The notes below the pieces were generated by a model. That model was not told the origin of the DNA. It saw only the letters and a list, made by a program, of their open reading frames with translations, and did no database searches. The position numbers and the translations under genes are program-made. 64,000 nt of DNA. It comes from Bacillus sp. SJS. Its GTDB lineage: Bacteria > Bacillota > Bacilli > Bacillales > Bacillaceae. How positions within the stretch are numbered: position 1 is the stretch's first letter; each line of letters opens with the position of its first letter. The stretch lies in contig NZ_JAQV02000031.1 of assembly GCF_000732485.2 (NCBI RefSeq), forward strand, positions 496,001 to 560,000, read 5' to 3'. Below, piece by piece: positions 1 to 64,000 of this stretch.

Positions 1-929
1 ATGATTTTGAGTTCGCCTCCCAAAACCCGGGAGTTATGCATGCCTGCGGACACGATGGACATACCGCAATGCTTTTAGGAGCAGCAAAAATATTATCTGA
101 GCATAAGGAAAAGCTGAATGGAGAGGTACGGTTCATCTTTCAGCATGCGGAAGAACATCCTCCCGGAGGTGCAGAGGAACTGGTAAAAGCAGGAGTCATG
201 GATGATGTTGATTTCGTGATTGGGACCCATTTATGGTCCCCCCTTGAAACAGGAAAAATCGGAATTGTTTATGGTCCGATGATGGCTGCTCCTGACACAT
301 TTAAGGTACGGGTAATTGGAAATGGAGGACATGCGGGAGTGCCTCATGAAACAGTGGACAGCATCGCGGTATCTGCCCAAATCATTTCCAGCCTGCAGCA
401 GATCGTTTCGAGGGTAACGGATGCTTCCGAACAGCTTGTCCTTTCAGTCACGCAAATTTCGGGAGGATCGGCGGACAATGTGATCCCCGGGTTTGTTGAA
501 TTTGGAGGAACCGTTCGGAGTTTCAATGAAGAATTGCGAAACCGAATTCCCGGGCAAATTGAGAGGATTGTTAAAGGGCTTACGGATGCGCATCAGGCTT
601 CTTATGAATTTGATTATTCGTTCGGCTATCGCCCTGTCATTAATGAAGAACACACAACAAAACTTCTTCATGCAGCGGCTGAACACCTATACGGTCAAGA
701 GGCTGTTGAAATCATGAAGCCCAGCATGGTCGGTGAGGATTTTTCTGCTTATCAGCAAAAAGCGCCCGGATGCTTTTTCTTTACAGGGGCAGGGAACCGA
801 GTAAAAGGAATCACCTATCCCCACCATCATTCGAAATTCACCATCGATGAGGATGCGTTGGAAATCGGTGTAAGCATGTTTGCTGAAGCAGCCAAGGTTA
901 TGCTTTCCGGTAAGGGGGACAAAGAATGA
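1..929 (+). CDS. M20-family amidohydrolase, 5' end cut by window edge
   Basis: Metal-dependent amidohydrolase of peptidase family M20 (N-acyl amino acid or IAA-amino acid hydrolase type), which releases amino acids from N-acyl conjugates. The frame is open from base 3. The ATG at 36 is internal, because the codons before it encode the conserved Asn-Pro-Gly-Val run that precedes MHACGHD in this family. Metal-site motifs are visible: HACGHDGH at the left, [15 protein letters not shown], and the C-terminal HHHSKF. The dimerisation domain lies in the middle ([11 protein letters not shown]). The stop overlaps the next start (ATGA), so it is probably translationally coupled to the DUF3311 and symporter genes, suggesting hydrolysis of an imported substrate. 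The substrate cannot be read from sequence. Confidence 0.9.
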
Positions 930-1120
930 GACCCCTTTATTTGCTGGCATTTCTCCCTGTCATAGGATTTTTTGGCGGTCTCTCATTTGCCAACCGTGTG
1001 GAACCATACGTATTAGGCCTTCCTTTTTTATTTTTCTGGATTATTTTATGGGTGGCACTGACATCCGTTATTATGGCTGTCATCTACCGATTTGACCCTG
1101 CAAACAAGGAGGAGTTGTAA
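926..1120 (+). CDS. DUF3311 small membrane protein
   Basis: A 64-residue protein with two hydrophobic segments (about 3-20 and 30-52), charged only at its ends. Length and pattern fit the DUF3311 family, which in Bacilli is typically encoded just before a sodium/solute symporter (the yhjC-yhjB arrangement in B. subtilis). It overlaps the amidohydrolase stop by 4 bases, and its own stop overlaps the symporter start (TAATG). An accessory subunit of the transporter is the natural inference; no biochemical role is visible in the sequence. Confidence 0.85.
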
Positions 1121-2598
1121 TGGTTGTATCACTGCTGATTGTAGGTGCCTTTTTGCTTTTCTCCCTCTTTCTTGGACTCAGAGCAAAACGCGGCAAAGAT
1201 ATGGATTTGGAGCAGTGGACGGTCGGCGGCCGGGGATTTGGAACGATGTTCGTATTCTTGCTGATGGCTGGTGAGATTTATACAACGTTCACGTTCCTCG
1301 GCGGCAGCGGCTGGGCATATGGCAAAGGCGGACCTGCCCTCTATATTCTTGTCTATGGCACGCTTGCCTATGTTTTATCCTATTGGCTCCTTCCACCAAT
1401 CTGGACATACGCCAAGGAGAAAAATCTGATGTCTCAATCGGACTTTTTCGTCAGTAAATATAAGAGCCCGATGCTCGGTGTTCTTGTCTCCCTGGTAGGA
1501 ATAGCTGCGCTCATTCCATACCTGGTTCTGCAGCTGAAGGGTCTTGGAATTATCGTATCAGAAGCTTCCTACGGAGCTATTTCTCCCGTCATCTCCGTTT
1601 GGATTGGCTTAATTACCGTAACGGTCTATGTTATGCTGTCAGGTATTCATGGCTCAGCCTGGACTGCCGTCGTGAAGGATCTATTAATTCTCGTCATGGT
1701 CGTTTTTCTTGGGATTTACTTGCCCATTCATTATTACGGAGGGTTTCAGCCGATGTTTGAATCCATTGAAGCGGCAAAACCAGGATTCCTTACTCTTCCT
1801 GATTCAGGCATGAGCATCAGCTGGTTTATCTCAACAATCGTTCTGACGGTATTTGGATATTACATGTGGCCTCATACTTTCGCATCGGCCTACACGGCTC
1901 AAAATGCAAAAGTTTTCAAGAAAAACGCCTTTCTTATGCCCCTATATTCGGTTGTATTGATTTTCGTGCTATTTGTCGGATTTGCGGCGATATTGAAAGT
2001 ACCAGGCTTAGAAGGTGCAGATAGCGACCTTTCTCTATTCAGACTTTCCATTCAAACATTTGATCCCTGGATGATTGGCTTGATTGGTGCAGCAGGCCTC
2101 CTGACTGCCCTCGTGCCAGGCTCGATGATGCTGATGGCAGCCGCAACTTTATTTGCAAAAAATGTGTACAAAGCTGCTGTTCCTTCTGCTACCGATCAGC
2201 AGGTGGCTAAGCTCGCAAAATATCTCGTTCCGGTCATAGCTTTAATTGCCGCTTTTTTCACCTTTAACGGCGGTAATACAATTGTCACGCTTCTTTTAAT
2301 GGGATACAGCCTAGTCACTCAGTTATTCCCTGCTTTACTGTTCAGTCTGTTCCGCAGCAGATTTGCTACAAAGCAGGGAGCAATGGCAGGAATCATTGCA
2401 GGAGTATTCATCGTCGCTTATACAACTCTTGCGGGAACGACTATAGGAGGCTTATTTCCAGTACTTCCACAGGCAGTTAAAGATTTAAATGTAGGAATTG
2501 CTGCTTTATTATTTAACTTACTTTTCATGCTTGGTGTGAGTATCGTGACGCGTTCCAGCGATGTGAATAACGCTGCCGATGAAGAGCGGACTGCATAA
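1120..2598 (+). CDS. sodium:solute symporter (SSS family)
   Basis: A 492-residue polytopic membrane protein with about 13 hydrophobic helices, the usual size for the solute:sodium symporter family. It starts with a short first helix and then the family-typical stretch WTVGGRGFGTMFVFLLMAGE. It resembles B. subtilis YhjB more than proline or pantothenate carriers. The neighbouring DUF3311 protein and amidohydrolase suggest sodium-driven uptake of an acylated amino acid or related organic anion, which the amidohydrolase then cleaves. That substrate is inference. The start is coupled to the preceding stop. Confidence 0.88.
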   Translation: MVVSLLIVGAFLLFSLFLGLRAKRGKDMDLEQWTVGGRGFGTMFVFLLMAGEIYTTFTFLGGSGWAYGKGGPALYILVYGTLAYVLSYWLLPPIWTYAKEKNLMSQSDFFVSKYKSPMLGVLVSLVGIAALIPYLVLQLKGLGIIVSEASYGAISPVISVWIGLITVTVYVMLSGIHGSAWTAVVKDLLILVMVVFLGIYLPIHYYGGFQPMFESIEAAKPGFLTLPDSGMSISWFISTIVLTVFGYYMWPHTFASAYTAQNAKVFKKNAFLMPLYSVVLIFVLFVGFAAILKVPGLEGADSDLSLFRLSIQTFDPWMIGLIGAAGLLTALVPGSMMLMAAATLFAKNVYKAAVPSATDQQVAKLAKYLVPVIALIAAFFTFNGGNTIVTLLLMGYSLVTQLFPALLFSLFRSRFATKQGAMAGIIAGVFIVAYTTLAGTTIGGLFPVLPQAVKDLNVGIAALLFNLLFMLGVSIVTRSSDVNNAADEERTA

Positions 2599-2607
2599 TT
2601 AGCATAA

Positions 2608-2645
2608 GAAAACCCGGACCTGTTATGCCAGGTACCGGGTTTTTA
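2608..2645. terminator. bidirectional rho-independent terminator
   Basis: Arms AAACCCGG(A)CCTG and CAGG(TA)CCGGGTTT enclose a 6-base loop, with A-run and T-run flanks. It separates the rightward symporter gene from the leftward LOV-STAS gene and could serve both. Confidence 0.85.
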
Positions 2646-2655
2646 TAGAATTTAA

Positions 2656-3483
2656 TTAAATACGGTTTTTGAATAACAAATCAGAGCTTTGGCTGTTTTC
2701 TTTTTTTATATATTCCAAAGCGTGCTTTACAGCTGGAAACACTTTAACCGCGTTCAGTTCCTCACAGTCCTCAAGAACTGTAATGGCCATACGGGGGTAT
2801 ATACCTGTAATCAAGAGCTCTGTACCCAGAAGCTTAAGCCATCCATTTAAGTTTACAATATAGTTCGAAAGCGCACGGTCGAAAACGGAAAGTCCTGAAA
2901 CATCAAGGATTAAATATTTATCCCTCGTTTTATCTTTATGCTCCATAATATTTCTCATTAAGATGGTAAGCCTCTCACTTGGAAATGAGCCAATCAGCGG
3001 AAGAACAGAAATCTGATCTTCAATGGAAATAATGGGGGTTGATCTTTTATCCGCCTCCATTTTCGCCTGTTCCATTAAAGATTGATAATGTTTTTCCATT
3101 GTGACATCTTTTTGGACGCCAATAAAATAATAGCGATTTTCTTCTTCTATATAGAATGGGTCAATATTCAGCTGATTTAAAAAAAGAGTTCCATCTTTGC
3201 GGTAGTTTAGCAATGTTACAGAAACAGACTTCTTTTCCTGGACAGCCTCTCTGATTTTATCTACTTCTTTTTGATCTGTTTTTTCCCCTTGGAGGAACCT
3301 GCAGTTTTTTCCAAGAACCTCTTCTTCCGTATAGCCCGTTACTTCCGTAAATCCCCTGGACATATAGACGATGGGATTTTCTTTTTTAGATGGGTCGGTG
3401 ATAATAATTCCTGTTTGAGAAGAATCCAATGCTTTAAACAGCAATTTCAGCTGAGGATGATCTATATTTTTTTCAAAAATCAT
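2656..3483 (-). CDS. LOV-STAS blue-light photoreceptor, paralogue 1
   Basis: A 275-residue protein built like B. subtilis YtvA, a flavin-binding sensor that activates the general stress response through the stressosome. Residues about 15-120 form a LOV-type PAS domain with the photoactive cysteine in GKNCRFLQG (Cys61) and the FMN-contacting YRKDGTLFLNQL segment. A linker helix follows, then a STAS domain (about 150-260, LILDVSGLSVFD). The ATG at 3483 has a good AAGGGAG site. An in-frame ATG 14 codons upstream would place that site inside the gene, so I rejected it. A second LOV-STAS gene lies at 28826-29578. The STAS region here is the more diverged from YtvA. Confidence 0.87.
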   Translation of the reverse strand: MIFEKNIDHPQLKLLFKALDSSQTGIIITDPSKKENPIVYMSRGFTEVTGYTEEEVLGKNCRFLQGEKTDQKEVDKIREAVQEKKSVSVTLLNYRKDGTLFLNQLNIDPFYIEEENRYYFIGVQKDVTMEKHYQSLMEQAKMEADKRSTPIISIEDQISVLPLIGSFPSERLTILMRNIMEHKDKTRDKYLILDVSGLSVFDRALSNYIVNLNGWLKLLGTELLITGIYPRMAITVLEDCEELNAVKVFPAVKHALEYIKKENSQSSDLLFKNRI

Positions 3484-3609
3484 TTTCTCCCTTCCCCCTT
3501 CCTGCAATGGTCTCTTCTTTTCCATTCCCTTACTTTTCTTGACTTACTATATCAATCCAGTTAATCGTGAACAAATATGGATGTGCCCGGCGTGTTCTTT
3601 GATGACCGC

Positions 3610-3653
3610 AAAAAGAAAAATGATCCCCGGTTTCAGGAATCATTTTTCTTTTT
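3610..3653 (-). terminator. terminator of the WGR-domain gene
   Basis: Long inverted repeat: AAAAAGAAAAATGAT pairs with ATCATTTTTCTTTTT around a CCCCGG-containing loop. The stem begins at the stop codon of the leftward WGR gene. Both flanks are A/T runs, so it may act in both directions. Confidence 0.75.
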
Positions 3654-4444
3654 CAGCATTCAAGAGGATTTTCCCCATAACGTTCCCATAACTTAGGGAA
3701 ACGGAGCATTAAACCTTCTTCATCATCCTCATCCCAGTCAAGCACAATATTGGGCTCTACTACTGATTCAAGCACAATTTGATCATATAACTCATAAAAG
3801 CTGTTATCATCCTGCCCTGTCTTTTCTTCGAATGCGAGGGCTCCAATGTACGTTAAATCCTCGAATTGCGGAATCTCGTCATTTTCTTCCAGCTTTTTTA
3901 GAGAAGGAATCAAGCTCTCAGGATCACGAATAGCTGCTTCATATACCTCTTTACCCTGATAAAGAAGCCATGCTCGAAAATAATCAAAGCTATCATCAGA
4001 ACAGCCGCCCATTATAATAAAAGCTGCTGCCCATAGGTGTGAGGTGTAGGATCGCACAAAATAACGGGAGAAGATTTCATCAAATTTAATAATGTCCTGA
4101 ACCGGCTTTTTTGCTAAATGATCTACAAGCCATTCCAGCTGTTCCTCCTGCTCATCTCCCTTTGTTTTAGCCTGCTCGAATATTGACCAGAATACAGCCT
4201 CTGTCATCCCGCTTTTTTTTATCATCTGCAGCGATGACCTGCCTGGCCTGTACCCCTTTTTGAGTTTTGATTGAATCAGCCGTTCAGCCTCCTGGCGGCA
4301 TTCACGTGCACTTTCAAACTTTTTGGAACGAACCGTTCCGGTTGTACCCGCTTTACCAAAAGTAACGATATATGCGGTTCCGGTAACATTGATTTTCCAA
4401 AATTTTTTTGATGAATCATCCTGAAAATGTAATATAGTCTCCAC
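3653..4444 (-). CDS. WGR and DUF4240 domain protein
   Basis: A 263-residue cytoplasmic protein. The first ~75 residues form a WGR domain (KFWKINVTGTAYIVTFGKAGTTG, the position of the Trp-Gly-Arg fold seen in PARPs and small bacterial proteins), followed by a DUF4240-like helical region starting at MTEAVFWSIFEQA. I set the start at the GTG at 4444 because GAGGAG lies 7 bases before it. A longer reading from 4501 lacks a ribosome site. The gene is monocistronic with its own terminator. Its function is unknown; WGR modules usually bind nucleic acid or nucleoside-modified ends. Confidence 0.72.
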   Translation of the reverse strand: METILHFQDDSSKKFWKINVTGTAYIVTFGKAGTTGTVRSKKFESARECRQEAERLIQSKLKKGYRPGRSSLQMIKKSGMTEAVFWSIFEQAKTKGDEQEEQLEWLVDHLAKKPVQDIIKFDEIFSRYFVRSYTSHLWAAAFIIMGGCSDDSFDYFRAWLLYQGKEVYEAAIRDPESLIPSLKKLEENDEIPQFEDLTYIGALAFEEKTGQDDNSFYELYDQIVLESVVEPNIVLDWDEDDEEGLMLRFPKLWERYGENPLEC

Positions 4445-4603
4445 ACTAATCTCCTCGCGGCCAATTTTTCTTTCTATTCGGTTAGTCCTATTTTGTAACA
4501 TTTTATGGGGAATGGCAACTTGTCATGCAAATTATTTCAATGAGGATAATAGCTAGTAAGAAAAGGGATTGTCTAAAACGTCGTGCTGAGAGAACATGAT
4601 AGA

Positions 4604-4644
4604 AACCCCCGGAACGCAGCGAGCATTCCGAGGGTCTTTTTTTT
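4604..4644 (+). terminator. orphan terminator-like hairpin, plus strand
   Basis: Stem ACCC(C)CGGAA / TTCCG(A)GGGT is followed by eight T on the plus strand. No rightward gene ends here. A TTGTCA...GATAAT pair with a long 19-base spacer lies about 55-85 bases upstream (4520-4550), so a short untranslated transcript is possible. The region 4445-4670 otherwise shows no coding signal. Confidence 0.5.
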
Positions 4645-4669
4645 ACATATTTGGAAGAAGTATGAGTTA

Positions 4670-4768
4670 GGCTGATTGAATCGGAAGGTGTTAGACTCCA
4701 GCCGGTGCAGCAGGCACCCGCAGGCGCTGGCGCCGCGAAAAGGGAACATCCTGCAGCGGAAATCAGCC
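4670..4768. repeat. Bacillaceae-type intergenic repeat, degenerate copy
   Basis: A 99-bp element bounded by perfect 8-bp inverted ends (GGCTGATT at 4670, AATCAGCC at 4761), with GC-rich inner parts (CGGAAGG, GACTCC, GCACCCGCAGGCGC, GCAGCGGAAATC). The layout resembles the interspersed TTGATT...GCGGAAATCAA elements common between genes of many Bacillus genomes, from memory and not from a search. Shortened relics of similar ends occur near 11037 and 33293. Confidence 0.5.
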
Positions 4769-4810
4769 AAAACCTATATCATATAAAAATACTTCCTTCC
4801 TGCACAGCGC

Positions 4811-4972
4811 TTAAAGGCGGTCATCCTGATCATTTGTTTGTTCTTCAGCAGATTTCTTTTTAGCGTTTTTAACCGACTTAACGATCACGACTCCCATCAT
4901 AACGAAAATGGCCGCTAATACGATGGCCAAACCAGCAACTAAAATCATAAACAATAAATTTCCCGAACCCAT
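4811..4972 (-). CDS. small single-span membrane protein (53 aa)
   Basis: A short frame with all the marks of a gene: AAGGAG 7 bases before the ATG, and a sigma-A promoter just upstream. The product begins MGSGNLLF, has one strongly hydrophobic helix (about residues 6-32) and ends in a Lys-rich then acidic tail (KNAKKKSAEEQTNDQDDRL). This predicts a membrane-anchored peptide with a cytoplasmic C-terminus. I do not recognise a family. It sits alone between the repeat element and the protease gene. Confidence 0.7.
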   Translation of the reverse strand: MGSGNLLFMILVAGLAIVLAAIFVMMGVVIVKSVKNAKKKSAEEQTNDQDDRL

Positions 4973-5004
4973 TACAAAACTCCTTCGGCACCTTAATATT
5001 AGCC

Positions 5005-5033
5005 ATTATACCCTTATCAAAACACCGCCACAA
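5005..5033 (-). promoter_or_regulatory. sigma-A promoter for the 53-aa membrane protein
   Basis: Reading leftward: -35 TTGTGG (5028-5033), 17-base spacer, -10 TATAAT (5005-5010). The start codon is about 33 bases downstream of the -10. The rest of 4973-5264 shows no other feature. Confidence 0.7.
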
Positions 5034-5264
5034 TGAATAGCTTTACAAAACAGGTGACAGAGTTATGAAAGCTTACTGCAAACAGTACGTATTCATCATC
5101 TAAAGATGGGAATGATATTCGCGGCATAGGGCGTTCAATGGAGTTCCTTGCTTCTTTGCCCCAACCATGCTTTTGCTGCAAGTTGGACAGCAGGGCTGCT
5201 CCGGATGATTAGAATAGTCCTTTAATGAAACAGACAGCCTTTTGTACCGGCTGCCTGCTTCCTA

Positions 5265-6005
5265 TCATTCAGCTTGACCTGCCCAGGAATCTATTTCATC
5301 CAGCACAGCTATAATCGGGATGCTGAAGCCGATTGTTCCCTGATCTGTCGCTGCAGAATTTATACCAATTGCCTTCCCTGTTTTCTTATCTACGAGAGGA
5401 CCTCCGCTGTTACCCGGGGCAATCGGAGCAGAAATTTGATAAGCATCCTTGTAGTAGGTTTGCTCAATATTCACTTCTCTGTCCACACCGCTGATAATCC
5501 CGTCTGTAACTGTGTTTTGAAGGCCAAGCGGGCTTCCCAATGCCAGCACTTCATCTCCTATAGCTGATTTCTTCTTGCGTTCAACTGGAAGCGGATCATT
5601 CCCCTCCAAATCCTTTACTCGGACAAGTGCGATATCTCTCGTAGGATTTACTCCTATGACTTGCCCTTTCATCTCACGTGAATCCTTTGTTAAAACCACT
5701 ACCTCATTCTCATCGGCTACAACGTGGGCATTGGTGATAACATCTCCTTTTTCATTGTACTGAAATCCAGAGCCAAGAGACCCATCATCAAGCTGAATTG
5801 TGACAACATGCTTTTGGGAATCTTCAATGATCTTTTTCACAGCATCCTCGCTGTTGGTGCTTGCAGCCTTTGCACTATCAAGCTCAATAATTTGCGAGGA
5901 AAGCTTTAGCTCCTTAGGAATGTTGTTCTGTACTAAAAAAATCCCTGTAACACCAGCTGCCCAAATAAGAACCGTTGCAATACCGCTCCAAATCCACTTT
6001 TTCAA
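5265..6005 (-). CDS. membrane-anchored trypsin-like serine protease (HtrA-like, no PDZ)
   Basis: A 246-residue S1C-type protease with an uncleaved-looking N-terminal helix (residues about 4-25), so the catalytic domain should sit outside the membrane. The triad is visible: His in ITNAHVV, Asp in TRDIALVRV, Ser in PGNSGGPLV. Unlike HtrA/HtrB/YyxA it stops after the protease domain and has no PDZ module. The start is a TTG, with GAGGAG rather far (13 bases) upstream. It follows the zinc-ribbon membrane protein by 18 bases, so the two are co-transcribed and probably act together at the cell surface. Confidence 0.85.
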   Translation of the reverse strand: MKKWIWSGIATVLIWAAGVTGIFLVQNNIPKELKLSSQIIELDSAKAASTNSEDAVKKIIEDSQKHVVTIQLDDGSLGSGFQYNEKGDVITNAHVVADENEVVVLTKDSREMKGQVIGVNPTRDIALVRVKDLEGNDPLPVERKKKSAIGDEVLALGSPLGLQNTVTDGIISGVDREVNIEQTYYKDAYQISAPIAPGNSGGPLVDKKTGKAIGINSAATDQGTIGFSIPIIAVLDEIDSWAGQAE

Positions 6006-6023
6006 TTTTTTTCACCCGCTCCT

Positions 6024-7592
6024 CTATTTTCTGTAAACTACCTGATCAATTACAATTTTTACTTCCTTTCCATATTCCTTATCCAGGAAAAAGAAAAATT
6101 CTGCTTCCTTGCCGCTTTTTATGGACACTTCCTTTGACGAAACATCTTCGTTGAATAGGAACTTTCCTTTTTTGTCGTAAACTTTTAAATAAAGGGTTGG
6201 ATTATTTAAAGTAGATCTCGTCATGCTCTTAAGTTTTCCTGTTACAACATAAGTGAATTGGTCTTCTTCAAAAGTCACTTTTTCAATCTTAAGGGGCGGT
6301 TTTTTTGAACGCATCGCTTTAGAATTAATGACAGACCAGTGCCTTTCCAAAAATACAGGAAGAGAACCTGAATAGCTTAATTTTTCATCTTCAATCTCAC
6401 TAAGCCTGCTTGTGAGCTCTGCATTCTCATAATTCGTGTATTTAAGGCCGGACCTCAGGGCCCCGATAGCTGCATCAAAATTCTTCTTGCTCATGTATTC
6501 CTCTGAAGTCTTCTGAGATATTGAAACAATCTTCTTTATAAGCTGGCCTTTTACCTCCTCTGCTGCCGCTGTCTTCAAACTGATAATTTTTTTTAGCTGC
6601 TCCCCGATTTCATCCACTGTATCCATCTCTGCGGATTCTGTTTTAACCATTTCAACCACTAACTCTGTTTCCTGGTCAGATGTTTTCGTCTCAAGTGGAG
6701 CAAAAATTGGACTTTTTCTCGTTTGGATATCATTGCGGACGCTGTTCAGTGCATCCTTCGCCTCACCGAATTCTTTTTTATCAATCTTCTGTTCTATGGA
6801 TAATAAATGATTATCTACCTTTAATGCAGACTCTACCTCTGCCTTAACGCGTTTAATAACGGAGTTGTCCGGTCTAATTTTTGATGCTTCAGTTAATTTA
6901 TTAATTGCTTTTTCATAGCTGCCATCAAGAGCATACTCTTCTGCTTCATAATGAAGTGCTTCTGCCTTTTGATTGGCGTTTTTCTCACTCGATTGGACGG
7001 CAAGTGCTGTACCGGTAAAAAGGAGAAGGCTTGCTGCTGGAATTCCGATCGTTAATAACCATTCTTTTTTCGTCGTTTTCCTTTTTAGTTGTGAGGTACT
7101 TTGGCTAACCTCTGAAGTCGGAGCGAACTCCGTAGTTTGATCATTGTTTTCCTCAGCGTACGGATCATATTGAGGTTCTTCAGGGTATGGAACATTGCCA
7201 GTTGAATGAGGATTGGGTACCTCATGGTGAGTATTCAAGTTGTCATCTGCCACAGGAGATTCCTGCTGATGATCATTTTCGTAAATCGGAGTCACAGGGA
7301 AGTCTTCTGCATCTTTTTCAGCTTTGTTTTCTTCCTGAAAAGGGCTTTCCATCCCGATAAATGAATCTTTATTCTGCTGGTTATTTTGCAAGTGAATAGA
7401 TTCTGGAGCATCCTGGACTTGTTCAATTTCATAGTCTGTTTTCTCTTCATATCCGTCAGCCGTTTTCTTATGTAAAGGCTCCTCCTGATCGTCACTGTGT
7501 ACGAATCCTTGGTCTTTTATGACTTTTGTCCCGCACATTGGACAAAAATCTTCACTGCCATTTAATTTTCTCCCGCATTCCCTGCAATACAA
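6024..7592 (-). CDS. zinc-ribbon membrane protein with extracytoplasmic domain (TcaA/YvbJ-like)
   Basis: About 522 residues. The N-terminus is a zinc ribbon (YCRECGRKLNG...FCPMCGTK), then ~150 acidic low-complexity residues, one membrane helix (KEWLLTIGIPAASLLLFTGTAL), a TPR-like helical region (EALHYEAEEYALDGSYEKAI) with two coiled stretches, and a C-terminal beta-rich domain. The start is a TTG at 7592 with GGAGGT 7 bases upstream, placing Cys-x-x-Cys at the extreme N-terminus as in relatives. A longer frame from 7724 has no supporting site. It precedes the protease gene in an operon. An envelope stress or anchoring role is inferred from the architecture. Confidence 0.78.
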   Translation of the reverse strand: MYCRECGRKLNGSEDFCPMCGTKVIKDQGFVHSDDQEEPLHKKTADGYEEKTDYEIEQVQDAPESIHLQNNQQNKDSFIGMESPFQEENKAEKDAEDFPVTPIYENDHQQESPVADDNLNTHHEVPNPHSTGNVPYPEEPQYDPYAEENNDQTTEFAPTSEVSQSTSQLKRKTTKKEWLLTIGIPAASLLLFTGTALAVQSSEKNANQKAEALHYEAEEYALDGSYEKAINKLTEASKIRPDNSVIKRVKAEVESALKVDNHLLSIEQKIDKKEFGEAKDALNSVRNDIQTRKSPIFAPLETKTSDQETELVVEMVKTESAEMDTVDEIGEQLKKIISLKTAAAEEVKGQLIKKIVSISQKTSEEYMSKKNFDAAIGALRSGLKYTNYENAELTSRLSEIEDEKLSYSGSLPVFLERHWSVINSKAMRSKKPPLKIEKVTFEEDQFTYVVTGKLKSMTRSTLNNPTLYLKVYDKKGKFLFNEDVSSKEVSIKSGKEAEFFFFLDKEYGKEVKIVIDQVVYRK

Positions 7593-7731
7593 GCAAATGA
7601 CCTCCCTATTAAAAGTTAAATTAGCACGACCATCATAGTCATAAGTAACAGTAATCTTTAACCATTTCCACACATTTCGAAACATATATTGGAAAAAATG
7701 TTGAATAGCAGGGTAAATCGTCACAAAAAAA

Positions 7732-7766
7732 TAAAAAAAAAGAGACCCAGGAATTTCCCTGCGTCT
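7732..7766 (-). terminator. terminator after the DUF218 gene
   Basis: Leftward stem AGACGCAGG / CCTGGGTCT with one mismatch, followed by a run of T broken by a single A. It ends the transcript of the DUF218 gene before the zinc-ribbon operon. Confidence 0.7.
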
Positions 7767-7780
7767 ATATGCTTAATAAA

Positions 7781-8374
7781 TTATTTCGGCTGCTGAATAT
7801 TTCTCTGAATAAAAAAGTTTGATAAGGCAAGATATTCTCTTATGTAAGACTTCAATATTATTACTGAAGGAGTTTTAGCAGCCAGTCCTGAAACTTCGAG
7901 TCCATGGTCTTTTGCAATCATAATCGAACGGTACAGATGAAAATCATTTGTAACAATGATTCCTGCTTTCGCATTCTTTGGAAGGAGAAATTTTGAATTC
8001 CGGATATTTTCATTGGTACTTGTTGATTGATCCTCCATCATAATTCGCGCTGAATCAATCCCAAGATTCAGCAAACCTTCTTTCATAGCATCCGCTTCTG
8101 TGCGGTTCTCTCCCGGTCCCATCCCTCCCGAGACAATAGCCATAGTTTTTCGATTTTCTCTCAAATATTGAGCTGCTGCTTCAATTCGGTATTTTAAAGC
8201 TAGAGATGGGACACTTCCATTTACCTTAGCCCCAAGCACAATTAAATAATCTGCATTTGCAGGCGGTTTGGCTTGAGCATACTGCTGTATTTTCACGTTC
8301 AAAAAAATAAAATAAATAAACCCTGTTAACAGCAGCCCTGCAATCAGCCATAAAGACCATTTCTTTTTTTTCAT
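7781..8374 (-). CDS. DUF218 (ElyC/SanA/YdcF) family membrane protein
   Basis: A 197-residue protein with one N-terminal helix (about 6-26) and a DUF218 domain exposed outside: YLIVLGAKVNG, SGGMGPGENRTEADAM, and TNDFHLYRSIMIA are the conserved stretches. Members of this family (SanA, ElyC, YdcF) are linked to envelope integrity and peptidoglycan metabolism in other bacteria, but the reaction is not established. GAGAGAGG precedes the ATG. It is transcribed separately, 135 bases after the upstream zinc-ribbon gene; 8375-8482 holds no visible feature. Confidence 0.85.
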   Translation of the reverse strand: MKKKKWSLWLIAGLLLTGFIYFIFLNVKIQQYAQAKPPANADYLIVLGAKVNGSVPSLALKYRIEAAAQYLRENRKTMAIVSGGMGPGENRTEADAMKEGLLNLGIDSARIMMEDQSTSTNENIRNSKFLLPKNAKAGIIVTNDFHLYRSIMIAKDHGLEVSGLAAKTPSVIILKSYIREYLALSNFFIQRNIQQPK

Positions 8375-8482
8375 TCTCTACCTCTCTCAACAAACGATAC
8401 TCTTTAAAATACCTGGAAGCATGCGCCCAGGTGATTCTTCCATTATAAAACAACGGCACCAAGACGTAAATATGCCTGAAAT

Positions 8483-8508
8483 CAAAGAAAACCGGCAAGC
8501 GCCGGTGC
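8483..8508 (-). terminator. weak terminator after the DUF2628 gene
   Basis: Leftward CACCGGC-GCTT-GCCGGTT hairpin directly after the stop codon. Its T tail is short and interrupted, so read-through is plausible. Confidence 0.5.
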
Positions 8509-8509
8509 T

Positions 8510-9649
8510 TTAAAAAATGGAAAAAATGAGAATGGATATAAGCAAATACGCGATTATGATCCCCGCGGCGATTAATACACCGATCCAATTTGTTCCCCCT
8601 TTTGAGAGAAGCAGCTGACGTTTTTCCTCCCAAGAACCTTGAGAAGACAGAACTCTGTCCATTGTTTCTTTCGCATGACTGAGATAAATACGGTTCGCAA
8701 AAAAACCGATCATCAGCATACATAACGGCACCGCTATAATTGCAAGCCAGGCCATCCCTGAAGCCGCGATTGCCAACCCTGCCAGAATAAAAGAACCAGC
8801 TGAAATCACCATAGGAGCAAACAGCTTTCGATAGCCCATCCAAAAAATCGTGAGGAAAAAAGCTGCCCAGTTCATACTATATTGTTTTTTCCAGCTGGAC
8901 AGGTAGTACTCACTGTTAGGACCAGCAAACACCCTCAAAAGCTCAGCCTCCTGCGGATCAAGAGGATGTGAACCTGCATTTTTGCTTAGCTCCGGGCGTC
9001 CATGCGCCTGCTGAACAGCGCCAGTACCGGTGAAGTCATTTCCCGGGACATAGAGATGGGACTCATTAACAGTTTCTTGTACAGCAGAGTGCGATGTAAA
9101 TCGCGTGGATTCTGTTCCAGTTTTTTTAATTTGAAGGGTTTTATTCCTGACCTTATCTTCTCCCACTATATTCCTGGAGTCATTCACCATAATTTCAGCG
9201 GGCTGCGTGCTTTGTACATTTCCAGAAGAGTCCATATGGGAATTTGACTTAGTCTCCGTAAAAAGCCCGGCATACGCCAATTCCGGCGATTCATGGCTCA
9301 CTTCCTGATTAGGATCAAAAGGAGCTGAATTGCTTTTATGGACCGCATTAGGGCGGACTGCAGATTCGTTAAATTGGGCTCGGATGGGCCCTTGGTCAAC
9401 ATGGTCTTCGATGTTTGAATTCTGCTCCTTAACGTTGTTTCGTATAGTCTGATTTTCCATGCTGATTTTCGGGATTTTTATAGTCCCCATAGGAACAGCT
9501 TCTGCACGATCCTGCATATCCTGGACAGCGGCCGCATGCTCGTTGTAAGCAGGTTCATAAGGTTGCTCTTCTCTGATAATAGCATTGCCGCATCTCACGC
9601 AGAATTTGTCTTCTGCTCTAAGCTTCGTTCCGCATTTCGTACAAAACAT
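8510..9649 (-). CDS. zinc-ribbon DUF2628 membrane protein
   Basis: About 379 residues. It begins with a zinc ribbon (MFCTKCGTKL...FCVRCGN), continues with a long Gln/Asn/Ser-rich linker (about 30-255), and ends in a DUF2628 domain (YSMNWAAFFLTIFWMGYRKLFAP) with four hydrophobic segments. The start at 9649 has AGAGGAG 8 bases upstream and puts the CxxC at the N-terminus. A frame extending 20 codons further has no site. It is the second membrane protein with an N-terminal zinc ribbon within 3 kb. Function is unknown. Confidence 0.78.
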   Translation of the reverse strand: MFCTKCGTKLRAEDKFCVRCGNAIIREEQPYEPAYNEHAAAVQDMQDRAEAVPMGTIKIPKISMENQTIRNNVKEQNSNIEDHVDQGPIRAQFNESAVRPNAVHKSNSAPFDPNQEVSHESPELAYAGLFTETKSNSHMDSSGNVQSTQPAEIMVNDSRNIVGEDKVRNKTLQIKKTGTESTRFTSHSAVQETVNESHLYVPGNDFTGTGAVQQAHGRPELSKNAGSHPLDPQEAELLRVFAGPNSEYYLSSWKKQYSMNWAAFFLTIFWMGYRKLFAPMVISAGSFILAGLAIAASGMAWLAIIAVPLCMLMIGFFANRIYLSHAKETMDRVLSSQGSWEEKRQLLLSKGGTNWIGVLIAAGIIIAYLLISILIFSIF

Positions 9650-9847
9650 GATACAGGCTCCTCTCAGGTATATGGTCTTATGTACAGGATGTTTTTTCTG
9701 GGTGAACATATCTCACATACCCTCACCCAGTGTTTCTAAAACATTCCTTTTATGTTAATTTTAGTATGTTTATCTCATAAAGGCACAGAGGGCAGATTTC
9801 GTTCATGCTCCGTTCGGCGAAAATCGCAGACTAGAGTCAGGTAAATT

Positions 9848-9907
9848 AAAAAAGCCCCCTGTTAAGAGGACTATTTCCGTTACATTTGAGCAGAGGGGCT
9901 GTTTTTT
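9848..9907 (-). terminator. terminator overlapping the end of the 77-aa gene
   Basis: Leftward arms CAGCCCCTCTG and CAGGGGGCT(T)n enclose the stop codon itself, so the last codons of the small gene form the 5' arm. The stretch 9710-9847 shows nothing else that I can name. Confidence 0.65.
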
Positions 9908-10113
9908 ATTTCCATATGATACCCTATACTATTTAAAACTCTTTTGAAAGCCTTTTGAGCGGCTTCTAATTTAATGGGATCATGTTTGTTTTCCTCCAGC
10001 ATGGCACGGTAATCATGTTTCAGAGCCTGCAGCTGATAGGGATGCAGCTGCTGAGGAATATAATGATCTTGGATAATTGTAAAATGAATCTCGTTTGCAT
10101 AGAATTCTGGCAC
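9880..10113 (-). CDS. small hypothetical protein (77 aa)
   Basis: A soluble, helix-rich 77-residue protein (PYQLQALKHDYRAMLEENKHD, EAAQKAFKRVLNSIGYHM) with no signal or membrane segment. It starts at a GTG with GGAGGG 6 bases upstream. I do not recognise a family. Its own terminator overlaps the 3' end. It is probably a real gene because of the strong ribosome site and matching terminator. Confidence 0.65.
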   Translation of the reverse strand: MPEFYANEIHFTIIQDHYIPQQLHPYQLQALKHDYRAMLEENKHDPIKLEAAQKAFKRVLNSIGYHMEIKNSPSAQM

Positions 10114-10180
10114 CTTAATCCCTCCTGGACTGGCAGATTATAGGTCGTTATTCCCTCCTAAGCAATCTCTGAAACCTATA

Positions 10181-10951
10181 TTAGAAACCATGAATTGTCA
10201 TTCCGCCATCTATAAATAACGTTTGTCCTGTCACATAATTTCCCGCCTCAGATGCAAGAAAAACAGCAGGTCCGACGAGTTCCGGCAGCTGACCAATCCG
10301 GTTTAGCGGTGTAACTGACAGAAGCTTTTGAACGTATTTTTCATCCTGCAGAAGTTTTTCTGTCAGCGGTGTTTCAAAATACCATGGACCCAAAGCATTT
10401 ACATGAATGTTATGTTTACCCCATTCATAAGCAAGAATTTTGGTCATTTGGATAAGAGCTGCTTTCGTTGCTCCATATACCACTCCTGTAGGAAGAGCGG
10501 TATGCCCCGCTACTGATGCAATGTTAATAATTCTTCCTCCGCTTTCTATCATCATCTTTGCAGCTTCCTGAGAAGCCATAAAAGCAGATTTCAAATTCGT
10601 ATTAACAATCTGATCCCATTCCGCATCCGTAACCTCTGCTGCAGGTGTCCGAATATTCATTCCTGCATTGTTGACGAGAATATCCAGCTTACCGGCCTTT
10701 TCCTGAATTGATTTGAAGGCAGAAACGATGTCTTCCCTAACGGTTACATCCGCTTTAATAGCATAGGCTTTTCTGCCAAAGTCCTTCTCAATCACATTTT
10801 TCACTTCATCTAAATCCTGCTGAGTCCTTGCGATAAGTCCCACATCGGCACCAGCTTCTGCAAACCCAATGGCAATGGCACGTCCAATTCCTTTTCCTGC
10901 TCCAGTTACAATCGCTGTTTTTCCTTCAAGGCTGAAAGACGGCAAAAACAT
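10181..10951 (-). CDS. short-chain dehydrogenase/reductase
   Basis: A 256-residue classical SDR. The NAD(P) motif TGAGKGIG lies near residue 16, NNAG near 92, and the catalytic Ser...Tyr-x-x-x-Lys appears as ASVAG...YGATKAAL. It most resembles gluconate 5-dehydrogenase / 2-deoxygluconate dehydrogenase-like SDRs. The substrate is uncertain. The start at 10951 has AAAGGGGAG upstream. A 46-residue extension to 11089 has no site and runs into a repeat relic. It is a single gene, preceded by the terminator of the luciferase-like gene. Confidence 0.85.
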   Translation of the reverse strand: MFLPSFSLEGKTAIVTGAGKGIGRAIAIGFAEAGADVGLIARTQQDLDEVKNVIEKDFGRKAYAIKADVTVREDIVSAFKSIQEKAGKLDILVNNAGMNIRTPAAEVTDAEWDQIVNTNLKSAFMASQEAAKMMIESGGRIINIASVAGHTALPTGVVYGATKAALIQMTKILAYEWGKHNIHVNALGPWYFETPLTEKLLQDEKYVQKLLSVTPLNRIGQLPELVGPAVFLASEAGNYVTGQTLFIDGGMTIHGF

Positions 10952-11036
10952 AGTTTTCTCCCCTTTATATGTAAGATTCCTTTTAACTGTAAGCAAAAAG
11001 GGTGAGGAAGTAAACTGAGCAGGCTTTTGAATAGCA

Positions 11037-11096
11037 AGCTCTGTTAAACTTGGAAGTTGATTGCAGCTTACGAATGCTGCACCAATCAAAAGTTGT
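11037..11096. repeat. relic of a Bacillaceae intergenic repeat
   Basis: A CTGTTAAACTTGG stretch leads into a TTGATTGCAGC...GCTGCACCAATCAA inverted repeat. The same CTGTTAAACTT...GTTGATTGCAGC segment occurs near 33298. It lies in the upstream region of the SDR gene. Confidence 0.4.
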
Positions 11097-11126
11097 TAAA
11101 AAGCAAGCATCATACTTAAATATGGG

Positions 11127-11164
11127 AAAAAAAGAGAATCCGGTAATTGCTGCACCCGGATTCT
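11127..11164 (-). terminator. terminator of the MFS/luciferase-like operon
   Basis: Leftward AGAATCCGG and CCGGATTCT arms around a 12-base loop, followed by CTTTTTTT: a strong intrinsic terminator. Confidence 0.88.
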
Positions 11165-11200
11165 AACTGGTTTTGCCGAAAAGCCGATTTATCTTTATTA

Positions 11201-12190
11201 TTATTTTGATCGAGAGAAAGATTCAATTCCTGGCACAGCATGCGCAGGAAAATGAGGCAATACTTCTTCTCCCAGCTCCTGGATCACTTCATCTGCCGGG
11301 CGTTCTCCGTCAAATAATGCAAAGAATAGGTGATTAACCCCGATTTCTCTGTATACCTCAAGCAGTTCGATTAAGGTGTTCCGGCCAGCTCTGAATCCAA
11401 GCCTAATCTGGACTGGCATCTCGTTTGGATCTTCAGCTAGATCAAGATGCATAGGCTGGCTGAACGGTTTAAACACACCAGGATGGAATTTGGCTGAAAG
11501 CTCCCTCCACTGCTTGATCGATTCTTCCTGCAAATGCGGGGTGCGCGGATAATACATCCATCCATCACCATACTTCGCAAACCACTCCATATCCTGCTGG
11601 CTGTAGCCTGTAATCATGGTTGGAATCCTTTTATCCGGTTTCGGAACCAGATTAGCTCCATTGATTGATCCCAGGGATCCGGAAAGTTCCGGAAATTCAT
11701 TATATAAGACATTATTCATATAATGGAAGGCTTCAGCAAAGCGCTCTCCTCTGGTGGCATGAGTTACACCCAATGCCTGAAAATCGGCGCGCCGGTCTCC
11801 AGAAGAAACCCCCAGAATCAGTCTTTCTGGAAAAAGCGCTTCTAATGTGGCCGCTTCTTTAGCAATCCTTAACGGATGCCTCAACGAAAGAACGGCAGCG
11901 GAAGTTCCTAGAGCAATTTCTTTCGTTTTACTTGCCAGGTAGGTTAAATAAATCATCATGTCATAAATCTGCCCTGTGGCAGGATCGCCAAATTGAGGAT
12001 CCTGCAGCAGAACATCTCTGAACCAAAGACTGGTAAAACCGTACTCTTCTGCCTTTTGTGAAAGCTCCACCTGTTTTTCCATGGTCGGTGCTTCAAAGCG
12101 GTAATTTTCAAGCGGGATATGCAGACCTAGAGTCAGCTCTCCCTCTTTATACATCCGATTGTAAGAACGGTGTCCATTAAACAGTGTCAT
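11201..12190 (-). CDS. luciferase-like (LLM) flavin-dependent oxidoreductase
   Basis: A 329-residue TIM-barrel protein of the bacterial luciferase-like family, which oxidises organic substrates with reduced flavin and oxygen. Typical segments are FTSLWFRDVLLQDP, ALGTSAAVLSLRHPLRIAKEAATLE (flavin side) and LILGVSSGDRRADFQALG. The ATG at 12190 has AAGGGGG upstream. It lies 15 bases behind an MFS exporter and shares its terminator, so the pair may detoxify and export a small molecule, controlled by the duplicated operator-like sites upstream of the transporter. The substrate is unknown. Confidence 0.85.
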   Translation of the reverse strand: MTLFNGHRSYNRMYKEGELTLGLHIPLENYRFEAPTMEKQVELSQKAEEYGFTSLWFRDVLLQDPQFGDPATGQIYDMMIYLTYLASKTKEIALGTSAAVLSLRHPLRIAKEAATLEALFPERLILGVSSGDRRADFQALGVTHATRGERFAEAFHYMNNVLYNEFPELSGSLGSINGANLVPKPDKRIPTMITGYSQQDMEWFAKYGDGWMYYPRTPHLQEESIKQWRELSAKFHPGVFKPFSQPMHLDLAEDPNEMPVQIRLGFRAGRNTLIELLEVYREIGVNHLFFALFDGERPADEVIQELGEEVLPHFPAHAVPGIESFSRSK

Positions 12191-12205
12191 CCGAGCATTC
12201 CCCCT

Positions 12206-13414
12206 TTAAGCAGAACGTGTGTGTTTTTTCTCAATCGCAGAACTCCAGGCGGTTAGAAGAACAGCACCAAATACCATCACGCCGCCGATCCAAGGTGTGT
12301 GAATCAATCCAATAGAGTCCACAATCAAACCTCCAACGAATGCACCAATTGCAATACCTACGTTAAATGCTGCTATATTAAGAGCAGAAGCAACGTTTAC
12401 TGCAGAAGGAACATGGCGTTCAGCCAGCTGAACCACAAATACCTGCAGCCCCGGCACATTCATAAAAGCAAGCAATCCCATTAAGAAAATGGTAATTAAA
12501 CCTGGTACTTTAAATGGAGCGGTAAAGGTGAGCGCGACTAATACGATGGCTTGTACCAAAAACATCCAGAACAAAGCTTTTAGCGGATTATTATTCGCTA
12601 CTTTCCCTCCTACTGCATTACCAATAGCAACAGCTACTCCATAAACAAGCAGCAGAACGCTGACTGAGCCGGCAGCAAATCCTGTAATATCTTCAAGAAT
12701 TGGAGCTAAATAAGTGAACGCTACAAATGTTCCGCCGTACCCTAATGCAGTGATGGCAAAGGAAAGCATAAGCGGACCGTTTCCAAGAATTTTAAAGTTA
12801 TCGCTGATTTTTGATTCAGGTGCTTTTTTCAAGTTGCCAGGCACTAAAATTGCACTTGCAATGATGGCGATAACTCCTAATGCCGCCACTGCCCAGAATG
12901 TTGCTCTCCAGCCGAAAGCCTGGCCGATGAATGTACCAAGAGGCACTCCTGTTACAGTTGCTACTGTTAATCCTGTAAACATAAAGGCAATCGCGCTGGC
13001 ACGTTTGTTCTCAGGTACCAAGTCCGCAGCGATTGTAGAACCAATGGAGAAAAATACCCCATGTGAGAAGGCTGTAATAAAACGGGCAATTAAAAGCAGG
13101 GTGAAGCTTTCGGACAATGCTGCAACTGAGTTTCCTACAATAAAGACAACCATGAGCAGCATAAGCAGCGTTTTTCTGCTCATCTTATTAGTAAGAGCAG
13201 TTAACACAGGAGCTCCGATTGCAACTCCCATGGCATAACCGGAAATTAATAGTCCAGCAAGTGTAATCGATATATTTAAATCATCAGCTAAAGATGAAAG
13301 CAAACCGACTGGCACAAATTCAGTTGTTCCAATTCCAAAGGCACTAATGGCCAAAGCAAGAAGGGCGAGTGACCCGCCTTTTTTCTCCTTTTGATTGATT
13401 GCAGTTGAGCTCAT
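12206..13414 (-). CDS. MFS transporter, DHA1-type (YtbD/AraJ-like)
   Basis: A 402-residue transporter with 12 hydrophobic helices and the family signature region GIGTTEFVPVGLL in helix 1, as in the AraJ/YtbD/PbuE group of proton-driven exporters. A basic loop (NKMSRKTLL) follows helix 2. AAGGAGG lies before the ATG. It is first in a two-gene unit with the LLM oxidoreductase. In B. subtilis the relative ytbD is next to an HxlR-type regulator gene. Here no regulator is adjacent, but the upstream region carries two operator-like repeats. Confidence 0.87.
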   Translation of the reverse strand: MSSTAINQKEKKGGSLALLALAISAFGIGTTEFVPVGLLSSLADDLNISITLAGLLISGYAMGVAIGAPVLTALTNKMSRKTLLMLLMVVFIVGNSVAALSESFTLLLIARFITAFSHGVFFSIGSTIAADLVPENKRASAIAFMFTGLTVATVTGVPLGTFIGQAFGWRATFWAVAALGVIAIIASAILVPGNLKKAPESKISDNFKILGNGPLMLSFAITALGYGGTFVAFTYLAPILEDITGFAAGSVSVLLLVYGVAVAIGNAVGGKVANNNPLKALFWMFLVQAIVLVALTFTAPFKVPGLITIFLMGLLAFMNVPGLQVFVVQLAERHVPSAVNVASALNIAAFNVGIAIGAFVGGLIVDSIGLIHTPWIGGVMVFGAVLLTAWSSAIEKKHTRSA

Positions 13415-13526
13415 TCGAACTCCTCCTTTTCATATAAATACACATAAATAATTGCGGCTTCAGAAATGCGGGCCCTGCATTCCTGTGACCTTCTGAAGTT
13501 ATTATGACCCATACTGTTATTTAATA

Positions 13527-13680
13527 GAAGTACGCACTTTGAAGTGCTGTAGGTACTTAGAAGTTCCTATAGGCTTCGTTCCAAGCAGTATGAGGTAACT
13601 GTTAGTCATTATGGGTTATTTCAGTTCATAGGGGAAGTACGCACTTTAATGTACGATAGGTACCTGGAAGTTCCTAATGG
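13527..13680. promoter_or_regulatory. duplicated operator-like repeats upstream of the MFS gene
   Basis: Two ~46-bp imperfect direct repeats (about 13529-13574 and 13635-13680) share GAAGTACGCACTTT, TAGGTAC and GAAGTTCCTA. The first contains the palindrome GCACTTTGAAGTGC. A CATAAT box on the leftward strand recurs about 20 bases from each, toward the MFS gene. This fits paired HxlR- or MarR-type binding sites controlling the exporter. The remaining intergenic sequence (13415-13526, 13717-13804) holds no other feature. Confidence 0.55.
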
Positions 13681-13687
13681 AGGGCAT

Positions 13688-13716
13688 AAAAAAAGACCGG
13701 ATTAGAATGGTCTTTT
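13688..13716 (-). terminator. terminator of the lipoprotein/VOC operon
   Basis: Leftward AAAAGACC / GGTCTTTT stem with a 10-base loop and a seven-T tail. Confidence 0.75.
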
Positions 13717-13804
13717 AGTTAGCTTATGACTGGAATTTTTTCTGCAGGTTTTACATGGAGGGAAGGTTTATTCCAATCCTCATATATTCGTTAGATGATC
13801 TTAG

Positions 13805-14383
13805 TTAATCGTACAGGATTGATTCTCCGCTCTCAAAATAACCTCTTAGTGTAAGAGTACCAGGTTCACGGTCATCAATAGGTTCATCATTTGTAAAAAA
13901 TGCCTCAATAAGAAATTGTTCCTCGAGAAACTTTTGTTTATCTGTAAACAATACATAAGATCCTTCAAGCTTGTATTCTGCTCCATCTTTATATAGAGGG
14001 GATGAGGCATAGATTTTATATTGGCCTGTACTATTATCTGCCTCTACCCCTGCTGTAATCCGTAAAATTTTATATCGATATGGCCCGTTTTTCCCCTGAT
14101 TCTCAATCGGACCTGTATCTCTCATTTTCATAATGTATGTATATTTCTTATTGTTGCTGTTATAAAGGGCTTCAATTGAAATATCGATATTGTTTATATT
14201 GCTGCTTATGGCGTGTTCGGAAGCTGTATATCGGACCAGTTCCTCATTGCCAGTGGCCAAATTCTTTACAGCCATTGTAGATTCCGGAGATTTCGGTACT
14301 TTATTTACAACTTCTTTTGAATGTGTAATCTGGCACCCGGCTAAAAGAAGGAAAATGGATGCCAGCAGCAGTGCCCGGAGCAT
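13805..14383 (-). CDS. predicted lipoprotein of unknown function
   Basis: A 192-residue protein with a lipoprotein signal peptide: hydrophobic LRALLLASIFLLLAGC, with the lipobox Leu-Ala-Gly-Cys at residues about 15-18. The mature part is polar and predicted beta-rich (YTYIMKMRDTGPIENQ, YKLEGSYVLFTDKQKFLEEQFL) and I recognise no domain. The start at 14383 has AAAGGAAA upstream. A frame extending 9 codons further would overlap that site. It is 14 bases after the VOC gene and shares its transcript. Confidence 0.72.
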   Translation of the reverse strand: MLRALLLASIFLLLAGCQITHSKEVVNKVPKSPESTMAVKNLATGNEELVRYTASEHAISSNINNIDISIEALYNSNNKKYTYIMKMRDTGPIENQGKNGPYRYKILRITAGVEADNSTGQYKIYASSPLYKDGAEYKLEGSYVLFTDKQKFLEEQFLIEAFFTNDEPIDDREPGTLTLRGYFESGESILYD

Positions 14384-14397
14384 ATGACGTTTTCCTT

Positions 14398-14985
14398 TTA
14401 TATGCTGCATATGGATACACCATTCGGATCCTTCACGGGAACTATTCCATTTATTACGACCTGCTGCACGTTTATTTCTTCATCCAATACAGAGAAAACC
14501 CGAACATCCCTATTGAATAAACGATGCAAATCTTTTTCCAAGCCTTCCTTACGTATACTAAGAATCATTTTTTCTATAGCTGCATCGCCAGCAGCCAGGA
14601 CATCAGGATGGATTTGAAGCTCAATGCGAAAACCATATGGAGTAGAAATAAAGGTTCTCCTTTCATCTTCCTCTACCTTCCACCCAAGATTCCTTGCCTT
14701 TTCGCACACTATTCCATGTTCCTCTTTTGAAACGAAGAAACCAATGTGATCAAATATCACCTTTTTCCCATATCCAACCGTAACGTTGATTTTCCCCATT
14801 TTCATTTCGATAATCCGGAACATCGGCAGGTTATCCCGGAAGTCTTTCCATGCCAGCGGCGGATTAAAGGATTGAAATGACCCGTCCAGTCTGCCGATCC
14901 TCTGATGAACTGTGAACCCGAGTTCTGTGTAAAACTTTTCTGTCTCTTCTAAATAAGGTGTCCAGTAATGGTAATGAAAAAGCAT
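14398..14985 (-). CDS. VOC (glyoxalase-fold) superfamily protein
   Basis: A 195-residue protein. The first ~130 residues follow the vicinal-oxygen-chelate pattern: a beta-alpha-beta start (FHYHYWTPYLEETEKFYTELGF), VIFDHIGFFV in the middle and TPYGFRIELQIHP as the closing strand with a metal-type Glu. The last ~65 residues are an added helical tail. The substrate is unknown. It is the first gene of a two-gene unit with the lipoprotein. Confidence 0.7.
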   Translation of the reverse strand: MLFHYHYWTPYLEETEKFYTELGFTVHQRIGRLDGSFQSFNPPLAWKDFRDNLPMFRIIEMKMGKINVTVGYGKKVIFDHIGFFVSKEEHGIVCEKARNLGWKVEEDERRTFISTPYGFRIELQIHPDVLAAGDAAIEKMILSIRKEGLEKDLHRLFNRDVRVFSVLDEEINVQQVVINGIVPVKDPNGVSICSI

Positions 14986-15115
14986 CGTGATCTCCCCTTC
15001 CCCTATATCATACAGGATTATTTTACCATTTAAATATATTAATTTCCGAAATACTTTGTTTTGCTTGACTGTGAATTTTGTCTGGAGGTGTGGGCGCCAA
15101 GATGGCAGGTTTTTA

Positions 15116-15560
15116 GCCGTTCCGCTTGCTTATTTAGCCGTTCCTGAACTTTTTTTGGCCGGTCGGAACTGGATTTTGTCCGATGCATTTTATTTGTCCG
15201 TTGGCACCTGTTATCTAGCCGTTCCGTTTGCTTATTTAGCCGTTCCTGAACCTTTTTTGGCCGGTTGGAACTGGATTTTGTCCGATGCATTTTATTTGTC
15301 CGTTGTCACCCGTTATCTAGCCGTTCCGCTTGCTTATTTAGCCGTTCCTGAACTTTTTTTGGCCGGTCGGAACTGGAATTGTCCGATGCATTTTATTTGT
15401 CCCTTGTCACCCGCTATCTAGCCGTTCAGCTTGCTTATTTAGCCGTTTCTGAACCTTTTTTGGCCGATCGAAGCTGGAATTTGTCCGATGCATTTTATTT
15501 GTCCGTTGGCACCTGTTATCTACCCGTTCCTGAAGCCGTTCGGAACTGGAATTTGTCCTC
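15116..15560. repeat. 102-bp tandem repeat array
   Basis: Four near-identical units start at 15116, 15218, 15320 and 15421 (periods 102, 102, 101), with a shortened fifth near 15523. Each unit is a set of ~20-bp degenerate steps around TAGCCGTTCC, TTAGCCGTTCCTGA, TTGGCCGGTCGGAAC, TTTGTCCGATGCA and TTTGTCCGTTG. Because the period is a multiple of three, long frames stay open on both strands (34-residue repeats). Neither has a ribosome site or a protein-like pattern, so I treat the array as non-coding. It fills most of the gap 14986-15590. Confidence 0.85.
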
Positions 15561-15592
15561 TGAGTACTATTTGTCTGACCGCTGCAATTCAA

Positions 15593-15627
15593 GAAAAAAA
15601 GGAGTGCTCTTATGATCAGAGCACTCC
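15593..15627 (-). terminator. terminator of the DoxX gene
   Basis: Perfect GGAGTGCTCT / AGAGCACTCC stem with a 7-base loop, followed leftward by TTTTTTT. Confidence 0.85.
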
Positions 15628-15701
15628 CTCCTGCAGCTATTAATGATGCTGCAGGTGTTTTTTATATGTTTACTTTCCCGTATGAGCTATTCCATGGTGC
15701 A

Positions 15702-16082
15702 TTATAAAGAAATAGATCCAGGACCAGCCAATGCAAGTACTAATGCAGCAGCAATAATCAGCAGATTGTATTCAAATCCGCCCTTCCCATTCCAATATCC
15801 ATTTTTTCCATGAACCGTTGCTATTGCAACGACCATAGTTAGGATAATCAGTGCTGCTCCAATTCCAGTCCATAATCCAAGTACAAGCAGCAGGCCCCCT
15901 AATAGTTCAGATGCTCCCGCTCCTACCGCAGCAACTTTCCCCGGCTTCATTCCAAGCGACTCCATCCATTGAGCTGTTCCATTTAGTCCATATCCTCCGA
16001 ACCACCCAAAAAGTTTCTGGCTTCCATAAGCCATAAATGTTAATCCGATAACAAGACGTAAAATAAGCAGTGCAATATCCAT
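15702..16082 (-). CDS. DoxX family membrane protein (MhqP-like)
   Basis: A 126-residue protein with four hydrophobic segments and the DoxX signature GLTFMAYGSQKLFGWFGG near the N-terminus. In B. subtilis the DoxX protein MhqP belongs to the quinone and aldehyde stress regulon of the MarR-type repressor MhqR. Two palindromes matching that operator type surround the promoter here, so the same control is inferred. AGGAGG lies before the ATG. It is a single gene with its own terminator. The molecular role of DoxX proteins is not settled. Confidence 0.87.
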   Translation of the reverse strand: MDIALLILRLVIGLTFMAYGSQKLFGWFGGYGLNGTAQWMESLGMKPGKVAAVGAGASELLGGLLLVLGLWTGIGAALIILTMVVAIATVHGKNGYWNGKGGFEYNLLIIAAALVLALAGPGSISL

Positions 16083-16113
16083 AATGATTCCTCCTATTTA
16101 CTTTGAAATAAAA

Positions 16114-16131
16114 TATCTTGATTTAAAGATA
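16114..16131. promoter_or_regulatory. MhqR-like operator 1 (over the -10 box)
   Basis: TATCTTGATTTAAAGATA is an imperfect 18-bp palindrome with TATCTT/AAGATA arms. It covers the -10 element of the DoxX promoter exactly, as expected for a repressor site. Confidence 0.65.
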
Positions 16132-16154
16132 ATACATTCCGAATCTAGAGTCAA
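16126..16154 (-). promoter_or_regulatory. sigma-A promoter of the DoxX gene
   Basis: Leftward -35 TTGACT (16149-16154), 17-base spacer, -10 TATCTT (16126-16131). It is embedded between two MhqR-like palindromes. Confidence 0.75.
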
Positions 16155-16159
16155 TGATT

Positions 16160-16177
16160 TATTTTGAATTCGAGATA
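16160..16177. promoter_or_regulatory. MhqR-like operator 2 (upstream of the -35 box)
   Basis: TATTTTGAATTCGAGATA differs at two positions from a perfect TATCTCGAATTCGAGATA palindrome, the form known for MhqR-type repressors. It lies 5 bases upstream of the -35 element of the DoxX promoter and about 70 bases before amj. Confidence 0.7.
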
Positions 16178-16247
16178 TTTATTTGATTTCCAATATCTTC
16201 TTTTTCCTATATAATGCATGTAGATTACATAGTTAGGAGACTTACTC

Positions 16248-17066
16248 ATGCATCTCATTACAGAGAGAGTTATATTCATTTCTGTTTTCCTGCTGATTAT
16301 AACAACTGTTGAAACACTTGCGTATTCTGCAAGGATTTCAGGCGCCCGGGTTAAATTGATTGCGACTGCCCTTTCCTTATTCAGTACAATGGTTCTCGTC
16401 TCCCGTTTCTCTGTCATGATTCAGCAGCCTATGACAGCAAAGCTTATTTCAGATGCTGCAAAGCTTGAAAACAAAATGGTCATTATTGAAGAACAATACA
16501 GAATTTTAATTGCCGTTACGACGATAGGAGTTCTTTTGGGCATTCTTTTGTTTCCAACATTTATTGCCCTCTTTTCAAGAGCGATTATCCAGTTATCCAG
16601 AGAAAGAGGTTCTGTCGTTTCACTATTAACAAAAAATTTCAATCGGAACGGTTTCAGGAAAATGATCAGCTGTTTTCATTTACCTAAATGGTCTCATTTA
16701 AACGGCATAACATTCAAAACGATTCCCAAACGGATTTTTGTCATAAACATACTCATTTCAGCAGTATTCACAGTTGGAGTGCTATCTTCTATTTATGCTT
16801 CGGAGCTGGTTCCTGAAAAATATTCACAGGCTGCCCTTATGTCTTCAGGAATTATCAACGGTGTGGCAACCATCCTGCTCACTCTTTTTATTGATCCTAA
16901 AGCTTCCGTTCTTGCAGACCGTGTCTCCAAAAAGCAGGAAGGCTATATTTACTTGAAAAGCTATTCCTTGACCATGGTCAGCTCGAAGCTTATCGGAACG
17001 GTAGCTGCACAGGCGCTGTTCTTGCCCGCGGCATGGTATGTTGCGTGGTTTGCTAAGTGGATTTAA
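16248..17066 (+). CDS. amj: lipid II flippase Amj
   Basis: A 272-residue protein with about six hydrophobic helices, matching Amj (formerly YdaH) of B. subtilis in length and pattern (LITERVIFISVFLLIITTVETLAYSARISGARVK at the N-terminus, split over helix 1; ASELVPEKYSQAALMSSGIINGVATILLTL further on). Amj moves lipid-linked peptidoglycan precursor across the membrane as an alternate to MurJ. AGGAGA lies before the ATG. A TATAAT box lies at about 16212-16217, with a weak TTCCAA 16 bases before it. No sigma-M type element was evident. Confidence 0.88.
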   Translation: MHLITERVIFISVFLLIITTVETLAYSARISGARVKLIATALSLFSTMVLVSRFSVMIQQPMTAKLISDAAKLENKMVIIEEQYRILIAVTTIGVLLGILLFPTFIALFSRAIIQLSRERGSVVSLLTKNFNRNGFRKMISCFHLPKWSHLNGITFKTIPKRIFVINILISAVFTVGVLSSIYASELVPEKYSQAALMSSGIINGVATILLTLFIDPKASVLADRVSKKQEGYIYLKSYSLTMVSSKLIGTVAAQALFLPAAWYVAWFAKWI

Positions 17067-17068
17067 GC

Positions 17069-17098
17069 AAAGAAACCGCCATTATTGGCGGGTTCTTT
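17069..17098. terminator. bidirectional terminator between amj and helD
   Basis: AAAGAAACCGCC and GGCGGGTTCTTT arms around ATTATT. It sits between two converging genes and ends at the helD stop. Confidence 0.75.
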
Positions 17099-19187
17099 AT
17101 GAAGGGATCAGCGTGGATGCTTGTTTGGAAAAAATGACAGTCAAAGAATGGAGCGCCCTTGTACAGCCTACATATAATAGCTTCGCATCGGAAGCGGCAT
17201 GCTGATAATTGTAAGTATCTGCATCTACTATCAGCACAGCGTCAAATTCAAGTCCTTTTGTTAAATAGATTGGAATAATAGAAATACCGCCCTGATATCC
17301 TTCCTGGCCTTCACGGACAAGATGAACATCCACTCCATCCTCCTGCAATTCAGAAAAGTATTCCTCTCCATCTTTAGCCGTTCGGCAGACAATTGCAAGA
17401 CTGCTTGCACTAGCGGCTTTTCGCTCAGAAATCCAATTTTTCACAAAAGCGATTGGGTCATCTTCCTGTGTTACAGTCACCTCTTCACCGCTCCTGAAGA
17501 CCGGTTTTGCCAATACAGCAGGTTTATAGGCAGCTGAGAGCACCCGATTGGCAAACTCAATGATTTCCATAGTGGATCTGTAGCTTCTCTCCAATTCCCT
17601 GTATGCGAGCTTGCCTTCTGAAAATACCGGCATGATTTCCTCCCATGCATTGATGCCGATGTTGCTGTGAATGCCTTGGGAAAGATCCCCAAGAATCGTA
17701 AAAGAATTTTTCAGCGATAGCTTTTGAAGCATGGCAATTTGATAAGGGGAAAAATCCTGTGCTTCGTCAATGACAATGTGGTGATATCGCTCGCCTCTTT
17801 CAAGTCCATTCAATGTTAGATGAATATGAATAAGCGGGGCCAAGTCTTCATGGGCAGCTACTCTTTTCCTTAAATAGTTAAAGGTTTGCTCAAGAATTTC
17901 ATCCGATAATTGAGCACTTATAGACTCTGATGAGAGCAGCTGTCTGTATACCGAAAGCGGGTCAAGCTCCGGCCACGATTTCATATATGCACGAAGTCTT
18001 TGTCCTGCCTTTGTTTTCATTTCTTTCTGGACTTTTTTCTCCCAGATCTTCTCGAGCTCATTGCTTAGCCACTGTTTAATCTTTATGGAGATCAGTTCCC
18101 GCTTTTTCACGGCAGGATAATCCCTGAACTCTTCTGCATACCAATTTTCAATAACCTTCTTTTTCAAAACCATACCATCCCATGGCTCGAAATCCTTTTG
18201 GGGAAGTCCGTTTTGTATAAAAAGCTGAAGCGCTTCGTCCATTGCCTTCAAAAAAGCGAGTGAACCCTTTACCCTTCCAGGCTCTTTGCTTCCGCTCTCC
18301 GCTCTATTCGCCCCAGTTTCAAACCACTGCTGCCAATCTGCTGTTTGGACCTTTAAACGGCCGCCGAGCTTAAGAAGAGCCCATTTTGAAAAGGTGGTTT
18401 GCTGTATATCACCGACCCCAAGTTCCGGCAGAACGTTAGAAATATAATCCAAAAACATCGCATTCGGAGCGAAAATAATCATTTGATCTGCAAGCATCTT
18501 TTCTCTGTACTCATATATAAGAAAGGCAAGGCGGTGAAGGGCAACTGTCGTTTTCCCGCTCCCTGCGACTCCTTGAATAATAAGGGCTGTATCACGGGAT
18601 GCCCGGATCATATCATTCTGCTCGGCCTGAATGGTTGAAACAATGTCCCGAAGGCGGTTATCCTTGCGATCCCCCAGCCTGTACAGCAAAAATTCATCGG
18701 CAGCTCCAGCGTTTTCTTGTCCCTGCTCATAGGTATCGACGACCCGCTGAAGATCTCCTTCACGAATAACGAGGTTTCTCTTTAAGAAGATGTCCCCTTC
18801 AATCATACCTTCCGGAGCCATGTAATAGACTTCCTCTTCCCCGCCGGTAAAGGAATAGAAAAGGCTCGCGACAGGAGCCCGCCAGTCGATAATCATTGCC
18901 TTACCGCTCTCCCCTTCTGAAACACCGGCCTTGCCGATGTATAGAGAAGCTGCTTCTTCTTGATCCGTCTCTTTAAAATCCATTCGGCCAAAATACGGTT
19001 CTTTTGCAGCGATGGCTAAATTTTTTCGATTCCGTTCCCTTGAATCCTCCAGTGCCTGCTCCGTTAAATCCTCACCTCTATACTTCGGAACAGAATGTAA
19101 ACGGGTACGCTGGCGATTGATCTCGGCAGCAAATATTTTGAGCTGCTGCGACTCGAATTGAAAGGCACTTTGAACATTTTTTTCCAT
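17097..19187 (-). CDS. helD: HelD-type RNA polymerase recycling ATPase (UvrD-like helicase)
   Basis: A 696-residue superfamily 1 protein. HelD binds stalled RNA polymerase after termination and uses ATP to release nucleic acid. Walker A is GVAGSGKT (206-213). Motif II appears as VIDEAQDF and the downstream LTKGLEFDAV and LYVGCTRA motifs are intact. The N-terminal arm has the conserved PYFGRMDF and IDWRAPVASLFY stretches, but the coiled segment before them is shorter than in B. subtilis HelD (774 residues). GGAGGAGG precedes the ATG. It could be a HelD paralogue rather than the main copy. Confidence 0.85.
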   Translation of the reverse strand: MEKNVQSAFQFESQQLKIFAAEINRQRTRLHSVPKYRGEDLTEQALEDSRERNRKNLAIAAKEPYFGRMDFKETDQEEAASLYIGKAGVSEGESGKAMIIDWRAPVASLFYSFTGGEEEVYYMAPEGMIEGDIFLKRNLVIREGDLQRVVDTYEQGQENAGAADEFLLYRLGDRKDNRLRDIVSTIQAEQNDMIRASRDTALIIQGVAGSGKTTVALHRLAFLIYEYREKMLADQMIIFAPNAMFLDYISNVLPELGVGDIQQTTFSKWALLKLGGRLKVQTADWQQWFETGANRAESGSKEPGRVKGSLAFLKAMDEALQLFIQNGLPQKDFEPWDGMVLKKKVIENWYAEEFRDYPAVKKRELISIKIKQWLSNELEKIWEKKVQKEMKTKAGQRLRAYMKSWPELDPLSVYRQLLSSESISAQLSDEILEQTFNYLRKRVAAHEDLAPLIHIHLTLNGLERGERYHHIVIDEAQDFSPYQIAMLQKLSLKNSFTILGDLSQGIHSNIGINAWEEIMPVFSEGKLAYRELERSYRSTMEIIEFANRVLSAAYKPAVLAKPVFRSGEEVTVTQEDDPIAFVKNWISERKAASASSLAIVCRTAKDGEEYFSELQEDGVDVHLVREGQEGYQGGISIIPIYLTKGLEFDAVLIVDADTYNYQHAASDAKLLYVGCTRALHSLTVIFSKQASTLIPS

Positions 19188-19304
19188 GAGTCAGTTACCT
19201 CCTCCTATGAGATTGTACGCCTGAATATTCAGATAGAGAATGATTTTACCATAATGGACCAGGCAATACCAGTCATATAATGAACGAATATCCCAGAGAG
19301 GCAG

Positions 19305-19826
19305 ATGACTATGACTCCTTCAAAAATTGTCCTGCTGCGTCATGCAGAAAAACCGGATGAGCCCTCGAATCATAACTTGTCCGCTGAAGGAAAAACCCGT
19401 TCCCAACTGCTTGTCCAATTGCTTTTATTCCTCTACCCAAGTATCGCCGGCATTTATGCAGCCGGGACAGGACAAAACGATCCAAGCAAAAGAAAAATTC
19501 AAACTGTGATTCCTTTGATCAATTATTTGCTTCATGATGATCATCAGCCCATTGCTATAAATACGGTCCGCTTAGCTAAAGAAACGGAACAGACAGCTAA
19601 TGAGATCCTTTCAAACGCTCTTTATCTTACAAAGACTGTCATTGTTTGCTGGTCCCATCAAAAATTGCCATCATTGGCAAAAAAATTAAACGCAAAACAC
19701 GTACCTGAAAAATGGCCGGAAGACCGATATGATGTGCTATGGGAGATAGATGGACAAAGCGGGAAACTAAAACAAATTCCCCAGCTGCTTATGCCCGGAG
19801 ATTCTTTGTATGGAATTGGGGAATGA
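19305..19826 (+). CDS. histidine phosphatase family protein
   Basis: A 173-residue protein opening with the phosphatase motif LLRHAEKP (catalytic His) and a second His in VVICWSHQKLP-like CWSHQ. It is shorter than typical phosphoglycerate mutase-like enzymes and lacks the usual RTxET stretch, having TGQNDPSKRK instead, as in the SixA-type or hypothetical subgroup. GAGAGG lies just before two alternative ATGs (19305 and 19311). The substrate is unknown. It is transcribed alone. Confidence 0.72.
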   Translation: MTMTPSKIVLLRHAEKPDEPSNHNLSAEGKTRSQLLVQLLLFLYPSIAGIYAAGTGQNDPSKRKIQTVIPLINYLLHDDHQPIAINTVRLAKETEQTANEILSNALYLTKTVIVCWSHQKLPSLAKKLNAKHVPEKWPEDRYDVLWEIDGQSGKLKQIPQLLMPGDSLYGIGE

Positions 19827-19837
19827 TGTGTTTTCAA

Positions 19838-19900
19838 TAGACAAAAATGAAACCTGCTCCGTCACGCCCCGAAAAATCAGGTTACGCCGGCAGCAGGTTC
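19838..19900 (-). terminator. possible terminator after the HAD gene
   Basis: Leftward AACCTGCT...AGCAGGTT arms 35 bases apart, followed by TTTCATTTTT. The inner sequence can also pair, so the fold is uncertain. Confidence 0.45.
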
Positions 19901-19901
19901 G

Positions 19902-20750
19902 TTAGAGGCTATTTAACATTTCCGCTACACCATGTTCATCATTTGTACCGAAAATGGTGTCGCTTATGTCCTTAATTTCAATTCTTGCATTTCCCATTGC
20001 GTATCCTTTTCCCGCCGTTCTTATCATCGATTCATCATTCATGCTGTCTCCTATTGCTGCTGTTTCTGATAGCGGGATCGAAAGTCTTTTTGCAAGCTTT
20101 GTCAAAGCCAAGCCTTTTGATGCTTTTTCATGTTCAAGCTCGAAATTATGATTGGCTGATGTTACGATCGTCAATCCTTCTCTTTCTTTGAATTCGTTCC
20201 AGCCGGTTTTTCTTTTTTCTTCATCAAAAGAAAACGCAAGTATATTATAGATTTCGGCCTCTCCAGGAATGTCCGTAAAGGATTCAATAAATGAAAATCC
20301 GGATTGGCTGTATTGCTTGGATGCAGCTTGCTGCAATTCCTGAATGGATACTTCGGGATTTGAACTGCTGATCCGGTCCATTTCAATTTGAAGCAGCTCA
20401 CGCCCTCTTTGGGGTGTATAGATGAAATGGCTGCTGAAAACTTCATAATAAAAATCATTTTCCTCAAGCCAAGCCATTATTCCATCGGCCTCTTCCCTAT
20501 CTATAGGAACAGAATGGAAAAGGGTTCCATCAGGATGGTGAATGGTAGCACCGTTTGCTGCTATTATCCAAGGATTAAGACCGGTGCCGGTAAATATTTT
20601 CTGTACATCGAAATGGGCCCTGCCTGTTGCAATAACAACCTGAATGCCTCTTTCTTCAGCCTTTTTAATCGCTGATACGTTTTCTTCACTAATTTGGTTT
20701 TTGCTGTTCAAGAGGGTTCCATCCAAATCAATAGCTGCGAGCTTAATCAT
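19902..20750 (-). CDS. Cof-type HAD-IIB phosphatase
   Basis: A 282-residue haloacid dehalogenase phosphatase of the Cof subfamily, which usually dephosphorylates sugar phosphates or flavin nucleotides. Motif I DLDGTLLNS (nucleophile Asp8), motif II VIATGR, the Lys of motif III (EKASKG) and motif IV GDSMNDESM are all present, with a C2b cap in the middle. The start overlaps the stop of the DeoR-type regulator by 4 bases, so it is translationally coupled and probably under that regulator's control. Confidence 0.88.
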   Translation of the reverse strand: MIKLAAIDLDGTLLNSKNQISEENVSAIKKAEERGIQVVIATGRAHFDVQKIFTGTGLNPWIIAANGATIHHPDGTLFHSVPIDREEADGIMAWLEENDFYYEVFSSHFIYTPQRGRELLQIEMDRISSSNPEVSIQELQQAASKQYSQSGFSFIESFTDIPGEAEIYNILAFSFDEEKRKTGWNEFKEREGLTIVTSANHNFELEHEKASKGLALTKLAKRLSIPLSETAAIGDSMNDESMIRTAGKGYAMGNARIEIKDISDTIFGTNDEHGVAEMLNSL

Positions 20751-21520
20751 CCTGTTTCCTCCGTATCTGCTATTAATAGTTCTACATGGTTTTTTTCTAA
20801 TACGGTCATCATGTTCTCAGAAGGTTCTCTATCCGTGATAACAATATCGATTTCTGACAGATCGGCGAACTTAAAAAAGTCTGTAATCTCCATCTTAGAG
20901 TGGTCCGCTAGAATGATTACCTGTTCTGCCTGCTTCAGCATTCTTCTTTTCACCATTCCATCCTCTTCATGTGCAATGGTCAATCCATGTTCGGAAATCC
21001 CGACGAGACCGATAAAAGCCTTTTCGACGTGATAGTTCGCTAATTTATCCAGTACAGCAGATCCGTATAAAAAACCGTGCTCCTTTTGCAATTCTCCCCC
21101 AAGAAGATGGATTTGAATGCCTCTCTTTCCAGCAAGGATTCCCGCTTGGTGGATGGAGTTTGTAATGACCGTGCAATCCTCTTCAGACAGAGATTCGGCA
21201 CATGCCTGAACAGTGGTGGAAGAATCAAGAATGACACGGTCTCCCGATAAGATGAGTGAAGCGGCTTTTTTACCAATTCTCTCTTTTTCAGCCGATACGT
21301 GCTTTAAACGATTGGTATAGTCTCTTATTTTGTGGTGAGCTGATGGCAGAATAGCTCCGCCTCGTGTCCGGATTACCGCCTTTATTTCTTCGAGCTTGAC
21401 TAAGTCTCTTCTGGCAGTATCCCTCGATACTTGATATATAGAACAGATTTGCTCTATAGATATTCTTTTTTCAGTTCTTAAATAATCTATGATTGCCTCA
21501 AGTCGCTCTTCTTGATACAT
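20747..21520 (-). CDS. DeoR family transcriptional regulator
   Basis: A 257-residue regulator. The N-terminal helix-turn-helix is ISIEQICSIYQVSRDTARRDLVKLEE (split: IEQICSIYQVSRDTARRDL), followed by the DeoR sugar-phosphate sensor domain with DSSTTVQACAESL and ITNSIHQAG. The start at 21520 has AAGGCGGA upstream. An extension to 21580 lacks a site and crosses the promoter. It is the first gene of an operon with a Cof phosphatase, so the inducer is likely a phosphorylated sugar. Phased repeats in front of it suggest autoregulation. Confidence 0.88.
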   Translation of the reverse strand: MYQEERLEAIIDYLRTEKRISIEQICSIYQVSRDTARRDLVKLEEIKAVIRTRGGAILPSAHHKIRDYTNRLKHVSAEKERIGKKAASLILSGDRVILDSSTTVQACAESLSEEDCTVITNSIHQAGILAGKRGIQIHLLGGELQKEHGFLYGSAVLDKLANYHVEKAFIGLVGISEHGLTIAHEEDGMVKRRMLKQAEQVIILADHSKMEITDFFKFADLSEIDIVITDREPSENMMTVLEKNHVELLIADTEETG

Positions 21521-21535
21521 TAATATCCGCCTTCG

Positions 21536-21570
21536 TAAGTAATAATAAGTAATACATAAGTTATTATAAG
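21536..21570. promoter_or_regulatory. phased TAAGTAATA repeats, candidate DeoR operator
   Basis: TAAGTAATA occurs at 21536 and 21546, TAAGTTATT at 21557 and TAAG again at 21567, close to one helical turn apart. The block overlaps and follows the -10 box of the DeoR promoter. Confidence 0.55.
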
Positions 21571-21591
21571 CAATTAACATATTTGATGCAA
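21563..21591 (-). promoter_or_regulatory. sigma-A promoter of the DeoR-HAD operon
   Basis: Leftward -35 TTGCAT (21586-21591), 17-base spacer, -10 TATAAT (21563-21568). Confidence 0.75.
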
Positions 21592-21679
21592 CCGCACAAA
21601 AAACTTTTTCGGTTTACATATTTTTAATCATTTAAGGGTATTGATTTGAAAGAAAGATATTTTGCGAGGAGAGCTGAAA

Positions 21680-21901
21680 ATGAGAGAAACGACAATCCAG
21701 GTTAAAGAGCCGCTGAATGAAGAGAGAATTCAAATGATTGAATCACGTCTTGCTCAAACGGAAGGAATTGAGAGGGCTTTAGTGGATATTGAGTCTGGAA
21801 GCATTTGGATTTCGTATAATGAAATGCAAATAGCTCCAGAACTGATTATGAAAGCTTTAAGTGAGCATGGCATGCAATCAGAAGAGATTCAAAACGCTTA
21901 A
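21680..21901 (+). CDS. HMA-like small protein lacking the metal cysteines
   Basis: A 73-residue protein with the beta-alpha-beta-beta-alpha-beta rhythm of heavy-metal-associated domains (TTIQVKEPLNEERIQMIES, GIERALVDIESGSIWISYNE, ELIMKALSEHGM), but with no CxxC, so copper binding is unlikely. The start at 21680 has GAGGAG 8 bases upstream; a TTG 6 codons earlier would overlap that site. Upstream, GGTTTAC (21611) and GGGTAT (21636) resemble sigma-B boxes, but their 18-base spacing is longer than normal. Function is unknown. Confidence 0.68.
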   Translation: MRETTIQVKEPLNEERIQMIESRLAQTEGIERALVDIESGSIWISYNEMQIAPELIMKALSEHGMQSEEIQNA

Positions 21902-21939
21902 AAGCCCAGCCAGGTTTTAACCTGGCTGGGCTTTTTTTT
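21901..21939. terminator. strong bidirectional terminator
   Basis: Perfect AAGCCCAGCCAGG / CCTGGCTGGGCTT stem with a 6-base loop and T tail. It lies between the HMA-like gene and the converging egtD. Confidence 0.92.
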
Positions 21940-21940
21940 G

Positions 21941-22906
21941 CTACCTTAATTCAAGATAGTGGAGACTGAACAGCCTGTTTTGATCTGTCCAGAATTTTCT
22001 TGCTGCAAAACCGCTCTTTGATGCAAGGTTGTGAAATTCCTCCACTTCATACTTATAGGAATTTTCCGTATGGATCGTTTCTCCTCTTTGAATAACAATC
22101 TCTTCTGATTGAATGGTCACTTTCTGATCTTTCTGGCTAATAATATGCATTTCTATTCTGCCTTTTTCCTCGTTGTAAAAAGCATGATGGCGGTATGCAT
22201 CCAATGCGAAGTCCGCACCGAGCTCACGGTTCATCCTTCTCAGCAGATTCAGATTAAACTCTGCAGTAATCCCTCTGGCATCATTATAAGCTGAATGTAA
22301 AATATGGCTCTCCTTTTTCAAATCTACCCCTACTAAAAACCCGTCCCCTTTTTCAAGCATGGCTGCAACCGTATCTAAAAAAGCACCGGCTTCGCGGGGT
22401 TCAAAATTTCCAATTGTCGATCCAGGGAAAAAGGCGGCTTTTTTCCGGCAATTCAAATCAGGCAAGGTCATTGGAGCCGTATAATCCCCCGAGACTGCAT
22501 GAATATGAAGGGTGGGATAATCGTGAGCAAGCTTCAAGCTGGAAGCATATAAAAATTCCTTGGAAATATCAATCGGCACATAGACGGATAAATCTTTAAG
22601 GGACTGCAGCAGGATTTGAATTTTACGGCTGCTGCCGCTTCCGAACTCTATAAGTGCAGCTTCCGGACCAATCAGCAGTGCTATTTCATTCTTCACACTT
22701 TCCAAAATATCAATTTCAGTTCTAGTAGGGTAGTACTCAGCTAGATTCGTAATTTCCTCAAATAACTCAGAGCCTCTTTCATCATAAAGGAATTTTGCAG
22801 GCAGGGTTTTCGGCACACGCTTTAAACCATCTAACACCTCTGTTAAAAAACTGGAATATTCAACTCCGTTATCCGTAAACTGTATGGCCTGCTTCAATGT
22901 TGTCAT
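21941..22906 (-). CDS. egtD: L-histidine N-alpha-methyltransferase EgtD
   Basis: A 321-residue SAM-dependent methyltransferase that converts histidine to hercynine, the first step of ergothioneine synthesis. Family segments are clear: PAKFLYDERGSELFEEI, EYYPTRTE, IEFGSGSSRKI (SAM site), FFPGSTIGNFEP and GVDLKKE. Length is as in mycobacterial EgtD. Its start overlaps the egtB stop by 4 bases, giving an egtB-egtD operon. No egtA, egtC or egtE is nearby. Confidence 0.92.
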   Translation of the reverse strand: MTTLKQAIQFTDNGVEYSSFLTEVLDGLKRVPKTLPAKFLYDERGSELFEEITNLAEYYPTRTEIDILESVKNEIALLIGPEAALIEFGSGSSRKIQILLQSLKDLSVYVPIDISKEFLYASSLKLAHDYPTLHIHAVSGDYTAPMTLPDLNCRKKAAFFPGSTIGNFEPREAGAFLDTVAAMLEKGDGFLVGVDLKKESHILHSAYNDARGITAEFNLNLLRRMNRELGADFALDAYRHHAFYNEEKGRIEMHIISQKDQKVTIQSEEIVIQRGETIHTENSYKYEVEEFHNLASKSGFAARKFWTDQNRLFSLHYLELR

Positions 22907-24168
22907 TCCGCATCCTCCGCAAGACGAAATCCGCTGAACTGCCAGCGTTTTTCAGGCTGAAAGAAATTCCGGTAAGAAGATCGTATGTGAGAAGAAGACG
23001 TTGCGCAAGAGCCTCCTCGCAGAACCATCTGGTTACACATGAATTTGGCGTTGTATTCACCCAGGGCTCCTTCAAGAGGTTTGCTGCCCGGATAAGGAGA
23101 ATAAGCACTTGCCGTCCATTCCCATACATCTCCATACGCCTGATGGAATTTGCCGTTCCCGCTTTTTGCCGGACAGGGATGAAAATTGCGGCTTTCAACA
23201 AAATTCCCTTCGCAGTCGGTATTTTCAAGAGCGTGTTCCCATTCAGCTTCAGTCGGAAGGCGCTTTCCTGCCCATCTGGCATAGGCATCCGCTTCATAGA
23301 AACTCACATGGCATACTGGCTCATCGAGGCTGATTTTTTTCTGTCCTCCAAGTGTGAAGGTATTCCATCCGTCATCTGCCATAAACCAGTACATAGGAGC
23401 AGTCCATGCCTCTTTTTTAATGTAAGCCCAGCCATCGGAGAGCCAATATTCAGGCTTTTGATAGCCGCCGGCCTCTATGAATTTCAAATAATCGCCATTT
23501 GTAACTGGATGGGATGCCAGGGAAAATGGCTGTAAATAAACTTTGTGTCTTGGAGATTCATTGTCAAAACAAAAATCGCCTCCGCTGTGTCCAATTTCGG
23601 CCAGCCCTCCATCTACTGGGATCATCGTACATTCACTGCTATTCAATCCAGAAGATTCAGAAGGCTCTGAGTAGACAGGGAGCAGCGGGTTTTGGGAGAA
23701 ATTATATTTAATATCTGTCAGCAGCAGCTCCTGATGCTGCTGTTCGTGCTGCAGACCGATTTCAAGCAAATCCAGTACAAGCTCTGCTTTGCTTTCAGGC
23801 AGATTATTAAGAAGCTTCTCTATATGTGCGTTCACGTAATTCCGGTAAGAAAAAACCTCTCTCGCTGTGGGCCTTGTCAGTAAACCCCTCTGGTTCCTTG
23901 GGTGAAAAGGTCCGATCGTCTCATAATAGGAATTAAACAAATAATCAAACTGAGGATTAAGCTCCTCATACTGGGGCAAATGATCTTTAAGAATGAAGCG
24001 TTCAAAGAACCAGGTAGTATGGGCAAGATGCCATTTCGGAGGGCTCGCATCTGCCATACCCTGTACAACAAAATCCTCGGTTTCAAGCGGCTCCGTTAAA
24101 TGCTCTGATAAGTACCGAATCTCTTTAAAGCGCTTTAGCATTTGTTTTTGATCATTTTGAAGCAGCAT
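22903..24168 (-). CDS. egtB: ergothioneine biosynthesis sulfoxide synthase EgtB
   Basis: A 421-residue non-heme iron enzyme that joins hercynine to a thiol donor to give a sulfoxide. The N-terminal DinB-like domain carries the predicted iron ligands His50 (LAHTTWFFE) and His141/His145 (LQHEQQHQEL). The C-terminal formylglycine-generating-enzyme-like domain runs from about 190 (FSLASHPVTNGDYLKFIEAGG, RLPTEAEWEHAL, GDVWEWT, RGGSCAT). GGAGG lies before the ATG at 24168. Whether it uses gamma-glutamylcysteine, cysteine or another thiol cannot be read directly; lack of EgtC nearby makes free cysteine a reasonable guess. Confidence 0.92.
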   Translation of the reverse strand: MLLQNDQKQMLKRFKEIRYLSEHLTEPLETEDFVVQGMADASPPKWHLAHTTWFFERFILKDHLPQYEELNPQFDYLFNSYYETIGPFHPRNQRGLLTRPTAREVFSYRNYVNAHIEKLLNNLPESKAELVLDLLEIGLQHEQQHQELLLTDIKYNFSQNPLLPVYSEPSESSGLNSSECTMIPVDGGLAEIGHSGGDFCFDNESPRHKVYLQPFSLASHPVTNGDYLKFIEAGGYQKPEYWLSDGWAYIKKEAWTAPMYWFMADDGWNTFTLGGQKKISLDEPVCHVSFYEADAYARWAGKRLPTEAEWEHALENTDCEGNFVESRNFHPCPAKSGNGKFHQAYGDVWEWTASAYSPYPGSKPLEGALGEYNAKFMCNQMVLRGGSCATSSSHIRSSYRNFFQPEKRWQFSGFRLAEDAE

Positions 24169-24329
24169 GATTTTCCTCCCTGATATGGACAGACCCTTTC
24201 CGTCCAAAAATAAAATCAACAGCTTTACTCATAATCTGAGTTTTACCACGAATAAGAAAGGCGAAACCTTGGAATGTTTTCTTGTAATATTTCCAGTATA
24301 GACGATGCCTGAATCGAGAAGAGTAAAAA

Positions 24330-24364
24330 TTTTGTTAATTTTCATCCTTGAAAAATTAACAAAA
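24330..24364. promoter_or_regulatory. perfect AT-rich inverted repeat upstream of egtB
   Basis: TTTTGTTAATTTT (24330-24342) and AAAATTAACAAAA (24352-24364) are perfect complements with a 9-base centre. It lies upstream of a TATACT box (about 24298-24303) for the egtBD operon and beside the galM terminator. It could be an operator or part of a compound terminator. Confidence 0.45.
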
Positions 24365-24394
24365 AAAAGACAGCAGAAAAGCTGTCTTTTTTTA
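24361..24394 (-). terminator. terminator of the galactose mutarotase gene
   Basis: AAAGACAGC / GCTGTCTTT stem with a 6-base loop, T runs on both sides, starting at the stop codon. Confidence 0.88.
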
Positions 24395-25435
24395 TTTAAC
24401 AGAAAATGTCCATTTCGTCTCTGCCTGGTATTTTTCGCCCTTTTTCAGAATAATGGACGGGAATGAATCTTGGTGGACGGCATCAGGGGGAAATTGCGTC
24501 TCAAGGCAAACGGCCATATGCTTCTCTGCAGTCTTTCCTTCCTGCAGCACAATATCATCACCCATTGAATTGCTTGTATACACAATGACAGCAGGCTGAT
24601 CTGTTTCCACTGTAAGAAGGCGTCCGCTGTTAGCTTCATAAAGGATCATCTCCTTCCCTTCATCAAGCAGGAACGGATGATCATAACCACCGCCGGCAAT
24701 TTTTATTTGTTCGTGATCGGAGAAGATTCCATCCTTCAGTTTCCTGCCTTGCCGGAAGTCAAAGACCGTTCCTTCTGTTTCAAGCTCTCTCCCTGTAGGC
24801 AATGATTCATCATCGAGCTCCAGGTAATGGACGCTTGGAAGGGTCAGCTCATGTTCAGCTATCGAATCTTTGACAGAACCGCTCAAATTAAAATAGGTAT
24901 GATTCGTCATATTCAGAACAGTATCCCGATCCGTTCTTCCTTCATAGGTCAAAATTAATTCGTTTTTCTCCGTTAACCTGTAAGTTACTTTCACCTCAAG
25001 ATTTCCTGGAAACCCTTCTTCTCCATCTGGACTAAAGTAAGTAAATACAACTGCTGCATCTTGCTCAGATTCAATTGCATGTGAAGACCAAACCCTGTGA
25101 CTGAATCCTTTTTCTCCGCCATGCAGGTGATTGCCTTCCTGGTTCGCAGTTACCTGATAGGTTTTTCTGTTTACAGGCAGATGCCCTTTTCCGATTCTTC
25201 CTCCTACACGCCCGACTACCGCCCCAAAATAAGGAACTCTATGTATATAATCCTCCAGCTCCCTGCAGCCGAGTACGATATTTTCAACCCTTCCATCCCT
25301 GTCAGGCGTTACAATTCTGGTTATCGCACAGCCGTATTCCATGCATTCAACCTCTACTCCATTGCTGTTTCTTATTCTGTAGCCATAAACATCCTGACCG
25401 TCCAATTGACCAAATATCTTTTTTTCTGCCTTCAT
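24392..25435 (-). CDS. aldose 1-epimerase (galactose mutarotase)
   Basis: A 347-residue beta-sandwich enzyme that interconverts alpha and beta anomers of aldoses. Active-site regions are visible: GNHLHGGEKGFSHRVW (His), NMTNHTYFNLSG (His), and the Glu in AVCLETQFPPDA. The start at 25435 has AAGGAG 8 bases upstream. It stands alone with its own promoter and terminator, away from other galactose genes. Confidence 0.9.
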   Translation of the reverse strand: MKAEKKIFGQLDGQDVYGYRIRNSNGVEVECMEYGCAITRIVTPDRDGRVENIVLGCRELEDYIHRVPYFGAVVGRVGGRIGKGHLPVNRKTYQVTANQEGNHLHGGEKGFSHRVWSSHAIESEQDAAVVFTYFSPDGEEGFPGNLEVKVTYRLTEKNELILTYEGRTDRDTVLNMTNHTYFNLSGSVKDSIAEHELTLPSVHYLELDDESLPTGRELETEGTVFDFRQGRKLKDGIFSDHEQIKIAGGGYDHPFLLDEGKEMILYEANSGRLLTVETDQPAVIVYTSNSMGDDIVLQEGKTAEKHMAVCLETQFPPDAVHQDSFPSIILKKGEKYQAETKWTFSVK

Positions 25436-25475
25436 AACGGACTCCTTCCAGCCTTTATCTGATTCTATTAAATTG

Positions 25476-25504
25476 AGCATAATCTTAATGCTATACGTTG
25501 TAAA
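25476..25504 (-). promoter_or_regulatory. sigma-A promoter of the mutarotase gene
   Basis: Leftward -35 TTTACA (25499-25504), 17-base spacer, -10 TATGCT (25476-25481). Confidence 0.6.
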
Positions 25505-25612
25505 GTTTCACGAGAGGAAGCTTTTGGCATATTTTTCGATCCAATCGGATTACAAGATGTTAAAAGGGGAAAAGAACAGGAGTGTGACAATATATAACTA
25601 GGAGTGTGAATA

Positions 25613-26746
25613 ATGAGAGCAGTTACTTATCAAGGCAGTGAGAAGATCGAAGTAAAACAGGTGGAGGATCCAAGGATTCAGGAGAACAGCGATATGATCG
25701 TTAAAATTACCTCTACCGCAATTTGCGGATCAGACCTTCACCTCTATCAAGGAAATATGCCTATAAATAAGGATTATGTAATTGGCCATGAACCGATGGG
25801 AATCGTTGAAGAGGTCGGTTCTGAGGTTACAAAGGTAAAAAAAGGCGACCGGGTAGTTATCCCATTTAATATTGGGTGCGGAACATGCTTCTACTGCAGC
25901 AATCAGATGGAAAGCCAATGCGACAACTCCAATCCTATGGGAGATCAGGGAGGACTTTTTGGATTCACTGAAATGTTCGGAGGTCACCCTGGGGGACAGG
26001 CTGAATACCTGCGCGTACCTTATGCTGACTTTACCTCTTTTGTAGTGCCAGAATCCTGTGAACGCGAAGATGAAGACCTTCTTTTCATGTCTGATGTACT
26101 TCCTACCGCATACTGGAGTGTAGAAAACGCAGGAGTTAAAGCCGGAGATACAGTGATTGTCCTTGGCTGCGGACCTGTTGGTCTAATGGCGCAAAAGTTT
26201 GCAGCAATGGCTGGAGCAGAGCGGGTTATTGCTGTCGATCAGCTCGATTATCGATTAAATAAAGCGAAAAAGATGAATTCAGTTGAAACATTTGATTTTA
26301 CCAGTACGGATGACCCCGGCTCTTATCTGCACGAATTTACAAAGGGCGGAGCAGATGTTGTAATCGATTGTGTAGGAATGGATGGAAGAATGACGGCTAT
26401 GGAAAAAATCGGCCAGAAGTTTAAGCTTCATGGCGGAAGTCTTGGTCCAATCCGAATCGCTTCTGAAGCCGTCCGTAAATTCGGAACCATTCAGCTGACA
26501 GGTGTTTATGGAGAATCCTATAACGACTTTCCGCTTGGAGATATTTTTTCCAGAAATATCACCGTCAAAACAGGACAGGCACCTGTCATCCACTTTATGC
26601 CAAAACTGTTTGACATGATTCAATCCAATCAAATCGTTCCTTCCGAGATTGTCTCGCACAAAATCTCGCTGGACGAAGCTTCCCATGCATATAACATTTT
26701 CAATGATCATGAAGATGAGTGTGTAAAAGTTGTTTTGAAACCATAA
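25613..26746 (+). CDS. zinc-dependent alcohol dehydrogenase (formaldehyde dehydrogenase-like)
   Basis: A 377-residue medium-chain dehydrogenase. Catalytic zinc ligands are Cys in ICGSDLH and the HEPMG motif; the structural zinc set is CGTCFYCSNQMESQC (Cys-x2-Cys-x2-Cys-x7-Cys). The NAD-binding motif is GCGPVGLMA. The long insertion after the structural zinc resembles glutathione-independent formaldehyde dehydrogenases and B. subtilis AdhB. The ribosome site lies in the second of two AGGAGTGTGA direct repeats (25579 and 25601). The substrate is uncertain. Confidence 0.88.
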   Translation: MRAVTYQGSEKIEVKQVEDPRIQENSDMIVKITSTAICGSDLHLYQGNMPINKDYVIGHEPMGIVEEVGSEVTKVKKGDRVVIPFNIGCGTCFYCSNQMESQCDNSNPMGDQGGLFGFTEMFGGHPGGQAEYLRVPYADFTSFVVPESCEREDEDLLFMSDVLPTAYWSVENAGVKAGDTVIVLGCGPVGLMAQKFAAMAGAERVIAVDQLDYRLNKAKKMNSVETFDFTSTDDPGSYLHEFTKGGADVVIDCVGMDGRMTAMEKIGQKFKLHGGSLGPIRIASEAVRKFGTIQLTGVYGESYNDFPLGDIFSRNITVKTGQAPVIHFMPKLFDMIQSNQIVPSEIVSHKISLDEASHAYNIFNDHEDECVKVVLKP

Positions 26747-26782
26747 AAACAGGGCGATCCTCATTTGGATCGCCCTATTTTT
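26745..26782. terminator. bidirectional terminator
   Basis: CAGGGCGATCC / GGATCGCCCT(A) stem with an ATTTTT tail on each side. The leftward VanZ stop codon falls in the loop. Confidence 0.85.
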
Positions 26783-27240
26783 ATTAAGAGGCTGAAAAGC
26801 AGATAGCCAAAAACTCCGCCTGCTGTATTAAGAAGCAGGTCATCCACATCAAAGACACCGAGAGCTAATGAAAGCTGAATGATTTCCAAAGCGAGACTGA
26901 AAAGAAAAGAAAGCAAAAGCATAAGCCAGCTATTTCTTAATTTTTTAACCATTACCGGTATGAGCAAGCCAAATGGAATAAATCCGGCCAAATTTCCTAA
27001 AAGATTTGGAATGCTTAATCCCGGCCTGCTATGAGCTACCATCATATAACGCTTTACGGTAGCAAAAGGCGTCATATTGCTGTATGCAAAATTTTGTTTT
27101 ATCAAATCTCCGCTCAAAGCTGCAACATGTTCCGGAGACTCATGCAGTGGAATTTGTTTGAATAATACCAGTTTTAGCAGAAATGCGAGATAGATAATCA
27201 ATGTCCCTGCTGCAACTGTTTTTAGCTGTTTCTTTACCAT
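26761..27240 (-). CDS. VanZ family membrane protein
   Basis: About 159 residues with four hydrophobic helices and the VanZ pattern NLLGNLAGFIPFGLLIP and FSLALEIIQL...FDVDDLLLNTAGGVFGY. VanZ relatives can confer low-level teicoplanin resistance, but most chromosomal copies have no known role. Several in-frame starts exist (27258, 27246, 27240). I chose the ATG at 27240, which has GATGGA 6 bases upstream and begins shortly before the first helix. The stop is in the terminator loop. Confidence 0.78.
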   Translation of the reverse strand: MVKKQLKTVAAGTLIIYLAFLLKLVLFKQIPLHESPEHVAALSGDLIKQNFAYSNMTPFATVKRYMMVAHSRPGLSIPNLLGNLAGFIPFGLLIPVMVKKLRNSWLMLLLSFLFSLALEIIQLSLALGVFDVDDLLLNTAGGVFGYLLFSLLIKIGRSK

Positions 27241-27433
27241 TATCATTCCATCTTTCATTGACAAAACTTTTTTTCATATCATCAATACTTCCCTTAATCT
27301 TTCTTCTCATAACCTTAATTCCTTTTCCAGACTAACTGTATCAAATTCTTATGTGAAATGATAGGCAAAAAAGAGTGCTAAAACTCACGATAGAGGATAA
27401 ATAATTGCCTTCCACAACATTCCATTGAAACCT

Positions 27434-27459
27434 ACCCCCATAAATCGACATAATGAATA
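27434..27459 (+). promoter_or_regulatory. candidate sigma-I-like promoter of mreBH
   Basis: ACCCCC (27434-27439) and TGAATA (27454-27459) are 14 bases apart. B. subtilis mreBH is transcribed by sigma-I, whose -35 is C-rich (ACCCCC) and whose -10 contains CGAA. The -10 here is one base off. No convincing sigma-A promoter was seen in 27265-27504. Confidence 0.4.
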
Positions 27460-27504
27460 GAAGCCATATATAAGACTAGAATTCTATAAAGAATGGGTGA
27501 AAAC

Positions 27505-28512
27505 ATGTTTTCTAACACTGAAATCGGGATTGATCTTGGAACCGCCAATATATTGGTTTATACAAAAAACAAAGGAATCGTTCTAAACGAGCCTTCTGTA
27601 GTGGCAATTGATACAGAAACTAAAACAGTGCTCGCTGTCGGTGCTGAAGCGAAAAGCATGATTGGAAAAACACCAGGTAAAATCGTGGCAATCCGTCCGC
27701 TGAAAGATGGCGTAATAGCGGACTACGATGTAACCACTGAAATGCTGAAACAAATTATGAAAAAAGCCGGCAAGCAGCTTGGATTTTCCATTAGAAAACC
27801 AAGTGTTGTCGTTTGTACACCTTCAGGATCTACATCGGTTGAACGCCGTGCCATCCATGATGCAGTTAAAAACTGCGGTGCAAAGCATGTGCACTTGATT
27901 GAGGAACCTGTAGCTGCAGCCATTGGGGCAGACCTGCCTGTAGCAGAACCGGTAGCAAACGTTGTAGTGGACATTGGCGGAGGAACGACGGAAGTCGCCA
28001 TTATTTCCTTTGGAGGAGTAGTTTCCTGCCACTCCATCCGAATTGGCGGAGATCAGCTTGACGAGGATATTGTTACATATGTCCGAAAAAAATATAATCT
28101 TCTTGTAGGAGAACGGACTGCTGAACAAATTAAAATAGAAATTGGATATGCATTGGTCGATCACGAAGAATTGACAATGGATGTACGCGGACGTGATTTA
28201 GTAACCGGACTCCCTAAAACCATCCAGCTTCGTTCTAATGAAATTCAGCAGGCGATGAAAGAATCGCTTTCTCATATTCTTGAAGCAATCCGTGCAACAT
28301 TAGAAGATTGCCCGCCGGAGCTCAGCGGGGATATTGTGGACCGCGGAGTCATTCTTACTGGAGGAGGAGCGCTTCTGAACGGCATGCAGGATTGGCTGAG
28401 TAAAGAAATTGTGGTGCCTGTCCATCTGGCACCTAACCCGCTTGAATCAGTCGCAATCGGAACCGGACGCTCTCTCGGTGTCATTCATAAACTTCAAAAA
28501 GCAGCAAAATAA
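27505..28512 (+). CDS. mreBH: MreB-like actin homologue MreBH
   Basis: A 335-residue bacterial actin that guides cell wall synthesis and lytic enzyme placement on the inner membrane face. Phosphate-binding signatures are [25 protein letters not shown] and ILTGGGALL. Length equals B. subtilis MreBH and the start [18 protein letters not shown] fits it better than MreB or Mbl. The gene is also monocistronic, as mreBH is, with no mreCD. The ATG at 27505 has GGGTGA just upstream; the ATG at 27493 has no site. Confidence 0.9.
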
Positions 28513-28525
28513 ACGATTACTTCCG

Positions 28526-28558
28526 AAAAAGCCTGGAGGCAAACTTCCAGGCTTTTTT
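28526..28558 (+). terminator. terminator of mreBH
   Basis: AAAAGCCTGGA / TTCCAGGCTTTTTT stem with a short loop and T tail. The following 28559-28825 contains no convincing gene. Confidence 0.85.
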
Positions 28559-28825
28559 AATGGTCAAATTGCGGCACTCTATTCAAAGAACCTCTGCTTG
28601 AGTGCAAAGGGTCTGAAAATGCAGGAGGAGCAGGATTCCAATAAGACTCCCCCGATTTCCGTAACAGGGAAAGAAAAAGCATATGCACCACTGAAGAGAG
28701 TGCATCCTGAAGCAAAAACAAGTGCACCGAAGGTTTTTATTCAGTAAATCATGTTAGATAGAGAAAATTTAGAGCTTTTGAAAAAGGGAATAATTCTTAT
28801 AGAAAATTGACCGGGAGGAACCTTT

Positions 28826-29578
28826 TTGACGAATAAGATGCTGAGTGATGAATTATTTAAAAAGACACTGGATTCTACTCATGTTGGAATTACCATAACT
28901 GATCCGTCCCTGCCGGATAATCCGCTCATTTATGTAAATAAAGGATTTGCAGAGATGACAGGCTATTCCTATGAAGAGGTTCTGGGAAAAAACTGCCGTT
29001 TTCTTCAAGGCAGGAATACAAGTTATGAGACGGTTGGGAGGATTAAAATGGCGCTGAAAGAAAATAAGCCAATCCTCACTGACATTATGAATTACAGGAA
29101 AGACGGCTCCTCCTTTTGGAACGAATTACATATCGAACCTGCCTTTGTGGAAAGTGAACATAAAACTTATTTTATCGGTATTCAAAAGAATGTAACAAAA
29201 CAAAAAGAATACCTTGAAAGAATTACTGAGCTTTCCACTCCAATTGTTCCCATCAGTGACAATCTTTCCGTTCTTCCGTTAATAGGAGAGCTTAGCAACA
29301 AAAGATCCGAAGAACTCATGAATTCCGTTTCTGCCTATGCTTCCACTATTAAAAATCATGCCATCATAGTGGACCTGTCAGGACTGATTAAGGTAGAAAA
29401 AGATGAGGTTGCAAGTTTGCTGAAGCTTTTTAATGTATTGAATATGATGGGGACAGAATTGATATTAACAGGTGTCACTCCTATGCTCATACTGCAAACG
29501 AGCACTGAATTGATTGAGGAGCTTTCCATTATTCGGACGTATATGAACGTGAAACAGGCCATTGATGCGTTTAATTAA
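28826..29578 (+). CDS. ytvA: LOV-STAS blue-light photoreceptor, YtvA-like
   Basis: A 250-residue blue-light sensor. The LOV domain (about 10-115) holds the photoactive Cys57 in GKNCRFLQG and the FMN-contact motif YRKDGSSFWNEL. Next come a linker helix (NVTKQKEYLERI), the conserved STPIVPISDNLSVLPLIGEL, and a STAS domain (DHAIIVDLSGLIKVE). This is closer to B. subtilis YtvA than the copy at 2656-3483. The start is a TTG with GGGAGG 7 bases upstream. In B. subtilis YtvA feeds light into the stressosome and sigma-B. Confidence 0.9.
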   Translation: MTNKMLSDELFKKTLDSTHVGITITDPSLPDNPLIYVNKGFAEMTGYSYEEVLGKNCRFLQGRNTSYETVGRIKMALKENKPILTDIMNYRKDGSSFWNELHIEPAFVESEHKTYFIGIQKNVTKQKEYLERITELSTPIVPISDNLSVLPLIGELSNKRSEELMNSVSAYASTIKNHAIIVDLSGLIKVEKDEVASLLKLFNVLNMMGTELILTGVTPMLILQTSTELIEELSIIRTYMNVKQAIDAFN

Positions 29579-29614
29579 AACAGCCCCTTGCTGAAATCTG
29601 CAGGGGCTGTTTTC
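29577..29614. terminator. bidirectional terminator
   Basis: AAAACAGCCCCT / AGGGGCTGTTTT stem with a 13-base loop, between ytvA and the converging lyase gene. Confidence 0.85.
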
Positions 29615-32600
29615 TTATTGGTCAATAACCGTCAATCCGTTCATTTCAATGCCGGAGGTTTCTTTTCCATTGACAGTAATGGATTTATAGCCAGTTCCTT
29701 TGATCATAAGAGTCGCGCTTCGCATAATGGTTTTAGCCGGCAGAATGATGGTCAGCTTCTCACCACCTGCCAGGACTTTCACAGGAAGGTCCCGGCAGCT
29801 TTTCACCTTGCTTTTATCAAATGCGATCCTCCCTGCGAAAAGTCCGCCTGCTTCCGTTTCCGGATTGGCAATTATACAGGCTGCTTCATTCCCATCCTCT
29901 ATTTGGATAACGTATTCGTCAAACCAGCTTGCGCTGAATTCCATCTCTCCTGCACCAAAAATGTTAACAAAGCGCGCTTTCTCCCCTTTTTGCCGCTGAA
30001 AAAGAACGGAATAGGTTTTTTCGGGTTCTGAAGAAGGTCCGGGGCCCATAGCCTCAGCAACTTCCTTCAGTCCTGTTCCCAGTGAAATCATACGGAGCGT
30101 TTTATTATGAAGCTTCCATTGAGAATGAAACGAATCCTTTACAAAAGCGCTTTTTGGATCCTTAAGAAATTGATATCCATTCTGGGTTCCGAGTGGAGAA
30201 TGGCGTTCAGAAAAATTCAGATTGGTTGAGAAGTCACCAAGACCATGGAACACCCAATCATATTGTCTGATTTCTCCAAGGCTTGACGCTTCCATCCAGT
30301 CCAAGGCAAAACGATCCCACATCAAGACTGTCCGTTTTGCTTCAACACCCGGGAAGGCATCTCCCCCCTCCGCCTTCATGACCTGCAAATTCTTGCCCAA
30401 AGCAAAATGTTCTAGTTTCCCCTCTGCCGCTTTTTGGGAAGTTCCATCTACAGTCAGCGTATTATGGCTGACTGTTTGCTTATACCATCCAGTGTACAGG
30501 ACGTGCCCATAGCTTGGGGTTCCAAAATCGGGCGCAAATGCTTCTCCTTCAGCAAACAAATCCATATGCAGTTTATCAGGGTGTCCGTGGGAGCCCCCGT
30601 ATGGGCCATAGTCCATGAGGGCATACATGCTGCCGGTTCGAAGTAAACTTTGGCCCGCTCCTTCGAAATTCCGGCTCTTCCATTCATAGGAACCGGTATC
30701 CGGAATCGTCGGGATTCCTTTAAATAGAGCGTATTCGCCTTCACGCGGAATTTTCTTGTATTTTGTATCCAGCAGCCAGGCAAAGCCAGGAGTCTTATAT
30801 GCCGAATAGGCCGGTTCATAATCAAAATTCCCTTTTTTACTCACTGGGTCCATCAATGAGCTTCCGTATATTCCTCCATCATTATTGAAAGGGAGCCCAA
30901 AATTCGGGTAGGCATAATCCAGTGGAACCTCATACATTTTTTTTAGTTCAGGACTGCTGTACAAATCATAGCCCCAGCTTTTAGCCCCATCTGCCAGATT
31001 CTGCAGAGCCCTAAGCGCATATAAATGATAGGCCATGGACCCCTCCCACCAAAATCCGTCTGAAAGGACACTCTCCTTCATCAAGTAATAAAATCCATGC
31101 TCCCCGTTGATGGCAAATTCCATGTATTCCCGGTCTCCAAGAACAAAACCAATCATGCCCACAGCAGCATTATGCCATGCCTGCCAGTTGGACCGTCCCA
31201 TATCATACTCACTGATGGCAACAGCTGATGGCCGGAGCATATTCAGCTCGATGTTCGCTTTATCCTGCTCTGACAACAATCCGCTGTCATAAAGCAGATC
31301 ATACGTGTAAGCAAGATCAACCATGCTTACCGATTCATCAAGCGTTTGCCAATAAAGTCTTCCTCCCCTCGCCTGCTTAGAGTAATTTGGATAATAATTT
31401 GCGTATTTGATTATCAGATCTGCAGCTTTTCTGCCATAACGCACATCGCCGCTCAGTTTGTAGGAGGATGCAAGCGTGCGGGCAGCTTTGATGATTTCAT
31501 TGTGGCGGTAATAACGCCAGCCTGCATCATAAGAATCCCCTGTATAAAATTTATCCTCTGATGGGCAGTAGTGTTTATTGGGGCTCGCCGGGTCATATTG
31601 AAGGGGTGAGCTGTCATCACATAGGAACCACATTCCATGGCCGCCTGCCTGGTCCGGAACATCCAGGTTTGAAATGAGCTGCTGGTCAGCTTCCTTTCTC
31701 AATTTCTTAAAATAATCTGCTGCCCACGGTTCTTCCGCGATCCTTTTCTTCGCTTCTGACAGCTCATTAGCGTTTATAAAAGATTTCGGCCTTGTATGGC
31801 TGACTTCCTTCCACTGATAGGGCTTGGATTTAAGCTTCACTTGAAAACTTGCCCCAAGCTTTAAGCGGGACAAAATAGATATCGTCATTGTCTGTTCCTC
31901 TCCTGCCTGCGTTTCCTTTGGCCATTTCCATTGAACGGTCAGAATTTTGGATTTTCCCGGCTGCAGGTCTCCTGATTTCTCACTTAGAGTAACAGCATCT
32001 GAAAACTCTTCCGGAATACTGACGTCAAAATGGTCCGCCTGATTGGCTTTATTCAAGATCGTCACAAAGTATGTTTGCTCGGTTCCAGGCATTCCTTCCT
32101 TGGAAATGGATTTAGGAGAAACCTGAAACGATTCTCGCACAAGCTTCATATCATCCAAATACACAACTGTCTCCGGATCTGGTGGCTGATTGCTGTACCA
32201 GAAGGAGTGGAATGTCAGCTTTTTCACAGTATGAAGCCCCAGCGGCTGCCTGGATGGAGTAAAATCTTTTAAATCAATGGACACCTGCTTCCATCCTGTC
32301 CAGTCTATTTTCAGACCTGCAAGGAAATAATCAAATCCTTCTGTTGCCGGATCATCAGAGTCCAGTATAGGATAAATCATCGTACCGGTTGCCTTTTCAG
32401 AGTACATCCAAAAATCAAGCTTGTCATACCGTGACCAGTCCCTTGGGATTGCAGTAGACTGAACCGCTTTTTTAGAGGGCATTTGATCCCATTTTCCGCT
32501 GAAAAGTCCTTCTTTCACATATTTGGTGTTCTCTGTAATCGATGTCCATTTCTTCGAATCCTCGAATCCGTCTATAGGCAGAATATCAGATTCTTTCGTA

Positions 32601-33175
32601 TCGTCCAGTGTCATTTGATCCAGGATTAAACGGGTATCTGGATTAGGGGTTTCCCCGTACCATGAGGCATGAAGTCTTAGCTGATCAATTTTGCTGAAAC
32701 CGGCAGGCGTATATCCTGCCCGGAAGGAATAGTAGGGCAGCCTGACTTTTTGCCAGCCCTGCCATGTAATTTGTATAGAGGTGATATAGTAATCAAGCTG
32801 AGCGGTAGCAGAATTATCTGAGTAGAGGACTACGTAGATTCGGTCGTTTGTTGATTTTTCGGAGTGGATCCAAAGATTCAATGAATCATAGGAGGTCCAG
32901 TCATTGGGGATGGAATTGGTTTCAATGGCTTTTGTCAGTTTTCCGGTGTTTTTATCTGTAATCATCCATTTCCCTGCAGAGCTGCCTTCATGTATGGTTT
33001 CAGTTTCCCTTATCAGCCCCTTCCAGTCGGCTAGATCTTCAAAGTCCTGAATGACAAGCTGCTCTTCTTCTCTATTTTCTCCAGCAGGCGGATCATCAGC
33101 TTTTGCAATATCTGGACAGATTGGCATTAATAGCATCAAAGACAGTAAGATTAGTATCCCTCTCTTGATTACCAT
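29615..33175 (-). CDS. secreted heparinase II/III-type polysaccharide lyase
   Basis: A 1186-residue exported enzyme that should cleave uronic-acid polysaccharides by beta-elimination. Signal peptide 1-26 (ILILLSLMLLMPICPDIAKA). Two tandem ~155-residue carbohydrate-binding-like domains follow (about 40-195 and 203-355, both with WxGWxxVxL and IDQLRLHASWY-like stretches), then a NEW3-like beta domain (358-445), an alpha/alpha toroid (about 460-800, with NWQAWHNAAVGMIG) and the heparinase II/III C-terminal sandwich (GGSHGHPDKLHMDLF, WYKQTVSHNTLTVDG with the key His/Tyr region). Its transcript is separate from GH88-kduI-kduD. Exact substrate unknown. Confidence 0.87.
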   Translation of the reverse strand: MVIKRGILILLSLMLLMPICPDIAKADDPPAGENREEEQLVIQDFEDLADWKGLIRETETIHEGSSAGKWMITDKNTGKLTKAIETNSIPNDWTSYDSLNLWIHSEKSTNDRIYVVLYSDNSATAQLDYYITSIQITWQGWQKVRLPYYSFRAGYTPAGFSKIDQLRLHASWYGETPNPDTRLILDQMTLDDTKESDILPIDGFEDSKKWTSITENTKYVKEGLFSGKWDQMPSKKAVQSTAIPRDWSRYDKLDFWMYSEKATGTMIYPILDSDDPATEGFDYFLAGLKIDWTGWKQVSIDLKDFTPSRQPLGLHTVKKLTFHSFWYSNQPPDPETVVYLDDMKLVRESFQVSPKSISKEGMPGTEQTYFVTILNKANQADHFDVSIPEEFSDAVTLSEKSGDLQPGKSKILTVQWKWPKETQAGEEQTMTISILSRLKLGASFQVKLKSKPYQWKEVSHTRPKSFINANELSEAKKRIAEEPWAADYFKKLRKEADQQLISNLDVPDQAGGHGMWFLCDDSSPLQYDPASPNKHYCPSEDKFYTGDSYDAGWRYYRHNEIIKAARTLASSYKLSGDVRYGRKAADLIIKYANYYPNYSKQARGGRLYWQTLDESVSMVDLAYTYDLLYDSGLLSEQDKANIELNMLRPSAVAISEYDMGRSNWQAWHNAAVGMIGFVLGDREYMEFAINGEHGFYYLMKESVLSDGFWWEGSMAYHLYALRALQNLADGAKSWGYDLYSSPELKKMYEVPLDYAYPNFGLPFNNDGGIYGSSLMDPVSKKGNFDYEPAYSAYKTPGFAWLLDTKYKKIPREGEYALFKGIPTIPDTGSYEWKSRNFEGAGQSLLRTGSMYALMDYGPYGGSHGHPDKLHMDLFAEGEAFAPDFGTPSYGHVLYTGWYKQTVSHNTLTVDGTSQKAAEGKLEHFALGKNLQVMKAEGGDAFPGVEAKRTVLMWDRFALDWMEASSLGEIRQYDWVFHGLGDFSTNLNFSERHSPLGTQNGYQFLKDPKSAFVKDSFHSQWKLHNKTLRMISLGTGLKEVAEAMGPGPSSEPEKTYSVLFQRQKGEKARFVNIFGAGEMEFSASWFDEYVIQIEDGNEAACIIANPETEAGGLFAGRIAFDKSKVKSCRDLPVKVLAGGEKLTIILPAKTIMRSATLMIKGTGYKSITVNGKETSGIEMNGLTVIDQ

Positions 33176-33266
33176 CCATTTCCCCCGGTTAAAGCCCGCT
33201 CACATGCTCTTATCCTGGCAGAAAGCAAGTGAATCCATCTCCATGAAAATGAGCCGAACCGAATTT

Positions 33267-33280
33267 TAAAAGCGCTTGCC
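33267..33280. promoter_or_regulatory. candidate cre (CcpA) site upstream of the lyase gene
   Basis: TAAAAGCGCTTGCC matches the central AAGCGCTT of catabolite-responsive elements, with three mismatches at the outer positions. It lies about 90 bases before the lyase start, suggesting glucose repression. Confidence 0.4.
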
Positions 33281-33292
33281 TTTCTCTTTTTA

Positions 33293-33350
33293 ATGCTCTG
33301 TTAAACTTAGCTGTTGATTGCAGCCAGCAGGCGTTCGCTCCAATCTACAG
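33293..33350. repeat. relic of a Bacillaceae intergenic repeat
   Basis: GCTCTGTTAAACTT then GTTGATTGCAGC...GTTCGCTCCAATC. It shares CTGTTAAACTT and GTTGATTGCAGC with the relic near 11037. It lies between the GH88 terminator and the lyase promoter region. Confidence 0.4.
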
Positions 33351-33394
33351 ATGTTAATAAATCAACATAATTAATGCTTTAACACAGCCAATCT

Positions 33395-33422
33395 TAAAAG
33401 AAGCAGCTGTTAGACAGCTGCT
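33395..33422 (-). terminator. terminator of the kduD-kduI-GH88 operon
   Basis: Leftward AGCAGCTG / CAGCTGCT stem with a 5-base loop, followed by TCTTTT. It separates this operon from the downstream lyase gene. Confidence 0.75.
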
Positions 33423-33423
33423 C

Positions 33424-34632
33424 TTACCAATACAGATTCCAGTTTTTCTTCAGACGGACGAGGCCTTCCATATAATAATAGTCACCCCACAAATTCCCTT
33501 CGTCCACTCCCAGTTGTTCAGGCTTTGCATATACTCCATGCAAGATGAGAGCATTTGATTCAGGATGATTTCTTGTTGAGTAGCCCTCATAAAGATCTCT
33601 CAGCATCGCGGAAGCAGCCTGGCCATAATAGCTTCTTAATTCTTTGTCCGTTGTGTGCTTTGCCAGTTCGTGCAGTCCGCAGGCCGCAATGGCCGTTGAT
33701 GAGCTGTCCTTTTCCTCCCCGCTTCCATCTGTAAAGGCAAGGTCCCAATATACGACACCGTCGGCCGGGGTCCGATTCAAAAAATAATGGGCAAGCTTTT
33801 CAGTCAATTCCAGGAATTCGAGATTATTGGTATAGACAAAGCTTAACGGGAAGCCATAAATTCCCCAAGCCTGGCCCCTTGCCCAGCAGGAATCATCCCG
33901 GTATCCCTGATGTGTTTTTCCATACTTCGCTTCTCCCGTTTCCGTATCAAAGAAATAGGTGTGGTACGTAGATGCATCTTCCCTTACAATCCACTTACAA
34001 GCATTGAGTGCGTGCTTTTCCGCAGCCATTTTGTAACGAGAATCTCCCGTAACCTCTGCGGCCCAATACAGTAAAGGAAGATTCATGAGACAATCAATAA
34101 TAATCCGGCCCCTTTGTTTCGGATCATTCAAGTCTCCCCATGCCTGGATAATACCTGCACTTTCAAAATAACGAGTCATTAAATGATCTGCTGCCAATAG
34201 AGCTGCCTTCTTCGCTGTTTCATTTCCTGTCAGCTTATAGCCGCTAACACAGGAAAGCGTATACAGAAACCCAAGGTCGTGATGATCGCAGTCCAGTTTC
34301 TGAATAATCCGGTCATAAAAACTTTCAACATGAACTTCTGCTGCTTTCCGGTACTTTTCATCTCCAGTTATTTCATAAGCAAGCCAGATGATACCGGTCC
34401 AGAAGCTTGTGGTCCATCCGAAGTTGCCGCCTCTCATTTGATCGCTTTTTTCAGGCTTGCGGGGGTAATACAGGCCCTCTACCGTCGTGTCATCGGGGAA
34501 AATATAGGTGAACGGCTCCAGGTTCGCACTGATTTTTTCCAGAGCCTGAGCCAAAGCCTTATCTACGAAATCAGGTGAACCATCTAAAGCTTTGTACCGG
34601 GTTATTTTTATTCCTTCATTGACCACATTCAA
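33424..34632 (-). CDS. GH88 unsaturated glucuronyl hydrolase
   Basis: A 402-residue alpha/alpha-barrel enzyme of family GH88, which releases 4-deoxy-unsaturated uronic acid from oligosaccharides made by lyases. The two expected catalytic aspartates are in CDHHDLGFLY and IIIDCLMNLPLLYW. Further family stretches are NFGWTTSFWTGI and CWARGQAWGIYGF. There is no signal peptide, so it acts inside the cell. The start is a TTG with AAGGAGG 10 bases upstream. It is the third gene after kduD and kduI. It implies oligosaccharide import, yet no transporter lies in the cluster. Confidence 0.9.
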   Translation of the reverse strand: MNVVNEGIKITRYKALDGSPDFVDKALAQALEKISANLEPFTYIFPDDTTVEGLYYPRKPEKSDQMRGGNFGWTTSFWTGIIWLAYEITGDEKYRKAAEVHVESFYDRIIQKLDCDHHDLGFLYTLSCVSGYKLTGNETAKKAALLAADHLMTRYFESAGIIQAWGDLNDPKQRGRIIIDCLMNLPLLYWAAEVTGDSRYKMAAEKHALNACKWIVREDASTYHTYFFDTETGEAKYGKTHQGYRDDSCWARGQAWGIYGFPLSFVYTNNLEFLELTEKLAHYFLNRTPADGVVYWDLAFTDGSGEEKDSSSTAIAACGLHELAKHTTDKELRSYYGQAASAMLRDLYEGYSTRNHPESNALILHGVYAKPEQLGVDEGNLWGDYYYMEGLVRLKKNWNLYW

Positions 34633-34647
34633 GAATCCGTTCCCTCC

Positions 34648-35475
34648 TTATCGCAAATCACTCATCGAGACTTGTTCCATGTCATCAAATGTATAATTTT
34701 CACCAGCCATTGCCCAAATAAATGTGTAATTGCTCGTGCCGATACCTGAATGGATCGACCAGCTTGGAGAAATAACAGACTGTTCATTCTTCACAACTAA
34801 ATGCCTTGTTTCAGAAGGCTCGCCCATGAAATGAAAAACCCTGGTATCGGCTTCCATATCAAAATATAAATATACTTCAGAGCGGCGGTCATGAATATGT
34901 GCTGGCATTGTGTTCCACATGCAATTGGGTGCCAAAAGCGTCATCCCCATCATCAGCTGCGAGCTTTGCATGCCTTCCGCATGAATATACTTATAGATCG
35001 TCCGTTTATTGGAGTTTTTCTCATCGCCCAAATGTACGGGAGTTGCATCATTGATCCCAATTTTAACCGTCGGATATTCTTTATGCGCCAGAGAAGATAA
35101 AATATAAAACCGGGCCGGATTCTTCTGATCTTCACTTGAGAGCACCACTTCATTTTTTCCGAGCCCCACATAAAGACAGTCTTTTTGATCTAAATGATAT
35201 TCTTCTCCATCCACTTTAATGGAACCCGGTCCGCCTATATTAATGAGTCCGGCTTCTCTTCTTTCAAAAAATGCCTTTGTCTTAATATCAGGCTCGATCA
35301 GAGTCAGAGGCTCTCTTACAGGAACAGCTCCGCCAATCAGCATCCTGTCTTCATGGGTATATGTGAGCTTCAGCTGATCATCTTCAAACAGCGACTCAAT
35401 TAAAAAAGCATTTCTTAGCTCTTCTGTCGTATAACGTTTCGTTTCTTCTTTGCTTGCACAATGTCTCGTTTCCAT
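34648..35475 (-). CDS. kduI: 5-keto-4-deoxyuronate isomerase KduI
   Basis: A 275-residue cupin isomerase converting 5-keto-4-deoxyuronate to 2,5-diketo-3-deoxygluconate, the product passed to KduD. Length matches the family. Metal ligands are seen in MPAHIHDRRSEVYLYFD (two His and a Glu) and later in WSIHSGIGTSNYTFIWAMAGEN. AGGGAGAGGG lies before the ATG. It sits between kduD and the GH88 gene on one transcript. Confidence 0.93.
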   Translation of the reverse strand: METRHCASKEETKRYTTEELRNAFLIESLFEDDQLKLTYTHEDRMLIGGAVPVREPLTLIEPDIKTKAFFERREAGLINIGGPGSIKVDGEEYHLDQKDCLYVGLGKNEVVLSSEDQKNPARFYILSSLAHKEYPTVKIGINDATPVHLGDEKNSNKRTIYKYIHAEGMQSSQLMMGMTLLAPNCMWNTMPAHIHDRRSEVYLYFDMEADTRVFHFMGEPSETRHLVVKNEQSVISPSWSIHSGIGTSNYTFIWAMAGENYTFDDMEQVSMSDLR

Positions 35476-35494
35476 TTTTCCCTCTCCCTGTTTA

Positions 35495-36247
35495 TTAAAA
35501 ATTTAGCCATCCTCCATCAACCGCAAGTATGTGACCGCTTACATAATTGGAAGCATCCGATGCAAGAAAAACAACCGGTCCCTTTAAATCTTCTGGCAAT
35601 CCCCATCTCCCTGCCGGAATCCTGGATTGGATAAATGCGCTGCGCTCCTTATCCTGTCTAAGCGCTTCTGTGTTGTCTGTCTCCATATAACCCGGAGCAA
35701 TCGCATTTACACAGATTCCCTTTCCTGCCCACTCGTTTGAAAGTGCTCGTGTCAAACCTGCTACCGCATGCTTGCTTGCCGTATAAGCAGGTACGCGGAT
35801 TCCGCCTTGAAAAGAAAGCATGGAGGCAATATTAATGATTTTACCGGAGCCCCGCTCCAGCATATGCCTTCCTGCTTCGGAGCACAGCTGAAACACCGCA
35901 TCCATATTCAAATTGTTGACTGCTCTCCAATCCTCCATTGAATAATCCTCAGCAGGAGATCGCCGGATCATACCGGAGTTATTGACAAGAATATCAATTT
36001 TCCCTTTTTCCTCAATGGCCTTTTTAATCAGATTGGTCCGCTGTTTTTCATCTGATAGATCCGCTTTGATTCCCATAAATGATCTTCCAAGACTCTCAAT
36101 CTCTTTTTGCACAAGGGACATATCACTGATTCCAGCACCGATAATGTCTGCACCTGCTTCTGCCAGTCCAAGCGCCATTCCCCTGCCGAGACCGCGGCTT
36201 GCCCCTGTCACAAGAGCCACCTTTCCATGTAGAGAAAATTGCGGCAA
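35495..36247 (-). CDS. kduD: 2-deoxy-D-gluconate 3-dehydrogenase KduD
   Basis: A 250-residue SDR that reduces 2,5-diketo-3-deoxygluconate to 2-keto-3-deoxygluconate. NAD motif TGASRGLGRG (about 15-22), NNSG near 90, and catalytic Ser/Tyr/Lys in IASMLSFQGGIRVPAYTASKHA (motif YTASK). The start is a TTG with GGAGGG 6 bases upstream. Placement before kduI and GH88 makes the assignment firm. KdgK and KdgA, the next enzymes, are not in the window. Confidence 0.92.
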   Translation of the reverse strand: MPQFSLHGKVALVTGASRGLGRGMALGLAEAGADIIGAGISDMSLVQKEIESLGRSFMGIKADLSDEKQRTNLIKKAIEEKGKIDILVNNSGMIRRSPAEDYSMEDWRAVNNLNMDAVFQLCSEAGRHMLERGSGKIINIASMLSFQGGIRVPAYTASKHAVAGLTRALSNEWAGKGICVNAIAPGYMETDNTEALRQDKERSAFIQSRIPAGRWGLPEDLKGPVVFLASDASNYVSGHILAVDGGWLNF

Positions 36248-36270
36248 AAGAACCCCTCCACTTCCTATTC

Positions 36271-36298
36271 ATGTTCATATTTGTATCTTTATGTTCGT
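36271..36298. promoter_or_regulatory. direct ATGTTCRT repeats, candidate DeoR/GlpR-type operator
   Basis: ATGTTCAT at 36271-36278 and ATGTTCGT at 36291-36298 are 20 bases apart (two helical turns), just upstream of kduD. They resemble the TATGTTCG half-site known for GlpR-type DeoR regulators. The DeoR gene next door is the likely user. Confidence 0.55.
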
Positions 36299-36375
36299 TT
36301 TTATTAGTTTAGCACACTGGGAAAAAGAGGGATAGTGAATTTTGGAAGTTTTTGAGATTTCCAAATATAGCAGAA

Positions 36376-36415
36376 AACCTAAAATACCGGCTGACATCCC
36401 GTCATATTTTAGGTT
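36376..36415. terminator. 11-bp inverted repeat between the DeoR gene and kduD
   Basis: AACCTAAAATA (36376) and TATTTTAGGTT (36405) are perfect complements, and the loop can form a small TGAC/GTCA stem. Tails are only modestly T-rich, so it may be a weak terminator after the DeoR gene or a protein site. Remaining sequence in 36299-36580 shows nothing else. Confidence 0.45.
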
Positions 36416-36580
36416 CCTAATCGTTTCGCCCTATTTATTTCCCTCATGAGATCTAAGCGATTAACTGATATTTATATGATTACCTGGTTTCTCATCCGGC
36501 ACCTATTCTCTTCCCTGGAATATCTTCTTGCATCCGTCATTTCAGTTTACAATTCACCTATAGGTGTCCTGATTTAGAGG

Positions 36581-37339
36581 TCATTTTCCATAACAGACTG
36601 GAATGCCCATTCTCCCCAGCTCTTTTTTCCAGGCTTCCGGCAATTCATTATTTGTAATCACTTCATCGAGAATATCAAAATCAGCATATTGAATTAATGC
36701 CGTTTGTCCAAATTTTGTATGATCTGTTACGAGAGCAACATGATCCGCAAGCCTGATTATTCTTTTTTTGTACTCTGCCTGAGCATGACTGAAAACAGTA
36801 AGGCCGTTTGATAAATCAGCTGCTGTTGTCCCCAGAAACAGCTTTTTAACTCTGAGTTTCTGCATGGCCTCCTCTGCAATGGGCCCAAAAAGACTGGCCG
36901 ATCCGGGAATTCTTCCTCCACCCGGCATGATCAGCTGAACTTTTTCTGCTCCTAATAGAGTGTGCGCGATTTTGATATCGTTTGTTAGGACGGTTATTTT
37001 CCGGTGGATAAGCAGCTTGGCAAGCTCGAGCATCGTGCTCCCGCCATCCAGAAATATGGTATCCTCTTCTTCTATTCTTTCAGCTGCAGCTTTTGCTGCC
37101 AGCTTTTTTTCATATAAAAAGCTGGCTTGTCTTTTTTCGACAGGCAGCATTCCCGTACTTTCAGGTAAGATCGCTCCCCCGTAAATCCGTTTGAGCAATC
37201 CTTTATTTTCAAGCACAATGAGATCCTGCCGGACGGTTTTTTCCGTTACGTTTAGGCTAATGCTCAGTTCAGTTACCTTCACCATTTTCTCTTTTTCAAG
37301 GGTTTGAATGATTTTTTCATGACGTTCTACAAAATGCAT
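36581..37339 (-). CDS. DeoR/GlpR family transcriptional regulator of the uronate operon
   Basis: A 252-residue DeoR-type regulator: N-terminal winged helix (VTELSISLNVTEKTVRQDLIVLEN) and a sugar-phosphate sensing domain (FLDGGSTMLELAKLL, VLTNDIKIAHTL, LFLGTTAADLSNGLTV). The start at 37339 lies 12 bases after AAAGGG; an upstream frame to 37384 is possible but less family-like. It is immediately upstream of kduD-kduI-GH88 in the same orientation, with ATGTTCRT repeats in between, so repression of that operon is the straightforward inference. Uronate genes are more often governed by LacI/GntR regulators. Confidence 0.87.
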   Translation of the reverse strand: MHFVERHEKIIQTLEKEKMVKVTELSISLNVTEKTVRQDLIVLENKGLLKRIYGGAILPESTGMLPVEKRQASFLYEKKLAAKAAAERIEEEDTIFLDGGSTMLELAKLLIHRKITVLTNDIKIAHTLLGAEKVQLIMPGGGRIPGSASLFGPIAEEAMQKLRVKKLFLGTTAADLSNGLTVFSHAQAEYKKRIIRLADHVALVTDHTKFGQTALIQYADFDILDEVITNNELPEAWKKELGRMGIPVCYGK

Positions 37340-37406
37340 GGACTTTTTCGCCCTTTCTCTATCATCTTTCTGCCTCCCGTCCAATAAATATGGTTAGGAA
37401 GGGGGT

Positions 37407-38225
37407 ATGCGTATGTATGTACAGTGGCTGTTTCTAATCATGGTCCTCTATTCTGCCGCCGCTATCGTACTTTATATGATAAACAGATCTGTCTACTCTT
37501 CCCTGCTGCAGGCCTTAAGAAAATGGCTGTACGCACTATTTTTGCTGTTTCTTTCCGTGTGTTTCTTTTTTCAAATACTATCTATGAAGGATTGGCCTCT
37601 TATCCTCCAGCTCGCAGCTGCTGCTGTCTTTATTGATCTTAGCATTTTTCAGACTCCCAATATCCAAAAAATCGGATCAGCCGAATTTAAGCATAGTGAA
37701 TGGATTGAACAAACCATTCAGCATAATGAGCGGACTCTGGAATATATGAGGAAAAAATCAACTGCGTTTTCGCTCATTATACAGGAGGAAGAGGACTTGA
37801 TGCCAAAGGAATCGTCCCTCCAAAGCTTTGAAGATTATGAGAGATCCATAACTGCATACGTGGAAATTTACACAGATCAATTTGACTTTCATGTGAAGCT
37901 TTATCATCTTGTCGGGGATGATGATTATCATTTTACCCAAAGCATCCACCAGGTGCTGGGACGTCTGGAAACCATTTTTAATATTTCCATCAACGATAAA
38001 CAGCACGTTACAGACCAGCTGAAACAGGCCCGGGTCCATTCATTTAATGAAGAAACGGTGGCCGTGATCCCCATTTACGGACACTACTCGTATCTGCTTA
38101 TCCTCTCAGCCAGAGAAAATTCAGTCATGGAAATTGACACCCTGCATGTCATCAATTTAGTTAAGATATTGGAGTGGCGGACACAATCGAAGAAGAGTGA
38201 ACCTGGAAGTCTAATGGCGGAGTAA
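37407..38225 (+). CDS. SpoIISA-like membrane toxin
   Basis: A 272-residue protein with three N-terminal membrane helices (about 4-24, 40-58, 63-82) and a soluble cytoplasmic domain. This is the layout of B. subtilis SpoIISA, the toxin of the SpoIISAB pair that damages the membrane. Local resemblances from memory are RKWLYALFLLF, AAVFIDLSIF, then IQKIGSAEF and NERTLEYMRKKS, and a C-terminal VAVIPIYGHYSYLLIL. No SpoIISB-like reading frame follows it: the next 100 bases contain only a terminator. The family call is by pattern, not by search. Confidence 0.65.
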   Translation: MRMYVQWLFLIMVLYSAAAIVLYMINRSVYSSLLQALRKWLYALFLLFLSVCFFFQILSMKDWPLILQLAAAAVFIDLSIFQTPNIQKIGSAEFKHSEWIEQTIQHNERTLEYMRKKSTAFSLIIQEEEDLMPKESSLQSFEDYERSITAYVEIYTDQFDFHVKLYHLVGDDDYHFTQSIHQVLGRLETIFNISINDKQHVTDQLKQARVHSFNEETVAVIPIYGHYSYLLILSARENSVMEIDTLHVINLVKILEWRTQSKKSEPGSLMAE

Positions 38226-38316
38226 GCTTTATATTAGATAAGGTATTTTAGAATATGCTGAGGATCATGCAGCTTAAATCCATTACTTTGATCACCCAGA
38301 TGACATTTCCGCCTGT

Positions 38317-38356
38317 AAAAAAGGACAGCTCCTAATGACAAGGGCTGTCCTTTTTG
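38317..38356. terminator. bidirectional terminator
   Basis: AAAAAGGACAGC / GCTGTCCTTTTTG stem with a 14-base loop between converging genes. Confidence 0.83.
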
Positions 38357-38359
38357 TTA

Positions 38360-39328
38360 TTATACCCACCACATATCAGCAGGTTTTTCTTCAATAAGTA
38401 CGGATTGCAGATTGGTTACGGCTCGTTTGAAGCCTTCTTGGATACTCATGATCGGGTCTTCGTGCTCGATGCTGACCACGTAATCATATCCGTATGTGAT
38501 CAGCGTGCTGATCATGCGGCCCCATTCATCATTGCTATGGCCGCAGCCGACAGAGCGGAATGACCAGGCTCTGGAACGGACTTCGCCGTAAGGCTGCATG
38601 TCAGTTAAGCCGTACATGTTGACGTTTTCCGGGTCAATATGGGTGTCTTTAGCATGGAAATGGTGAATGGCGTTTTCTTTAGCAAGAATTTTAATCGCTG
38701 CTACCGGATCAATTCCCTGCCACCAAAGATGGCTTGGATCCAGGTTTGCGCCAATCGCATCACATGTTTTTTCACGAAGCTTGAGCAGGGTGTACGGTGT
38801 GTGAACCAGAAAACCGCCATGAAGCTCGAGTCCGATTTTCACATGATGCTCTTTTGCCAGTTCCCCAACCTCTTTCCAATAAGGAACAAGCTTATTTTCC
38901 CACTGCCATGTCAAAACATCGCCGTATTCATTCGGCCATGGAGTCACGGGCCAGTTCGGATATTTTGCGTCTTCGGATTCACCTGCTGTTCCGGAAAAGC
39001 AGTTGACAACCGGAACCTCGAGAAGCGAAGCCAGTTTGATTGTTTTTCGAAGAGTTTCATCCGATTCTGCTGCAAAAGCACGGTCAGGAGAAATCGGATT
39101 GCCGTGGCAGCTGAAAGCACTGATCGTCAGTCCGCGGCTTTCTACTTTTTCTTTATACTGCTTTCTTGCTTCTTCGCTGGACAAAAGCTCGTCCAAATTG
39201 CAGTGAGCATTTCCCGGATAGCAGCCTGTCCCGATTTCGACCGCATGCAAACCCGCTGCTTGGACGGTATCAAGCATTTGCTCGAATTCCATATCGGAAA
39301 ATAAAACAGTGAAAACGCCTAGTTTCAT
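38360..39328 (-). CDS. sugar phosphate isomerase/epimerase (AP endonuclease-like TIM barrel)
   Basis: A 322-residue TIM-barrel protein of the IolE/xylose isomerase-like family. Metal-site segments are visible: GLELHGGFLVHTP (Glu/His), IGANLDPSHLWWQG (Asp/His), HFHAKDTHID (His/Lys/Asp) and VVSIEHEDPI (Glu). The start at 39328 has AAAGGAG 8 bases upstream. It is the last gene of an operon with ThuA-like and two Gfo/Idh/MocA proteins, a set often used to oxidise, epimerise and rearrange sugars or inositols. The exact substrate is unknown. Confidence 0.87.
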   Translation of the reverse strand: MKLGVFTVLFSDMEFEQMLDTVQAAGLHAVEIGTGCYPGNAHCNLDELLSSEEARKQYKEKVESRGLTISAFSCHGNPISPDRAFAAESDETLRKTIKLASLLEVPVVNCFSGTAGESEDAKYPNWPVTPWPNEYGDVLTWQWENKLVPYWKEVGELAKEHHVKIGLELHGGFLVHTPYTLLKLREKTCDAIGANLDPSHLWWQGIDPVAAIKILAKENAIHHFHAKDTHIDPENVNMYGLTDMQPYGEVRSRAWSFRSVGCGHSNDEWGRMISTLITYGYDYVVSIEHEDPIMSIQEGFKRAVTNLQSVLIEEKPADMWWV

Positions 39329-39349
39329 ATCTCCCACTCCTTTTATGCT

Positions 39350-40381
39350 CTATTCTTTAATGGTAATCTTACCGCTTTCGTAGATCGCATCGATTACTTC
39401 AGAAACCTGCATCGCTTCCTCAGGCTGAACAATCAGCTCTTCTTCATTAAAGCAGGCAGCAATAAAATTCTTAGCCTGAAGAATTCCGGGATCCTCTTCT
39501 CCAGGAATCCAGGCTGGCTGACTATTGAACAGCATGTTGTATTTAGTTGTGTACAATTCCATTGGAAAAACACTGATCCCGCCATTTACGCCTGAAATGC
39601 TGAGATGTTCCTCATCATCACGGATGTTCGTTGCCCAGGACGTTTCAAATAGCATCGACGTACCATTCTCGAAGCGAATATAGGCCGTCACATGATCATC
39701 GACGTTAAACCTTTGATGATCATAATGGCCCCACAGGTTTACCTGATTCGGTACTTTGCTTAACGCATTGTAAGTGCTGCCTGTTACATCAATTATTTTC
39801 GGATTGCCGATCAGCCAAAGGGCTAGGTCAAGCAGGTGGCAGCCGTAATCAATTAAGCTGCCTCCTCCTTGAAGCTCCTTGTTTGTAAAGACTCCCCAGC
39901 CCGGAACTTTTCTGCGCCTTAGAGCTTTTATGCGGACGACTAGAGGTGTACCGATTTCCTCGGTGATCATTACTTTCTTAGCTGCCTGCGATTCCTTCAT
40001 ATACCGGTAATGGTAGGCGATAGCAAGCTTTCTCTGGCATTCTTTAGCCGTTTCAATCATTACTTTGCATTCGGCAGCTGACAGCGCCATCGGCTTCTCG
40101 CATAGTACATGAACTCCTGCCCGGAGCGCGGCAATGGAGATCTCTGCATGAAATTTATTCGGTGTACATACGACTACTGCATCTACTTCAGGAAGCATTT
40201 CAGTATAGTCCCCAAAAAACTGAGGAATCCCGAACTCTTTTGCTACATCTTCTGCACGATGGACATTAATATCGCTCACAGCTGTAATTTCTGCCTGGTC
40301 TGAAAAGTGCTGAAAGGATGGAATATGGCGTCCCGTAGCAATGCCTCCTGCTCCAATGATGCCAATCCTTAGCTTTTTCAT
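39350..40381 (-). CDS. Gfo/Idh/MocA family oxidoreductase, copy 2
   Basis: A 343-residue NAD(P)-dependent sugar or inositol dehydrogenase. Rossmann motif GIIGAGGIATGRH at the N-terminus, catalytic EKP in HVLCEKPMAL, and the C-terminal domain with GGSLIDYGCHLLDLALWL. It overlaps the preceding gene by 4 bases. Its copy-1 neighbour is clearly related but diverged, so the two probably act on successive or different sugars rather than being recent duplicates. Confidence 0.9.
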   Translation of the reverse strand: MKKLRIGIIGAGGIATGRHIPSFQHFSDQAEITAVSDINVHRAEDVAKEFGIPQFFGDYTEMLPEVDAVVVCTPNKFHAEISIAALRAGVHVLCEKPMALSAAECKVMIETAKECQRKLAIAYHYRYMKESQAAKKVMITEEIGTPLVVRIKALRRRKVPGWGVFTNKELQGGGSLIDYGCHLLDLALWLIGNPKIIDVTGSTYNALSKVPNQVNLWGHYDHQRFNVDDHVTAYIRFENGTSMLFETSWATNIRDDEEHLSISGVNGGISVFPMELYTTKYNMLFNSQPAWIPGEEDPGILQAKNFIAACFNEEELIVQPEEAMQVSEVIDAIYESGKITIKE

Positions 40382-41421
40382 GCAATAACGCCCTGGCTTA
40401 TCGACACAATTTGCTTTGTTTCACTGGATTCCATAGCAGCTAAAATCACTTCAAGCGATTTTTTTCCTTCTTCCCCAGTAACCAGCGGCAGCTTATCCTC
40501 GACGATGCAGTCAACGAAATGATTGACAACTTTGGAAATGACTTGACCGCCTTCTTCATTTGACTGAATCTTGCCAAGCTCAAATTTTGCGATTTCACCA
40601 TTTGAATATTGAATGACCAAGCTGTGAACAGGATCATCCTCCAGGCGGATAATTCCATTTTCACAATAAATGATGGTGGAATTGTCCTCCTTACCTGTAT
40701 AAGACCAGCTCGCGGTTAATGTACCAAGTATCCCTGATCCTGTTTTCAATACACACACCGCATTATCGTCCACATCTCCGAACGTTTTTGCACTCGTTTG
40801 AACGAATGCTCCCACTTCCGTAAATTCTTCTCCAAGCAGGTAGCGCATTAAGTCTGTTTTATGAACACCCAAGTCTCCCATTGCACCAATAAAAGCTTCT
40901 TCTTTTTTGAAGAACCAGCTGTCTTTTCCATCGATGCTCCATGCTTCAGGTCCAGGGTGGCCAAATGCTGTACGGAAGCTGTAGATTCTTCCCATTTCAC
41001 CGGATTCAATCAGCTTGCGTGCTTTTTGATGAGCAGCAGTAAAACGCTGATTGTGAGCGATCATGAGCTTTTTGCCTGATTCCTTTTCAGCAGCAATCAT
41101 TGCTTCAGCGTCTTCTTTTGATGTGGCCATCGGCTTTTCGCAAAGAACGTGCAATCCGGCTTTAAGCGCTGCAATAGATACAGGAGCATGAAGGTAGTTC
41201 GGTGTGCAGACACTGATTGCATCTACCTTGCCGCTGTTAATTAAGTCCTGATAATCAGTATAGGCAGCTGCTCCGTAGATAGATGCCATTTCGTTTGCGC
41301 GCTCCTCGACGATGTCGCATACGGCTGTAATTTCTGCAGTATCCAGGACTGCATATTCAGGCAGGTGGCGGTGGATGGCAATGCTTCCGCATCCTACAAC
41401 ACCAATTCTAATTTTTGTCAT
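40378..41421 (-). CDS. Gfo/Idh/MocA family oxidoreductase, copy 1
   Basis: A 347-residue dehydrogenase of the same family: GVVGCGSIAIHRH cofactor loop, EKP motif in HVLCEKPMAT, and the AMGDLGVHKTDLMRYLLG segment in the C-terminal domain. The ATG at 41421 has GAGGAGG upstream. A 139-base gap separates it from the ThuA-like gene; that gap (41422-41560) has no terminator I can see, so read-through is expected. Confidence 0.9.
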   Translation of the reverse strand: MTKIRIGVVGCGSIAIHRHLPEYAVLDTAEITAVCDIVEERANEMASIYGAAAYTDYQDLINSGKVDAISVCTPNYLHAPVSIAALKAGLHVLCEKPMATSKEDAEAMIAAEKESGKKLMIAHNQRFTAAHQKARKLIESGEMGRIYSFRTAFGHPGPEAWSIDGKDSWFFKKEEAFIGAMGDLGVHKTDLMRYLLGEEFTEVGAFVQTSAKTFGDVDDNAVCVLKTGSGILGTLTASWSYTGKEDNSTIIYCENGIIRLEDDPVHSLVIQYSNGEIAKFELGKIQSNEEGGQVISKVVNHFVDCIVEDKLPLVTGEEGKKSLEVILAAMESSETKQIVSISQGVIA

Positions 41422-41560
41422 GTGATGGTTCCTCCTCAAAATGGATAATATTTATTCTGGCTCATTGGAAAAATTGCTTCCGGCAAAGCTTCATGATGCA
41501 GGTATTCCTAAGCAGGTTGGGTTCAATAAGCCTATGAATACACAACCGGCTTTTCTACCT

Positions 41561-42280
41561 TTATTTTACTGTGATTTTTTCAAGCGGCTGTGCATTACCG
41601 TATACCGGTTTTTCACGATCGGCAGGGGCTGCCCAGCGTACTGCATTTCCAATTACTTTTTGAATGTCTTTATTGTGATAGGTTGGGTATGTTTCATGGC
41701 CCGGACGGAAATAGAATACTTTACCGCTGCCTCTTTTATACGTACAGCCGCTTCTGAATACTTCTCCGCCTTCAAACCAGCTCATGAAAACAAGCTCGTC
41801 AGGTGCTGGAATGTCAAAGTGCTCTCCATACATTTCCTCTTTTTCAAGTTCGATGTACTCGCCGATTCCATCTACGATTGGATGGCTTGGCTCAACTACC
41901 CACAGACGTTCTTTTTCGTCAGCTTCTCTCCATTTCAGGTCACAGCCTGTACCCATTAGGGATTTGAAGATTTTAGAGAAATGGCCAGAATGAAGAACAA
42001 TCAGTCCCATTCCGTCTAATACCCTGTTTTTCACTTTTTCTACAATTACACTGTCTACTTCTTCATGCGCAAGATGCCCCCACCAGATCAAGACTTCTGT
42101 GCTGCGAAGAACGTCATCTGTTAAACCGTGTTCCGGCTCATCCAATGTGGCTGTCTGGACACGGTGGCCCATTTCTTCAAGAAATCCCGCAATGGTTCCG
42201 TGGATTCCGTCTGGATAAATGGATCGCACTTCCGGGTTTTTCTGTTCATGACGATTCTCATTCCATACTGTTACATTCAT
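41561..42280 (-). CDS. ThuA-like (trehalose utilisation) family protein
   Basis: A 239-residue glutamine-amidotransferase-like fold protein of the ThuA family, linked in rhizobia to trehalose and disaccharide use together with an oxidoreductase (ThuB). Segments: [51 protein letters not shown], and [18 protein letters not shown]. The start at 42280 has AAGGATGG about 8 bases upstream. It is the first gene after the LacI regulator and a TTAACC/GGTTAA operator lies directly before it. Confidence 0.88.
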
Positions 42281-42313
42281 TTCCTGCACCATCCTTATGT
42301 ATTTTTCTATCAA

Positions 42314-42330
42314 TTAACCGGCTGGGTTAA
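42314..42330. promoter_or_regulatory. candidate LacI operator before the thuA-like gene
   Basis: TTAACCGGCTGGGTTAA: 6-bp perfect arms with a 5-base centre. It matches the arms of the perfect palindrome before the LacI gene (43377-43392), although the spacing differs. Confidence 0.6.
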
Positions 42331-42334
42331 TCGT

Positions 42335-43366
42335 TTACGTAATCTGCATAGTTGACTCTCTTATTGCGAGCTCAACCGGAAGGACCTTTTTAGTGAGCCC
42401 CTGCTCCTTTTGAAAAAGAGCCGAGAAAATCATTTCAGATGACTGAATTCCTTTTGCCAAAATATCCTGCCTTACTGTGGTCAGACTTGGAGATAGATAC
42501 TGACTGACATTTAAATCATCAAATCCGACTATTGAAAAGTCCTGAGGAATTCTTTTTCCCATTGAAGCAAATCTTCTCATGATTCCTAGACACACAATAT
42601 CAGAAGTAGCGAATACCGCCGTAATGGGCTCTGAACTGTCCAGGATGCTTTGTCCGGCATCCAGTGAGGCTTCAAGCGTACTGTTACCGCTCTCAAAAAT
42701 CAGTTCTTGTTTAAACGGAACGCCAAATTCCTTCAGTGCCCTTTTGTAGCCTTTAAGCCGCTGTTCATCAACCGGGCTGTTTTTTGCTTCTGCAACAACC
42801 ATGGCAATGGATGTGTGACCAAGTGAAAGCAAATGTGCGGTCGCCTGATAGCCGCCTTCCTCGTCATCGATATTCATCGTGTGATAGCTGCCTTCCGGTA
42901 CATCATATGTATCTACCAGAACGATTGGAATAGCTATATGGCGGGCCAGCTCCTCTGCGATGGAGCCTGATGCATTCATGACAATCAGTCCATCCAGATT
43001 CCTTCTCTGAACCCATTGGCTGCATTCATCTGCCACACCGATTCCTGCCAGGAGAATATCATACCCGTAACCCCGGGCTACACTTTCGACTCCGCTGATA
43101 AATTCATTATAATAAAGATTTGTCTGGAATACCGGCAATAAGGAGTCCTGATTTAAAATTTTAAGCAAGCCGATCAGCTTGGATTGCTTTTTAGAAAGAC
43201 TGATGGCTGTCAAATCGGGAAGATAGTGAAGTTCCTCAATGGCTCTGCGGATCTTTTCCTTCGTTTCTCCCGAGACCTTATTTTTCCCGTTCAGGACATA
43301 AGAAACAGCTGCGCTGGAAACGCCGGCATGTTTGGCAACATCCTTAATCGTGACTTTCTTTTTCAT
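42335..43366 (-). CDS. LacI family transcriptional regulator
   Basis: A 343-residue repressor. N-terminal DNA-binding domain VTIKDVAKHAGVSSAAVSYVLNGKNKVS (helix-turn-helix plus hinge helix) and a periplasmic-binding-like effector domain (PIVLVDTYDVPEGSYHTMNIDDEEGGYQA, VGFDDLNVSQYLSPSLTTV). AGGAGG lies before the ATG. It precedes and faces the same way as the ThuA/Gfo/isomerase operon. Palindromes with TTAACC arms occur before this gene and before the thuA-like gene, indicating autoregulation and control of the operon. Confidence 0.92.
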   Translation of the reverse strand: MKKKVTIKDVAKHAGVSSAAVSYVLNGKNKVSGETKEKIRRAIEELHYLPDLTAISLSKKQSKLIGLLKILNQDSLLPVFQTNLYYNEFISGVESVARGYGYDILLAGIGVADECSQWVQRRNLDGLIVMNASGSIAEELARHIAIPIVLVDTYDVPEGSYHTMNIDDEEGGYQATAHLLSLGHTSIAMVVAEAKNSPVDEQRLKGYKRALKEFGVPFKQELIFESGNSTLEASLDAGQSILDSSEPITAVFATSDIVCLGIMRRFASMGKRIPQDFSIVGFDDLNVSQYLSPSLTTVRQDILAKGIQSSEMIFSALFQKEQGLTKKVLPVELAIRESTMQIT

Positions 43367-43376
43367 AATTCCTCCT

Positions 43377-43392
43377 AGTTAACCGGTTAACT
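43377..43392. promoter_or_regulatory. perfect 16-bp LacI-type operator
   Basis: AGTTAACCGGTTAACT is a perfect palindrome immediately upstream of the LacI ribosome site and just after the predicted transcription start, an ideal repressor position. Confidence 0.75.
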
Positions 43393-43400
43393 CCACTTAC

Positions 43401-43429
43401 ATACTAAACGATTTATTTTCGAAAAACAA
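43401..43429 (-). promoter_or_regulatory. sigma-A promoter of the LacI gene
   Basis: Leftward -35 TTGTTT (43424-43429), 17-base spacer, -10 TAGTAT (43401-43406). Confidence 0.6.
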
Positions 43430-43587
43430 TCTTTATTTTTCTAAATATTTAAGTTTTAGAGACCGCTTCCATTCTATTAAACACTTATCCTCATTTCTCT
43501 ATTTTTAAATAGGCAGAAATCCGGATATTTTTCACGGTGATTGACATATAAATATAACATGATGAGCGGCAAGGGAGAGGTTCGGCT

Positions 43588-43716
43588 ATGGAGCAAAAAA
43601 ATAAAAAAAACAGCTTTAAAAAAACAAAAAAATTCACGACAGCTGACCTGGGATATAAGGTATCAGAGGAAAATCAGAAGCTTTTGAAGATGCTGAAAAA
43701 CTTAAAAAAAGCCTGA
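43588..43716 (+). CDS. small lysine-rich protein (42 aa)
   Basis: A short frame with GGGAGAGG 7 bases before the ATG. The product is very basic (KNKKNSFKKTKKF at the N-terminus) and ends in YKVSEENQKLLKMLKNLKKA, a probable helix. A TTGACA box lies at 43541 but a matching -10 is unclear. It stops one base before the converging cblS-like gene ends. I do not recognise a family. The tail loosely recalls SpoIISB antitoxins, which is too weak for a call. Confidence 0.5.
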   Translation: MEQKNKKNSFKKTKKFTTADLGYKVSEENQKLLKMLKNLKKA

Positions 43717-44418
43717 TCATTCTGTGAGGGAAACAGGATGAAACAGACCTTTGCAAACATTCATTAATTCAGTATTATACGCTTTGTCGTATGACATAAT
43801 GACACAGGACGCAGGCCCGGCCGATTTGTGTATATCAAGCTCGCATTCTATGAACCTGGCATGCGGGCTAAGGATTTTTATCTCATGGACAATCCCTTTT
43901 GATCCTGCTGGTATCAGTTCATATACAGCTGGATGTGCCAGCAGCTTGAGAAAAAGGGGAATAGAAATCATTTGATCTTTTCTATCAAGCACTTCAGAAC
44001 CTACAAGCGGCTGTCCGATCACTGCAAATCCGGCCCCGTTTGGAGTGTGGCCAGTTCTTACATTGGATGCTTTACCAAGAACCATTATTCCAAGTGCCGA
44101 CTGAATCATCTTCATATTGCTTTCGGTACTGCCTGATATGGACACTTTGCCAATTCCCGCTTCATCCAGCAATTCTCTGCAAGCCCCTTGAATGCGTTCC
44201 CATGCTTGCTCTCCGTTAAAGTTATGCAGCATGATGGAAAAAGGATATGCCCCTGCGGACATGCATTCCATCAGTGCTACCCTCAATGTGTGCTTTGCCA
44301 CCGTTTCCAGGGGGGCATGAACCTGATCCTCTGCCTTTTCGCCGATAGCCCCCGCATTATCTGATGCTGCAACGAGCCACTCATCTTTAGAGAGCTGGAA
44401 TGTTTCGATATCCCGCAT
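43717..44418 (-). CDS. cblS: CblS-like alpha-ribazole kinase (AIR synthase-like fold)
   Basis: A 233-residue protein with the ATP-binding pattern of PurM/ThiL-like enzymes: SDNAGAIGEKAED near the N-terminus, RVALMECMSAGAYP, ITGSTE-like ISGSTESNM and GQPLVGSEVL. In Listeria and Geobacillus such a protein, CblS, phosphorylates alpha-ribazole so that lower ligand can be salvaged. Here it is the last gene of the cobamide operon, 25 bases after the CobU-like gene, which supports that role. CblT, the partner transporter, is not in the window. The call is from pattern and context. Confidence 0.68.
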   Translation of the reverse strand: MRDIETFQLSKDEWLVAASDNAGAIGEKAEDQVHAPLETVAKHTLRVALMECMSAGAYPFSIMLHNFNGEQAWERIQGACRELLDEAGIGKVSISGSTESNMKMIQSALGIMVLGKASNVRTGHTPNGAGFAVIGQPLVGSEVLDRKDQMISIPLFLKLLAHPAVYELIPAGSKGIVHEIKILSPHARFIECELDIHKSAGPASCVIMSYDKAYNTELMNVCKGLFHPVSLTE

Positions 44419-44443
44419 ATTCTACATCCTTTCGCCATTCCTT

Positions 44444-44866
44444 TTATTTCAAAGGGGTTTGAATGCCGTACCAGATCAGATCCGCCTGAACGGACTTCCG
44501 CATAATTTCCTGGTAGATCCATCCCGTTACATCTCTCCAAAGCCTGTTTTCCGCTTCAATTGGGACAATTCCCTTTGAAATATCCGAACCGATCAGGACA
44601 AGCCTTCTGCCGTGAGCATGTTCTTCCCATTCCAGCCACCTGCTGATTGCAGCCCGCCATTGACCGGAAGTCTCTTTACCCGTTTGAAGGACGTCTTCCC
44701 GAATATATTGTTCAAGTCCTTCAATGACCGTAACCTGTCTGAAGTCTTGAATTAAAGGGTCTTTTTTATAGGCACTGATCCATAAACCTTCCTCTTCCTT
44801 CCACCAGCTTTGCTCTCTTACCCATTGAGCCTTGCCGTTGCAGGCACCGCCCGTAACGAAGTGCAT
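44444..44866 (-). CDS. reduced CobU-like protein
   Basis: A 140-residue relative of the cobinamide kinase/guanylyltransferase CobU. A P-loop-like GGACNGKAQWV is near the N-terminus (canonical CobU has GGxRSGKS) and the family's closing motif is kept as DISKGIVPIEAENRLWRDVTGWIYQ. The middle is shortened and the guanylylation His region is not recognisable. AGGAGG lies before the ATG at 44866. It overlaps the end of cobC by 49 bases. A complete CobU is encoded at 47683, so this copy is probably specialised or degenerate. Confidence 0.7.
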   Translation of the reverse strand: MHFVTGGACNGKAQWVREQSWWKEEEGLWISAYKKDPLIQDFRQVTVIEGLEQYIREDVLQTGKETSGQWRAAISRWLEWEEHAHGRRLVLIGSDISKGIVPIEAENRLWRDVTGWIYQEIMRKSVQADLIWYGIQTPLK

Positions 44867-45444
44867 GGTTCTCGCCTCCTGAATGAATCTTTTGTCCAAA
44901 TCAATTCATATCCCGCTCCTGGGCTTATCGTCCATTCCCAATAAGGCCGCCCATCCCCGGACAGTAAAGTTAACAGCTGTCTAATCGGGCCGCCATGACT
45001 GACGATCGCCGCTGTTTCAGCTTCCTCATCAAGCAAGGATTCACGGACTCTTTCCCACCCATTCATCACCCTTTTTTTAAATACCTGCAAGCTTTCACCT
45101 CCTGGAGGAGCGTGTTCTTCCATGTTTTCAAGCCATAGCTGATAGTCTCGATCATCCTTTAATTCCACGTATGTATGACCTTCCCAGCTGCCGAAGTGAT
45201 ATTCCTTTAAATCATCGATCACCCTTTGCTTTAGTCCCGGAAAGAGCAGGCTTGCCGTCTCATTTGTCCGGAGCATTCCGCTTGTAAACAATGCGGCAGG
45301 TTCAGGGAGGCTGACTGCAGCCAAGGCGGATTGCCCTTCCCAGGATAAGGAATCGTCAGTCCAGCCAATATAGGCATTCCGGCTGTTTTTTTCAGTCAAG
45401 CCATGGCGAAGTAATGTAACAGCCACAAACCCATCCATAACCAC
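44818..45444 (-). CDS. cobC: CobC-like alpha-ribazole phosphatase (histidine phosphatase)
   Basis: A 208-residue histidine phosphatase: LLRHGLTEKN with the catalytic His, TSGMLRTNETASLLF, KEYHFGSWEGHTY (EYxFG), PPGGES and VSHGGPIR with the second His. In the cobamide pathway CobC removes the 5'-phosphate from the ribazole moiety. The start is a GTG with GGAGG 6-7 bases upstream. Its first 49 bases overlap the end of cobS, and its end overlaps the CobU-like gene. Confidence 0.87.
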   Translation of the reverse strand: MVMDGFVAVTLLRHGLTEKNSRNAYIGWTDDSLSWEGQSALAAVSLPEPAALFTSGMLRTNETASLLFPGLKQRVIDDLKEYHFGSWEGHTYVELKDDRDYQLWLENMEEHAPPGGESLQVFKKRVMNGWERVRESLLDEEAETAAIVSHGGPIRQLLTLLSGDGRPYWEWTISPGAGYELIWTKDSFRRREPCTSLRAVPATARLNG

Positions 45445-46193
45445 GTTTCCCCTCCTTCAGCTGAAGCTCCGAGCAAATCTCCGGTCACACCGCCGAATTC
45501 TTTTTTAAAAAAAGCTTTTGCTGCAATCGTAAAACCTAGAATCAGGGCAGCAAGCATAGCAAGATACAGAGATAATAAAGGCTCGGCCATATAAAAAACT
45601 GCGGCCGCCGCCAGTAAAGCCGTGAAGTACGTCCGCAATACCTTATTTCTTTTCAAATCCTTTTGAAAGAAATAGGCTAACCCCTCTGACTTTACGGATG
45701 GAACGGCCGCGAGGAGTGCCCCCATTCCCATTCGGGATAGCATTGGAATAGCTGACATCAGGAAATAGTCTCTCCACTGCAGTCCTTCAATCACTTCATA
45801 AATAAAAAGAAATCGTGCTGCCAGTAAAATGATAACAGATAGAACTCCGAAGGCTCCTGTCCGGGGGTCCTTCATAATTTCCAGCCGCTTTTCCCTGTCT
45901 CTATATGAAAAATAAGCATCACTCGAGTCCATCCAGCCGTCAAGATGCAATCCTCCGGTCAGTAAAATGGCTGCCATCCAAATGATGAATGCGGCAGCGG
46001 GCATTGAAAATGGAGTGAACGTCAGGACAAGCCATAGCAATCCAGACAGGACAGCACCGATTAACAGACCTACGAACGGAAGCCATTGAACGGCATAAAG
46101 GACTCTTTTTTCATCCAGCTCAAAGGATCTTTTTACTGGAACAGCCGTAAAAAATTGGATAGCGATCAGTATGCCTTCTGTTCTCTTCTTCAC
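45396..46193 (-). CDS. cobS: adenosylcobinamide-GDP ribazoletransferase CobS
   Basis: A 265-residue membrane enzyme with about seven hydrophobic helices that joins adenosylcobinamide-GDP to alpha-ribazole (phosphate). Family signature FTAVPVKRSFELDEKR near the N-terminus, TGGLHLDGWMDSSDAYFS (metal-binding aspartates) and DPRTGAFGVLSV are intact. The start is a GTG overlapping the cbiP stop by 4 bases. Confidence 0.93.
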   Translation of the reverse strand: MKKRTEGILIAIQFFTAVPVKRSFELDEKRVLYAVQWLPFVGLLIGAVLSGLLWLVLTFTPFSMPAAAFIIWMAAILLTGGLHLDGWMDSSDAYFSYRDREKRLEIMKDPRTGAFGVLSVIILLAARFLFIYEVIEGLQWRDYFLMSAIPMLSRMGMGALLAAVPSVKSEGLAYFFQKDLKRNKVLRTYFTALLAAAAVFYMAEPLLSLYLAMLAALILGFTIAAKAFFKKEFGGVTGDLLGASAEGGETWLWMGLWLLHYFAMA

Positions 46194-47686
46194 TGCTCAC
46201 ACCCGCCTTCAGCCATGCACATCAATTTCTCCATGTCCAAGTGCTTTTCAACTTGCTCTGCAAGCAGATTGTAGCGTAGATCCTTCACCGCTTCCAGATT
46301 CAGTTCCGCAGCTGGTTTCAGCCCTTTAGCCTTGCGAAGCCTGTTGAGCCATGCGGTGCGGAAGCTGTCGTTGTAAAACAGATGATGCATATAGGTTCCA
46401 ATGATCGAACCGGACACCGTTCCTGCATCGCCATTGCCACCTGGAAACTCAAGAAATGGATAGATGCTTTCGCTCTTTGTTACCCCCATATGTATTTCGT
46501 ACCCGTCCACCGGTATTCTCCCGAGGCCGCAGTTCTCAGCTGTAAATCCTTTTCTGCGGGTCGTCTCTTTAATCATCCCGAATTCAGTAGATACTGGCAA
46601 AAGCCTCAAGCCAACTGCGCTCTCTCCTTGTTTTCCAGTATCGGTTCCATAAGGATCTGCCAGCTTTTCACCAAGCATTTGATAGCCCCCGCAAATTCCA
46701 AGCACCGCTTTTCCTGCATCAGCATGGGCCTTAATCGACTCGCCAAGTCCGTTGTCCTGAATCGTTTTTAAATCTGCCAGTGTGCTTTTGGTGCCTGGCA
46801 GGATGACAGCATCGGGATTCCCAAAATCAGAAGCTTTCGCGACGAATCGGATTCGTACATCCTTTTCATATAAAAATGGTTCAAAATCCGTGTAATTAGA
46901 AATGCTGGGAAGATGGATCACAGCTATATCCACGCTATAGACGGTTTTTTCAGGGAAAATGGAGGCTATAGAAAGGGAATCTTCTCCTTCAATCATATGA
47001 CCATGCAGAAAAGGAATAATTCCGAGTACCGGCAGACCCGTCTGTTCTTCAAGCCAGTCCGCACCATCCTGAAATAGTTCGAGATCTCCTCTGAACTTAT
47101 TAATAATCAGCCCTTTTACCCGATTCCGGTCATCCGGACTAAGAAGCGCAAGCGTACCGACGATGCTTGCAAAAACACCGCCCCGCTCAATATCGGCTAC
47201 CAAAATAACCGGCAATTCAGCAAGCTCGGCAACCTTCATATTAACAAGCTCCCGGTCATTTAAATTCACCTCTGCCGGAGAGCCTGCTCCTTCTGCAATA
47301 ATATAGGAATGTCTTTTACTCAGTTCATCCAGTGACGTCCGAATCGCCTGCAAACCCTTTTGGTAGTAGTCGGTACGGTATGCCATACCTGATAAAACAC
47401 AATCCCTCTTTCCAAACAGGACGACTTCTGCCTGCATGTCACTCGAAGGCTTGAGCAAAATTGGATTCATATATACAGTTGCTTCCTGGCCCGCAGCCTC
47501 AGCCTGGACTCCCTGGGCCCTGCCAATCTCCATCCCATCTGCTGTTACATATGAATTATTGGACATATTCTGGGATTTGAATGGAGCCGTGTTCAGCCCT
47601 TTGTTGAAAAAAATCCGGCAAAGGGCGGCAGTAAGCAGGCTTTTGCCTGCATCGGAGGAGGTTCCTTGAAGCATTATCCCTTTCAC
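46190..47686 (-). CDS. cbiP: adenosylcobyric acid synthase CbiP/CobQ
   Basis: A 498-residue glutamine-dependent amidase that adds four amides to the corrin ring. ATP-binding GTSSDAGKSLLTAALCRIF at the N-terminus, then FKSQNMSNNSYVT, and a C-terminal glutamine amidotransferase domain with the nucleophile in GICGGYQMLG and a later HHLFYNDSFR. The start is a GTG overlapping the cobU stop. Its presence hints that corrin-ring amidation, not just nucleotide-loop salvage, occurs in this organism. Confidence 0.93.
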   Translation of the reverse strand: MKGIMLQGTSSDAGKSLLTAALCRIFFNKGLNTAPFKSQNMSNNSYVTADGMEIGRAQGVQAEAAGQEATVYMNPILLKPSSDMQAEVVLFGKRDCVLSGMAYRTDYYQKGLQAIRTSLDELSKRHSYIIAEGAGSPAEVNLNDRELVNMKVAELAELPVILVADIERGGVFASIVGTLALLSPDDRNRVKGLIINKFRGDLELFQDGADWLEEQTGLPVLGIIPFLHGHMIEGEDSLSIASIFPEKTVYSVDIAVIHLPSISNYTDFEPFLYEKDVRIRFVAKASDFGNPDAVILPGTKSTLADLKTIQDNGLGESIKAHADAGKAVLGICGGYQMLGEKLADPYGTDTGKQGESAVGLRLLPVSTEFGMIKETTRRKGFTAENCGLGRIPVDGYEIHMGVTKSESIYPFLEFPGGNGDAGTVSGSIIGTYMHHLFYNDSFRTAWLNRLRKAKGLKPAAELNLEAVKDLRYNLLAEQVEKHLDMEKLMCMAEGGCEQ

Positions 47687-48222
47687 TCTTTTTCCCCCTT
47701 TTTCAAAATGGGCACCCCGTTTTCCACCATGTATGCCTCATCCGCTTCCTTCACAGCAGCCTGATGAAGTCTTCCGAGAACTTTTATGTATTCCAAAACA
47801 GCCCCCTCATAAAGATGGGCATCATATGACAGCTCATTTGAAACAGCAATCAGCATACCGCACGATTGGCGGAGCCTGCGAATTCCCATCATCATATGAT
47901 TTACTGGATCTTCTGGGGGATCGGGGGCAAACATTTCATTATTCAGCCAAGTTGTGAGGCAATCCAGGACAAGGATATCATCACGGCTGAAGTGAGGAGC
48001 AAGCTCATGAAGATTCCGCGGCTTCTCAAACGTCTCCCATGATTTCTGATAGTCATTGCGCTTTAATTGATGCATGGCAATCCTAAGCTCCATTTCCTTG
48101 TCTGTAGCCCGTCCTGCGGCAATATAATTTAATTTCCCATTGCCTGCTGCAGCTTCCTCTGCAATCCGTTCAGCAAATGATGACTTGCCGCTCCTTACTC
48201 CTCCTGATATAAAAATCAGCAT
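47683..48222 (-). CDS. cobU: adenosylcobinamide kinase/guanylyltransferase CobU
   Basis: A 179-residue bifunctional enzyme that phosphorylates adenosylcobinamide and then transfers GMP to it. P-loop GGVRSGKSSFAE (residues 7-18), AAGRATDKEMELRIAMHQ (the guanylylated His region), DCLTTWLNNEMF, and AVSNELSYDAHLYE. The ATG at 48222 has AAGGAG 8 bases upstream. The typical GIVP motif after the VSNE stretch is not seen, so the C-terminal part deviates from classical CobU. Confidence 0.87.
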   Translation of the reverse strand: MLIFISGGVRSGKSSFAERIAEEAAAGNGKLNYIAAGRATDKEMELRIAMHQLKRNDYQKSWETFEKPRNLHELAPHFSRDDILVLDCLTTWLNNEMFAPDPPEDPVNHMMMGIRRLRQSCGMLIAVSNELSYDAHLYEGAVLEYIKVLGRLHQAAVKEADEAYMVENGVPILKKGEKE

Positions 48223-49283
48223 CCCTTCCACTCCTTAAGCGCCGCAATAAGCGCTTGATTCTCATTGGGCAGCTTCACGGCAATCCGGAGATAGTTTCCG
48301 TCCAATCCGGCAAAATTTTCTGTATGCCTTGTGACGATGCCTTTTTTCAGCAGATAGGGGTAAAGTTCTTTTTCCTTTGGCGCTGCAATCAAATAATAGT
48401 TGGTTGAGCTCGGGTAAACGGTCATTCCAATGGAAAGAAGCTCATGTTTCACTTTTTCCCGTTCAGAAGCGATCCATCCTCTCGTCTTCTCAGCATGATC
48501 TGTATCCTTTGCACAGGAAATCCCCATTCTCTGCGCCAGTGCATTCACACTCCAGTGCGGCTGTCTTTTCTTTAGCTTTTTAATTATAGGAGCGGATGCC
48601 ATCACATAGCCAAGCCTGATTCCAGCAAGAGCATACATTTTGGTTACGGATCGTAAAATAATCAAATTCGAAAAACGGCAGAGGTCCCCTGCAAGTGAAT
48701 GACTTTCCGCAGTGAAATCGTAAAATGCCTCATCACAGATAATAAGGGTTTCTGTTTTTTCTGCCTGTTTGATTACCTCAAGGAGCAGAGCGCGGCTGTA
48801 GACTCTTCCAGTCGGGTTACTTGGATTGCAGATAAAGACAGCTTTTTTTCCTTGCATCTTCTTAAAAATACGTTCATCAAGGTCCCAGCCATTCTCCTCT
48901 CTCAAAACAAGTGAGTCGATGACTGCACCTTGCACCTCCAATGCCTGGCGGTATTCCGAAAAAGCTGGTTCTGTAATCAGCACCTGTTCATCCTTTAACA
49001 GCTGGGCCAAAATAAAAATAAGTTCTGCCGCACCGTTCCCGGGCAGGATGCACTCTGCCGGGAGCTGCTCTTTTTCAGAAAGTGCCTGCACCAAAGCCGC
49101 TGCTTCAGGATCAGGATAATCGTAAATATCCTGCAAATAATCCAGCCAGTTTTCTTTTATAAAAGGCGGCGGACCAAGGGGGTTGATATTTACGCTAAAG
49201 TCTATGATTTTATCCGGAGGAATCATATGGAGACGATGATACACATGCTGCGGATTAGAACCATGATGGGGTAAATTCAACAA
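48216..49283 (-). CDS. cobD: L-threonine-O-3-phosphate decarboxylase CobD
   Basis: A 355-residue PLP enzyme of the aminotransferase fold I class that makes the aminopropanol phosphate linker. DFSVNINPLGPP at the N-terminus, GNGAAELIF, NPSNPTGRVY, ICDEAFYDF, and the PLP lysine in ILRSVTKMYALAGIRLGY. The start is a TTG with AGGAGG 5 bases upstream. The cobU start lies 6 bases inside its end. Confidence 0.92.
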   Translation of the reverse strand: MLNLPHHGSNPQHVYHRLHMIPPDKIIDFSVNINPLGPPPFIKENWLDYLQDIYDYPDPEAAALVQALSEKEQLPAECILPGNGAAELIFILAQLLKDEQVLITEPAFSEYRQALEVQGAVIDSLVLREENGWDLDERIFKKMQGKKAVFICNPSNPTGRVYSRALLLEVIKQAEKTETLIICDEAFYDFTAESHSLAGDLCRFSNLIILRSVTKMYALAGIRLGYVMASAPIIKKLKKRQPHWSVNALAQRMGISCAKDTDHAEKTRGWIASEREKVKHELLSIGMTVYPSSTNYYLIAAPKEKELYPYLLKKGIVTRHTENFAGLDGNYLRIAVKLPNENQALIAALKEWKGC

Positions 49284-50202
49284 GCATTCCTCCTATCCAT
49301 AACAAAACAATAAAGGCAGCTACCGTCCTTTCCATAATCTCAACAGACTGAATGATATGGATCCTTTTCAATGGCCTTTCCGGCTTTCCCATTCTTGCTC
49401 TGTCTGATTGGACACCTTGATAAAAGTTGATGCCGCCAAGCTCAATATGAAGCATAAATGCAACAGCTGCTTCCCCCCATCCGCTATTTGGGCTTGGATG
49501 TTTTTTTGCATCCAGGGATACTTGATTCCAAAACCCAAGCTTACCGTGAACCAGCAGCATCATAAAGGCCGTTATTCTTGCAGGTATCCAATTCAATCCA
49601 TCATCGAGCTTTGCGGAAGCCCAGCCAAATTCATGATACCGCTCATTTTTATAACCGACCATTGAATCAAGTGTGTTAGCAAGCCGATAAAAAATGGCCA
49701 AGGGAGCTCCGCCGGCTGCCGCCCAAAATAGCGGTGCTGTCACTCCATCACTTGTATTTTCTGCAACCGTTTCGACCGCTCCTCTCACGATTTCGCTTTC
49801 GTGAAGGTCTTCTGTATCTCTGCCTACAATATAGGACAGTTTCATCCGGGCTTCGTCAATCAAACCGGACCTTAATGGTTTTTCCACTTCCAATGCTGCT
49901 TCCTTTAAGCTTCGCTCTGCGATTGCAGTAAAGATAACCGCTGCTTCGAAAAGAACACCTGCCGCAGGATGAAGAGTGTAGCACAATTCTTGTAAAACAA
50001 TCACCGCAGCGACGACCGCCGCTGAGAGAATCAGCACCATCATAATCCCTTTTATCTTCCTGTATTCCCCTTTATTCAGCCTCTTTTCCAATAAAGCAAT
50101 CATTGTACCGAACCACCTGACAGGGTGGGGCATCTTTGGGGGATCTCCAAGGAGCCGATCAAGGAGATATGCAATACTTAAGGCAAGCAGATGATTAAGC
50201 AT
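49255..50202 (-). CDS. cbiB: adenosylcobinamide-phosphate synthase CbiB
   Basis: A 315-residue membrane protein that attaches the aminopropanol linker to adenosylcobyric acid. Signature DRLLGDPPKMPHPVRWFG at the N-terminus, GRDTEDLHESEIVRGAVETVAENTSDG (split: RGAVETVAENTSDGV), YRLANTLDSMVGYKN and PSPNSGWGEAA. The ATG at 50202 has GGAG 11 bases upstream; a frame extending to 50331 overlaps btuD-cbiZ and is unsupported. It overlaps cobD by 29 bases. Confidence 0.92.
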   Translation of the reverse strand: MLNHLLALSIAYLLDRLLGDPPKMPHPVRWFGTMIALLEKRLNKGEYRKIKGIMMVLILSAAVVAAVIVLQELCYTLHPAAGVLFEAAVIFTAIAERSLKEAALEVEKPLRSGLIDEARMKLSYIVGRDTEDLHESEIVRGAVETVAENTSDGVTAPLFWAAAGGAPLAIFYRLANTLDSMVGYKNERYHEFGWASAKLDDGLNWIPARITAFMMLLVHGKLGFWNQVSLDAKKHPSPNSGWGEAAVAFMLHIELGGINFYQGVQSDRARMGKPERPLKRIHIIQSVEIMERTVAAFIVLLWIGGMLVEFTPSWF

Positions 50203-51658
50203 GTCTTTTTTTCTCCAAATACCGGCCGACGGAATCGATTGTACAATCATACACGCTTTTTCCAATAGCCCTGCCAAGCTCTGTTGCAGGACCGCCGTAA
50301 GGCAATTCCTGTCCCTGCTGGGTAGCGGCAATCAGAACACTGTCCGTCGTTGTTCCAGTAGCCAGGGTTTTCGTTACAGGGTCTTGAATAAACCGGTCTG
50401 CCAAAGCCCTCGTTTTCGCTTCTGTCGCTGTAATTACAGCTTGGATGAATGCTTCCTCTGAGCAGATTCCATTTACAAATACCCATGTGTTGATCGTACC
50501 TTGGGAAGCACTCAGTCTGTCCATTCCACTCGAAGCATCTGCCGCATTGCCTGTTCCGGCAGTCACGACTGTCAATATGGAAAAGCCCGCGAGCTCGGTC
50601 ATTTTTACACTGACATCCTCCAGCTGAACCGCCGTCATCATCCCAGCCGTTTCATTCGGATCAAAGCCTTTTGACTGAATGAAACGGATTAAATCCACCT
50701 GTGCATGATCGGTGCTGTAATTTAGATCTACATGTCTGTTTAAAAAGGTCGTATACCAGCCAATACCAGCATGAACAACAGCAGAAGACAGCGTTTTTAA
50801 CGGAATTGGTGATTTTAAAGCGATGTATTCAGGGTGAATAGACAGCCATTCCTCTGTAATCCTGACTTGCTTTTCCGGGCTTCCCGGGGAATCCAGAATG
50901 ACCTGCGGGCTTTGATGGGACGGATGATAATGGCGTTTAACCTCTGCGCTGTATACCTTTTTTAATGTTCGCTCCTGCAGCGCTTCATAAGGTGTCCCGA
51001 TATCTGAAATGGCTCCTTCGCTCAAAAGCATCACTCTGTCGCAATACAGGCTGGCCATATTCAAATCGTGGAAAATAGAAACAATCGTTAAGTTCCGTTT
51101 TTTTGTCCAGCTCTTTAAACGTGAAAGAAGACTTTGCTGGAATGCAAGATCTAAATGATTCGTCGGCTCATCCAAAAGCAAAATATCCGGATCCTGGGCA
51201 AGTGCCTGAGCCAAAAAGACGCGCTGCTGTTCTCCACCGCTTAAGCTCTGGATTGAACGCCCGGCAAATCCGGCGACCCCTGTATCCTTCATCGCAAGCT
51301 CCACAAGCTCTTCATCCTCAACTGTCCACCTTGGAAGAATCCTTGCCTGATGGGGGTAGCGTCCAATACTGACCGCTTCCTTTACCGTCATGTCAAACGC
51401 TGTCTGGGTAAGCTGGGGCAGAACAGCCATCACCTTCGCCAGTTCTTTGCTGGAGTATGCCGTTACGTTCTTATTTTTTATCATGATTTGTCCTTTTGTC
51501 ACCGGCAGAATGCCTGATAGCATCTTCATCAATGTCGTTTTCCCGCTGCCATTAGGTCCGAGAATACCGAAGAACTCCCCTTCCTGGACGGAGAAACAGA
51601 TGTTATTCAATATGTTTTTTTGATGATATCCGCCAGCAATATTTTGAACTGAAATCAT
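50195..51658 (-). CDS. fused corrinoid ABC ATPase (BtuD) and cobinamide amidohydrolase (CbiZ)
   Basis: A 487-residue two-domain fusion. Residues 1-~250 are an ABC ATPase: Walker A LGPNGSGKTT, Q-loop VLPQLT, signature LSGGEQQR, Walker B ILLLDEPTNHLDL. From ~285 on it is CbiZ, which cuts the aminopropanol side chain from (pseudo)cobinamide to give cobyric acid: STDHAQVDLIRFIQSKGFD, AAGTGNAADASS-like VTAGTGNAADASSG, TGTTTDSVLIA and GPATELGRAIG. The fusion couples uptake to remodelling. It is the third gene after btuF and btuC. AAAGGAGG precedes the ATG. Confidence 0.92.
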   Translation of the reverse strand: MISVQNIAGGYHQKNILNNICFSVQEGEFFGILGPNGSGKTTLMKMLSGILPVTKGQIMIKNKNVTAYSSKELAKVMAVLPQLTQTAFDMTVKEAVSIGRYPHQARILPRWTVEDEELVELAMKDTGVAGFAGRSIQSLSGGEQQRVFLAQALAQDPDILLLDEPTNHLDLAFQQSLLSRLKSWTKKRNLTIVSIFHDLNMASLYCDRVMLLSEGAISDIGTPYEALQERTLKKVYSAEVKRHYHPSHQSPQVILDSPGSPEKQVRITEEWLSIHPEYIALKSPIPLKTLSSAVVHAGIGWYTTFLNRHVDLNYSTDHAQVDLIRFIQSKGFDPNETAGMMTAVQLEDVSVKMTELAGFSILTVVTAGTGNAADASSGMDRLSASQGTINTWVFVNGICSEEAFIQAVITATEAKTRALADRFIQDPVTKTLATGTTTDSVLIAATQQGQELPYGGPATELGRAIGKSVYDCTIDSVGRYLEKKRHA

Positions 51659-51674
51659 ATATTAACCTCCTTTC

Positions 51675-52703
51675 CTACGAACTTCTTTTCTTAGCTGCCA
51701 GAATAGCGGCAAAAACCGGGGCTCCGGCAATTGCGGTGATAATCCCAATTGGAAGCTCTACCGGTGAAATCACCGTCCTTGCCAGCAAATCAGTCAAAAT
51801 CAGAAATCCTGCTCCGAATATCATCGATAATGGAAGCAAATGGCGGTGATCACTTCCGCACAGGAGCCTCGTCATATGAGGAATAACAAGTCCGACAAAA
51901 CCAATCGTCCCGGAAACAGCAACCGCAGAACCCGTCAGCATTGAAGCGGAAATAATGATAAGAAATTGCTTCCGTTTCACATTAACTCCAATATGGCGCG
52001 CCCGGTCCTCTCCGAAGGCAAATGCATTCAATTCTCTGCTGTGCATAAGAAGCAGAAATGCACCAGCAGCTGTAAACGGCAAAATCATATGTACATATGG
52101 CCAGCCTCTCATCGAAACACTGCCAAGAAGCCAGTTCATTACCTGCCTGAGCTCCTCTCCGCTCAAAGCGATGATCAGGGAAATGAAAGAACCTAAAAAC
52201 GAGTTAAAGATAATCCCTGCTAAGATCATCGTCTCCATTGACGTTCTCCTCTGGGCGAGATAAGCAAATCCAAGGACACCAAACATGGTCAGAAATCCGG
52301 AAGCGATGCTGACGATTGGCAGGGAAAAACTGCCGAACGCCTGGAATCCAAAATAAATAACACTAACTGCTCCGAGAGATGCACCCGAGGAAACTCCGAG
52401 TGTATAAGGATCGGCTAGCGGATTTCTCAGCAGCCCCTGAAAAGCGGCACCTGATAAAGCAAGTGCCGCCCCTACAAGGCCTGCGAGGAGAACACGCGGA
52501 ATACGAATCGACATTAATATATTTTCATTTGTCTCAGAAGCCGCATTTCCGCCTAATAGAACAGAAACAATTTCAGCTGGAGAAATAGCTGCAGTACCAA
52601 TAGAAACGGCAGCTAAAAAGGCGACCGCTAAAAAAAGGATCGCCAAAGTATATTGAAAGATACGGTTATTTTGTAAAAACGTCCGGATAGATTGAGTGCG
52701 CAA
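51675..52703 (-). CDS. btuC: corrinoid ABC transporter permease BtuC
   Basis: A 342-residue FecCD-type permease with about nine or ten helices. Family stretches: RIPRVLLAGLVGAALALSGAAFQGLLRNPLADPYTLGVSSGASLGA (split across helices 2-3: GAAFQGLLRNPLADPYTLG), GWPYVH, and GFVGLVIPHMTRLLCGSDHR. The start is a TTG and overlaps btuF by 38 bases. Position under a cobalamin riboswitch and beside BtuD-CbiZ identifies the substrate as corrinoid rather than siderophore. Confidence 0.9.
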   Translation of the reverse strand: MRTQSIRTFLQNNRIFQYTLAILFLAVAFLAAVSIGTAAISPAEIVSVLLGGNAASETNENILMSIRIPRVLLAGLVGAALALSGAAFQGLLRNPLADPYTLGVSSGASLGAVSVIYFGFQAFGSFSLPIVSIASGFLTMFGVLGFAYLAQRRTSMETMILAGIIFNSFLGSFISLIIALSGEELRQVMNWLLGSVSMRGWPYVHMILPFTAAGAFLLLMHSRELNAFAFGEDRARHIGVNVKRKQFLIIISASMLTGSAVAVSGTIGFVGLVIPHMTRLLCGSDHRHLLPLSMIFGAGFLILTDLLARTVISPVELPIGIITAIAGAPVFAAILAAKKRSS

Positions 52704-53637
52704 GTTCTTCTACTCCTTCAATTAAACGCGGACCCGGTCTTGTAACTTTATCCGAATGCACGTCAAAAACTGCTTTATTTTTGATTGCGGCAACACTCTC
52801 CCAGCCTTTCCGGCTCATCACCTGTTTAATGGGATCCGGACTATAATAGCCATAGGTCGTCACAATGGTATCTGGATTCAATTTAACAATTGCTTCTTCG
52901 GTCATTTTCGGCCATCCGCTTTGTGCTGCCGCAGCATTTTCAGCTCCGACCGTCGTTAATATGTCATTAAGGAACGTGTCTTTGCCTGCTGTATAGATTT
53001 CGGGTGAAGGAGAAACCTCTACGAACACCCTTTTTCTTCGATCATCCGGGATGCTCGCTGCTTTTTCTTCGATATTGGCAAGATCCTTTTTCATTCCATC
53101 AATCATTTTCTCAGACTTCTCACCTTCTCCCGTTGCCTTCCCGATCATTTCCATAGACTCATAAACTTCTTCGAAACTTTGTGCCTCATTGACCACCACT
53201 ACATCAATTCCTGCATCCTTCAGCTGTTTCAGTCCATCAGCGGAATTATGCGCCCCTGATTCATGTGCCAGCACCAAATCAGGCTGAAGGCCAATAATTT
53301 TCTCAACATTAAAATCCATTCCGCCGACTTTTTCTTTCCTAAGAGCTTCTTCCGGATAGTTATCGTTATCGGTTACGCCAACAACTTTATCTCCCAAACC
53401 CATAGAAAAGATAATTTCCGTATTGCTCGGAATTAGAGAAACAATTTTCTTCGGCTCATCTTCAATTGTCACTTCTGAATTGGATGCATCTTTTATTTTA
53501 ATTGGAAATTCTGTTTTGTTTTCCTGTGATGCCTGCTGTTCCTTTGTTTTCTCAGGTGCTGCAGAATCAGATGCGCAGCCTCCTAAGACGCCCGCTGTCA
53601 AAAGCAGCGCTGTTAAAGCAGATAAGTACTTATTCAT
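52666..53637 (-). CDS. btuF: corrinoid-binding lipoprotein BtuF
   Basis: A 323-residue substrate-binding protein. Lipoprotein signal with lipobox Leu-Gly-Gly-Cys (SALTALLLTAGVLGGC), then a Glu/Lys-rich tether and a class III binding fold: KKIVSLIPSNTEIIFSMGLGDKVVGV, DLVLAHESG, IVKLNPDTIVTTYG, RPGPRLIEGVEEL. The ATG at 53637 has GGGGGA upstream. It is the first gene after the riboswitch and attenuator. Confidence 0.92.
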   Translation of the reverse strand: MNKYLSALTALLLTAGVLGGCASDSAAPEKTKEQQASQENKTEFPIKIKDASNSEVTIEDEPKKIVSLIPSNTEIIFSMGLGDKVVGVTDNDNYPEEALRKEKVGGMDFNVEKIIGLQPDLVLAHESGAHNSADGLKQLKDAGIDVVVVNEAQSFEEVYESMEMIGKATGEGEKSEKMIDGMKKDLANIEEKAASIPDDRRKRVFVEVSPSPEIYTAGKDTFLNDILTTVGAENAAAAQSGWPKMTEEAIVKLNPDTIVTTYGYYSPDPIKQVMSRKGWESVAAIKNKAVFDVHSDKVTRPGPRLIEGVEELAHSIYPDVFTK

Positions 53638-53712
53638 TTTTTTATCCCCCGTAATCATTCTTCAATTGCGTTGCCGTCACCAGCTCAAGCTTGGCTGGAT
53701 TTCCTGAAAAAC

Positions 53713-53741
53713 AAAAAACACCTCCCTGGCAAAAGGAGATG
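53713..53741 (-). terminator. riboswitch-controlled attenuator before btuF
   Basis: Leftward CATCTCC / GGAGGTG stem with a 9-base loop, then TTTTTTG, 76 bases before btuF. It lies directly after the cobalamin aptamer, so it is the expression platform: B12 binding should end transcription here. Confidence 0.82.
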
Positions 53742-53828
53742 ACGGTTCATGTTATGTAGACTGCATAAGCCAATAAGAGACTTTCCTGTCAACGTTAACA
53801 CCATCCTATCCTCGTAGGTATGCGGTGA

Positions 53829-53996
53829 CGAGGTGTGAGGCAGGTCTCCTGGCTCATGATCATCGCTCCCCGCTCCTTCCCATGCATTGCCGCACAGTGG
53901 ATTAAGCAGGTCACTCCCATTTACAGTGGCGGGACCGCGCCGGAGTTTAACCGGCTTCCCTTTTAAGCTGACAAAAAAATCAGCACCTACACCTTA
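53829..53996 (-). ncRNA. cobalamin (B12) riboswitch aptamer
   Basis: Read leftward, the conserved parts occur in order: AGGTGT (P1, 5' side), GGGAAGCCGGT, CGCGGTCCCGCCACTGT, GGAGTGACC, ATGCATGGGAAG, and the B12 box GAGCCAGGAGACCTGCC (B12 box at 53839-53854), closed by ACACCT. This is a class I adenosylcobalamin-type element. It controls the whole btuF-to-cblS operon. The linker 53742-53828 leads to the attenuator. Confidence 0.93.
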
Positions 53997-54023
53997 TCGA
54001 TATGAATATTTCGTACACGAAGT

Positions 54024-54052
54024 ATTATACACAACCTTAAGCCTCATGTCAG
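54024..54052 (-). promoter_or_regulatory. sigma-A promoter of the cobamide operon
   Basis: Leftward -35 CTGACA (54047-54052), 17-base spacer, -10 TATAAT (54024-54029). Transcription would start near 54017, about 20 bases before the aptamer. Confidence 0.8.
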
Positions 54053-54077
54053 TCGCTTTCTATTAACTTATGAAAAG

Positions 54078-54103
54078 GAAAAAGCAGCAGACAGCTGCTT
54101 TTC
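54078..54103 (-). terminator. terminator of the NUDIX gene
   Basis: AAAAGCAGC / GCTGCTTTT stem with a 5-base loop and T-rich tail. Confidence 0.8.
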
Positions 54104-54110
54104 ACAGTCG

Positions 54111-54728
54111 TTAATCAAAGTACACCTGTTTTTCTGCATCCCATCCATACTCAAACAAAATTCTAATCTGGCTTTCTGTAATTCTGCCAACAGAAAGTTC
54201 AGGAAGTTCATCCAGTCCAAAAAAACCTGCATCCAATGTCTCAAAACCAGTTGTGAGCTTGCCCCCTATTTCTTCACACAAAAAGAAAAGCTTATAAATA
54301 TGATAGGCTCCAGGCGGATGAGGATGGCACTTCTTGTCCATCACCGCAATCAGCCTTACTGGCTTAACTTCTAACCCAGACTCCTCAAATGCCTCCTTTG
54401 CTGCATTTTCCGAAGGACTTACCCCGATATCCGCCCATCCTCCAGGCAGGGACCAGCGACCATCCATCATCTCCCGAACGAGAAGGATCTTGTTGTCTCT
54501 AAAAACAACTGCTCTAACATCCACTTTAGGCGTCTGATAGCCTGTTTCGTTTGCGAACAATTCTGGAAGCTTTTCCATCGGCACTTCGGTATATTGGGCC
54601 ATAATCTCCTGACTCAGCTCCCTCAGACGCTCAAACCGCTCTATATCAAATTGGTCCTTTGAATAAGCAAGACCCGCCTGTGAAAGAGACTGAATCTCCT
54701 TTGCCCATGTTACCCACTTTGGCTCCAT
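54111..54728 (-). CDS. NUDIX hydrolase (YjhB-like, with N-terminal helical domain)
   Basis: A 205-residue protein that probably hydrolyses a nucleoside diphosphate derivative such as ADP-ribose. An N-terminal helical domain (1-~60) precedes the NUDIX fold. The box reads GWADIGVSPSENAAKEAFEESGL: the KEAFEE part with catalytic Glu residues is kept, while the usual first Glu is replaced by Val, as in this YjhB-like subgroup. The ATG at 54728 has AGGAGG 6 bases upstream. It is a single gene. Confidence 0.87.
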   Translation of the reverse strand: MEPKWVTWAKEIQSLSQAGLAYSKDQFDIERFERLRELSQEIMAQYTEVPMEKLPELFANETGYQTPKVDVRAVVFRDNKILLVREMMDGRWSLPGGWADIGVSPSENAAKEAFEESGLEVKPVRLIAVMDKKCHPHPPGAYHIYKLFFLCEEIGGKLTTGFETLDAGFFGLDELPELSVGRITESQIRILFEYGWDAEKQVYFD

Positions 54729-55016
54729 GATTCTCCTCCTATCCCTATCCTCTATTTGCATTGTATCCTATGTAAGGATGACATGCATAGACACGGCTTT
54801 TGATGAAGGGCTTAGCGGAATATCATCACCAAACCATTTCTCTCGTTGAGTAATTTTTATAGATTGAGTAACCGCCTTCTTATGGGACCTAGTTTCAGTT
54901 CGGAACAGGTATATTTCCCCATTTTTCAAAAAGAAGAGGTTTATCCCTTTCCAAACAGCTTGTCCCCGCTTTATATTGGTGAAGGATTTCCTATTAATGA
55001 GCGGAGGGTTCAAAAG

Positions 55017-55148
55017 ATGAGAGATATGGGCAGAAGAATAGTGATTAGTCTGGTGCTGGCAGGGATTATACTGGGGGGAATGAGTGTATCGTTTGCCAAT
55101 TTGCCGGACGAAGATCAGCGGGAAGAAAATTTAATTGTCCGCCCTTAA
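55017..55148 (+). CDS. small exported peptide (43 aa)
   Basis: A short frame with GGAGGG 8 bases before the ATG. The product MRDMGRRIVISLVLAGI... has a basic start, a hydrophobic core (about 9-27) ending in SVSFA, and an acidic tail (NLPDEDQREENLIVRP). This is a signal-peptide-like layout with a likely cleavage after SFA, releasing a 15- to 16-residue acidic peptide. A frame extending upstream has no site. A terminator follows. 54729-55016 shows no other gene. Confidence 0.6.
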   Translation: MRDMGRRIVISLVLAGIILGGMSVSFANLPDEDQREENLIVRP

Positions 55149-55169
55149 GTCGGTTCTCAAACTAAAAAG

Positions 55170-55208
55170 AGCAGCCGGGATCCTGATCCCGAACTGCCTT
55201 CTTCCTTT
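55170..55208 (+). terminator. terminator after the 43-aa peptide gene
   Basis: GCAG(C)CGGGAT / ATCCCG(AA)CTGC stem with a tight CCTG loop, followed by CTTCTTCCTTT. Confidence 0.6.
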
Positions 55209-55264
55209 AAGTTAACGTAACAATCAGGCTGCACTGACAGATACCCGCTTTTTCTTACTTTCCA

Positions 55265-55798
55265 TTATATAATCCCTTTTGAATCCTTTGGCCCCTGTTC
55301 AAGAAGGGGATCATTTTGGATGATAAGATGGGCTGTTTTTTTGGGCTCATCAATGGTTTCGTGTATTTTCTGTGCTCCGGATTTCCACTCAATGTTAACC
55401 TGGCCGTCTGCGTATTCCCGTTCCTTCGCTGTGTGTTCAGTGCAGTCTACCCAGATGGACGTGTCGAATAAATGGTGAAGTGTATTTTTCAGCAAAAATG
55501 CACCGCTTATAATAACGATATCTAGCTCTTTATGAAGCTTTGCTTTATTAATAGCCGTCTTTCCTTTACAATAGGGCATGGATTGTTCGTACCAGCTTTT
55601 GGCCGGATTTTCAGGATCAATATCCACCGGCTCCTCCGTTAATTCCTCTAAATGAACGAGAATCCCCTGTTTTACAAGTTCCCCCTGAAGTACCCGGGCC
55701 TGTGTCTCAAATCCTGATCCGGCCGTTCCGCTAACCGCAATGATCACCGGTTTTTGATTTGGTAAAATTCCCATCACCCGTTCGACAATTGTTTCCAT
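55265..55798 (-). CDS. uridine kinase-like P-loop protein lacking the Walker A lysine
   Basis: A 177-residue protein with the uridine/nucleoside kinase layout: beta-strand VIIAVSGTAGSGFETQARVLQGEL, a middle acidic region, and LDIVIISGAFLLKNTLHHLFDTSIWVDC resembling the kinase core. The P-loop is GTAGSGFE, with Phe where the essential Lys should be, so ATP binding is doubtful. The ATG at 55798 has GGGGG 6 bases upstream; an ATG 2 codons earlier is too close to that site. Probably a non-catalytic paralogue. Confidence 0.62.
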   Translation of the reverse strand: METIVERVMGILPNQKPVIIAVSGTAGSGFETQARVLQGELVKQGILVHLEELTEEPVDIDPENPAKSWYEQSMPYCKGKTAINKAKLHKELDIVIISGAFLLKNTLHHLFDTSIWVDCTEHTAKEREYADGQVNIEWKSGAQKIHETIDEPKKTAHLIIQNDPLLEQGPKDSKGII

Positions 55799-55869
55799 AT
55801 TCATCCCCCGCTATTTTCGGACATGCTTATTGAATCGATTGTACCATTAGGATCGAACAATGTCTTACT

Positions 55870-57576
55870 TCACCTATTGTTTAGGTCTTTTTTTCTGCTC
55901 ATAAGCAGCTTAAAGCTATTATCGAGCTCTGCATACTCCGGATCTCCCGGCTGCAGCAGGCTTAGCTTCCCAAGTACGGCAGAAAGTTCGGTCTCAAGAA
56001 TCAGAAGCTGTTCCTTATCATCCTGGGATTCGTTTAAAGAATCTTTTTTCTCCCATTCATTTAAAGTCATTTCATATCTGCGAATTACCTGATCCTCTTC
56101 GATGACCAGCAGACAATCAGAGAGCTTCTCCAAAAAGTAATAATCATGGGAGACAAGGAGTAATGTCCCAGAAAACAGACGGAGTGTTTCCTCCAGCTGC
56201 TCTCTTGACGGAAGATCGAGGTGATTAGTCGGTTCATCTAAAATGAGCATATCAAGTTCCTGCAAAAGGAGCCCGATTAATTTCACCTTTGTTCTTTGTC
56301 CAAGACTGAGCTCTTCAATTTTTCGGTCCATCATCTCCGCTAATCCCAGATGGGCACTCATGTCCATTGCCCGGCTTATTAGATACCGTTCCGTTAAACC
56401 GAGGGCTTGAATCGGAGTCAAATTTGCGTTTAAGTCTTCTACCTCCTGGCTCAAATTGCCGATTTTAAGAGAATGGCTGAACCATATTCGGCCTTCAGAG
56501 AGCTCCTCTTTTCCTAATAAAATGTTTAGAAAAGTCGTTTTTCCGCTTCCATTCGGTCCGATTAGTGCTGCTCTTTCTCCATGTTTCAAATAAAAGTGAC
56601 TTTGATGAAACAGCGTTCTTGAACCAAATGCTTTTGCCGCTCCAGTCCCTTCAAGAACTCGTTTCCCGCGCTTTTGGGAAGCAGAAAAATCAAAATAAAC
56701 GCTCGTATCTTCTTTAGGCTTTTCTACTTTATTCTTTTCCATTTCGGCATTCAGCCGTTTCATTTTGGATCGGATTTGGATGTCCATTTTCTTTGCTTTC
56801 ACTCTTTGAGTTTCTTTATAGCCCATAGGAAGCTTCTCATTCGTCTTGCTCTTGGTGGAATCCCTGTGAGCCTTCTCGGACCAGCTCTTTAAGTTCTCCA
56901 TCTGGCCTTCAATCCGTTTTTTATATCGCTGCTGCTTTTCATAATCCCTCTCTTGAATCTCAAACCTGCGCTGCTTCTCTTTCCTGTAAGCTGAGTAGTT
57001 CCCCTCATAGGAAATGAGCTTTCCATCGTCGAGCTCTTCAATTCTCGTTACGGTTTGATCAAGAAAATAACGATCATGAGAAATAATCAGGACCGTCCCG
57101 CTGAATTGCTGCAGTTCTGACGTCAGCCATTTGATTCCCCGCAGATCCATATGATTCGTCGGTTCATCCAGGATAAGCAAATCCGGATTCCCTTGAAGCA
57201 CATTGGTCAACGCGACCTTTAATTTTTCTCCGCCGCTTAAATGCCGCCTTTCACGATGCCCTTCCAGTGAACCAATTCCGAGCATTTTTGCGGATTTCAG
57301 CCATTCCTTAGAATGCTCCTGAACCTTTAAACTATCATCCGTATAATCAACAGACTGCTGCAGATAACCGATTTTTACTTTTTTGCTGAATCCATCTATA
57401 TAGCCTTCATCCATTGGGAGGATACCGGCAAGAATTTTTGCAAACGTTGTTTTTCCCGTCCCGTTGTACCCGGCAAGACCAATCCTGTCCCCCAAAGCTA
57501 TATCTAAATCTAAACCCTTTAAAACATCCCGTTCTCCAAAGCTTTTATTTATATTTCTTATTTTCATCAATAGCAT
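55870..57576 (-). CDS. ABC-F ribosomal protection protein (Vga/Vml/ExpZ-type)
   Basis: A ~568-residue protein with two ABC ATPase domains and no membrane part. Domain 1: Walker A GYNGTGKTT, signature LSGGEKLKVAL, Walker B LLILDEPTNHMDL. Then a basic interdomain linker (about 225-300, RYKKRIEGQMENLKSWSEKA and KAKKMDIQIRSKMKRLNAEM) that would reach the ribosomal P-site. Domain 2: GPNGSGKTT, LSLGQRTKVKL, MLILDEPTNHLDL. Such proteins displace antibiotics from ribosomes. Starts at 57576 or 57567 are equally likely. An attenuator-type leader precedes it, typical of resistance ABC-F genes. Confidence 0.87.
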   Translation of the reverse strand: MLLMKIRNINKSFGERDVLKGLDLDIALGDRIGLAGYNGTGKTTFAKILAGILPMDEGYIDGFSKKVKIGYLQQSVDYTDDSLKVQEHSKEWLKSAKMLGIGSLEGHRERRHLSGGEKLKVALTNVLQGNPDLLILDEPTNHMDLRGIKWLTSELQQFSGTVLIISHDRYFLDQTVTRIEELDDGKLISYEGNYSAYRKEKQRRFEIQERDYEKQQRYKKRIEGQMENLKSWSEKAHRDSTKSKTNEKLPMGYKETQRVKAKKMDIQIRSKMKRLNAEMEKNKVEKPKEDTSVYFDFSASQKRGKRVLEGTGAAKAFGSRTLFHQSHFYLKHGERAALIGPNGSGKTTFLNILLGKEELSEGRIWFSHSLKIGNLSQEVEDLNANLTPIQALGLTERYLISRAMDMSAHLGLAEMMDRKIEELSLGQRTKVKLIGLLLQELDMLILDEPTNHLDLPSREQLEETLRLFSGTLLLVSHDYYFLEKLSDCLLVIEEDQVIRRYEMTLNEWEKKDSLNESQDDKEQLLILETELSAVLGKLSLLQPGDPEYAELDNSFKLLMSRKKDLNNR

Positions 57577-57606
57577 ACGCAGCACATCCCACTCTTTTTT
57601 GAATAC

Positions 57607-57636
57607 AAAAAAACCTCTCAGGAACCTGAAGAGGAT
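57607..57636 (-). terminator. attenuator hairpin in the ABC-F leader
   Basis: Leftward CCTCTTCAGG / CCTGAGAGG stem (one bulged T) followed by seven T, 31 bases before the ABC-F start. It lies between promoter and gene, so it would block expression unless antitermination occurs. Confidence 0.78.
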
Positions 57637-57644
57637 GACGAATG

Positions 57645-57690
57645 CCGTATTCAAAAAAAGCCTATGCCAAAAAAACTTTTGACGGCTTTT
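57645..57690 (-). terminator. second terminator-like hairpin in the ABC-F leader
   Basis: Leftward AAAAGCC / GGCTTTTTTT arms with a 22-base loop. The 5' arm lies inside the candidate leader peptide frame, so ribosome stalling there would change folding. Confidence 0.5.
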
Positions 57691-57709
57691 GAATGAAAAA
57701 TGGGCGCAC
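57662..57709 (-). CDS. candidate 15-aa leader peptide of the ABC-F gene
   Basis: GTG-initiated frame encoding MRPFFIQKPSKVFLA, starting about 103 bases after the promoter -10 and ending just before the first hairpin's 3' arm. The ribosome site is weak (AGTAGGA, close to the start). It fits ribosome-mediated attenuation, in which drug-stalled translation opens the attenuator, but it is not proven to be translated. Confidence 0.4.
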   Translation of the reverse strand: MRPFFIQKPSKVFLA

Positions 57710-57811
57710 GAATCCTACTCTCTTTTGGTTCCTTTTTATTAAAGAAACGTCAGAAAATAAGATTACAGCTTCATTGGCCCAAATTCATTCCCTTCTGCAA
57801 ATAGTACATTT

Positions 57812-57841
57812 AGTATATTCAGAAATCACTTTAACTGTCAA
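57812..57841 (-). promoter_or_regulatory. sigma-A promoter of the ABC-F leader
   Basis: Leftward -35 TTGACA (57836-57841), 18-base spacer, -10 TATACT (57812-57817). It predicts an ~230-nt leader before the ABC-F start. Confidence 0.75.
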
Positions 57842-57844
57842 CCA

Positions 57845-58435
57845 TCATTTACAAAGAGATTGCAAATGATGGCGGACAACTCTGCTCATTTTTCTAGGAC
57901 TGCACTCATCCGGTCTGATCACACCATGAATAGCTAATCCATCAATTAAAGCAAACAGACGCTCAATCTCTATTTCTGGATCCAGGTTTTCCTTTGCCAA
58001 ACCTAATGTCATTAGCCCTGTAATGATCAGGGTAACTCCTCTCTTTATTTCATCATATAATTCAGCGCTATGCGGAGCCAGCTCACGGTCAGTAAAAGCT
58101 TTTGCGATAAACGCAAACCAAACCTCCGTTTCCGTTCTCCTTTCATCATTCAGCGGAAGGGCTTCTTCCAGCAGCATGGCCATATCTTCCATATGGTCAC
58201 CTGAAAATACAGCTCCTTCTGCTCTTTTTCTTATTTTTTCTGATATAAACTTCATCGTAAACACAATCAATTCTGATTGAGTGGAAAAATAATGCCGCAT
58301 CGATCCTGGTGAAAGACCGGCTTCTTTTGCCACATTCCGGACTGAAACCTGCTCCATTCCATCTCTCGCAACAATTCTCCATACTGCTTCGGCTATTTTT
58401 TCTTTTTGTTTTTCATGATCTACAAATTTAGGCAT
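57845..58435 (-). CDS. TetR/AcrR family regulator
   Basis: A 196-residue repressor. N-terminal helix-turn-helix VRNVAKEAGLSPGSMRHYFSTQSEL and an all-helical ligand domain of the BetI-like type (EVWFAFIAKAFTDRELAP). It is divergent from the membrane protein gene at 58521, and a perfect inverted repeat over that gene's -10 box is the probable operator. The inducer is unknown. Confidence 0.9.
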   Translation of the reverse strand: MPKFVDHEKQKEKIAEAVWRIVARDGMEQVSVRNVAKEAGLSPGSMRHYFSTQSELIVFTMKFISEKIRKRAEGAVFSGDHMEDMAMLLEEALPLNDERRTETEVWFAFIAKAFTDRELAPHSAELYDEIKRGVTLIITGLMTLGLAKENLDPEIEIERLFALIDGLAIHGVIRPDECSPRKMSRVVRHHLQSLCK

Positions 58436-58454
58436 AGTTCAAGTTTATCACATA

Positions 58455-58483
58455 TTGCCTTTTTAATACAGTTGTGTTAATAT
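58455..58483 (+). promoter_or_regulatory. sigma-A promoter of the divergent membrane protein gene
   Basis: -35 TTGCCT (58455-58460), 17-base spacer, -10 TAATAT (58478-58483). The -10 lies within the left arm and centre of the TetR-type palindrome. Confidence 0.65.
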
Positions 58484-58495
58484 GTTTTTAACACA
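58473..58495. promoter_or_regulatory. TetR-type operator
   Basis: TGTGTTAA (58473-58480) and TTAACACA (58488-58495) are perfect 8-bp inverted arms with a 7-base centre. The 23-bp size is normal for TetR sites, and the position overlaps the rightward promoter. Confidence 0.7.
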
Positions 58496-58520
58496 CATGT
58501 ACGAAAAAGGAGAATGATTC

Positions 58521-59072
58521 ATGATTGGCTGGCTTATTATAGGATGCGAAATTGGATTCTGGTTCTTTGTAATTGCAGGGTTGGGTGCACGGTATTTGCT
58601 TCGAATGAAAAAAACCGGAGCAGTATTGCTTCTATGTACACCTGTCATTGATCTGATTTTAATTGCTGCGGCGGTAATCGATTTAAGCTCTGGAAAAGAA
58701 GCTGAATTTGTACACGCAATTGCAGCCATTTATATTGGCTCAACGATTGCTTTCGGACATAAAATGATTCAATGGGCAGACGTTCGCTTCGCTCACCGAT
58801 ATGCCGGCGGTCCGGCACCGGTGAAACCTGCGAAGCTTGGCAAAGAGCATGCTAAAAATGAGCGATTAGGCTGGTACCGGCATCTATTAGCATGGACAAT
58901 AGGCTGCGGTCTGCTAATTGGAATGATCGTAATGATTGGCGATGGTTCCAGAACGGCTGAACTTCTAAACGCCATTCGCTACTGGTCTTTAATTTTAGCT
59001 GCAGATTTTGTCTATAGCTTTAGCTATACGCTATGGCCTAGAAAAGGAAAGGAATCAGAGTTTTCCAGCTAA
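58521..59072 (+). CDS. integral membrane protein under TetR-type control
   Basis: A 183-residue protein with about five hydrophobic segments (2-26, 34-55, 66-80, 120-141, 150-172) and a basic loop (FAHRYAGGPAPVKPAKLGKEH) before the fourth. It lacks transport motifs I know. AAGGAGA lies before the ATG. Divergent pairing with a TetR regulator suggests a response to a toxic or hydrophobic compound, but the function is unknown. Confidence 0.75.
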   Translation: MIGWLIIGCEIGFWFFVIAGLGARYLLRMKKTGAVLLLCTPVIDLILIAAAVIDLSSGKEAEFVHAIAAIYIGSTIAFGHKMIQWADVRFAHRYAGGPAPVKPAKLGKEHAKNERLGWYRHLLAWTIGCGLLIGMIVMIGDGSRTAELLNAIRYWSLILAADFVYSFSYTLWPRKGKESEFSS

Positions 59073-59090
59073 CACACTCTATGAATTCGC

Positions 59091-59126
59091 AAAAAACCAG
59101 CAGATTTTACTCTGCTGGTTTTTTCG
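59091..59126. terminator. bidirectional terminator
   Basis: AAAAACCAGCAGA / TCTGCTGGTTTTTT stem with a 6-base loop, between converging genes. Confidence 0.88.
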
Positions 59127-59973
59127 GTCTTTCTTCAAATAGGATTTTCACAACGTCCTGAACCGGCTTATAGCCGATTTCTCTGTAGATCTTGTTGGAT
59201 GTTGGATTAGCCAAATCTGTAAATAGACTGGTTGTCTCATATCCGCTATTAAGCATTTGTTCGGTAAGGACCGTCACACAGTCTGTTGCATACCCCTTTT
59301 TTCGATGGACGGGAGGTGTGTATACATAGTTAATGTTTACATTTGTTTTCGTCGGGCGCGACCAATTAGCCATCGATACGATGCTGCCTTCCGTAACCCA
59401 GCCGTATAAACTTTTCTTTCGGATTAATTCGTCTGCTTTTTCATCGGCTTCAAACATGGAAGCATGCTCCCCTACTTCTTCACAAAAGTCAAAAACCCAC
59501 TGGCTGATTAACGGGCGGTGTTCGGCAGTCAAGAGCATCATGTTACCGGTGTTTGCTGCCGGTTTTTCAATATGTTCAAGCTTATGTAAACGCTGATTCA
59601 TGAAAAGCCGGGCTGATTTTCCGGTTAGGCCGGCGATCCTTTTAGCCAGAATTTCGGTTATCCGCTTTTCTCCAAGAAGCCCTGGAACAGATCGGTAAAC
59701 CTGTGCAATTCTCTTTCCGGCAAGCAAAAGGTCTTCTTCCTCTAAGCTGGATTTTGCCGCGACGAGCACCTGTTTAGGATGGGTTTGAAGAAGGACCACA
59801 ATGGGCTCCCCGTCTTTCCGGATCATGCTCATATGTATAGGCTGCAGGCTGGAGGATTGTTTGTCCAGCAGGATGCCCAGAGCAACGTTGTTTTCGATTT
59901 CCTGTGTTTCCAGGAAGGATAATGCTGCTTTTTTAAAAAAATCAATATCATAGTATGCTTGAATATCAATCAT
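59107..59973 (-). CDS. GNAT family N-acetyltransferase
   Basis: A 288-residue protein. The C-terminal half is a GNAT fold: VNINYVYTPPVHRKKGYATDCVTVLTEQ holds the acetyl-CoA loop (RKKGYA), followed by LFTDLANPTSNKIYREIGYKPV. The N-terminal half is a second, degenerate GNAT-like domain. The ATG at 59973 has GAGGTGA upstream. It is divergent from another acetyltransferase gene. The substrate is unknown. Confidence 0.85.
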   Translation of the reverse strand: MIDIQAYYDIDFFKKAALSFLETQEIENNVALGILLDKQSSSLQPIHMSMIRKDGEPIVVLLQTHPKQVLVAAKSSLEEEDLLLAGKRIAQVYRSVPGLLGEKRITEILAKRIAGLTGKSARLFMNQRLHKLEHIEKPAANTGNMMLLTAEHRPLISQWVFDFCEEVGEHASMFEADEKADELIRKKSLYGWVTEGSIVSMANWSRPTKTNVNINYVYTPPVHRKKGYATDCVTVLTEQMLNSGYETTSLFTDLANPTSNKIYREIGYKPVQDVVKILFEERPKKPAE

Positions 59974-60013
59974 TATGGTCACCTCGATTCCTTATTGATT
60001 CTATACGAATATT

Positions 60014-60041
60014 GGATTTCCTTCAAAAATAAAGGAAATCC
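60014..60041. promoter_or_regulatory. perfect inverted repeat between divergent acetyltransferase genes
   Basis: GGATTTCCTT (60014-60023) and AAGGAAATCC (60032-60041) with an 8-base AT centre. It lies 41 bases from one start and 47 from the other, a natural operator position. No T tail is present, so it is not a terminator. Confidence 0.5.
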
Positions 60042-60087
60042 GTTTAAAAAGACGAATAACTTCCTTATTGTGAAAGGAGGATTCTAT

Positions 60088-60630
60088 ATGATACGTTTAG
60101 AACCGTTTACTATGGGGGATGCCGCGGAACTGATTGAATGGATTCCGTCTGCAGAGTTTCTGATGCAGTGGGGAGGTCCGGAATTTTTATTTCCCTTGAC
60201 ATTTGAACAGATCGAGGGATATGTACATGGATCTGATCAAAGAGTGTTTAAAGCAGTCGAAGAAGAGTCAGGTGCTGCAGCCGGTCATATCTGCCTTTCA
60301 AAGATTGACCTGAAAAATGAATCCTGCCGCATCAGCCGTGTTCTCATTAATCCGGCCACGAGAGGACAGGGCTATGGTTTTACTCTTGTTCAGCAAGCGC
60401 TGAATTTTGCTTTTCTTGAGTTGAATGTTCATAGGGTTACTCTTGGTGTATTTGATTTTAACAAGGCAGCGATAGCTTGCTATAAAAAAGCAGGTTTTAC
60501 CATTGAAGGTCACTTTAAAGACTCCCGAAAAATGAAAGATTCATTCTGGAGTATATATGAAATGGCGATATTAAAGCACGAGTGGGAAGAAGTTCGTTCA
60601 ATTACCGGTGAAAGCAGCTTAATAAAGTAA
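60088..60630 (+). CDS. GNAT family N-acetyltransferase (RimJ/RimL-like)
   Basis: A 180-residue single-domain acetyltransferase. RISRVLINPATRGQGYGFTLVQQAL holds the acetyl-CoA binding RGQGYG, followed by RVTLGVFDFNKAAIACYKKAGF as in RimJ/RimL-type enzymes. The ATG at 60088 has AAAGGAGG 8 bases upstream; a longer frame from 59959 has no site and crosses the other gene. The substrate is unknown. Confidence 0.87.
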   Translation: MIRLEPFTMGDAAELIEWIPSAEFLMQWGGPEFLFPLTFEQIEGYVHGSDQRVFKAVEEESGAAAGHICLSKIDLKNESCRISRVLINPATRGQGYGFTLVQQALNFAFLELNVHRVTLGVFDFNKAAIACYKKAGFTIEGHFKDSRKMKDSFWSIYEMAILKHEWEEVRSITGESSLIK

Positions 60631-60662
60631 TCCTGGATCTATATGAGAAAATTCAACCCGCT

Positions 60663-60704
60663 AAAAAGCCGGCCTGTATTTCACCTTCAAGCCGGCTTTT
60701 TTTA
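60663..60704. terminator. bidirectional terminator
   Basis: AAAGCCGGC / GCCGGCTTT stem with a 17-base loop and T tails on both sides. Confidence 0.85.
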
Positions 60705-62264
60705 TTTCGCGCTTTCCGGCAATTCCTTCTTACCATACTTCGTTTGGAAAGCAGCAATTTCTTCAAATTCTGTTTCGTACAACCGGGCTAAACGGATGTA
60801 GATCGGGATGATTTCCTTGTACACTTCTGATGTTTCCTGATTTGGAAGCAGTCGGATGTTGGAGCTGACGAACCGCTTCGCAGCCGTTAAGCTGTCAATT
60901 TCACCAAGGGCATACATGCCGAGAATGACTGCGCCAAGGCAGGAGCTTTCATAGCTCTCTGGAATGAGAACCTCCTGGTCCAGCACATCAGCGAGCATCT
61001 GGCGCCAAAATTCAGATTGAGCGAAGCCTCCTGTTGCGTGAATTTTTTCCGGAATTCCAATCAGTTCTTTCAGTGCAAGCAGGACCGTATAAAGGTTGTA
61101 ATTGATCCCTTCAAGAACAGCCCTGATCATGTGTTCTTTTTTATGGTGAAGCCCAAGGCCGAAAAATGCTCCTCTTGCATGAGCATTCCAAATCGGCGCC
61201 CGTTCCCCTGCCAAATACGGATGGAAAATCAGTCCTTCTGCTCCCGGCCTGATTTCCGCTGCGATATCAGTCAAATATGTATAGGGATCCTGTCCCAGTC
61301 TTTCCGCCGTTTCCACTTCAGAATGGCAGAGTTCATCTTTCATCCATTGGAAAATCATTCCTCCATTATTCACAGGACCGCCAATGACCCAGTGCTCTTC
61401 TGTCAGCGCATAGCAAAAGATCCGCCCCTTCGGATCCGTAACCGGACGGTTTGTAACAGCCCGGATGGCCCCGCTTGTACCGATAGTGAGAGCAACGACA
61501 CCAGGATCAATGGCATTGACCCCTAAGTTGGACAGAACGCCGTCACTTACGCCTACTATGAACGGGATGGCTGCAGGCAGCCCCGTTTCAGCAGCTGCTT
61601 CAGAATGGAATCCTTGCATCTGGAAAGTGGTCGGGACGAGTTTTGAAAGCTTGTCCTCAGTAATTCCGGCAATTTCCATCGCCCCCCTATCCCAGTCCTT
61701 CTTTTCAAGGTTAAACAAGCCTGTAGCAGAAGCAATTGAATGATCGATTATGTATTCACCGAAAAAGCGGAAAAAAACGTATTCTTTAATGGAAATGAAT
61801 TTAGCTGTTTTACTGAAAATTTCAGGATGGTCTTCCCGCAGCCAAATAATTTTGGATAACGGGGACATCGGATGAATGGGAGTACCTGTACGGAGATAAA
61901 TATCATGTCCGCTCCATTCTTTCTTTAGCTTTTTTGTCCAAGCCTCACTCCGCTGATCTGCCCAAGTAATACTGCGTGTCAGCGGTTTGCCGCTTGCATC
62001 CATGGCAATAAGACTGTGCATGGCGGAGCTGAAGCTGACAAAGCCGATTTCCTCTGATGGAACTTCTGCTTCCTTGATGGTTTCACGAATCGCACTCACG
62101 ACAGCAGTGAAAATCTCTTCCGGGCTCTGCTCGGCCTCCCCCGGCGCTTCAGTGTAAAGGGGGTATCCTGAATTATGCTTCGCAATGACCGCACCGCCGC
62201 GGTCAAAAAGAACGGCCTTCGTACTTGTGGTTCCAATATCTACACCCATCATATATTCTTTCAT
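60702..62264 (-). CDS. gntK: gluconokinase GntK (FGGY carbohydrate kinase)
   Basis: A 520-residue FGGY kinase, close in length to B. subtilis GntK (513), making 6-phosphogluconate from gluconate. N-terminal phosphate loop MGVDIGTTSTKAVLFD, then AMHSLIAMD, TWADQRS and the FGGY signature region HATGGFAQSEFWRQMLADVL. The ATG at 62264 has GGAGGT 7 bases upstream. Unlike in B. subtilis there is no gntR, gntP or gntZ beside it. Another FGGY substrate is possible. Confidence 0.83.
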   Translation of the reverse strand: MKEYMMGVDIGTTSTKAVLFDRGGAVIAKHNSGYPLYTEAPGEAEQSPEEIFTAVVSAIRETIKEAEVPSEEIGFVSFSSAMHSLIAMDASGKPLTRSITWADQRSEAWTKKLKKEWSGHDIYLRTGTPIHPMSPLSKIIWLREDHPEIFSKTAKFISIKEYVFFRFFGEYIIDHSIASATGLFNLEKKDWDRGAMEIAGITEDKLSKLVPTTFQMQGFHSEAAAETGLPAAIPFIVGVSDGVLSNLGVNAIDPGVVALTIGTSGAIRAVTNRPVTDPKGRIFCYALTEEHWVIGGPVNNGGMIFQWMKDELCHSEVETAERLGQDPYTYLTDIAAEIRPGAEGLIFHPYLAGERAPIWNAHARGAFFGLGLHHKKEHMIRAVLEGINYNLYTVLLALKELIGIPEKIHATGGFAQSEFWRQMLADVLDQEVLIPESYESSCLGAVILGMYALGEIDSLTAAKRFVSSNIRLLPNQETSEVYKEIIPIYIRLARLYETEFEEIAAFQTKYGKKELPESAK

Positions 62265-62333
62265 CTGCACAACCTCCAGAAACTCATTAAGCATCTATCC
62301 TTACGTTACACTAATTCCAGCTCATTCGAAACC

Positions 62334-63503
62334 TTATTCTTCTTCAGAAAAGGCTCTGTCTGCCATAATTTTAACCGTAATATCGTCTGAAGGCGGATTA
62401 TGGAGCCCTGCCCTGACATCCCGGTAAAATCGTTCGAGCGGTTTGTTCCTGAAAAGACTTTGGCCACCTTCTATTCTCATGGCTAGGTCCACGACTTCGA
62501 TGGCGATATTAGTCGCAGTATATTTGGCTGCGGCTAGCTCGGTTTGGAGCTCTGAACGCTCATCAGGTTTGGTATCCCACTTTTCAGCTGTCGCGTACAT
62601 CAGCTGTCTTGCGGTCAGCAGTTTAATATCCATTTCCGCTACTTTTCTTCTAACCTCCGGCACTTCCATAATCGGATGGGGAAGGCTATTCGGATGATAA
62701 TTCCGGGCAAAGCGGACGGCTTCATTACGGGCTGCAATGGCAATGCCAAGATAGCATGCAGGAATATGCAGCAGCCAGCCCTGCGCCATGGGCTTGGCAG
62801 GCTTGCTTCGATTTGCAATTAATGCAGAAGCATCCAGCACAACTTCATCAAGAATTAAATCATCGCTTCTTGTACCCCTCATTCCCATTGTGTCCCATGT
62901 TTCTTCAATACGAACGCCTGCCGCTTCCCTTGGGACTAGAAATTCACCGATATCACCTGTTTCTGCAATCGTAGCTGTCACGATGAAGTAGTCCAAAATA
63001 GGTGCCAGAGAGGCGAAAATTTTTCTGCCGCTGATTAGCCAGCGGTCTCCTTTTTTAACAGCTGTTGTCTCAGGCTTTCCGCCTCGAGCCGGACTTCCGG
63101 TCTTAGCCTCGCTTGCAGCACTGTTGACAAGCTTTCCGGAATCAATGACTTCACGGGTTATTTTTTTAAATAATGCAGGATCCCATTTCCCTGTTTCCCT
63201 AAGGCTGAGAAATAACCCCAGATGCCAGCCCGCTGACAAAGCCGTTGCGGCATCCCCTTCAGCAAGCTTTTCCTGCAGAAGCAGGAACGTATATAACGAT
63301 ATTCCCTGACCTCCATGCGACTCTGGTATAGTGAGAGACAAAAAGCCTTCATTTTTCAGATCAGCAAAGTTGTCGAACGGGAAGGTAGCTTCGCGGTCAT
63401 GCTTTTCAGCACGTTCAAAGAATTTTTCTGACAGGTTTTTTGCTTTTATGAAAAGCTGCTTCTCAGCTTCATTACGGATAAATTGCGTTTCAAGAAATCT
63501 CAC
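62334..63503 (-). CDS. acyl-CoA dehydrogenase family protein (YdbM-like)
   Basis: A 389-residue flavoprotein of the acyl-CoA dehydrogenase superfamily: FADLKNEGFLSLTIPESHGGQG, SAASEAKTGSPARGG-type substrate loop, GRKIFASLAPILDYFIV, TWDTMGMRGTRSDDLILDEV, and the C-terminal FAD domain (IAIEVVDLAMRIEGGQSL). The closest match I recall is B. subtilis YdbM. The start is a GTG at 63503 with GAGGTGA 5 bases upstream; a frame continuing to 63656 is unsupported. No other beta-oxidation genes are nearby. Confidence 0.85.
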   Translation of the reverse strand: MRFLETQFIRNEAEKQLFIKAKNLSEKFFERAEKHDREATFPFDNFADLKNEGFLSLTIPESHGGQGISLYTFLLLQEKLAEGDAATALSAGWHLGLFLSLRETGKWDPALFKKITREVIDSGKLVNSAASEAKTGSPARGGKPETTAVKKGDRWLISGRKIFASLAPILDYFIVTATIAETGDIGEFLVPREAAGVRIEETWDTMGMRGTRSDDLILDEVVLDASALIANRSKPAKPMAQGWLLHIPACYLGIAIAARNEAVRFARNYHPNSLPHPIMEVPEVRRKVAEMDIKLLTARQLMYATAEKWDTKPDERSELQTELAAAKYTATNIAIEVVDLAMRIEGGQSLFRNKPLERFYRDVRAGLHNPPSDDITVKIMADRAFSEEE

Positions 63504-63600
63504 GTTCGTCACCTCTGCTACTAGTCTTTTTCTATTGTAACTCTTGAGAGCTCTATTCTTAAAGTAATCCGATTGGTATAACGCTCTATGACTATTTCGT

Positions 63601-63628
63601 TTGAAGATTCGCATAAGTCTGCTAAAAT
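63601..63628 (+). promoter_or_regulatory. sigma-A promoter of ampS
   Basis: -35 TTGAAG (63601-63606), 16-base spacer, -10 TAAAAT (63623-63628), 32 bases before the start codon. Confidence 0.55.
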
Positions 63629-63660
63629 AATGGAGAATAAGAATATAAGGGGGCATTTCT

Positions 63661-64000
63661 ATGTCTAACTTTCAGCAGAACTTAGAGAAGTATGCAGATT
63701 TAGCCGTTAAAGTCGGCGTCAATATTCAAAAAGGGCAAACACTTGCTGTATATGCAGCCATCGACACAGCCGAGTTTACTCGCTTAGTAGTAAAAAAAGC
63801 ATACGAAGCCGGAGCAAAAAATGTCATCGTTGACTGGATGGATGATAAGGTTGCAAGACTCAAATATGATATGGCTCCAGACGAAGTATTTAATGAATAT
63901 CCTATGCACAGGGCAAAGGAACGCGAAGAGCTCGCTGAAAACAATGCAGCATTTATGAGCATCGTATCAGCAAATCCAGATCTTCTTAAAGGGGTAGACA
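63661..64000 (+). CDS. ampS: aminopeptidase AmpS (M29 family), 3' end cut by window edge
   Basis: The first 113 residues of an M29 metallo-aminopeptidase. NLEKYADLAVKVGVNIQKGQTLAVYAAIDTAEFTRLVVKKAYEAGAKNVIVDW and onward (split: YADLAVKVGVNIQKGQTL, AYEAGAKNVIVDWMDD) is the typical N-terminal domain of the thermophilic aminopeptidase family. The metal-binding half lies beyond the window. AAGGGGG precedes the ATG, and a sigma-A promoter lies just upstream. Confidence 0.9.
   Translation, partial: MSNFQQNLEKYADLAVKVGVNIQKGQTLAVYAAIDTAEFTRLVVKKAYEAGAKNVIVDWMDDKVARLKYDMAPDEVFNEYPMHRAKEREELAENNAAFMSIVSANPDLLKGVD

Follow-up and report, generated by a model that had tools for sequence, protein, structure and literature searches.

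An Intact egtB-egtD Operon Predicted To Support Cysteine-Fed Ergothioneine Synthesis in Bacillus sp. SJS and Repeated Loss of egtD beside a Retained egtB in Bacilli

Bacillus sp. SJS carries an intact egtB-egtD operon on the minus strand at positions 21941 to 24168 of the window (the whole stretch of 64,000 nucleotides analyzed here). Judged from its sequence, the operon very probably serves aerobic type II ergothioneine synthesis fed by cysteine, and this pathway most likely stands beside that of bacillithiol. The operon itself is of a known kind; the more interesting fact is that bacilli have repeatedly lost egtD while keeping egtB. In the proposed pathway, EgtD would trimethylate histidine to hercynine with S-adenosylmethionine as the donor, and EgtB, a non-heme iron enzyme, would convert hercynine, cysteine, and O2 to hercynyl-cysteine sulfoxide. 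The C-S bond would then be cut by a nondedicated pyridoxal phosphate (PLP) enzyme, or by PLP itself, and the sulfenic acid would be brought to ergothioneine by a cell thiol, for example, bacillithiol or cysteine. The cysteine donor, the lyase, the reductant, and production in the cell are parts of this scheme that we infer.

Organization of the egtBD locus

The egtB gene (22903-24168, minus strand) begins with ATG and encodes a predicted type II sulfoxide synthase of 421 amino acids with DinB_2 and FGE-sulfatase domains. The egtD gene (21941-22906, minus strand) encodes a predicted histidine N-alpha-trimethyltransferase of 321 amino acids that matches the Pfam family Methyltransf_33. The egtB stop and the egtD start overlap by 4 bases in the sequence ATGA (22903-22906, minus strand), as the first-pass annotation had reported, and translation of the two genes is likely coupled through this overlap. 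Likely ribosome-binding sites precede both genes on the minus strand, GGGAGG (24175-24180) for egtB and GGAGG (22914-22918) for egtD. Because GGGAGG sits 6 bases ahead of the ATG, an alternative egtB reading frame that starts with TTG and reaches 24219 is probably an over-extension.

The operon is probably a separate transcription unit. A terminator-like hairpin detected by the terminator scan (24362-24393, minus strand) closes the galM-like gene upstream, which suggests that egtBD has its own promoter; a sigma-70 promoter scan listed none before egtB, and its total for the region was 5, against 5.4 in shuffled sequence. A search of positions 20000 to 26000 against Rfam gave 0 matches. Downstream, the terminator scan and the sequence revealed a hairpin of 16 pairs (21900-21935) between egtD and a small convergent gene; it scored as a terminator for the plus-strand gene only, the minus strand offering only four T residues, which lie within the stem end. 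The convergent gene (21680-21901, plus strand) encodes an HMA-like, copper-chaperone-like protein of 73 amino acids that falls below curated cutoffs and is kept in four syntenic genomes of the genus. Farther away, an open reading frame at 28826-29578 (plus strand) contains NCRFLQG, which we take to be the motif of LOV blue-light sensors, and it may thus encode a light sensor 4.7 kb from the antioxidant operon.

Comparison with a strain of the same species (G076) showed a divergent patch at 23100-24450, covering egtB and its upstream region, in which identity is 81 to 97% per 150 bases, whereas the flanking regions are mostly 98 to 100% identical. Within the patch, G076 is slightly closer to another species of the genus (G073). 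This looks as if recombination had replaced the allele in one strain or the other, an exchange that seems to be confined to egtB.

Active sites of EgtD and EgtB

EgtD scored 406.8 bits against the NCBIfam model TIGR03438 (cutoff, 290.9), in agreement with the first-pass description of the protein as full length. It is 40% identical (116/291) to the mycobacterial EgtD chain and retains the residues at all six positions checked (mycobacterial Y39, Y56, N166, Y206, E282, and S284), which we take to be the substrate residues of that enzyme.

EgtB matched the NCBIfam model TIGR03440 with 591.4 bits (cutoff, 360) over model positions 2 to 413 of 413, a score that, like that of EgtD, is much too high to arise by chance. 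Its best three matches among solved structures were all EgtB of Chloracidobacterium thermophilum (8qf6, 6qki, and 6o6l; ~531 bits, E of ~1e-158), aligned over residues 5 to 420 of 421, followed at a distance by mycobacterial EgtB (159 bits), OvsA (121 to 128), SenA (123), and EgtB-IV (90 to 107). The first-pass annotation had credited EgtB with a complete set of iron ligands and an FGE-like domain. The domain was detected together with DinB_2, and His50, His141, and His145 align with H62, H153, and H157 of the Chloracidobacterium enzyme (chain number minus 3), which are presumably its iron ligands. These three histidines are invariant in all 38 of the EgtB rows that are accompanied by EgtD. 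Tyr81-Tyr82 align with the tyrosine pair of the same enzyme, and Tyr93-Tyr94 is described as the catalytic pair of the cysteine-preferring Chloracidobacterium EgtB (PMC10903977). EgtB of the window is therefore most likely of the type II, cysteine-using kind. The likeness is not complete, as the residue after Asn373 is Ala in 36 of the 38 bacillar rows with EgtD but Gly in the Chloracidobacterium enzyme and in 27 of 29 rows from other bacteria.

Decay or silencing of the operon in the window's lineage is unlikely. Such a fate would fit the 26 of 68 EgtB-bearing genomes of the order in which EgtD is broken or gone, as well as the genus member G075, in which both genes are missing. However, the reading frames in the window are full length, the checked catalytic residues are in place, the ribosome-binding sites are good, and EgtD is 100% identical between the window and strain G076. 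Comparison of egtB from G076 with egtB from G073, another genome of the genus, gave a dN/dS ratio of 0.10.

Distribution and ancestry in bacilli

Since bacilli generally rely on bacillithiol, the first-pass annotation regarded a second redox thiol as unexpected. That expectation was not supported, because 68 of the 397 genomes searched in the order have EgtB, and these represent 24 of 135 genera; EgtB is thus more widespread in bacilli than had been supposed, and the operon of the window is accordingly less surprising. These 68 genomes are drafts with completeness of 98 to 100% (contamination of 7% in G131). Of 398 genomes sampled from the class, 27 have EgtB, and 23 of these belong to other orders. 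Within the genus of the window, five of six genomes have EgtB, the exception being G075, and in four of the five egtB lies among the same neighbors. None of 74 genomes from the remaining five genera of the family has EgtB. Two genomes, G773 and G325, contain two EgtB genes each, with two EgtD matches beside them in G773 and one in G325.

Named bacilli with EgtB include Fictibacillus norfolkensis, F. arsenicus, and F. fluitans. The first two (L035 and L036) have EgtB-EgtD pairs like that of the window, with EgtB 63% identical, whereas in F. fluitans (L037) no EgtD reading frame was present within the 13 kb around egtB that make up the examined locus.

A phylogeny of EgtB had been proposed in the first-pass annotation as a check on its ancestry. 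A careful tree built from 92 rows has a branch, with support of 100/99, that separates 65 bacillar EgtBs from 27 sequences of other bacteria; the same separation appeared, with support of 99, in a quick tree with 94 rows. Both were built under the plain LG+G4 model, and the rows of other bacteria were 29 sequences (27 in the careful tree) chosen from the best 80 of at least 566 pattern-search matches. The careful tree omits L045 and L074, which have long branches, and both trees leave out G253 (without EgtD) and six more loci from genus g16, each of which has EgtD. Tree distances of EgtB and EgtD across 38 bacillar operons were closely correlated (r of 0.94; 0 of 1,000 shuffles as high), which indicates that egtB and egtD have mostly moved together within bacilli.

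The same annotation considered acquisition by transfer possible. For a recent arrival in the genus from outside the bacilli, which we regard as quite unlikely, one could cite the 74 EgtB-free genomes in the rest of the family and the EgtD tree, in which no split sets the bacilli apart as a group (3 changes). Against it stand the 100/99 split in the EgtB tree, the shared neighbors in four of the five EgtB-bearing genomes of the genus, and an ordinary G+C content (0.46 in egtB and 0.42 in egtD, compared with 0.44 in the window). Recent transfer from a nonbacillar source is therefore not favored; given the absence of EgtB from the family's other five genera, transfer between bacilli is possible.

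Sulfur donor and remaining pathway steps

Ergothioneine synthesis in mycobacteria relies on a five-gene cluster, egtABCDE, with which the pair in the window has EgtD and the EgtB reaction type in common. The mycobacterial donor is described as gamma-glutamylcysteine (PMC11993508), whereas the two genes of the window probably work with cysteine. A parallel in layout is Methylobacterium, in which egtB and egtD are in tandem, as in the window, with the other egt genes apart, and in which deletion of egtBD abolished ergothioneine (PMC4621440). In strain 22A, homologs of egtA, egtC, and egtE are reported elsewhere in the genome, whereas in the window genome none exceeded its cutoff with the models tried.

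These models were PF04107 (GCS2, EgtA-like), TIGR03442 (EgtC), and TIGR04343 (EgtE), with PF04262 and the GshF fusion lying outside the searches, which leaves some room for a supply of gamma-glutamylcysteine. GCS2 was found in none of the six genomes of the genus, and EgtC exceeded its cutoff in none of the six, with weak partial matches only in G074 and G075. EgtE exceeded its cutoff in none of 31 bacillar genomes, the best match reaching 83 of the 400 bits required (G000). Within the reach of these models, the observation that EgtA, EgtC, and EgtE are not adjacent to egtBD extends from the locus to the genome.

A classical five-enzyme route, in which EgtB would use gamma-glutamylcysteine and EgtA, EgtC, and EgtE would be encoded elsewhere, is on these data very unlikely. 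It could draw on the weak EgtE-family matches in all 31 bacillar genomes and on the TIGR03440 model, which, as we understand it, also covers the mycobacterial enzyme. However, all 14 control genomes gave such weak matches too, so these look like aminotransferase class V background and do not point to a dedicated EgtE in the 31 genomes. GCS2 and EgtC are also missing across the genus at the cutoffs used, and EgtB is far nearer to the cysteine-using enzyme (531 versus 159 bits). Together with the tyrosine pair, these results support the first-pass proposal that EgtB may take cysteine directly. An EgtB of the selenoneine (SenA) or ovothiol (OvoA) type is more improbable still, since its scores with the SenA model NF041186 (362.6 bits) and the OvoA N-terminal model TIGR04344 (138.9 bits), although appreciable, lie below the cutoffs of 420 and 400 while the EgtB model was exceeded (591 versus 360), egtB is coupled to egtD, and the seven neighboring proteins scanned belong to other Pfam families.

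For the cysteine-fed pathway, the C-S lyase is probably nondedicated. This had been the first-pass suggestion, paired with a genome search for an EgtE-like enzyme, and the search result is consistent with it. Ten neighbor genes beside sister operons were scanned for an adjoining lyase; nine matched Pfam families other than those of PLP enzymes, and one had no match. C-S cleavage is reported to occur at a very low level even with PLP alone, and thiols can finish the conversion of the sulfenic acid (PMC4493562). Yeast given one fungal gene for a methyltransferase and sulfoxide synthase yielded some ergothioneine (PMC11993508). Ergothioneine-making cyanobacteria without egtC or egtE orthologs are described, as is egtB-egtD without the remaining cluster in other organisms (PMC7278568).

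A thiol for the last step may be at hand in bacillithiol. BshC, an enzyme of its synthesis, was found in all 31 genomes searched, comprising 30 with EgtB, the window genome included, and G075. The search covered BshC alone of the set BshA, BshB, and BshC, and its presence leads us to expect bacillithiol synthesis beside ergothioneine. In one genome with EgtB and EgtD, BshC is in three pieces (G112:C1:1117546-1118645), and this organism might lean on ergothioneine.

Among 69 bacillar genomes with examined loci, 21 have a gene for an NADPH-dependent FMN reductase (PF03358) no more than 300 bases from egtB or egtD and in the same orientation (for example, L123:8555-9181, L133, L129, and L035), with F. 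norfolkensis present under a second locus too in this survey; in one of the 21 (G431) the gene is truncated. In F. norfolkensis it directly precedes egtB, unlike in the window, whose genome has a homolog elsewhere (71% identity). Matches at an E value of 1e-50 or lower occurred in 52 of 68 genomes with EgtB and 62 of 329 without, kinship being ignored in this comparison. As a guess, the reductase might supply electrons for reduction of the sulfenic acid or for the iron.

EgtB without EgtD

EgtD losses were called by PF10017 searches of the draft genomes of the same 397 members of the order. The 50 genomes with a match comprise 42 with full-length EgtD, 4 with only remnants of egtD beside egtB (G099, G440, G190, and G142), and 4 without EgtB whose matches are weak and partial. 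All 42 genomes with full-length EgtD have EgtB, and full-length EgtD without EgtB was found in 0 of 397. Intact EgtD is, by comparison, absent from 26 of the 68 EgtB genomes of the order, with G387, G156, G261, G374, G333, G241, G088, G389, G184, G285, and G117 among the genomes concerned, and likewise from G074, which belongs to the window's own genus. Of the 23 EgtB genomes that the class sample contains from other orders, 2 lack EgtD.

On the careful tree, EgtD presence (38 rows with and 27 without) requires 17 changes, 16 of them forced by starred branches, a count that alone does not tell loss from gain. We infer loss because remnants exist and because the EgtB and EgtD trees match. In genus g26, the gene order around the gap is largely the same with and without egtD. 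Wreckage of egtD is readable in G440; a remnant can also be made out by eye in G422, although this genome is labeled as lacking EgtD on the tree.

G301, G383, and G344 have one deletion scar in common along its length, and the divergence of their egtB genes therefore probably postdates the loss of egtD. The dN/dS ratios of egtB among the three are 0.121, 0.091, and 0.104 at dS of 0.13 to 0.21, indicating purifying selection, and pairs that keep EgtD have values of 0.04 to 0.16. The pairs G389-G237, G156-G117, and G358-G435, with saturated synonymous sites, and G237-G262, with a dS of 3.1, were left unused. However, G364 (L180), with an intact EgtD, nests among the three scar-sharing genomes, so regain or recombination also occurred and the timing of the loss is less sure.

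Among the EgtB rows without EgtD, the catalytic histidines and tyrosine are intact in 22 of 23. G117 (L148) lacks the catalytic residues, and EgtB of G262 (L188) is cut short by an internal TAG. Judged by these residues, the majority of solo EgtBs seem functional, and a few seem to be dying. No column of the alignment was diagnostic for an active-site difference between EgtBs with and without EgtD. The most different column is position 140, where 33 of 38 rows with EgtD carry Gln and the 23 rows without it carry Gln (10), Asn (10), His (2), and Trp (1); departures at otherwise invariant columns come mostly from G117 and G262, both apparently broken. With 26 of 68 EgtB genomes lacking intact EgtD and G075 lacking both genes, the ergothioneine pathway is often dispensable.

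Possible role of solo EgtB and implications

The repeated dropping of egtD with a conserved EgtB mostly kept could mean that bacillar EgtB has a role independent of the cell's own EgtD, an idea that we hold in even balance with its negation. In its simplest form, EgtB would be a scavenging synthase that sulfurizes imported hercynine made by other microbes, and the window's complete operon would represent the ancestral, self-sufficient version of that pathway; in a bolder variant, solo EgtBs would have shifted to another imidazole or thiol substrate. Hercynine (histidine betaine) and mercaptohistidine betaine, possibly ergothioneine, are reported from a soil-crust cyanobacterium and were depleted there over time, and the isolates described as tested, including two of Bacillus, did not consume these betaines (PMC4595634). 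Escherichia coli with another ergothioneine synthase made more ergothioneine when hercynine was fed than when it was made internally (PMC9516567); the lone enzyme discussed in the relevant part of that paper is EgtD without its partner rather than EgtB without EgtD. Taken together, the soil-crust hercynine and the feeding result make putative hercynine import the simplest reading of EgtB kept without EgtD, which it would explain.

One passage about this phylum in a review names nonproducers only, namely, B. subtilis, C. perfringens, and L. casei (PMC11993508). Among the literature matches listed, neither native egtBD in bacilli nor EgtB retained without EgtD is described; subscription literature was mostly outside the scope of this search, so novelty is unproven. 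On the evidence of these genomes, many bacilli are predicted to make ergothioneine as well as bacillithiol. If solo EgtBs use imported hercynine, then ergothioneine would be a shared soil resource, with the precursor made by some microbes and the finishing done by others.
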